Positions 1 through 25,128 of a stretch of 25,128 nucleotides of DNA are shown here, one piece after another. Both the position numbers and the translations under genes were made by a program. The notes beneath the pieces are model-generated. The model did not search any database. It worked only from the letters and a program-made list of their open reading frames with translations, and was not told the DNA's origin. Within the stretch, counting starts at the first letter, position 1, and each line of letters begins with the position of its first letter. The stretch is from a virus: IMG/VR virus record IMGVR_UViG_3300046004_000036, positions 1 through 25,128 of that record; one strand, 5' to 3'.

Positions 1-593
1 CCAAGCACCGCAAAAGCCTCGTTAGTGTGCTTGATTCGGTCATCTAGGCCAATAGTCCCACCATTGATCTTCTTGGTCAATCCAACCCAATCAGCAGCTT
101 CAGCAAGATTGTTGCAATTGTGGGTTGACCAGAACCAACCAGCAGTCAGTGCCGCATACTTGGGCGTTGCCACAAGGTCAGGCTCCATTACAAAGTCAAC
201 TCCCAGTGCTTGTCCAGCATGGAAGTAGTTTGCATGGCCCGTCAACTGGATGCACCCACGGCCTCTGAACCGATACCCGTCACCAGATGCTTCATCCCTG
301 TTTCCCATACGACTGCTGTACACCTTGTTTGCAATCTTCTTAGGATTTTTGGAATACTGATTGGCAATCTCCATCGTTGGAAACCTTGCCTTCCACAACT
401 TCATCAGGGTTTCAGCACGATAGTTAAGGTTCTCTTCCAGGGTCTTAAAGTTCCCACATTCATGCCCACACTGCCCGATAAAGGCAGCTTGCTGGCGCTG
501 TGTGTTAATGCCAAAAGTGTTGAAGGTTTCATTGAGGGCATCAACCCACTCAACCCCAATGTGGAGTTTCTTTAGTTGCTCACTATTTACCAT
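1..593 (-). CDS. GH19 chitinase-like endolysin, 3' end cut by window edge
   Basis: Seen: about 197 codons run leftward off the window with no stop. The start ATG at 593 follows GGGGGTGATAA, a good ribosome site, and overlaps the end of Rz. Recognisable GH19 blocks occur in order: GQCGHECGNF near residue 45 (the Glu after His is the expected general acid), then MGNRDEASGDGYRFRGRG and IQLTG, then TKKINGG followed by GLDDR near the cut end. Family knowledge: phage GH19 enzymes act as lysozymes that cleave the glycan strands of peptidoglycan at the end of infection. No signal peptide is visible, so release would need a holin. Context: it is the last visible gene of the leftward block, directly after Rz/Rz1. 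The usual Ser after the catalytic Glu is Cys here. Confidence 0.92.
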   Translation of the reverse strand, partial: MVNSEQLKKLHIGVEWVDALNETFNTFGINTQRQQAAFIGQCGHECGNFKTLEENLNYRAETLMKLWKARFPTMEIANQYSKNPKKIANKVYSSRMGNRDEASGDGYRFRGRGCIQLTGHANYFHAGQALGVDFVMEPDLVATPKYAALTAGWFWSTHNCNNLAEAADWVGLTKKINGGTIGLDDRIKHTNEAFAVL

Positions 594-1071
594 TTATCAC
601 CCCCATTACCTTGTTATAACTGTCGATACACGCATTCAATTGGGCCGTATTTCTGTCGCCTTGGGCGATGATTTCGGCAATGGCTGCGAGGGTTGCTCTG
701 TCGGAGTCAGAAGTTTCATAAACCTGTCTGACAGGTTCACTTCTCTCTTTTGGGCTATCTCCGGTGGAAGTGGGGGCATTTGTGGGGGCTTGTACACAAC
801 TTGTGGACGGGAGCCGCAACCTACCAGCACGAATAGCAGAATCAAGAGAAGACTGTTTTTGAGTGATGACATTGTTGGCCTCCGAAAGTTTGGTTGATTG
901 GTCATTCAGTTGTTGGGCAAGTTCACGCTCTTTTTCCCGTGCTTCATCATTCTTTTTGGCAATCTCGACTTGCATCTCAGCATCCCTGTCACCCCATCCA
1001 ACATGATGCCCATAGCCGTAAGCACCGCCCACAGCAATCATGGCCCCAATGATGAAGTATGGGTTAACCAT
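583..1071 (-). CDS. Rz: Rz-like inner-membrane spanin
   Basis: The 162-aa protein has one N-terminal membrane segment (about residues 5-22, IIGAMIAVGGAYGYG), then a charged alpha-helical region rich in E, K, Q and D (about 30-80), then a more polar C-terminal part. This is the usual i-spanin architecture: N-in anchor and periplasmic coiled coil. Spanins join inner and outer membranes and disrupt the outer membrane after peptidoglycan is cut. The start follows AGAGGTGAAGA, a strong ribosome site, and overlaps the preceding gene by 8 nt. A lipoprotein gene (Rz1) lies wholly inside it in another frame, the classic nested arrangement, which strongly supports the call. Confidence 0.88.
   Translation of the reverse strand: MVNPYFIIGAMIAVGGAYGYGHHVGWGDRDAEMQVEIAKKNDEAREKERELAQQLNDQSTKLSEANNVITQKQSSLDSAIRAGRLRLPSTSCVQAPTNAPTSTGDSPKERSEPVRQVYETSDSDRATLAAIAEIIAQGDRNTAQLNACIDSYNKVMGVINGK
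636..872 (-). CDS. Rz1: Rz1-like outer-membrane spanin lipoprotein, nested in Rz
   Basis: The 78-aa product starts MSSLKNS, has a hydrophobic signal segment LLLILLFVLVGC and a lipobox (LVGC), so Cys would become the lipidated N-terminus. The mature part is proline-rich, as in known o-spanins. I chose the ATG at 872 over an upstream in-frame ATG at 905 because GGAGG lies seven bases before it and the shorter form is a clean lipoprotein precursor; the ATG at 905 has no ribosome site. The gene lies entirely inside Rz in a shifted frame. It would sit in the outer membrane inner leaflet and pair with Rz across the periplasm, which implies a Gram-negative host. Confidence 0.88.
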   Translation of the reverse strand: MSSLKNSLLLILLFVLVGCGSRPQVVYKPPQMPPLPPEIAQKREVNLSDRFMKLLTPTEQPSQPLPKSSPKATEIRPN

Positions 1072-1549
1072 TCTTCACCTCTTGTCTAGCAAGGGCGATT
1101 TCTTCCCGCACTGAGTCAGCTTCTAAATGTTGGGGTGGGGTGGTGGGGGGAGGTGGGGGAGTCCAGCTTTCATCAAGCGGAGGATTGACCCAAGCAGGTA
1201 AAGCACCAGATGGAGCAGTCCATGTAGAGGTTGCAGGAGGGCTAGGAGGGGCAGGAACAGGCGTAGAAGGCGCTGAAATCTGAGGTGTAGGCGTTGGGCT
1301 ATTTACAGTCCCTACAGCCCGTTTGCCAACAATCCCACCGATACCGCCAACAATGAGAAGAACAATATCGTTCAGCATCTTGGTATAGGCTTGATCGATG
1401 GGAGCCATGCTCTTGATAGGCTGAGTTACAAAAGTAACCGAATAGAGCAATGAGAACACGATGCCAAACAAAATGATGGTAATCATCACCACCACAAAGC
1501 CCCAAATGCGAACTTCTAGGTCTTCAGGAGAGTATTTACTTTTTGTCAT
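1064..1549 (-). CDS. Membrane protein with proline-rich tail, holin candidate
   Basis: About 161 aa. There are two hydrophobic segments: roughly residues 17-38 (VVVMITIILFGIVFSLLYSV) and 62-76 (IVLLIVGGIGGIVGKRA). A long tail rich in P, T, S and A and a charged C-terminal helix follow. Two tandem ATGs lie at 1552 and 1549; AAGAAGG sits about six bases before the second, so I use 1549. A TTG at 1585 in frame has no better support. Its position immediately before Rz fits a holin or another lysis-linked membrane protein, but no holin family motif was recognised. It overlaps both neighbours by a few bases, which suggests coupled translation. Confidence 0.7.
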   Translation of the reverse strand: MTKSKYSPEDLEVRIWGFVVVMITIILFGIVFSLLYSVTFVTQPIKSMAPIDQAYTKMLNDIVLLIVGGIGGIVGKRAVGTVNSPTPTPQISAPSTPVPAPPSPPATSTWTAPSGALPAWVNPPLDESWTPPPPPTTPPQHLEADSVREEIALARQEVKNG

Positions 1550-1784
1550 CATCGGCCTTCTTTTCTTCAACCTTTGGGGGTTCAATTTTCGTGGTCAAGA
1601 TAGGTGCTACAAGGTATTCAGGACAGGTTTGAGTGAATAAGCATCTGGGCTTTTGACACTCAGGCAGGTCAAATTTATCAGGATTTTGGCAAACATAGCG
1701 GTATCTGTCTTCACATCCACCCAGCAAAAGAACCACCGCAATGGATACAACAATCACGCCCCATAGAAACCTATTTTGATTCAT
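1536..1784 (-). CDS. Small cysteine-containing lipoprotein
   Basis: The 82-aa product begins MNQNRFLWG, has a hydrophobic stretch VIVVSIAVVLLLGGC that ends in a lipobox (LLGGC), and a mature part with four further Cys (C32, C43, C48, C54) before a Lys/Asp/Glu-rich tail. The pattern predicts export and lipidation. The even number of Cys would allow disulfides in the periplasm. Start ATG 1784 follows TAGGCAACGC, a modest ribosome site, and overlaps the preceding gene by 14 nt. It lies among lysis-region membrane proteins. It could be an accessory spanin-like or superinfection-exclusion lipoprotein, but no family was recognised. Confidence 0.72.
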   Translation of the reverse strand: MNQNRFLWGVIVVSIAVVLLLGGCEDRYRYVCQNPDKFDLPECQKPRCLFTQTCPEYLVAPILTTKIEPPKVEEKKADDDKK

Positions 1785-1965
1785 TGCGTTGCCTATCTAG
1801 TTGTTGACGCTCGTACTCTAACTGTTGGCGCAGTCTCTCCATGCGGTCAATCTGCATTTTGCTTTCCTTTTGTGCAGCCAATGTGTCATAGTAAATGCTC
1901 CCCAACAGCGGAAGCAGTAGGACAAAGACCAGCACCATAGCAACTAATGCGACTAGAAACCCCAT
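1771..1965 (-). CDS. Small single-pass membrane protein with coiled coil
   Basis: Using ATG 1965, the 64-aa product has an N-terminal membrane helix (about residues 2-24, rich in V and L) followed by a charged, Gln/Arg/Glu-rich helix (about 33-62) with heptad-like spacing. A longer in-frame reading from 2088 exists, but it would overlap the preceding gene by 136 nt. AAAGG lies close before ATG 1965, and from there the overlap is only 13 nt. The topology resembles small phage lysis or superinfection proteins. Function not recognised. Confidence 0.6.
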   Translation of the reverse strand: MGFLVALVAMVLVFVLLLPLLGSIYYDTLAAQKESKMQIDRMERLRQQLEYERQQLDRQRNESK

Positions 1966-2630
1966 CTTACCTTTCGATCCATTATTAGAAGGCTGAAGAA
2001 CAGGACTAGGTAAAGGACGAACACTAAACAAGCTACCCCGTAGATTGCCTTGTCTTGGATTGCGCTGATTACCTTTCTGCGTTGCCATTCAACCTCTCGC
2101 TGTTTCTTTTCCTGGGCCAACCTTGCTTCTTCTTGTTCAGCAATGATGATGACCCTCATTTGGTTCACCCGTGTGTACAAGTTCCCCAACTCTGGGGGTG
2201 ACTGATACACCATAATCTCTCGAATCTCTTTGGCTAACTTCTCAAACTGCGTCTTGGCAAGTTCCCTGTTTAGCGCCGACTCCATGATGTTCTGACTTGG
2301 GTCATAAACAGTCTTAGACTTTTCTTCTTCCTCACGAATGTGGTCTGCAAGCTGTTGCTGAACTTTGAAGAACTGCGACAGATTAGCCGCCAAGTCAGAG
2401 ACAACCTTGTTCTCATCCCAAACCTCTGGCTCAGCCTTTTTTGCTTTGGGAGCAACAACAGGGGCTGTGGGCTTGGGCTTTTTCTTCTTGAAGAACCCAA
2501 AGAAGCCACCCACTTCTTCAGCAATAGCCGTGACCTCTTTAACAGTCTTCTGGGCTGCGGCAACAGTTCCCTTGACCTCTTTATAGAGTTCACAGCCTTT
2601 GCGAATAGCTGCGACACAGCCATTTGCCAT
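1953..2630 (-). CDS. Coiled-coil protein with C-terminal membrane anchor
   Basis: The 225-aa product has an Ala/Val/Lys-rich amphipathic N-terminus, a strongly basic patch (FFKKKKPKP, about residues 47-55), a long charged helical middle (about 75-195, many E, K, Q) and one hydrophobic segment near the C-terminus (about 196-217, VACLVFVLYLVLFFSLLIMD) ending in a basic tail. No enzyme motif is visible. It sits between the large virion-protein genes and the lysis cassette, with a 34-nt gap before it and no strong ribosome site in front of the ATG at 2630. It may be a virion or lysis-associated membrane protein; function unknown. Confidence 0.7.
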   Translation of the reverse strand: MANGCVAAIRKGCELYKEVKGTVAAAQKTVKEVTAIAEEVGGFFGFFKKKKPKPTAPVVAPKAKKAEPEVWDENKVVSDLAANLSQFFKVQQQLADHIREEEEKSKTVYDPSQNIMESALNRELAKTQFEKLAKEIREIMVYQSPPELGNLYTRVNQMRVIIIAEQEEARLAQEKKQREVEWQRRKVISAIQDKAIYGVACLVFVLYLVLFFSLLIMDRKVRWGF

Positions 2631-2664
2631 TGCCAGAAGGGTGAGAGGATCAATCTTATGCCCC

Positions 2665-4728
2665 TTACATGGTTGGCTGAAGTTGTGGGTTTATTCCACT
2701 CATAGGACTCATTGATGGTGCAACATCTTCAGCGCCGAATCCAATTTTTTCTGGAGTCGCTCTTTCTTGCAGTTCTGGTGGCATGATAAATTCCTCTTCT
2801 TGCATCCCAGGTTCTGTGGTTCCACCCAATTCTGGTGGCATAACCCACTGAGGCTCCATCTCAGTCACTTGATCTGACAATGTTGCTCCAGTAACCAAAG
2901 GCCTGAAGTCATCCAATGTTTTTCCAGAAAGCATGATTAATCTTCCAGCTTTTGAATCAAAAGCATTTCTAGAAATAGCCTCCATGATTCTGTTTACAGG
3001 AGTTGCCATAACAGCAGCCCCAACTGGGCCGCCAACAGCCGATCCAGCCGCAAGCCTCAACATTTGAGTTCCCGCTTCATCAGCGCCCATATTGCCAGCG
3101 TTCCTTGTGAGCGATTGAGAAAGGAAACTATATTTATTAAGAAGCGTGTCTAGGTTGTCCTCAACAAATGGTTGAAGATTCTGCTTTCTTGCTTGTAAAA
3201 ATGATGAAAACTTGATTGGGTTGAATACGCCTTGAGCATCAGTCGCCTCTTTTCTAGCAACATCAAATGTGTATGCAGCTACATCTTCTTTAATATCTAT
3301 AGGCAAAACCTTGGCAATCATCATTGACGCTCTTTTTGCACCCTCTTGACCAGTTGACTCAGAGGAAACAATCTTCCCAGCAAGTTTTGAAATGTCAGTC
3401 TTTAACTCACCAGAATTTGGATCACGAATCATTGTGATTGCAAGGTCAGCATCCCGCAGAGGAACAACATTTCCTTTCCAGTAGTTTCTGGCAGCACCCC
3501 AAGCATCTGCAATTTCTTCATTTTTAGATGCCGCAATGCCCCAGTTATCAATGTCTTTATCCAAAGCCTCAATAATGTTGCTAAGTCTTACAGACTCAAC
3601 TGGGCCAAAAACATTGCGTTGTTTTGCAGATTGCAAAGCATCAACCAAACCTTCTCTGGCTTGTCGTATGTCCTTGAATGTAAATTCTTTTGGGCCTTTT
3701 ATTTCAGGAATCATTGGGCGACCAAACTCATCCACAATTGCGCCTTGAGCCTGTTTTACTTCTTCTTTGCCAAGTCTGCCAGCCATTGCCTCAAATTTTG
3801 ATGCAAGAGCAGGTCTTTCAAGTGCTTTAAACAAGTCTCCATACTCATCTAAAACTTGATTAACTGCGGCTTTGGTTTCTGTTGGATTTATCTTTGTCAA
3901 ACCAGTTGACTCAGAAAGAGCATCTAGTTTTTTATAAAGTTTGTTTCCTTCTGCGGTTGCATTTTTATAGTTGGTCTGCACTGCGGTGGCAACATTTTTA
4001 CCCGCTTCTCCAGAATAAGCTCTGCCACCAGTGTATTTTTGCTCAACCTTTGCCGCTGCATTGCTAAGTTCACTGATGTTGGTTTTTAGTCTTTCAACAA
4101 CACCACCACCTCTAGCCCGATTGGTTGCTTCAGCAGCCCGTGTTATTTCCCTGCCAGTAAAGTCGCCAAGCAATTGAGGACTAACCCCAAGTGAAGCTGA
4201 CGCATCTTTTACAGATTGAATGTTGGCTTTGAAATCAAAGTTTGTTACTTTTTCAATGGGCCTACTTAAAGCACCAAGAACTGCTGTTGCGCCACCAGAA
4301 ATAGCTGCGGCAGTACCAGCTTGTTCAGTCCTGCTTTGGCCTTCAGAAACAGGTTTTGTAATGCCATCCCAAAGCCCACCAAACAATCCTTGTTTGAAGA
4401 TTTGAGCAACCTTACCACCAGCACCAAACCACCCCATTGTGGACAATGGAGCCGCGACCATCAATTCGCCAACTATTTCACCAGCAGCACCCAAAACTCT
4501 GTTGTCGTATGGCAACCGATCTGATTGTTTTGCAAGTTGAGCGTTAAATTTATCAAGCGTTTGTTGCTTGGTCAATCCAATGGATGTGCCAAGTTCTAAA
4601 ACAGATTGCATGATGCCTTCTGCAATTTCATTGGCCTTGTTTACCTTGCCTTTTTGAAAGTCAGTAAGGTACTTTTCCTGCAACTTACTTGCATCTGTTT
4701 TGTTTTCCCACGAATCAAATAAGCCCAT
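2665..4728 (-). CDS. Large virion protein, ejection/internal-core candidate
   Basis: 687 aa, ATG at 4728 preceded by AAGGAAATCATC. The N-terminal third is helical with small hydrophobic Gly/Ala patches (about residues 80-165). The middle is charged and helical (about 200-420), and a Gly/Ala-rich hydrophobic patch lies near 560-580 (AAGSAVGGPVGAAVM). The C-terminus is Pro/Glu/Met-rich with two related PPEL segments. No catalytic motif was recognised. Long helical proteins with such patches, encoded downstream of tail-tube genes in podoviruses, are commonly ejection proteins that form a conduit through the cell envelope. The role here rests on gene order and composition only. Confidence 0.75.
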   Translation of the reverse strand: MGLFDSWENKTDASKLQEKYLTDFQKGKVNKANEIAEGIMQSVLELGTSIGLTKQQTLDKFNAQLAKQSDRLPYDNRVLGAAGEIVGELMVAAPLSTMGWFGAGGKVAQIFKQGLFGGLWDGITKPVSEGQSRTEQAGTAAAISGGATAVLGALSRPIEKVTNFDFKANIQSVKDASASLGVSPQLLGDFTGREITRAAEATNRARGGGVVERLKTNISELSNAAAKVEQKYTGGRAYSGEAGKNVATAVQTNYKNATAEGNKLYKKLDALSESTGLTKINPTETKAAVNQVLDEYGDLFKALERPALASKFEAMAGRLGKEEVKQAQGAIVDEFGRPMIPEIKGPKEFTFKDIRQAREGLVDALQSAKQRNVFGPVESVRLSNIIEALDKDIDNWGIAASKNEEIADAWGAARNYWKGNVVPLRDADLAITMIRDPNSGELKTDISKLAGKIVSSESTGQEGAKRASMMIAKVLPIDIKEDVAAYTFDVARKEATDAQGVFNPIKFSSFLQARKQNLQPFVEDNLDTLLNKYSFLSQSLTRNAGNMGADEAGTQMLRLAAGSAVGGPVGAAVMATPVNRIMEAISRNAFDSKAGRLIMLSGKTLDDFRPLVTGATLSDQVTEMEPQWVMPPELGGTTEPGMQEEEFIMPPELQERATPEKIGFGAEDVAPSMSPMSGINPQLQPTM

Positions 4729-4742
4729 GATGATTTCCTTGA

Positions 4743-6077
4743 TTAGAGTTTTCCAGCTCTTTTAAGAGCAGCAATTGCTTGTTCCCGACTTGCCTTGGGA
4801 TTTGCTCTCATAAAGAGTTGAATTTTTTGGTCATCTGTATATTGTGGTTGCGGCTGTTGTGGACTTGGTTGTGCACGGGCCTGTGCTGGCGGTTGTGCTG
4901 GCGGTTGCGGTTGAGTTTGGGGTTGTGCTTGTCTTGCAGGAACATTGGGAGCAACAGTTTTTCCCTGTGCTTGCAAAGCCTTTTTCTTTGCTTCAAGTTC
5001 TTTTGCAAGTTTGTCTTCAACCCTCATAAGGCTTTCAATTGCACCCGTCATCCTGGCTTGGCTCAGATAAGTTGTTGAGCTTGCAATTTGATCTTTTGCC
5101 CTTGTCGCATCGCCTTCAGTCTGAGTTCCTTTTGCTTGTATTAAAAGCGTATTTACTCGTTCTACAAGCGCCCGTTGAATCTCATCTTTTTTGACTTGAT
5201 CGCCTTTTTCTTTTAATCCAAATGCTGGCAAAACAGTTGCCCCAAGCAAATCTAATGTGTTTGATGTTGCGTTGTATTTGACTTGACCAGACTTCAGCGC
5301 ATCTAAAAATCCTTGTAACTCAGGCTTTGAATTACCTAGTTTTGTCAAATTAGCATCAATTTCAGCAATTGAGGTTTGAGAAGCGGTTGGAAGATTTCCT
5401 CCAGTAACTTGCGCTGTTGTTGTTCCTGTTTTTGCCACTAATGGTTGGAATTCCTCCAATTCAAATGTTAGCGGAAATGCTTTTGACGGGTCTGTCGCAG
5501 GAATCGTAATTGTTTGCCCACTTGCTTGGTCGTAGAAACTACGGGGCTTTGACAACATTTGTGCTGCAATATTTGCATTTGATAATTGTTCTTTGGATGG
5601 CTCTTTTCCAGCACGAACCATTGACTCAACAATTCGTAAGTCAGCAATATATCGTTCATCACCCGTCAATTTAGGCGGCATCAGTGCTTTGATTGCTTGG
5701 GCTTGCTCTAATTCTTGTTTTGATGTTTCAGAACGAATTTTTCTCAACTCAGATGAAATTGCTACTGCACCTTGAGTGTCTCCAACTTGTTGCAAAGCCT
5801 TTCCATATTGAGCAAGACCCTCTGGAGTGCTTACATCAAACTGCTTTGCCAAGGCATTGCGTTGGCTAATCAGACGCATCTGAGGGTCTTCTACACCCAT
5901 CAGACCACCAAAGGCTTGACCCAACTGTTGACCAGCACGACCAAAAGCATAGGTCGCCTGTGTGCGTGGGTCTTGTTGAGCAAACTCCATTGCTTGCTTT
6001 TGACGCATCAAGTCACGCTGTTCTTGATACAACTCAGGAGTCACCCCGAATAAACTTCCAACAATTTCTGATGCCAT
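4743..6077 (-). CDS. Virion protein with Pro/Gln-rich linker, ejection candidate
   Basis: 444 aa, ATG at 6077 preceded by AAGGAATAATT. The N-terminus (about residues 1-60) is rich in Q, A and R (RDLMRQKQAMEFAQQ; FGRAGQQLGQAFGG). The centre is mixed helical. Around residues 375-415 there is a low-complexity run of Pro, Gln and Ala, followed by a compact charged segment of about 30 residues that ends in KRAGKL. That tail (FMRANPKASREQAIAALK) looks like a small helical motif tethered by a flexible linker. It lies between two larger virion genes with gaps of about 10-15 nt. Likely a virion component; biochemical role unknown. Confidence 0.72.
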   Translation of the reverse strand: MASEIVGSLFGVTPELYQEQRDLMRQKQAMEFAQQDPRTQATYAFGRAGQQLGQAFGGLMGVEDPQMRLISQRNALAKQFDVSTPEGLAQYGKALQQVGDTQGAVAISSELRKIRSETSKQELEQAQAIKALMPPKLTGDERYIADLRIVESMVRAGKEPSKEQLSNANIAAQMLSKPRSFYDQASGQTITIPATDPSKAFPLTFELEEFQPLVAKTGTTTAQVTGGNLPTASQTSIAEIDANLTKLGNSKPELQGFLDALKSGQVKYNATSNTLDLLGATVLPAFGLKEKGDQVKKDEIQRALVERVNTLLIQAKGTQTEGDATRAKDQIASSTTYLSQARMTGAIESLMRVEDKLAKELEAKKKALQAQGKTVAPNVPARQAQPQTQPQPPAQPPAQARAQPSPQQPQPQYTDDQKIQLFMRANPKASREQAIAALKRAGKL

Positions 6078-6086
6078 AATTATTCC

Positions 6087-8381
6087 TTAGAAATTTGTGT
6101 CTCTGTTGTATCTACGAGTGTCAGTTCCATATTCTGTGCCACCAGTAAACATTCCAAGCAATGCTTGTTGTGCTTCAGGACTATCTGCAAATCTGGTCAA
6201 TGCAGTTCCAAAAGGACTAACACCAGATGCCGCCTGAGTCGTTCTGGCTCCAGCAATACCACCCTCAAACAATGTTCGTCCAACATTAGCACCAGCCTGG
6301 GCAGACCTACCACCCAACTGTGCGCCAATGTCCAAAGGTGCTTGGCCCAAGGACTCTAGTGCTGAACCCACACCAATGCCAGTGCTGAATGGCGAGTAAG
6401 CACCTGTTAAACCTTCTCTATAAGACCCAAGTAAGTTAGAGCCAGTTCCTAACAACCCAGCGCCAAATTGAACTTGTCTCTGTCCTTCTGTCTGTGCTTG
6501 TGCAGCCAATTGAGCATCCTGTTGGGCCAAAGCGTTGTAGTAGGCTTCCATCTCAGGAGATGCCGCCCGTAGACCTTCACCACCACCTGGGCGCATACCA
6601 GTGCCACCAACAGATAAGCCACCACGACCCGTTTGAAATAATCTGTTTTGCAGTTGAGCAAATTCACGCTCACGGCTAGGGGCCAACAAGTTTTGTTGTT
6701 TAGCCATGTAATCAGCAGCAGCTTGCTCTGGAGACTTAGCCAGATACTGTTGACCCAAACTAAACAAGCCCTGTGCGCCAGTAGTCAAAGGAGCATACCG
6801 ACCACCAGCTTGTTCTGCCTCAGTCAAGCCTTGACCAGACAAAGCCATGATGCGGTCTTGCATCGCCTTGAGTTCTGGTGTTAACTGATAACCAGCACTT
6901 GTCAATTGACCAGTTGTAGGATCAAACCCAAACTGTGATGCGCCAAAGCGCGTGGTAACGCCAACAGGACGAAACTTCTGTGCTTCTGCCGCTGTTGCTG
7001 CCGCATCCCGCATTGCTTGAGCAGAGATTCGTGCAGCCTCTACATTGGCTTGATTCCTCAATAAACCACCAGCAGTACTAATTCCAGCAGTAACCAATCC
7101 TTTTGTTACATTTGGATTAGATTGAAAAAACTTCAATACATCACCAACTTTTAGCCCAGACTGAGTTGCTGTTTGTTGTGCGGCTTGAGTAAGTGCAGCA
7201 TACGCATCACTGATGTTTTGAGTACCACCAGCTTCTTGCGCCAACTGATAAATCAATTGCTGTTCTTCAGGAGTGTAATTAAAAGGAGTAGTATCCTCTA
7301 GCTCAGTCGCAGGAGCATTCATCTCTTCATCGTAGGTTGCCATATTTCCTCCAGTATTTCCAGTAATCGGTGTTTGCGGTGTTGGTGTAGGTGGTGTGAA
7401 TCCAGAACCATCATTAATAATGTCTTTTGTGTCAAATGATGATGCAGTTGTGTCTACCTCAAAAGGAGCCAACTGATTCTGCAAATCCTGTTGTCCAGCA
7501 AGAACCTCTTGTTCTGTCTTTACTGTTGCGCCTTGGTTTGGCATAAGGCTATCAATTGCAACGCCTTGTACGGCACCAGTAAGTGCTTGTTCTGGCGTTT
7601 TACCAGTTAGCAATCCTGTGGCAGTGCTTTGGGCAACTTGACCAGCAACAGTAGAACCAGTGGCTTCTGCAACACCAGACCCAACACCCAATTGAGACAA
7701 AACAACAGATGTTGCTAATGACTCAGCGGCTCCAGGCTGACCAGTTGCCAATTTACCAGCAGCATTTCCGGCAGAATAGGCAAAGCCTAGTCCCATGCCA
7801 GGAGCCGCATATTCCAACAAAATCGGAGCAAGTGGGCCAATTGCCTGTAATCCACCACGGGCGGCATCAGCTAATGGGCCTTGGTATTTGTAATACGCAT
7901 ATTGACCCAACCCACCCTGGCGACCATCAGCCGCCGTTATCCAATCTTGTTGAACACGCTCACCACCAGGGGCAAGTTTTGGTTGTGTAATGTATGAAAT
8001 TGGCGCACCAACTTGCATACTTGGATGCGGATTTCCTAAACCAACAATTGGCGGATTATTTGCATCAATGGTATAGCCGCCATATTGCTCTAACCCTAAT
8101 TTATTGAATTCATCAGCAGGCCAAAGAAAGCCTTTGTTCTCTAGCCTTGATTGCATCCCTTCTGGCAACTCAAATGCAACTGCATTTTTGAATGTATTTG
8201 GGTCAAGAAACTTTTTATTGTATTGTTGAAAGTCTCCCAAAACCTGTCCTTTTTGGACATAGCTTTGCGGAACAAAGAAATACTCTTTCCCGTCTTCTCC
8301 AGTAACACTTGCTAACCTATTGTCCTCATAGGCATAGTTCCAAGTAGGAGTTCCAACTTTTGGAATAATGTTTTCAGGCAT
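6087..8381 (-). CDS. Large Gly/Ala-rich virion protein, ejection candidate
   Basis: 764 aa. The N-terminus has a compact aromatic region (about residues 10-60). Hydrophobic Gly/Ala patches lie around 185-210 (IGPLAPILLEYAAPGMGLGF) and 425-440. A long Ala/Gln/Arg-rich helical stretch follows, with a conserved-looking block LQNRLFQTGRGGLSVGGTG near residue 580. The C-terminal 120 residues are Gly/Ser/Ala-rich. No enzymatic motif was seen. It is the largest of three consecutive large genes after the tail-tube genes, where podoviruses usually encode internal or ejection proteins. Start ATG 8381 has only a weak ribosome site (GAG about ten bases upstream). Confidence 0.73.
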   Translation of the reverse strand: MPENIIPKVGTPTWNYAYEDNRLASVTGEDGKEYFFVPQSYVQKGQVLGDFQQYNKKFLDPNTFKNAVAFELPEGMQSRLENKGFLWPADEFNKLGLEQYGGYTIDANNPPIVGLGNPHPSMQVGAPISYITQPKLAPGGERVQQDWITAADGRQGGLGQYAYYKYQGPLADAARGGLQAIGPLAPILLEYAAPGMGLGFAYSAGNAAGKLATGQPGAAESLATSVVLSQLGVGSGVAEATGSTVAGQVAQSTATGLLTGKTPEQALTGAVQGVAIDSLMPNQGATVKTEQEVLAGQQDLQNQLAPFEVDTTASSFDTKDIINDGSGFTPPTPTPQTPITGNTGGNMATYDEEMNAPATELEDTTPFNYTPEEQQLIYQLAQEAGGTQNISDAYAALTQAAQQTATQSGLKVGDVLKFFQSNPNVTKGLVTAGISTAGGLLRNQANVEAARISAQAMRDAAATAAEAQKFRPVGVTTRFGASQFGFDPTTGQLTSAGYQLTPELKAMQDRIMALSGQGLTEAEQAGGRYAPLTTGAQGLFSLGQQYLAKSPEQAAADYMAKQQNLLAPSREREFAQLQNRLFQTGRGGLSVGGTGMRPGGGEGLRAASPEMEAYYNALAQQDAQLAAQAQTEGQRQVQFGAGLLGTGSNLLGSYREGLTGAYSPFSTGIGVGSALESLGQAPLDIGAQLGGRSAQAGANVGRTLFEGGIAGARTTQAASGVSPFGTALTRFADSPEAQQALLGMFTGGTEYGTDTRRYNRDTNF

Positions 8382-8391
8382 TATGTTTATC

Positions 8392-8667
8392 TCAAACAGT
8401 GCCGTTAGCCACGATGTTGCCCAACACAGTCAAGTTACCTGAACTGTCAATCTTCATTACATCAGTTCCTGAGTGACGAATAAGCAGATTAGACCCACTC
8501 TCAACAAAGCTGAAATTGGTGAAGGTTCCATCTGCCTTGGTTGCAATGGCAGTGGCAATGTTGGTGAACTCAGTATCAATCTCAGTTCCCTTGACAACCT
8601 TGCTTGCATTCCCTGGCGACAAAGCATCTTTAGCCGCAAAGTTGGTGGTTTTGGTGTAATTTGCCAT
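8392..8667 (-). CDS. Short fibre-like virion protein
   Basis: The 91-aa product begins MANYTKTTNFAAKDALSPG, then VKGTEIDTEFTNIATAIATKADGT, a pattern I recognise from the N-terminal regions of phage tail-fibre proteins. It ends in a beta-rich module (TNFSFVESGSNLLIRHSG then SSGNLTVLGNIVANGTV). That module resembles the C-terminus of the collagen-like fibre encoded at 17341-18714. Start ATG 8667 follows AAGGAAGAAAC. It lies between the tail-tube B-like gene and the large virion genes, so it may be a short tail appendage or a fibre adaptor. It ends without a distal receptor-binding domain. Confidence 0.7.
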   Translation of the reverse strand: MANYTKTTNFAAKDALSPGNASKVVKGTEIDTEFTNIATAIATKADGTFTNFSFVESGSNLLIRHSGTDVMKIDSSGNLTVLGNIVANGTV

Positions 8668-8676
8668 GTTTCTTCC

Positions 8677-10233
8677 TTAAACCAGTTTGCCATTCTTGGC
8701 TTGTATCTCAATCTTTTGAATGCTCACAGGATACCCATTGATCTGCACTTCATAACCCGTCTGCACAGTCTTGCCAGAACCTGATGTTTGACCAACCAAA
8801 GTCTGCAAAGAAATGCCATCTGAGTAGTAAGCAACAGGAACACCATTTGCCCCATACTCAGCAGTACCATATTCAGCAACAGTAGACTGAGGAATTTGCA
8901 ATGTGGTGGCGTAATACTGACCCGTGAAGTCATATCCCCACTTGATGATGAAGCCTTGGCTTGAGCCACCAATCACTACTACAGCAATGCGCTTCAGGAT
9001 AGATGTGACATTGGGCGCACCCAGGTCAGCATAGGTGGTGAAATACTGCAATCTGTATGTGCTTGCATGGTCAAGGTAAGTGCCATACTTGCCCACATAA
9101 CCATTCTTGCCAATCAACAAGTCTCCATTGCGTTTAGCAAGGAAAGCCGTTGGCGTGATGGAATCCCACACAGTTACCCGTGAAGAACCATCTTGCAATG
9201 CCGCCTTGGTATCAAAGCAATAGGTCTGGGTTGCAGTCGGAAAGTTAATCAGGTAGAAGGCATTTGACTCTGAATAGACTGCCTTGATGTTTGCCAATGT
9301 CTCAGCATTCACAATCGTCATCAAGTCATCGCGCACATTCTTAGACAAGTCCCGCAAAGGTGCAGACTTCTCTTGAATGGTTCTGAGCAATGAGCGCACA
9401 CCACTGTTTGACAAGAAAACCACATCACTGCCTGTATTGGCAATGGAGTCCCTTGCAATGCAACCAATGTTGCTTATGGTGTCACTCAGAGACAGACTTG
9501 ATGGGGTAGTCGCATTTGCATAAATCAATACTTGACGCTTGCCAAAGATAAACAAGAACCCATTGTGAGCCGCCAACCCTGTAATCTCATCAGACCCATT
9601 GGGCCACACCCGTGAAATGTCCAAAGAACCAGCAGTTCCTGTTGACCAGATGTGCCCTGCCAGTAAGTCAGAGAAATAGACAGTTACAGTGTCAGCAGTG
9701 CTACTAGCAGTCCACAAGCGACCATAGGCAGAGATAACAATGTTGGTTTGTGGAGCAGTCGCAACATAACCACTTTTCTCGCTCACACGCCTGTATGTGG
9801 TGGTGCTTACAGCAGGGTCATAGATCAGTGGGTCATACCCTGACTGAAAGAAATATGTGATTCCATTCAAAGAAGCACAATGCCAATTGCTTGCGGTAAT
9901 GGTGGGGCCAGTACCTCCCCCCCCATAGGTCAACTCAGTAACAGTAGCGCCACTCAGTTTAAATAGCTTGTTGTTTCCAGCAAACAAAACAGTCAGAGTG
10001 CCATCAGTCTGAACCAACTCATGGATGACTGTTACATTGTTTGCACCAAGGTTACCAGAGGATGTGTTAACCCTTGAAAAGCCTTTGCGAGAGCCAATGC
10101 GCCCGTACTGGTCAATCACGCAGTTTGTAGCAATCGCAGCGTATCCAGCCGCTAAATCAAGCGGAGAGTCTTGTGTATTGAGTCCAAAGAAGCCTGGAGC
10201 CGATACAGAAAAGGTCTGGATTTGCTGGCTCAT
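8677..10233 (-). CDS. Tail tubular protein B-like / packaged-DNA stabilisation protein
   Basis: 518 aa, beta-rich throughout. The N-terminal GLNTQDSPLDLAAGYAAIATNCVIDQYGRIGSRKGF is a typical opening of podoviral tail-nozzle or DNA-stabilisation proteins: a statement of covered positions, then a GR..RKGF block. Repeated aromatic beta strands with Gly turns (WHCASLNGITYFFQSGYDPLIY; FLFIFGKRQVLIYA) suggest a propeller. In T7-like and P22-like phages such proteins extend the tail tube below the adaptor and close the DNA exit. The gene starts with an ATGA overlap on the tail-tube A-like gene, the usual A-then-B order. Family naming is by recognition, not by search. Confidence 0.78.
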   Translation of the reverse strand: MSQQIQTFSVSAPGFFGLNTQDSPLDLAAGYAAIATNCVIDQYGRIGSRKGFSRVNTSSGNLGANNVTVIHELVQTDGTLTVLFAGNNKLFKLSGATVTELTYGGGGTGPTITASNWHCASLNGITYFFQSGYDPLIYDPAVSTTTYRRVSEKSGYVATAPQTNIVISAYGRLWTASSTADTVTVYFSDLLAGHIWSTGTAGSLDISRVWPNGSDEITGLAAHNGFLFIFGKRQVLIYANATTPSSLSLSDTISNIGCIARDSIANTGSDVVFLSNSGVRSLLRTIQEKSAPLRDLSKNVRDDLMTIVNAETLANIKAVYSESNAFYLINFPTATQTYCFDTKAALQDGSSRVTVWDSITPTAFLAKRNGDLLIGKNGYVGKYGTYLDHASTYRLQYFTTYADLGAPNVTSILKRIAVVVIGGSSQGFIIKWGYDFTGQYYATTLQIPQSTVAEYGTAEYGANGVPVAYYSDGISLQTLVGQTSGSGKTVQTGYEVQINGYPVSIQKIEIQAKNGKLV

Positions 10234-10877
10234 GTTGATACAAATTGCTGATTTTCTGGATACCGATTTGCCTCTAAAGCAATGTAGTCAGAGAGCATGG
10301 ATCGGAACAATGTGTATGCCTCTGATGAAGACAATCCACCATCTTCACCACGCTCAACCAATGCCCTGGCATACGCACCTTGAGCAACAACTACATCAGG
10401 CACAAGCACAACAGTGCTGTCAGCCGCCAAAGTTGCCTGGGGTATCGTCAGACTGAATTTCAGTGTGTACACGCCATCAGGAATTGGGAACAAGCTGACT
10501 TTGGTGTCGTAAGAACCATCTATTCCATCAAAAGTAAATTCTGTAGGAATTGAGTTGACCAAGGGCAAAAAGTTCTGTTTGCGGTTCATGTCCACAAATG
10601 TGATGTTAGTCAAGCCAACATTACTGGTTGTGTTGATGGCATCCATCACCTGAAACTTTTGACCAGCACCAGTGAGTGAATATGATGGGGTTGAAGCTAC
10701 AGTAGTCACAGTAACTGTTTGACCAAGTGCATTCCAACCAAAGGCATCTTCAACCTGACGCTTTGTGTCATTGACAAACTTGGCAATCAGAGTGGAATAG
10801 GTGGTTTCGTTGAAAGTGGTTACAACTGGTTCACGCAAGCGGATCAACACATCGTTGACAAGTTCTAGTAGTGTCAT
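10230..10877 (-). CDS. Tail tubular protein A-like head-tail adaptor
   Basis: The 215-aa product opens MTLLELVNDVLIRLREP and continues IAKFVNDTKRQVEDAFGWNAL near residues 29-50, then beta strands (VTVTTVASTPSYSL; VSLFPIPDGVYTLKF). It closes in a helical region with ARALVERGEDGG and Ser-rich turns. This arrangement matches the tail-tube A / gp11-like adaptor family, which forms a ring under the portal. It overlaps the next gene (tail-tube B-like) by ATGA and is itself entered through an ATGA overlap from the 111-aa gene before it, so the three are translationally coupled. Confidence 0.8.
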   Translation of the reverse strand: MTLLELVNDVLIRLREPVVTTFNETTYSTLIAKFVNDTKRQVEDAFGWNALGQTVTVTTVASTPSYSLTGAGQKFQVMDAINTTSNVGLTNITFVDMNRKQNFLPLVNSIPTEFTFDGIDGSYDTKVSLFPIPDGVYTLKFSLTIPQATLAADSTVVLVPDVVVAQGAYARALVERGEDGGLSSSEAYTLFRSMLSDYIALEANRYPENQQFVST

Positions 10878-11209
10878 GCTCTTGCCAACCCTTCTTGTTC
10901 AAATGTGGCTATAAAACTAAAGGAGCTTCCTGCCTGAGTAGTTATTTTTATTTTGTCATCTTCTTCTAAAACAATGTAGGCATTGCCATCAAACTGCAAA
11001 TATTCTTTAGTGCTGAAATCAAGAGCAGTCAATATATCAAGGGTTGTACTAGCACTTGCGTCATACCATTGAACAGTTATATGCTTGGTAGAGCCGCCTG
11101 TATTGTGTATATACATGACGGTAAATTTGGCGTAGTAGCCCTTTGGACAGGTATAGACTGTTGTGTCTACTGCCGCTGTAGGACTAACACCAACTGATAA
11201 TGCTCTCAT
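10874..11209 (-). CDS. Small beta-rich virion protein
   Basis: The 111-aa product is mostly predicted strands with conserved-looking turns: VYTCPKGYYAKFTVMYIHN, GGSTKHITVQWYD, and a C-terminal LEEDDKIKITTQAGSSFSF then ATFEQEGLA. The pattern (CP.G..A...... hydrophobic strand, then a D.I.I turn) is that of small beta-sandwich phage structural proteins. No catalytic residues are seen. It starts in an ATGA overlap after AAGGCGAA and overlaps the adaptor gene by ATGA. Probably a head-completion or tail-appendage component; no precise role can be assigned. Confidence 0.68.
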   Translation of the reverse strand: MRALSVGVSPTAAVDTTVYTCPKGYYAKFTVMYIHNTGGSTKHITVQWYDASASTTLDILTALDFSTKEYLQFDGNAYIVLEEDDKIKITTQAGSSFSFIATFEQEGLARA

Positions 11210-11508
11210 TTCGCCTTTGCCTTGTTCCTTGCGGATATAGCTTTAGCTTTTGCCTTTGCGTCAGCCTTGGAGTTAGCACCCCATGCCTTTAGCGAAAGAA
11301 GCAGTCTCGTTGGTTCACCATTCTTGAACTCAGGGCCATCATTACCACCCATTCGAGCCAAGAAACTTGCTCTGCGAGGGTTGTCCCCCGACTTTACTGG
11401 TGCTTTGAGATTGCCACCAGTTGCCGCATTATAAGATGATCTGCCCTTGGCATTCAAGCCGCCTTTTGGATTTTGACCAGCTTTTGTTTGCCAAACAGGA
11501 GATTTCAT
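11206..11508 (-). CDS. Basic small phage protein, DUF6321-like
   Basis: 100 aa, very rich in Lys, Arg, Gly and Ala. The block WQTKAGQNPKGGLNAKGRSS, then a Gly-Gly-Asn turn and FLARMGGNDGPEF, then PTRLLLSLKAWG matches the pattern I associate with the DUF6321 phage family (N-P-x-GGLN-x-KG, then ARM-x-G-x-x-GP, then a PTR..L.L..W end). The C-terminus is an added Lys/Ala repeat. The function of this family is not established. It begins directly after the preceding stop (TAG then ATG) with AAGGTGAAG as ribosome site, and overlaps the next gene by ATGA. Confidence 0.72.
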   Translation of the reverse strand: MKSPVWQTKAGQNPKGGLNAKGRSSYNAATGGNLKAPVKSGDNPRRASFLARMGGNDGPEFKNGEPTRLLLSLKAWGANSKADAKAKAKAISARNKAKAK

Positions 11509-11667
11509 CTACTTCACCTTTTTAACCTTCTTTGCAGTCTTTGCAGCTTGTTTAAAGTCAGCAGCAGTAGGCGCACCCTTGGCCCCTACCTTCCGCATCT
11601 TCTCACCAGAACCAGCCTTGATACGGGCTTGTTTGGCATTGATGTTGGCATAAAGTCCAGGCTTCAT
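11509..11667 (-). CDS. Small Lys-rich conserved phage protein
   Basis: The 52-aa product starts MKPGLYANINAKQARIKAGS and continues GEKMRKVGAKGAPTAADF, ending in a Lys-rich helix. The opening GLYANINAK.ARIKAGSGEKMRK..KGAPT is one I have seen in small phage proteins next to capsid and tail genes; function unknown. The ATG at 11667 overlaps the stop of the upstream gene as ATGA, and the TAG at 11509 directly abuts the next ATG. That tight packing supports translation despite the small size. Confidence 0.68.
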   Translation of the reverse strand: MKPGLYANINAKQARIKAGSGEKMRKVGAKGAPTAADFKQAAKTAKKVKKVK

Positions 11668-11828
11668 TTCATCTTCTTCTTAGGTTTAGTCATACCAGCT
11701 TCAGACAAGGCAATGGCAACTGCTTGGCGAGGATTCTTTACAACCTTCCCACCCTTGCCTGAATGCAAAGTACCTTCCTTATATTCACGCATTACTTTGC
11801 CCACCTTCTTTTGTGCCTTGGTTTTCAT
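11664..11828 (-). CDS. Small basic phage protein, DUF6496-like
   Basis: The 54-aa product contains KVGKVMREYKEGTLHSGKGG and then NPRQAVAIALSEAGM. This is the recognised pattern of the DUF6496 family: VM.E...G.L.S..G..V..  followed by R.QA.AIALSEAG. Family function is unknown. It is Lys-rich at both ends. The start lies in an ATGA overlap with the upstream 105-aa gene and its stop overlaps the next start by ATGA, so it is the middle of a tightly coupled string. Confidence 0.74.
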   Translation of the reverse strand: MKTKAQKKVGKVMREYKEGTLHSGKGGKVVKNPRQAVAIALSEAGMTKPKKKMK

Positions 11829-12142
11829 ACCAATTCCGTTACAGAAACAGTTGAAGTGGTAATTGCCGCATCCTTGATGAACGCAATCTTTTGTCCAGGA
11901 CTTACTCGCACAATTTCAACGCAATTGTTTGGAATCATGGCTGATGTTGTAACGCTTGCAGTTGGATTAGTGCCAATAGCATAGTGGGCATGACCCTGAC
12001 TACAAGCAATGCGAATCATAGTAGTGGTAGCACCAAAAGCAGTCATTTGAACGCTACTGCTGGTTACTGTTGCCACTTGTGTTGTGCTATGGCTGGCTAC
12101 TCCATAAGCGACTTGGTTGGGGTCAAGTTGGAATGTAGACAT
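11825..12142 (-). CDS. Small beta-rich virion protein
   Basis: 105 aa, Thr/Val/Ser/Ala-rich, opening MSTFQLDPNQVAYGVASHST. The middle has RIACSQGHAHYAIGTNPTAS and the end has EIVRVSPGQKIAFIKDA then strands STVSVTEL. This is the composition of small immunoglobulin-like or jelly-roll virion proteins. The turn RVSPGQKIAF..D is similar in kind to one in the 111-aa protein at 10874-11209, so the two may share a fold. The ribosome site is AGAGGTAAATA before ATG 12142. Probably a head or tail decoration protein; not certain. Confidence 0.65.
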   Translation of the reverse strand: MSTFQLDPNQVAYGVASHSTTQVATVTSSSVQMTAFGATTTMIRIACSQGHAHYAIGTNPTASVTTSAMIPNNCVEIVRVSPGQKIAFIKDAAITTSTVSVTELV

Positions 12143-12327
12143 TATTTACCTCTTGAAGACTTCTTCATCATGTTGGTAGCAGTGCGACCACCACGCATAG
12201 GCAAGCCTTTTGGTTTACCAATCGCAACCATAATGGTCACAGGAACACCCTTTTTCTTGCCGTACTCTTTGGCTTCTTTCTCGCCTTTTTCAGAGTAGGG
12301 AAACTTCTTTTTTCCAACCATAGGCAT
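12142..12327 (-). CDS. Small Lys/Gly-rich protein
   Basis: 61 aa, opening MPMVGKKKFPYSEKGEKEAK and continuing YGKKKGVPVTIMVAIGKPKG before a basic Gly/Arg/Lys tail. The KKFPY..KG.KEAK motif is common in short phage proteins beside capsid genes; function unknown. A very good ribosome site (AAGGAGAACGCT) precedes ATG 12327. The last base of its stop overlaps the ATG of the next gene. Confidence 0.66.
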   Translation of the reverse strand: MPMVGKKKFPYSEKGEKEAKEYGKKKGVPVTIMVAIGKPKGLPMRGGRTATNMMKKSSRGK

Positions 12328-12338
12328 AGCGTTCTCCT

Positions 12339-12542
12339 TTATTTCCAGACACGATCAGCAACAAAGGTAATCGCACCGCCCATGAATGAAGCGATAGTCA
12401 TACCCATCCAAAACCCACCTTTGCCTTTGTTAGCAAGTTCCAACAAAGTTTTAACATCTTTGCTCAAAGAGTGAACTTCTGCCTGGAGAGCCTCAACTTG
12501 GGCCTCCAGTTTTCCAAAATCTCTAGCGTCTATATCAGACAT
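12339..12542 (-). CDS. Holin-like coiled-coil and single-membrane-helix protein
   Basis: With ATG 12542 the 67-aa protein opens MSDIDARDFGKLEAQVEAL. It has an N-terminal heptad-type helix (about residues 8-40, hydrophobic L/V/A spacing), a short KGKGGFWMG junction and one C-terminal hydrophobic segment (about 45-62, MTIASFMGGAITFVAD) ending VWK. This is the topology of XhlA-type hemolysin/holin proteins. A TTG two codons earlier is possible, but AAGGA lies nine bases before the ATG. It is far from the lysis cassette at the left end, so it may be a second holin or a virion membrane-interacting protein. Confidence 0.62.
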   Translation of the reverse strand: MSDIDARDFGKLEAQVEALQAEVHSLSKDVKTLLELANKGKGGFWMGMTIASFMGGAITFVADRVWK

Positions 12543-12741
12543 TTGCAACTTTCCTTGGGCGACCCATGCGCCTTACAACTGGCGGCATGAAGGGAGTATC
12601 TTTCCTCACTTCATCAGGAATGTCAGACACTTCTTGCTCGTCAATACGAACATAACCTTGATGACCCTTCATTGAGTCAATGTCATGTTGCAAGGTAAAA
12701 CTTACTGTGTTACCAGACTGAAGACAGCGAAAAGTTGCCAT
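12535..12741 (-). CDS. Small protein with basic C-terminus
   Basis: The 68-aa product has a beta-like N-terminal half (FRCLQSGNTVSFTLQHDID; HQGYVRIDEQE) and a basic C-terminal tail (VVRRMGRPRKVANV) with an AT-hook-like GRPRK. No family was recognised. TGGAG lies about eight bases before ATG 12741. The terminator at 12753-12781 lies just upstream, so expression depends on read-through or on an internal promoter not visible here. Its stop overlaps the next gene by 8 nt. Confidence 0.62.
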   Translation of the reverse strand: MATFRCLQSGNTVSFTLQHDIDSMKGHQGYVRIDEQEVSDIPDEVRKDTPFMPPVVRRMGRPRKVANV

Positions 12742-12752
12742 TGATTAACTCC

Positions 12753-12781
12753 AAAACGAAGAAAGGGGGGACGAACCCCCC
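12753..12781 (-). terminator. Intrinsic terminator after the 108-aa gene
   Basis: On the minus strand six G (12781-12776) pair with six C (12770-12765) around a TTCGT loop, followed by TTTCTTCGTTTT. A perfect six-GC stem with a T-rich tail, six bases past the preceding stop codon, is a good intrinsic terminator. The tail is interrupted by C and G, so it is probably partial. Confidence 0.75.
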
Positions 12782-12786
12782 TATTC

Positions 12787-13113
12787 TTAAAGCACTGCCC
12801 GACCAATCACCAGTTGCAATGTGGTTGATGCCAAATTAACATCACCTGCTGTTGGGTTGTAGGTCACGATAGTCACAGTGTTAGCGGCAGAGATATAGGC
12901 TCTACGAACCAATCCTGCTTCACTCACACCAACTGACATACCAAGAACCATGTCACCCAAAGCAACGCCTGGAACAGTCACTGTGTCAGTTGCCGTAGCA
13001 GTAGTAGCGATTAAGGCGCTATCTAGAGTACAAGCCACATCCCAAGTGTCTGTAAAAAGGCCACGAAATTGATCGTTGCCACGGCGGGTAACTACTGCTG
13101 AAGCGGTTGCCAT
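12787..13113 (-). CDS. Capsid-associated small virion protein
   Basis: 108 aa, Thr/Val/Ala-rich, opening MATASAVVTRRGNDQFRGLF. It has strong alternating strands (ATDTVTVPGVALGDMVLG; NTVTIVTYNPTAGDVNLAST) and the turn GVSEAGLVRRAYI. Composition and position directly after the major capsid gene suggest a head decoration or head-completion protein. AGGAG lies eight to nine bases before ATG 13113. It is bracketed by two terminators (13135-13166 before it, 12753-12781 after it), unlike its neighbours. No specific family assigned. Confidence 0.68.
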   Translation of the reverse strand: MATASAVVTRRGNDQFRGLFTDTWDVACTLDSALIATTATATDTVTVPGVALGDMVLGMSVGVSEAGLVRRAYISAANTVTIVTYNPTAGDVNLASTTLQLVIGRAVL

Positions 13114-13134
13114 TTTGATTTCTCCTAATTAGGT

Positions 13135-13166
13135 TAAAAAAGTCCCCCCACCACTAGGGCAGGGGG
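13135..13166 (-). terminator. Intrinsic terminator after the major capsid gene
   Basis: Minus-strand reading 13166 to 13144 gives CCCCCTGCC-CTAGT-GGTGGGGGG, a nine-pair stem (two G-U) with a five-base loop, followed by ACTTTTTT. It begins 12 bases after the capsid gene stop. This is a strong intrinsic terminator and would make capsid mRNA more abundant than the genes after it. Confidence 0.88.
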
Positions 13167-13177
13167 CGCAACTGCAA

Positions 13178-14131
13178 TTAGGCGGGAACCAAAAGTGCAA
13201 ACATAGATGCAGATTTGGCTGCACTTACGCTTGCGGCTGCACGCAGAATCTGAACGCCATACAAGGTATCAGAGGTAAACAGAGTAGCCAAATACTCTTG
13301 TTTGTACTGAACTTGTGAGCGAACAGCAACTTGCTCAACCAAAACCACTGCATCACGATGACCCATGAGACAAACTCGCGCAGCACCAGAACCTGATGCA
13401 GTGTCGCAATTGCTTGAGACAAACACAGGGATGCCGTACAAGTTACCGATCTCACCAGTGCGAATGGTACTGTTAGTACCGCCCACAAAGGCTTGTTCAG
13501 TATAACGAGCCAAACCCATCAGGGTGTTGCGACTTGATGGAGGAATCAAGAAGAAACGCTGATCCATTGGGGTATCGGTGTCATCCAAACGCTGAATAGT
13601 GCGGCGAATGGCGGCATCGGTCAGTGCTGACTCATTGTTGCTTGCGGCAACATAAGCAGTCGTACCATCGCCACCAATGAACGCACCAGTTGCGTAAGCA
13701 TTAGTACCACCACCACCATTGGTAGAACGACCCAACTGAACCAAGTCGGTATCGACTTGTTTAGCCAGGGAGTAACCAGCATCAGAGGTGTAGAAGTTAC
13801 GCAAGCTGTTCAAGGCTTGGGCCTCGACAATATCTTCAATCAAACGAGAATACTCGTAATGCTTGTTGATAGACACAGTTACTTCAGACTCAGTAGCGGC
13901 AATCAAAGTGACTGCTGTTTCTGCGGCCTTGGCAGATGCTGAACCACGGGTAGGTGCGGGGATATGAATCGTATCGCCCTTCTTACCTTTGAAGTTCATC
14001 TTCATAACGAGGTTAGCAAGAACCAAGTTTTTCTTGTAAGCCGCAACAATCTCATCACTCCAAATGTCAGGAATGAATTTGTCTGCTGTGGTCGTAGTAA
14101 CTGAGTTACTGGGGGAAAATGCTGTTGCCAT
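13178..14131 (-). CDS. Major capsid protein
   Basis: 317 aa. It opens MATAFSPSNSVTTTTADKFI, then PDIWSDEIVAAYKKNLVLAN, and NFKGKKGDTIHIPAPTRGSA, the beginning of HK97-fold coat proteins of podoviruses (N-arm, then a strand with a G-D-T.HIP turn). The middle has RLIEDIVEAQALNSLRNFYT and the C-terminal part RFFLIPPSSRNTLM and EIGNLYGIPVFVSSN, blocks seen in coat proteins where peptide strands follow LIPP and GIPV. The ribosome site AGGAG is nine bases before ATG 14131. It follows the scaffold gene and is followed by a strong terminator, both as expected for the most abundant virion protein. Confidence 0.9.
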   Translation of the reverse strand: MATAFSPSNSVTTTTADKFIPDIWSDEIVAAYKKNLVLANLVMKMNFKGKKGDTIHIPAPTRGSASAKAAETAVTLIAATESEVTVSINKHYEYSRLIEDIVEAQALNSLRNFYTSDAGYSLAKQVDTDLVQLGRSTNGGGGTNAYATGAFIGGDGTTAYVAASNNESALTDAAIRRTIQRLDDTDTPMDQRFFLIPPSSRNTLMGLARYTEQAFVGGTNSTIRTGEIGNLYGIPVFVSSNCDTASGSGAARVCLMGHRDAVVLVEQVAVRSQVQYKQEYLATLFTSDTLYGVQILRAAASVSAAKSASMFALLVPA

Positions 14132-14160
14132 GTTGTTTCTCCTAAGAAACGAAAGTTAAG

Positions 14161-14919
14161 TTACTTAACCCGTCCATCTGCGTATGCTTGCATGATTTCA
14201 CCACTCAAAGCATCGTATCTGTCAGGTTCTGTCATCTTCAGCCGAATCAGGTCAGCCCTACGATAAACCCTCTTTGAACTCTCACCAGTTCCACCAACAT
14301 CCACTTGTGCGGCCTTCATGCTCTGCTTCCTGGCGGTTTCACCCGCTTGTTCAGTCTGCTTTGACTTGACACCACGCAACTGCTTATAAGTAGACAGCAA
14401 CTCATTGGCACTATCGTAATCAAACTCACCATCTGCTTTTGCATACAGACCAAGGCGAACAGGCGAGGATTTCACCCAATTCACAAAGTCCTGATCTTGA
14501 GCAATCTGACTGTAGTCAGGATGCTCTTGCGTTAGCTTTTGCTGAATCTGCATCCTTTTGAAATCCACACCCGCTTGACGGGCTGCGAGAACATCAGGAT
14601 GATTATCAATAGTCTTCTGAACTGCCTTCTGTGGATTCTCAAAGAAATCTACTTCAGGCTCTTCCTCTTTAATAGTCTGTTGCTTTGAACTGAGGTTCTG
14701 CTTTATGAGTTCATCAGCGAGTTTCCTTACCTCTCCCACTTCTTGCGCTTGCTTGCCAATCAACTTCTCAGCTTCTTGGTGCATCCGAACAATGTCTTCT
14801 AGACTTTTATCCCTGTATTTATCAGGGAGTCCAGGGCTTGCTGGCGCAATAGTGTCAGATAGCTTGGATTCTTCAGCTTCTAACTCACTCTTCATCTCAG
14901 GTTCTTGGTCAATCAACAT
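14161..14919 (-). CDS. Capsid scaffolding protein
   Basis: 252 aa, highly charged and helical. It opens with acidic residues, then SPGLPDKYRDKSLEDIVRMH followed by QEAEKLIGKQ (about residues 29-57), the typical PxKYxxKSxEDxxxMHxExEKxxG motif of phage scaffold proteins. The rest is Gln/Glu/Lys-rich with a basic C-terminus (about residues 215-252, SKRVYRRADLIRLK), where scaffolds usually bind coat protein. It should line the procapsid interior and leave before DNA packaging. Its place immediately before the capsid gene fits. AAGGG lies six bases before ATG 14919. Confidence 0.88.
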   Translation of the reverse strand: MLIDQEPEMKSELEAEESKLSDTIAPASPGLPDKYRDKSLEDIVRMHQEAEKLIGKQAQEVGEVRKLADELIKQNLSSKQQTIKEEEPEVDFFENPQKAVQKTIDNHPDVLAARQAGVDFKRMQIQQKLTQEHPDYSQIAQDQDFVNWVKSSPVRLGLYAKADGEFDYDSANELLSTYKQLRGVKSKQTEQAGETARKQSMKAAQVDVGGTGESSKRVYRRADLIRLKMTEPDRYDALSGEIMQAYADGRVK

Positions 14920-14968
14920 ATTATCCCTTTTTCCTGCCGTTTCGGTTATAGGAGAATCAACTCGGCGT

Positions 14969-15202
14969 TTATGCTTGTGAGTTGTGCTTTTGCTCCCACT
15001 TCAACTGATCTAGGTGTTTTTTCTCGAACCTTCCATGCTCTGATGGAAAAGAACCAGACCACCCTTCTAGTTTGAAGTTTGGAGCAGAAAGAATGCGGTT
15101 GGCTGTTTCACCACATTCACACCTAAAACTGATCGACTCATAATCAGTCAGTCTTTCGGTTTTATGCCCGTTTGCACAGGCAAAATCAAACATTCTTTTC
15201 AT
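14969..15202 (-). CDS. Small zinc-ribbon-like protein (FmdB-type)
   Basis: The 77-aa product opens MKRMFDFACANGHKTERLTD and has FRCECGETANRILSAPNF. C9/H13 and C28/C30 could bind a metal ion; the CxCG knuckle followed by A.RI...P.F resembles FmdB-type zinc ribbon proteins, though the first pair here is C...H rather than CxxC. It begins inside the end of the preceding gene (17-nt overlap) and is followed by 49 nt before the scaffold. Function in phages unknown. Confidence 0.7.
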   Translation of the reverse strand: MKRMFDFACANGHKTERLTDYESISFRCECGETANRILSAPNFKLEGWSGSFPSEHGRFEKKHLDQLKWEQKHNSQA

Positions 15203-15425
15203 TGAGTTCCTCGTATGCTCTCTCGCTGACCTCTTTCAAGGTTTTCAGCCAAGTAAGTATAGAAAGTTCACCTTTTTTGAATTGTAGGCTTTGTTCATCA
15301 GAAATCACAGATATATTATTCAAGGATGCAATCATGGTGTCAATATCCTCCACCAAGTCTTTCCACCCATCACTTCCCATCATTGAGAAGCGATTTTCAT
15401 AATATTTCTGGAGTTCTGGGGTCAT
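15186..15425 (-). CDS. Small conserved phage protein
   Basis: 79 aa, opening MTPELQKYYENRFSMMGSDG followed by WKDLVEDI. Charged helices follow, with QFKKGELSILTWLKTL near the middle and a charged C-terminus. I have seen similar short proteins between portal and capsid genes of podoviruses, but know no function. The ATG overlaps the preceding stop as ATGA. No membrane segment or metal motif is present. Confidence 0.68.
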   Translation of the reverse strand: MTPELQKYYENRFSMMGSDGWKDLVEDIDTMIASLNNISVISDEQSLQFKKGELSILTWLKTLKEVSERAYEELNEKNV

Positions 15426-15631
15426 TCACTTGCCGCCTGTAATGGAGCCAAATCTTCATTTGTCCAAAAGTCTTTTGCCAACATGATCTTCAAATGCTCT
15501 TTGTTGCGGGACAAGCAATCTGCCCACTCAACATCTTCCATTAGTTCGGGCTTGCCGCCGTTGATGAGGTTGCACGAATCGAGTGCTGCGGAATAATGTT
15601 TTGCAATTTGTTCTGCGGTGATTTCATTCAT
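15422..15631 (-). CDS. Small acidic helical protein of unknown function
   Basis: 69 aa, opening MNEITAEQIAKHYSAALDSC. It is mostly helical with Asp/Glu-rich segments (PELMEDVEWADCLSRN) and an ending that contains WTNEDLAPLQ. No motif was recognised. ATG 15631 follows CGGAGCATAAAC, a good ribosome site. It is coupled to the next gene by an ATGA overlap. Confidence 0.64.
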   Translation of the reverse strand: MNEITAEQIAKHYSAALDSCNLINGGKPELMEDVEWADCLSRNKEHLKIMLAKDFWTNEDLAPLQAASE

Positions 15632-15633
15632 GT

Positions 15634-17331
15634 TTATGCTCCGTTGAGTTGGGCTTTGAGGCTGTCAACCTCTGCTTTGAGTTCTTGGATGGCTTTGAGA
15701 AGCACGACAGTCAGGCGTTCATATTGAAAACCCTCAACTTCACCATTTTTGTAATTAACAAGTTCGGGGATACCTGCGTCATGAACTTCATCAGCAATCA
15801 CACCAAAATAGTCAATAGTTTGGTCATCACTTTCACATTTAGATTTGTAACGAACAGCCCTAAATTTATTGATGTCAATTTCTTCTAAATCACGGACATC
15901 TTGCTTGTATTTCAGTGCAGAAGTTGAATAAAAAAATGAACCATTAGAAAGATTGATAACCACATTGGAGCCAGAACCAGATGACAATGCTGTGGCGGCA
16001 AAAGAACCGCCAACAATTTGCTGTCCAACAATAAAAGCACCGCTATTATTAAAATAACCCCTCGGATTCCCATCCCCATCAGACAGCACGATGTAGTTGC
16101 TTGCTGTGCGAATGTCTAAGCCGCCTTGGTTGCCGCCGTAAGCGCCAATAATGGTGTTCTTGGAGCCTGTGGTTACTAAATATCCAGCACCATACCCAAA
16201 AAAAGCGTTAGTAGACCCAGTAGTATTGTTTAAACCAGCCTGATAACCAACAGCAGTGTTGTTAGAGGCGGTGGTGTTGGCGGCAAGAGCACCAAAACCC
16301 GCTGCGGTATTTTTAGAACCAGTCGTATTTGAGGCTAGTGTTGGATTATAAGTTGCTGCATCGTTACCACCAATTGCAGTATTTTCGCTTCCTGTTGTAT
16401 TTGCGATAAGAGTCTGTATGCCTACAGCAGTGTTTGGTGTTGTGGCTGTAACTGCTCTTAACGCTTGAAAACCAATGGCAACCTGATATGCTGGAGTTGT
16501 GGCATTTTGCATTGCTTGATAACCAAGAGCAGTATTTCCACTACCATTGGTTAGGCTGTATCCAGCTTGATAACCCAAAATAGCATTATTTGCGGCTGTT
16601 GTTCCACTATACCCCGCCTGATAACCTACAGCAGTGTTGTTAGAGGCTGTGGTGTTGGATGCTAGGGCTGATAAACCAACTGCTACATTATATGAGCCTG
16701 TTGTATTGGCATCAAGTGCTCCATATCCTATTGCTACAAGTGCTGTTCCCGTTGTGTTTGCAGAAGCACTACTTCTTCCTAAAGCGGTATTTTCAGTGCC
16801 ACTTGTATTTGAAAGCAAAGAATTTACACCTACAGCAGTATTATTGCCAACAGTATTTGCTCGTAACGCATTTTCACCAACGGCAGTATTTAAACCCCCC
16901 GTTAAATTTGACAGGAGGGCTTCTTTTCCAATGGCTGTATTTCTAGAACCACTCGTATTAGCCGCCAGCGCACTAGCACCCACCGCAGTGTTGGTGGCTA
17001 CAGCACCTGCGCCTTTGCCGACTGTCAGGCCTTCAATTACTGCACCACCAGTTAGGGTAGATACGCCAGTAACACCTAAAGTTGTAGATGCAGAAATAGA
17101 TGTTGCCGCTACTGTACTTGGAGTAGTTGCTCCCAAAGTACCATTCATTACCGCACCCGTCAGCGTCTTATTGGTCAGCGTATCAGTCGTTGCTTTACCA
17201 ACCAAAGTGTCAGTAGCCGCAGGAAGCGTCAAAGTTGTAGTACCAGCCACCGCAGTTGCCGTGACTGTAGTAGTGCCTGATGTGGTTCCAGCAAGAACAA
17301 GTGTTCCAGAACCTAGTGTTGAGGTTGCCAT
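15634..17331 (-). CDS. Tail fibre/spike with beta-repeat body and S74 chaperone domain
   Basis: 565 aa. After a Thr/Val-rich N-terminus (about residues 1-100) come about 17 units, each ending in N-T-A-V-G plus four residues (NTAVGASAL, NTAIGKEAL, NTALGYQAM, etc.), at about 20-24-residue spacing to around residue 425, a beta-roll repeat like those of trimeric adhesins. The C-terminus is an S74-type intramolecular chaperone: STSALKYKQDV, then YFGVIADEVHDAGIPELV, and YERLTVVLLKAIQELK. In S74 domains Ser and Lys five residues apart form the self-cleavage dyad (here S-T-S-A-L-K), so the domain should trimerise the fibre and cut itself off. Likely host-recognition fibre. AAGGAAAATT precedes ATG 17331. 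Confidence 0.86.
   Translation of the reverse strand: MATSTLGSGTLVLAGTTSGTTTVTATAVAGTTTLTLPAATDTLVGKATTDTLTNKTLTGAVMNGTLGATTPSTVAATSISASTTLGVTGVSTLTGGAVIEGLTVGKGAGAVATNTAVGASALAANTSGSRNTAIGKEALLSNLTGGLNTAVGENALRANTVGNNTAVGVNSLLSNTSGTENTALGRSSASANTTGTALVAIGYGALDANTTGSYNVAVGLSALASNTTASNNTAVGYQAGYSGTTAANNAILGYQAGYSLTNGSGNTALGYQAMQNATTPAYQVAIGFQALRAVTATTPNTAVGIQTLIANTTGSENTAIGGNDAATYNPTLASNTTGSKNTAAGFGALAANTTASNNTAVGYQAGLNNTTGSTNAFFGYGAGYLVTTGSKNTIIGAYGGNQGGLDIRTASNYIVLSDGDGNPRGYFNNSGAFIVGQQIVGGSFAATALSSGSGSNVVINLSNGSFFYSTSALKYKQDVRDLEEIDINKFRAVRYKSKCESDDQTIDYFGVIADEVHDAGIPELVNYKNGEVEGFQYERLTVVLLKAIQELKAEVDSLKAQLNGA
16238..16658. repeat. Near-identical 43-nt repeats inside the S74 fibre gene
   Basis: The segments 16238-16280 and 16616-16658 are the same except at two positions (a/t and g/t). 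They encode matching beta-roll units (SNNTAVGYQAG and preceding residues) 378 nt apart. Such long matches could mediate deletion or duplication of whole repeat units. Shorter similar matches occur throughout 15960-17000. Confidence 0.8.
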
Positions 17332-17340
17332 AATTTTCCT

Positions 17341-18714
17341 TTAAGGTGTTCCATTGGAGACAATGTTTGCAGAAGAGGTAATCAATCCAGTTGAAGACAT
17401 TGATGCAATTGTCGTTGCCCCATACTTGAATATCAACTTTCCACCACTTTCTTCAATAGTGAAGTTTGTAGTCAAGAGTTTAGGTGTAGATGCCGCAGTT
17501 CCAGTGGTGTTCTGGTTAAATGTTGGGAATGAGGTCAAAGATGCCGCTGACCCATTGGGAGCCAATACATCAGTACCAATCACCAATCCAAGGTTTGTCC
17601 TAGCTCCAGATGTAGTAGTTGCACCTGTACCACCATTTAAAACAGCAACAGTACCCGTCACATTAGATGCTGTGCCAGTGGTGTTTTGATTGAAAGTAGG
17701 AAAAGAAGTCAGACTTGCAGCCGAGCCACTTGGAGACAGAACATCTGTTCCTATGACCAAACCCAAATTAGTTCTGGCATCACCAGCAGTAGATGCTCCC
17801 GTACCACCATCAGCAACTGCTAAATCTGTGATACCCGTGATTGAACCACCAGTGATAGAGACATTGCTTGCCGCTTGGGTAGCAATTGTTCCCAACCCAC
17901 TAACATCAGCAGTGGTGAGAGTAACAGCACCAGTACGCCCTGCAACTGAAGTCACAAGGTCAGTGTTATCAACTTTCTCCCAAGCAGTGCCATTAAAGAT
18001 GGCCCAATCGCCTTGCGTCCAAGTCGTAATGCCATTGAGATTGGTTGAGCCTGTTACAGAGACAACATAGTAGTCTCCCTTTGTTCCTACGCTAGAAACA
18101 AGGGTAGGTGTATTAGTTGATGCGTTCCAAGTGCCTTCATAGTTCACAAATCCAGCCATAGCTGTAATCTGTGCCTGTAAAGAACTTAAAGTATCAAGTA
18201 CAGACTGAGAAGTACCGCCACCATTGGTAATAACTTTGATGCGTTCAGCAACATCAAAAGGAACAACCTCACCAACATTGATCTCACGACCATCATCAAG
18301 AGTGATGACAAGGCTACCATCAAAATCAATGCGAGCAGAGGCAACACCAGTGCCGTTAGAACCATCAACTCCATCACGCCCAGGAACACCATCTCGTCCT
18401 GCTGGCCCCGTTGCTCCTGCTGGCCCTTGCTTGCCATCTCTTCCATCTTTGCCATTCTTGCCATCCTGTCCATCTTGTACAGAGGCAACTTTGCTCTGAA
18501 TCTCGCCATTCAACTGAGCAAACTTTTGCTCCATGTCTGACTTGATCTTCTTCAAGCCTTGGATAACAAGTTCAGCGCCCTTGCCAATAGATTCGCTTTT
18601 GGCTTTGGCAATCTTCTCAGCGGCAGACTGTTGCAAAGCAGTAATGATCTCCATCTGCTGTTCAGCAGAGATTCCATCAATTCCTAGCTTACGCTCAAGG
18701 TCAGCAATGTCCAT
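17341..18714 (-). CDS. Collagen-like tail fibre protein
   Basis: 457 aa. The N-terminal 80 residues form a charged coiled coil (MEIITALQQSAAEKIAKAKS...). Residues about 82-123 are 14 uninterrupted Gly-X-Y triplets (GKDGRDGKQGPAGATGPAGR). A beta-rich region follows (about 190-260, FVNYEGTWNASTNTPTLV; then WTQGDWAIFNG). Two copies of a module of about 55 residues come next, each with GGTGA, ARTNLGLVIGTDVL and LTSFPTFNQNTTGTA. The last 42 residues resemble the end of the 91-aa protein at 8392-8667. Collagen-like segments in phage fibres form flexible trimeric shafts. It starts directly after the portal stop (TAA then ATG) and precedes the S74 fibre. Confidence 0.82.
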   Translation of the reverse strand: MDIADLERKLGIDGISAEQQMEIITALQQSAAEKIAKAKSESIGKGAELVIQGLKKIKSDMEQKFAQLNGEIQSKVASVQDGQDGKNGKDGRDGKQGPAGATGPAGRDGVPGRDGVDGSNGTGVASARIDFDGSLVITLDDGREINVGEVVPFDVAERIKVITNGGGTSQSVLDTLSSLQAQITAMAGFVNYEGTWNASTNTPTLVSSVGTKGDYYVVSVTGSTNLNGITTWTQGDWAIFNGTAWEKVDNTDLVTSVAGRTGAVTLTTADVSGLGTIATQAASNVSITGGSITGITDLAVADGGTGASTAGDARTNLGLVIGTDVLSPSGSAASLTSFPTFNQNTTGTASNVTGTVAVLNGGTGATTTSGARTNLGLVIGTDVLAPNGSAASLTSFPTFNQNTTGTAASTPKLLTTNFTIEESGGKLIFKYGATTIASMSSTGLITSSANIVSNGTP

Positions 18715-20775
18715 TTAGGTCAATTCCCTGGAAAGACGATTGAGAAACTCATCTTCAACGCTCGACATTTTGCCCTTCTTGTCAGCCATTTGCAACTCAA
18801 CAATCTTGGACTTGTTCTTAATGTCAGCTTCTTTCAGCATCAATTCAGCAATCTTAACCCGCTTGTCAAACTCTTTTGAACCAGCATCATCTTGGTTTGG
18901 CAGATTCTTGGTCATTGCCGCCATATTCTTTGCTTGCACTTCTTGAGGCATTAACTGAGTTTCCGCCTTCAACTTCTCAGCTTCTGCACGATTCTGTTCA
19001 GCTTGAGTTGCATTTACAGCAATCACAGCCTGTTTTGCTTCCATATCCAACTGTTGTTGAATCTGTTGCATTTGCTCTGCTTGCGGGTTGGGTTGGCTCA
19101 TTTTGTCCAACTGCTCTATCAGTTCATAGCGATTGGTCAGTGAAGAATTAGCCAAAACACCCTTCAGAATCAATGGCAACACAGGAGTGTTAGGGCCAAG
19201 AGTCTGGAGCAAACCAATAAACATCTGTTGCTCATGCTCACGGGCAATGATGCCCAAGGTTGCAGTGGGAATGAATGTCATGTCCACTGAAGGATAACGC
19301 TCTGGGTCAAACTGCATATACCTGAAAGCCGCCTTCTGGATGAAGGGGATCAGGAAGTCTTCTTGGAAGTTCACCAGAGTACGCTTGTACTTCTTGATGA
19401 TGGTGGCAACAGCCATAGACATACCACCTTGGCCCATGTCTCTAGCACCAGCACTGACCATACCTTGAGAATCCAAAGTTCCCGTGGATTGCAGAAGCAT
19501 TCGCTCGAAATCCTTGGCGGTGGATAGGTTGTTGCCATCAGTCTGCCCAAACTTGAAGGGATACAGAATCTCTGAAGGTGCGCCATTGGTGAGAATGGCT
19601 TTTCCAGGCTTAACTTCAAACTTAGCGCCACGGGGCAGACGGGTTGCATCCATTGCAATCATGGGGCTGGTGGTCAGCGCCAATGAATCCAAATGAGAAC
19701 GAATCTGAGCATCGATAGCTTTCTGCATATTGAAGGCTTTTTCCACTGTGCCACGCCCCAAAAGACGATTGGGAACAGTGTCATCTTGGTAGGTCAGAAC
19801 AGGGCGATCCTTCATCATGTAAGGATTTGCCTCTGCTTTCAGCAACTGCCCATCGTTGGCAATCACGACAATGGCCTCAACCATGTCTGAATATTCTTCA
19901 GCAGCGGAACTCTCAGGGAACAAATCAACAATATTCTTGTTTTCTTCAAGGTTCTCTAGGTACTCACGGGGAACCAAACCATAGTAGGTTAGCAAAAGCA
20001 CCTTTTCATCCTGGTACTGACTCACTTCTTGGGTGGGTTCCAAGTCAGTATCTTCATAAGTGGGCGTAATGTCTACTTTGCGGTAGATGCCACGCTCAAT
20101 GCCTTCAACAATCTTGTGAATAGAGATGTACTTCTCAATTGCCACCCCCATGCAGTCATCAACTGAGGTTCCATTGGGGTCGAAAAGGAAGTTTTTTGGA
20201 TTTACAGGTGAAATCTTGACCGAAATACGATCTTTTTCTACCACGCCAATGGCAGCTTGACCCATTTGACCAGGAATTGCCTGAGTAGATGGCACAAACT
20301 GCTTTTCAGTCTTAACGACAATCTCGCCAATGCCTGTGCCGTAGATTTCTGCCATCAACTCAATGGCATCAATGGATTTACGAATCTTGTCCCGCTTGAA
20401 ATCCTCCATCAACTGAGCTTTTAGGACTCCAACATCGATGGGGTTGTTGTTCACATCCCGAATGTCATCTTGAATGTCAAAGAATTCGCCCTGACCAAAG
20501 ATAGCTTCCATGATCTCAGCATGGCGAGTCTCTACAGCTTGTTGGGTGGCAGGGGTTACGATGCGTGAACGCTCAGACTCACGGGTTTTGTCTTCAGATG
20601 CCCACTGTCCACGAAAGATTCGCTCGTACTCAAGCCAATCGGGAAGGAAGTTGGTATCTCTGTAGTCACGCCAGCGGTTGCAATGGTCAGTAACAAAATC
20701 AGTCAGTTCTTTATCAGCCTCAGTAGGCTCATAAAACTCATTTTGCTCTAGCTTTTCTTGCTTATCTGTTGCCAT
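18715..20775 (-). CDS. Portal protein
   Basis: About 686 aa from ATG 20775 (an in-frame start at 20808 would add eleven residues but overlaps the terminase). The N-terminus has HCNRWRDYRDTNFLPDWLEY, then FRGQWASEDKTRESERSRIV, then QAVETRHAEIMEAIFGQ, the typical opening of large podoviral portals. The middle has beta and helical segments (RISVKISPVNPKNFLFDPNG). The C-terminus is Gln/Glu/Lys-rich and helical, as expected for the internal barrel. It would form the dodecameric DNA channel. Its start overlaps the large-terminase stop by one base (TAATG), and it is placed directly after the terminase. Confidence 0.88.
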   Translation of the reverse strand: MATDKQEKLEQNEFYEPTEADKELTDFVTDHCNRWRDYRDTNFLPDWLEYERIFRGQWASEDKTRESERSRIVTPATQQAVETRHAEIMEAIFGQGEFFDIQDDIRDVNNNPIDVGVLKAQLMEDFKRDKIRKSIDAIELMAEIYGTGIGEIVVKTEKQFVPSTQAIPGQMGQAAIGVVEKDRISVKISPVNPKNFLFDPNGTSVDDCMGVAIEKYISIHKIVEGIERGIYRKVDITPTYEDTDLEPTQEVSQYQDEKVLLLTYYGLVPREYLENLEENKNIVDLFPESSAAEEYSDMVEAIVVIANDGQLLKAEANPYMMKDRPVLTYQDDTVPNRLLGRGTVEKAFNMQKAIDAQIRSHLDSLALTTSPMIAMDATRLPRGAKFEVKPGKAILTNGAPSEILYPFKFGQTDGNNLSTAKDFERMLLQSTGTLDSQGMVSAGARDMGQGGMSMAVATIIKKYKRTLVNFQEDFLIPFIQKAAFRYMQFDPERYPSVDMTFIPTATLGIIAREHEQQMFIGLLQTLGPNTPVLPLILKGVLANSSLTNRYELIEQLDKMSQPNPQAEQMQQIQQQLDMEAKQAVIAVNATQAEQNRAEAEKLKAETQLMPQEVQAKNMAAMTKNLPNQDDAGSKEFDKRVKIAELMLKEADIKNKSKIVELQMADKKGKMSSVEDEFLNRLSRELT

Positions 20776-22034
20776 TAAACCCCCGATATGATGTCTACAG
20801 GCTCCCACTCTTCATCTTCTTCACTCTCAAAGTAAGATGTTACAGCCAATTGGTCAATATAACTCAAAGCATCAGGAAGGTCATCATGTACGCCATTGGC
20901 AGGAAACATCAAGAGTTGATCGGTAAATGCGTCCCAATCTTCTTCAGAGTTCAGCACAATACGCCCATGCTCAAACCGCCCTTGGAGACTCCAGATAATT
21001 CTGTCTGTCTTTTTCCTGTTGCCATGCGTTAGGTCAACTATGTGGGAATATACATTATTTTTCCGCATCAGGTCACTGAGGTACGGCAAAACAGCGTTTT
21101 TAAGTGCCCCACGCTCGATTCCCACCGAAATTGGCCTGTAATCCCGCATCTTCATCAGAATTTTGGCGGCAGTTTCCCGAATGTCCCACCGACCATGGTC
21201 AATCTCTTTGACAAACCATTTGCCATCATCAGTGACTTTGACCACTGCAATGGCACTCTCGTCTAGTCTTTTTTTCGCGTTAGCAGCTTGTTTAGCCACT
21301 TCTTCAAATCCTGCCAAGTCGATTGCAATGAAGTAACTACCATACTCAGGTTCCACACCATATTTGATCCAATCTTCTTTAAAAACATCGCTTCCTGCGT
21401 TGTCAAAGGATGCCAAGTATTCCTGCTTGAAAGCAAAGGAACTTAGCGTCTTCTTGGCAGACTCAATCTCAGTTGGGTCTATCAATGGGTTATCTTGGGT
21501 TGTAAAGTGCCAGGACTTCCAATCAGGATCAGTCTCCTCTTGGCCCATCTTGAACAGATCATAGAACCAGTTGCGTCCCTTGGGTGTACCGATGAATATG
21601 GCTCTGCCCTTTTTGTCTGACAAAGAAGCACGAATCACCTGTTCCCAAGCTTCAGGCTTAATGTCCGCAACCTCGTCTAGCACCGCATAGGTAAGGGACA
21701 CACCCCGTAGGGTATCTGGTCTATCAGCACCACGAACATAAATCTTTGCACCATTTATCATGGTGATATCCATATTGTTGATGTGACTGTTCTGGATAAC
21801 ATCCCTGCCAATCTCTAACAACACATCCCAAATAATCTGCCTAGCCTGTCCATTGGTAGGCGCAACATAGAGAACTGCACTTCCTGCTGGGCAACGCAAT
21901 GCTTCAATAATTAGCGTAGTAGCCGCTAACCTAGACTTTCCGCAACGCCGACCAGCAGCCACAACCTTAAACCTTGTTTTGTCAGTAAAGACTGTTTGTT
22001 GCCAAGGAAGGAGTGAGAAGTTGAGGTCAGACAT
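20775..22034 (-). CDS. Terminase large subunit (ATPase and nuclease)
   Basis: 419 aa. Residue W11/Q12 precede FKVVAAGRRCGKSR (residues 22-35), a Walker A (A27-G-R-R-C-G-K-S34). VLDE (118-121) in TYAVLDEVAD is the Walker B with its catalytic Glu. SPGLs-type coupling is seen in IFIGTPKGRNWF near 150. The nuclease half has YFIAIDLAGFEE near 235, SAIAVVKV, and HDDLPDALSYIDQ near 390, supplying acidic residues of the RNase H-like domain. It packages DNA into the procapsid with the portal and small subunit. The start overlaps the small terminase by 8 nt. Confidence 0.95.
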   Translation of the reverse strand: MSDLNFSLLPWQQTVFTDKTRFKVVAAGRRCGKSRLAATTLIIEALRCPAGSAVLYVAPTNGQARQIIWDVLLEIGRDVIQNSHINNMDITMINGAKIYVRGADRPDTLRGVSLTYAVLDEVADIKPEAWEQVIRASLSDKKGRAIFIGTPKGRNWFYDLFKMGQEETDPDWKSWHFTTQDNPLIDPTEIESAKKTLSSFAFKQEYLASFDNAGSDVFKEDWIKYGVEPEYGSYFIAIDLAGFEEVAKQAANAKKRLDESAIAVVKVTDDGKWFVKEIDHGRWDIRETAAKILMKMRDYRPISVGIERGALKNAVLPYLSDLMRKNNVYSHIVDLTHGNRKKTDRIIWSLQGRFEHGRIVLNSEEDWDAFTDQLLMFPANGVHDDLPDALSYIDQLAVTSYFESEEDEEWEPVDIISGV

Positions 22035-22419
22035 TTTTTGTTTCTACATCAGTCACATCTTGCAAGGGTTCTATCTCTACGCCACCAATGCCTGTGATGT
22101 TGATGGTAACGGCATTTCTTTGCTTGCCTTCTTTCTCAAACAGACTGACGGGAAGCATTCGATCCATACAGAGTTTGAGCATAGCGGCCTGTGCTGGGTG
22201 TTCATCATTCATGGCAATCTCAATTGCTTTGTGAACAACATTGGAACCAGCACTGTTTATCAGGAGGTCTTTCAGTTCTTTGATGCGCTGAACTTCAGTC
22301 TTTGGCAGGAGAGCCGCAGGTCTTTCAGCATAGGTAGCCATAGTGAACTTCTTATTCACAGCCCCTTTCGGGCGACCTTTTTTCTTGAGGTTGTTTGGCA
22401 GTGCATCAATCACATTCAT
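22027..22419 (-). CDS. Terminase small subunit
   Basis: 130 aa. The N-terminal part has a basic KKKGRPKGAVNKKF near residues 12-25. Then comes LKDLLINSAGSNVVHKAIEI (about 50-70), followed by AMNDEHPAQAAMLKLCMDRM, PVSLFEKEG and VTINITGIGG. This order (basic KKGRPKGA, then A.EIAMNDEHPAQ..ML..C.DR..P) is one I recognise in small terminases of podoviruses. It should recognise the packaging site and load the large subunit. ATG 22419 lacks a strong ribosome site (GGGTAAAGT precedes it), suggesting coupling to small upstream frames. Confidence 0.85.
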   Translation of the reverse strand: MNVIDALPNNLKKKGRPKGAVNKKFTMATYAERPAALLPKTEVQRIKELKDLLINSAGSNVVHKAIEIAMNDEHPAQAAMLKLCMDRMLPVSLFEKEGKQRNAVTINITGIGGVEIEPLQDVTDVETKNV

Positions 22420-22513
22420 ACTTTACCCAGTTATGGAAGTAGTATAGGTTGTTGGTGGACGGTTTCACCACAGTTCTAGCCGCCAGCTTCGCCATGTCGT
22501 GCAGTGGGCACAC
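22406..22513 (-). CDS. Possible 35-aa frame overlapping the small terminase start
   Basis: A GTG at 22513 opens a frame ending 14 nt inside the small-terminase gene: VCPLHDMAKLAART then VVKPSTNNLYYFHNWVKYECD. CGGAG lies about eight bases before the GTG. An ATG one frame away (22515) with the same ribosome site gives only a 16-residue peptide. Length and unusual start make this a weak call. If translated, it would couple ribosomes onto the small terminase, which lacks a strong ribosome site. Confidence 0.3.
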   Translation of the reverse strand: MCPLHDMAKLAARTVVKPSTNNLYYFHNWVKYECD

Positions 22514-22518
22514 ATGAT

Positions 22519-22614
22519 CTACTCCGATTCAATGCTTCTCACCAACACGGCTGGAGACTGCGGAGGAATTACCAGAGGCGGCGCAAGACCTAAGTCGGCA
22601 ACTGCTTGAACCAT
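22519..22614 (-). CDS. Possible 31-aa leader peptide
   Basis: The frame opens MVQAVADLGLAPPLVIPPQS and ends in RSIESE. GGGGA lies four bases before ATG 22614. Proline-rich and unlike any family I know. It begins immediately after the TGA of a 26-aa frame in the same reading phase (22615-22695), so the two would be one 58-codon frame but for that TGA. It lies 3' of a leftward promoter, so it would be transcribed. Confidence 0.35.
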   Translation of the reverse strand: MVQAVADLGLAPPLVIPPQSPAVLVRSIESE

Positions 22615-22695
22615 TCAGTCCCCATGCGTGATGGTTGTTGATGGCTGGCACTGATCTCCAGCTTGATGAGACAAGTTTCTTATGTGGCTTCTCAT
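22615..22695 (-). CDS. Possible 26-aa leader peptide
   Basis: ATG 22695 opens MRSHIRNLSHQAGDQCQPST and ends at TGA 22615. No ribosome site is evident. It is the first ATG frame of any length after the predicted leftward start site near 22740, apart from one short frame. The TGA is followed at once by the ATG of the next small frame. Support is only from position. Confidence 0.22.
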   Translation of the reverse strand: MRSHIRNLSHQAGDQCQPSTTITHGD

Positions 22696-22745
22696 CGTTA
22701 CATTACTTGTTGCACATCAGTCTGTGCATTCACCAACATGACTTA

Positions 22746-22774
22746 ACTATAAACAACTTTCTTTTGTTTGACAA
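22746..22774 (-). promoter_or_regulatory. Leftward sigma70-type promoter
   Basis: On the minus strand TTGTCA (22774-22769) is 17 bases from TATAGT (22751-22746). One mismatch in each box and optimal spacing. It would start transcription near 22740 and serve the terminase-to-lysis block. Its -35 box overlaps the -35 box of the rightward promoter. Confidence 0.72.
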
Positions 22775-22796
22775 GTGGGGTAAACCCTTATAGAAT
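22768..22796 (+). promoter_or_regulatory. Rightward sigma70-type promoter
   Basis: A perfect TTGACA (22768-22773), a 17-base spacer and TAGAAT (22791-22796, one mismatch). It would start near 22803, at the foot of the structured leader RNA. The spacer contains TAAACCCTTA, the motif repeated in arrays further right, so it may be an operator. Confidence 0.85.
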
Positions 22797-22800
22797 CTCA

Positions 22801-22892
22801 TCATCTGTTCGCGTCAGATGAAGCCTTTTAGAAGTGGTACAGCCTCTGAGCATTCGGGGGACGCGACTGTATCACCCCTAAAGGGCTTTTTT
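22801..22892 (+). ncRNA. Structured leader RNA/sRNA with loop-bulge pseudoknot and terminator-like end
   Basis: Read by hand: hairpin 1 pairs 22801-22807 with 22815-22821 (TCATCTG/CAGATGA) around loop TTCGCGT. Hairpin 2 pairs 22822-22831 with 22878-22887, then 22834-22842 with 22867-22875, then 22843-22849 with 22854-22860 around GCAT. A six-base bulge on its 3' side, ACGCGA (22861-22866), is exactly complementary to TCGCGT in loop 1 (22809-22814). Hairpin 2 ends in a T-run (22887-22892), so it looks like an intrinsic terminator. It also includes AAAGGG, the only ribosome site for the gene at 22894. It is placed directly at the predicted start site of the rightward promoter. It could act as an attenuator, a translational switch or an independent sRNA of about 90 nt. 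Confidence 0.7.
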
Positions 22893-22893
22893 C

Positions 22894-23118
22894 ATGGCAA
22901 TTGAACTTACTCCAGAAGAACAAGCTAACAAGCGTAGGATCACAAACCTCAAGGTGGCAATCCACCACTGGAAAGGCAGTATTTCAAACGCTGCGCTTGG
23001 TCTGGCAGTAGAGAAGAAAGGTCTTACAAATCAACAGTCTATTAGAAAACAGAAGCGCAAGGAACAAAAGAAGGCTCAAATGATTGTGAATTCGTTTGAC
23101 AAGGGTTTCCGTTTCTAA
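22894..23118 (+). CDS. Small basic protein, first rightward gene
   Basis: The 74-aa product opens MAIELTPEEQANKRRITNLK, continues VAIHHWKGSISNAALGLAVE and ends in a Lys/Arg-rich stretch (QQSIRKQKRKEQKKAQM). It is basic with helical propensity, so nucleic-acid binding is plausible, but no family is recognised. The ribosome site AAAGGG lies eight bases before ATG 22894 and is buried in the structured leader, so translation is probably controlled. As the first gene after a strong host-type promoter, it is likely an immediate-early product. Confidence 0.68.
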   Translation: MAIELTPEEQANKRRITNLKVAIHHWKGSISNAALGLAVEKKGLTNQQSIRKQKRKEQKKAQMIVNSFDKGFRF

Positions 23119-23122
23119 TACA

Positions 23123-23409
23123 TTGTCAACAAATGGGTGTCGGTAAAGCTACCCGACTCAACAGAGGGCGAACCTGCAAACCCCTGTTATGACCGCAGAG
23201 AAGCTAAGTAGAGAACTTAGAGTAAGCCTAGAAGTAGGCTCTCCCTGTGGCAGACACCCAAGCGGCTATCTGCTAAGTTTTTAAGCACTCGACATACCTC
23301 GGGTAGCCACTCCGTGCCCAAATGAAACTTGTCATCCAGCTAGAGACAAGACTACCCTAAGACTCCACCAACTCCTTTTCTTACCAAAGATTAGGCTCGT
23401 TGTTGGCAA
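23123..23409 (+). ncRNA. Candidate large structured RNA with pseudoknot
   Basis: No credible frame is present, but many complementary segments are. An outer helix is 23123-23132 with 23400-23409 (TTGTCAACAA/TTGTTGGCAA, one G-U). P1 is 23134-23141 with 23253-23260 (eight pairs). Inside it are AACAG-GGG (23160-23164, 23166-23168) with CCC-CTGTT (23181-23188), CCGCAG (23193-23198) with CTGTGG (23245-23250), CTAAGT/ACTTAG (23204-23220) and AGCCTA-GAAG-TAGGCT (23225-23240). GCTACCCGA (23148-23156) matches TCGGGTAGC (23299-23307), crossing P1, so a pseudoknot is possible. A hairpin at 23328-23350 (CTTGTC/GACAAG) follows. Size, multihelix core and pseudoknot resemble HEARO/omega-type RNAs, but no IscB gene is seen and the class is not proven. 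Confidence 0.6.
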
Positions 23410-23486
23410 AAGTCTAAATTGGCTTTTCTTGTGGATGGGAGGCACCACAAAATCTCTCACACCACACACACCCCCTCCCCCCCTAC

Positions 23487-23567
23487 AAACCCTTAAGGGT
23501 AAACCCTAATAGGGTAAGTACCTAGGTAGAAACCCTGACAGGGTAAACCCTTGGTAGTAGAAACCCT
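23487..23567. repeat. Array of five AAACCCT motifs
   Basis: AAACCCT starts at 23487, 23501, 23530, 23545 and 23561. The first two and the middle pair sit next to inverted AGGGT (CCCTTAAGGGT, CCCTAATAGGGT, CCCTGACAGGGT), so most copies form short palindromes. More copies lie at 22782, 23641 and 24634; reverse copies (AGGGTTT) at 23102, 23748, 24248, 24679 and 24959. Likely a protein-binding repeat. Confidence 0.75.
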
Positions 23568-23571
23568 TAGA

Positions 23572-23615
23572 TTAATTAACCGACCGGTCGGACGGGTTAT
23601 GCGTAAATTGCATAA
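23572..23615. repeat. Cluster of three palindromes
   Basis: TTAATTAA (23572-23579) abuts CCGACCGGTCGG (23580-23591), a perfect 12-base palindrome. Six bases later TTATGC and GCATAA (23597-23602, 23610-23615) form an inverted repeat with a seven-base spacer. Suitable as dimeric protein sites. Confidence 0.72.
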
Positions 23616-23793
23616 GCACCATTACCGCCATACCTAGTAGAAACCCTAATAGTCTATCCCTACTAACTTCAACCATTCAATAGCATTATCCTATTTAATA
23701 CTTTATGGTTCATAGGGTAATCACCTATATAAATAATGGGGGAACATAGGGTTTGTCCCTATATCAAACCTTGGTTGATGGCGTTATATTTAT

Positions 23794-23819
23794 ATCACTA
23801 GGCAAACAAACCTAGTGAT
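23794..23819 (+). promoter_or_regulatory. Perfect inverted repeat in the leader of the next gene
   Basis: ATCACTAGG (23794-23802) and CCTAGTGAT (23811-23819) pair perfectly around CAAACAAA. It lies about 30 nt before ATG 23848, so it can be a leader hairpin or an operator. No T-run follows, so a terminator is unlikely. Confidence 0.6.
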
Positions 23820-23847
23820 TCAATCAATCAACTTAAAAGGCTTTAAT

Positions 23848-24027
23848 ATGAAGATCATTGAACAAAAGAACGGTAACTACACTACCTTTGAACCAGTGGC
23901 GCACAATGGCTACTACATTGTCAAACTGTACGTGAATGGTGGCCTACACGATAAGATCATGTGCGACACATACAAAGGCGCACGGGAATACCTTAAGGCT
24001 TTCAATTCCATTGCAAAAAATAGTTAA
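23848..24027 (+). CDS. Small early protein of unknown function
   Basis: 59 aa using ATG 23848 (an in-frame ATG 33 nt upstream has no ribosome site, whereas AAAAGG lies seven bases before 23848). It opens MKIIEQKNGNYTTFEPVAHN and continues GYYIVKLYVNGGLHDKIMCD and ends in AREYLKAFNSIAKNS. A small beta-then-helix pattern. No family recognised. It shares its leader motif with the following genes. Confidence 0.65.
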   Translation: MKIIEQKNGNYTTFEPVAHNGYYIVKLYVNGGLHDKIMCDTYKGAREYLKAFNSIAKNS

Positions 24028-24050
24028 TCAATTCTAAAAGGCTTTATATC

Positions 24051-24248
24051 ATGTATCCCCAAACCGCACTGCAAGCACTCAATTATCTGAAAAACCAGCC
24101 CGATTGTGACTTTGTTGACTTCTCAATTGAAGGGGCTTTTTTCCATCAAACCCCTTACCTAATGGGTAAAACCCGTGATGGTCAATGGGTCACTGCTTGG
24201 GACATAAGCCAAACAGAATACTATCCCGATCACCCTGAGCATATCTAA
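24051..24248 (+). CDS. Small early protein of unknown function
   Basis: 65 aa, opening MYPQTALQALNYLKNQPDCD followed by FVDFSIEGAFFHQTPYLMGK and WVTAWDISQTEYYPDHPEHI. Aromatic-rich and acidic at the end. No motif or family recognised. Leader TAAAAGGCTTTATATC precedes the ATG (AAGG about nine bases upstream). The stop at 24248 is followed at once by an intergenic cassette. Confidence 0.65.
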   Translation: MYPQTALQALNYLKNQPDCDFVDFSIEGAFFHQTPYLMGKTRDGQWVTAWDISQTEYYPDHPEHI

Positions 24249-24321
24249 GGGTTTATCCCTATTTCCAAGGGGCTTAATCGCCCCTAAAATTCTCACTCAC
24301 TCACTTAATAGGCGTTACATC
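24249..24321. repeat. Intergenic cassette, copy 1
   Basis: It contains GGGTTTATCCCTA, a hairpin AGGGGC-TTAATC-GCCCCT (24268-24285), then ACTTAATAGGCGTTACATC before ATG 24322. The same elements in the same order occur at 24960-25027, and the ribosome-site part also occurs before other genes here. Confidence 0.72.
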
Positions 24322-24621
24322 ATGGACAAAATCACACAATCAATCGATTCCCTTAATCGTGCCAAGCAAGGGGATTCACTCTTAAATTACCCTGCTATCG
24401 TGCAAGGCTTTGCAGCCAAGGGCATAGCCCACAATGACATTGTGCCAAGGGTAAATATCTTTACTTATAACGCTTGGAAAGCCTTAAACCGTCAAGTGCG
24501 AAAAGGGGAAAAGGGTATTAAGTGCGTCACTTGGATTGAAACCAATAAAGATGGCAAACCCGATAAACTTTGTCGCTCAGTCACTGTATTCCATATCTCG
24601 CAAACCGACCCGATTCAATAA
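24322..24621 (+). CDS. Stand-alone ArdC-N-like protein, possible anti-restriction factor
   Basis: The 99-aa product has the pattern of the ArdC N-terminal (ssDNA-binding) domain: NIFTYNAWKALNRQVRKGEK followed by GIKCVTWIE (about residues 46-74). In full ArdC and related antirestriction proteins this N-domain precedes a zinc metalloprotease domain; here the protein stops after the N-domain. ArdC-type proteins protect incoming DNA from type I and other restriction systems, so a lone N-domain in the early region of a phage would suit DNA binding at entry. It could also be a single-stranded DNA-binding protein. Leader AATAGGCGTTACATC carries the ribosome site. Confidence 0.72.
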   Translation: MDKITQSIDSLNRAKQGDSLLNYPAIVQGFAAKGIAHNDIVPRVNIFTYNAWKALNRQVRKGEKGIKCVTWIETNKDGKPDKLCRSVTVFHISQTDPIQ

Positions 24622-24710
24622 ACCATAGACTGTAAACCCTTGGATTAATTCTAGGGGTTTATGGCCTAGGGGTTTCCTAGGGTTTTCAATCAATCTTCAT
24701 AGGTGTAACG
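24622..24710. repeat. Intergenic region with AGGG(G)TTT repeats
   Basis: It has TAAACCCTTGG, then three imperfect copies of CTAGGGGTTT (24651-24660, 24667-24675, 24678-24685, the last CTAGGGTTT), and the leader CTTCATAGGTGTAACG before ATG 24711. It resembles the cassettes at 24249-24321 and 24960-25027 but lacks their GGGGC hairpin. Confidence 0.62.
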
Positions 24711-24959
24711 ATGACAAACCAGCAAATTAAAGCCCTTCAATCAATCGGTAAGGGCATCATTGAATCTTCTAATCTTAGCCCTACTGGTGCGCCTAGTGGG
24801 GTCATTTATGCCGCTTTAATGGGCCATGGGGCATCATTGTCTCAGTTTGAATCAATCATGGACACACTGGTTAAACATGGGTTTATAAACCATGATGCCG
24901 ATTGTCACACCTATCATGCTACCAATGATGGCATAGCATGGGCCAATCGCATACAGTGA
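24711..24959 (+). CDS. Small helical early protein, possible winged-helix fold
   Basis: 82 aa, opening MTNQQIKALQSIGKGIIESS. Then SGVIYAALMGHGASLSQFES (about residues 29-48), MDTLVKHGFINHDADCHTYH and a short tail. The order helix, short loop with G.S, recognition-like helix (FESIMDTLVKHGFI) and a beta hairpin ending in DGIAWA resembles a winged-helix DNA-binding fold; no family recognised. The ATAGG leader is before the ATG. Its function may be regulatory, but this is inference only. Confidence 0.66.
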   Translation: MTNQQIKALQSIGKGIIESSNLSPTGAPSGVIYAALMGHGASLSQFESIMDTLVKHGFINHDADCHTYHATNDGIAWANRIQ

Positions 24960-25027
24960 GGGTTTATCCTAATTGCATAGGGGCTTTTTGCCCCTATCAT
25001 TCAACTTCACTTCATAGGCGTTACATC
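24960..25027. repeat. Intergenic cassette, copy 2
   Basis: GGGTTTATCCTA, a perfect eight-pair hairpin ATAGGGGC-TTTTT-GCCCCTAT (24977-24997), then ACTTCATAGGCGTTACATC before ATG 25028. The three elements match those of 24249-24321. The hairpin lacks a T-run after it, so it is not a standard terminator. Confidence 0.75.
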
Positions 25028-25108
25028 ATGCACCCAGCAGACAAAATCGTTTTAATCGGTTCAGCCCTGGCTTTCCTTGCCTTGGCATTCATCATGTGGA
25101 CAACTTAA
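25028..25108 (+). CDS. Small membrane peptide
   Basis: A 26-aa frame, MHPADKIVLIGSALAFLALA followed by FIMWTT, with one predicted membrane helix (about residues 7-24). It is too short for family assignment. It follows the GGCGTTACATC leader with ATAGG, as do the larger genes here, which argues that it is translated. It could be an early membrane-acting peptide, but this is unproven. Confidence 0.5.
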   Translation: MHPADKIVLIGSALAFLALAFIMWTT

Positions 25109-25120
25109 AAGGCTTAAATC

Positions 25121-25128
25121 ATGCGTCA
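25121..25128 (+). CDS. Start of another early gene, cut by window edge
   Basis: ATG 25121 follows AAAAGGCTTAAATC, the leader seen before other rightward genes. Only the first codons (M-R) are present, so nothing can be said of the product. Confidence 0.5.

Follow-up and report, generated by a model that had tools for sequence, protein, structure and literature searches.

New families of structured RNA turn up regularly; to our knowledge, those encoded by phages are few. The pRNA of phi29 is a phage RNA tied to packaging functions, and put of phage HK022 is a structured antiterminator RNA that lies near a phage promoter, ahead of early genes. The ROOL and GOLLD RNAs are highly structured phage or prophage noncoding RNAs of unknown function that are often found near tRNA islands (PMC12286853). 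HEARO RNAs are located in the 5' UTR of a nuclease gene (PMC9755519), and OLE is a folded RNA whose partner is bS21, a small basic protein (PMC12054373).

We analyzed a freshwater phage from IMG/VR (virus record IMGVR_UViG_3300046004_000036); the whole stretch of 25,128 bases is referred to as the window. The late genes lie on the minus strand and include TerL (20775–22034) and a TerS-like gene (22027–22419), both window ORFs, and small plus-strand genes begin at approximately 23,800. Between these groups lies a cassette comprising a gene for a basic 74-aa protein and a structured RNA, designated type A. This RNA represents a new family of phage structured RNA, and the unusual part is its location in a slot where alternative RNAs are exchanged.

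Comparison with described RNA families

The RNA had no Rfam match at the gathering score, and at E up to 10 a single chance miRNA match appeared elsewhere; Rfam searches of the window, the region and the relatives likewise returned nothing relevant. No match was obtained with the ROOL, GOLLD and OLE models, or at E up to 10 with the HEARO model (RF02033) in the library searched. A group I intron was rejected (no group I core model match and no interrupted gene at the site), as was a tRNA or tmRNA, since no tRNA-like fold was found. No description of this RNA was found in the open-licence literature searched.

The first-pass annotation had likened the RNA to the HEARO/omega RNAs that guide IscB nucleases, while noting that the window contains no IscB gene, and had otherwise suggested a new phage RNA class. 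No IscB with RuvC and HNH is indeed encoded among the window ORFs, and the adjacent protein has 74 aa and no known domain. HEARO resembles this system in being a folded RNA with a pseudoknot, and an HNH protein lies beside the type B RNA described below. However, membership in the HEARO family was refuted by the absent model match, the absent IscB, the position of the RNA, which is invariably 3' of the ORF among the type A cassettes and the type B loci examined, and the lack of a variable 5' guide segment in the type A alignment, where the leader is short (approximately 5–10 nt) and conserved. The suggestion of a new class is borne out by strong covariation, the absence of an Rfam match and a recurrent genomic setting.

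Like ROOL and GOLLD, type A is a structured phage RNA, and in relatives, tRNA-like units are found between the RNA and terS. It differs from them in its length of approximately 205 nt (many GOLLD RNAs exceed 800 nt), in having no Rfam match, in the co-encoded protein and in its exchange with other RNAs in one slot. Unlike phi29 pRNA, it is accessory, has another terminase context and lacks an Rfam match. It is also much larger than HK022 put, and a convergent gene often abuts the end of the type B RNA.

Structure and covariation of the type A RNA

Relatives were gathered by searches with TerL, the 74-aa ORF and two RNA patterns, which together yielded approximately 45 IMG/VR phage contigs with the same RNA. 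The alignment contained 29 distinct sequences, all from metagenomic contigs, with several loci from one contig, a redundancy that the counting of distinct sequences lessens incompletely. The conserved core extends from 23126 to 23330 on the plus strand (covariance model R1, 212.9 bits); it is thus approximately 205 nt, and not 290 nt as first annotated. The predicted folding of the plus strand of 23123–23409 surpassed that of 200 out of 200 dinucleotide shuffles (z = –2.97), and the minus strand was not outstanding (z = –1.77, 8/200).

Within the core, helix P1 pairs UGGGUGUC (23134–23141) with GACACCCA (23253–23260); it is 97.7% paired, and two of its pairs are changed on both sides, with A-U/G-C exchanges. 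The strand GCUACCCGA (23148–23156), which lies inside P1, pairs over nine bases with UCGGGUAGC (23299–23307). The P3 hairpin (AACAG.AGGG/CCCCUGUU, 23160–23188) has A-U, G-U, C-G or G-C as its closing pair. P4 joins CCGCAG (23193–23198) to CUGUGG (23245–23250) with three covarying pairs, although only 85.6% of its cells are paired and the two innermost pairs fail in 12–13 sequences. It encloses the P5 hairpin (CUAAG/CUUAG, 23204–23220), which is longer in most relatives and has five pairs changed on both sides, with GC/AU exchanges in 8 sequences, and the invariant P6 hairpin (AGCCUA-GAAG-UAGGCU, 23225–23240). P7 (GCGG/CUGC, 23262–23273), located between the 3' strands of P1 and of the long-range pairing, shows one-sided changes only. 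The mini-hairpin P8 (CAC-UCC-GUG, or CGC-CUU-GCG in relatives; 23308–23316) has two pairs changed on both sides and is followed by a 3' tail, CCCAAAUGAAACUU (23317–23330), that is conserved in the alignment of type A relatives.

On the model-fitted alignment of the 29 sequences, 97.2% of the cells were paired, compared with 28–41% when the strands were slid by 1–3 columns. Double-changed cells numbered 77 against 30.7 in shuffles (0/500), as counted by statistics that ignore kinship and on an alignment fitted to the model. Changes on both sides were observed in 13 pairs, a pair count that by itself was reached in 5 of 500 shuffles. The alignment before fitting was 95.5% paired, with 13 such pairs and 61 double-changed cells. 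We therefore consider a structured RNA gene to be almost certain.

The nine-base pairing had been located by the first-pass annotation with exact coordinates, and it is invariant in 29/29 sequences. The crossing of P1 stands as well, and a pseudoknot is the best reading, although the helix, being invariant, is conserved in type A and not proven by covariation there. A nested alternative replacing P1 (columns 14–20 with 232–237) fits 98.9% of cells and is thus compatible, yet it was rejected because it showed zero double changes. The nested helices of that annotation also held, several of them with compensatory changes. By contrast, its outer 10-pair helix did not survive: the 5' strand (23123–23132) overlaps a predicted –10 box (23119–23124), and five relatives (L091, L094, L098, L099 and L106) have lost the 3' half or have another sequence in its place. 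Nor is the site free of visible genes, as had been thought, since the conserved 74-aa gene ends 8 bases before the core. The combination named there as telling against the RNA, namely no model hit together with no covariation and no transcript, did not arise, because covariation is present in the 29 distinct relatives.

The 74-aa gene and promoter-like sites

The gene for the basic protein (22894–23118, plus strand) always encodes 74 aa, for which two long helices are predicted, and type A RNA always follows it; among the cassettes found, the two always occurred together. Between the window and diverged relatives, identity was 75–83% for the RNA, 62–70% for the ORF nucleotides and 27–60% for the 74-residue proteins, indicating slower change in the RNA than in the adjoining gene.

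Two sigma-70-like promoters are predicted on the plus strand. The first (TTGACA-17-TAGAAT, 22768–22796), with 11 of 12 consensus bases, lies upstream of the 74-aa gene, and in type C relatives the promoter at this position stands directly before the RNA. Just before the ATG, a long hairpin with a T-run (22821–22892) is present, which also occurs in the type B cassettes with an HNH gene. The second (TTGACA-17-TACATT, 23096–23124) spans the end of the 74-aa gene, with a predicted RNA start at approximately 23130–23132, and the pattern TTGA..-17 nt-TA.... was observed over the gene end in 27/27 distinct cassettes.

The 74-aa protein of the window matched no Pfam, PHROG or PADLOC family, and some family members gave scattered weak Pfam matches to unrelated families (best E 0.001). 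When the profile was compared with the PDB, the top matches were bS21, at non-significant E values (0.027–0.18). The hhalign probability against bS21 was 3.6%, Pfam S21 matched none of 21 members, and a fold search with the AlphaFold model (pLDDT 76, pTM 0.43) found no convincing relative and no bS21. The likeness to bS21 is therefore a lead only. It recalls OLE, whose partner is that protein (here at E = 0.03, non-significant), but the RNA itself differs from OLE.

Alternative RNAs in the slot beside terS

Contigs whose TerL is 100% identical to that of the window carried different RNAs in the slot: type A in L002 and L003, type B in L004, and type C in L005, L007 and L012. Each of 25 long records had one type (A, 9; B, 6; C, 10), and none had two. 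Moreover, in relatives with 89–93% TerL identity such as L073, L075 and L081, terS adjoins the downstream hairpin and C-tract with no RNA between, which indicates that the RNA cassette is accessory. We regard an exchangeable accessory cassette as very probable.

Type B combines the upstream hairpin of type A with an HNH gene (Pfam PF01844) and an RNA adjoining the HNH stop codon (L175–L294). It was also found in diverged phages, near replication genes and within approximately 2 kb of a TerS-like gene. Its consensus fold includes a helix from a loop to the 3' strand with one G-C/C-G exchange (6/18 sequences); once a P1 read by eye is added, the fold appears, again by eye, to be a pseudoknot of the type A topology. 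Downstream of this RNA lies a convergent gene in L216, L222, L231 and L249, and a replication gene in L225, L244 and L252. Type C, the most abundant (at least 120 contigs), is an RNA alone without an ORF; it has 20 covarying pairs and no Rfam match (L005, L007, L011, L013, L357–L475) and may deserve its own family. Against types B–E, model R1 gave only two chance-level matches, and B and C were undetected. The three types thus share topology only, as judged by eye, and their position and mutual exclusivity suggest functional equivalence. In L059, the slot holds approximately 450 nt of another sequence.

The region had no DNA match among cultured phages, and searches there for RNA A and RNA B gave chance matches only. 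The RNA A pattern had no match in bacterial and archaeal genomes; the 62 matches to the RNA B pattern there were rejected as chance, the other motifs of RNA B being missing. HNH relatives do occur in Vibrio phage 2.095.A, Sulfitobacter phage phiGT1 and Microcystis phage Mwe-JY08, where the next gene begins within approximately 105 nt, too close for RNA B to fit between. As a separate observation, structured-looking stretches of approximately 500 nt with no annotated genes and no Rfam match precede type-B-related HNH genes in cultured phages of Vibrio, Xanthomonas and Sulfitobacter (L477 1730–2255, L478 1187–1677 and L480 1197–1839).

Possible function of the cassette

Sequence comparison shows that 22894–23330 forms a two-part accessory cassette in the slot, consisting of the gene for the basic helical protein and the noncoding RNA of approximately 205 nt. 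The RNA, which would be transcribed from an apparent promoter of its own inside the end of the 74-aa gene, folds into a multi-hairpin domain closed by P1, with a strand inside P1 pairing beyond it. In the reading that we prefer, held with somewhat less than even confidence as a whole, the RNA probably acts in trans, either by itself as a stable molecule or within an RNA–protein particle that includes the co-encoded protein. It may serve host takeover, anti-defence or the exclusion of competing phages through binding to a target in the host or in a rival. This role in conflict or takeover, drawn from the genomic pattern only, is a tentative proposal; we favor it over an essential step of virion assembly because the alternatives replace one another at a constant position, exclude each other and are missing from some relatives. 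A more speculative extension, which we think improbable, is that RNAs A, B, C and the rarer ones constitute an interchangeable, diversifying weapon or shield, with or without a basic or HNH partner, and that type A RNA together with a bS21-like protein targets the ribosome or translation of the host.

The strongest rival, because type B has an HNH gene, is a selfish homing cassette in which HNH and RNA spread together (type B), with type A as a nuclease-free derivative that keeps the RNA with a small basic protein. The HNH stop codon directly adjoins the pseudoknotted RNA, types A and B have the upstream hairpin and the slot in common, and TerL-identical phages differ in type, all of which is consistent with homing. 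However, the most abundant type has no ORF, the type A protein has no HNH, and the HNH relatives in the three cultured phages leave no room for RNA B. We consider homing unlikely.

Still less likely, in our estimation, is a packaging RNA or terminase cofactor, similar to pRNA, that works with TerS and TerL near the packaging site. The RNA cassette adjoins terS in the relatives of the window; in diverged type B phages, a TerS-like gene is found within approximately 2 kb, and a conserved hairpin and C-tract follow the RNA. HNH proteins are also known as packaging partners, as gp74 stimulates cos cleavage in HK97 (PMC11331095). Nevertheless, an essential role in packaging is disfavored, because some relatives (89–93% TerL identity) have no slot RNA at all, and differing RNAs beside identical TerL would be odd for a motor subunit.

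Of the same low probability is a cis-acting leader or antiterminator, similar to HK022 put, for the rightward genes past the C-rich stretch. Such a position upstream of an operon fits the direction of the genes to the right in the window, the strong promoter-like site in front, and L225, L244 and L252, where RNA B precedes a replication gene; in addition, the RNA that follows is C-rich and G-poor, as in Rho sites. It does not fit the convergent genes after RNA B in L216, L222, L231 and L249, on account of which a general leader role is disfavored, and approximately 500 nt plus another promoter-like site separate RNA A from the next gene. Finally, a stand-alone HEARO/omega RNA for an IscB-type nuclease is scarcely credible, the similar size, the pseudoknot and the HNH protein beside type B notwithstanding, given that no model matches, no RuvC or IscB is present, the RNA is 3' of the ORF and the conserved leader is not guide-like.

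With alleles swapped in near-identical genomes, strong covariation and a partner protein, function can be tested by comparing cassettes or exchanging them. Should the RNAs have a part in phage–host or phage–phage conflict, they would represent RNA-based anti-defence kept in the form of exchangeable alleles; a role in packaging or translation would instead bring RNA into processes that, in most tailed phages, are considered to involve proteins only.

Other features of the region

Downstream of the RNA, a hairpin (TTGTGG/CCACAA with a GGGAGG loop) followed by CCCCCTCCCCCCC is conserved at 23429–23483 and is common to all slot types; it is possibly a packaging or termination signal. Of 193 C-tracts, 3 were at a locus end, with no clear excess of contig ends, and we accordingly make no claim of a cos site there. 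Repeats of GGGTAAACCCTAATAGGGTAAG-like motifs, perhaps iterons or operators, occupy 23485–23720.

Between terS and the slot promoter, at approximately 22440–22740 on the minus strand, variable modular units were observed, which also occur in L004, L018, L026, L050, L059 and L067. They are framed by GTTGTTGGYG ... CACCAACACGGCTGG ... CCCATGCGTG and were read as a tRNA-like array; one such unit in L018 and L059 matched the Rfam tRNA model at 44–48 bits, and ARAGORN called none. Farther away on the minus strand, 15634–18714 encodes two repetitive proteins, one with collagen-like Gly-X-Y repeats and the other with repeats of the NTAVGYQAG type, which by eye appear tail-fibre-like.
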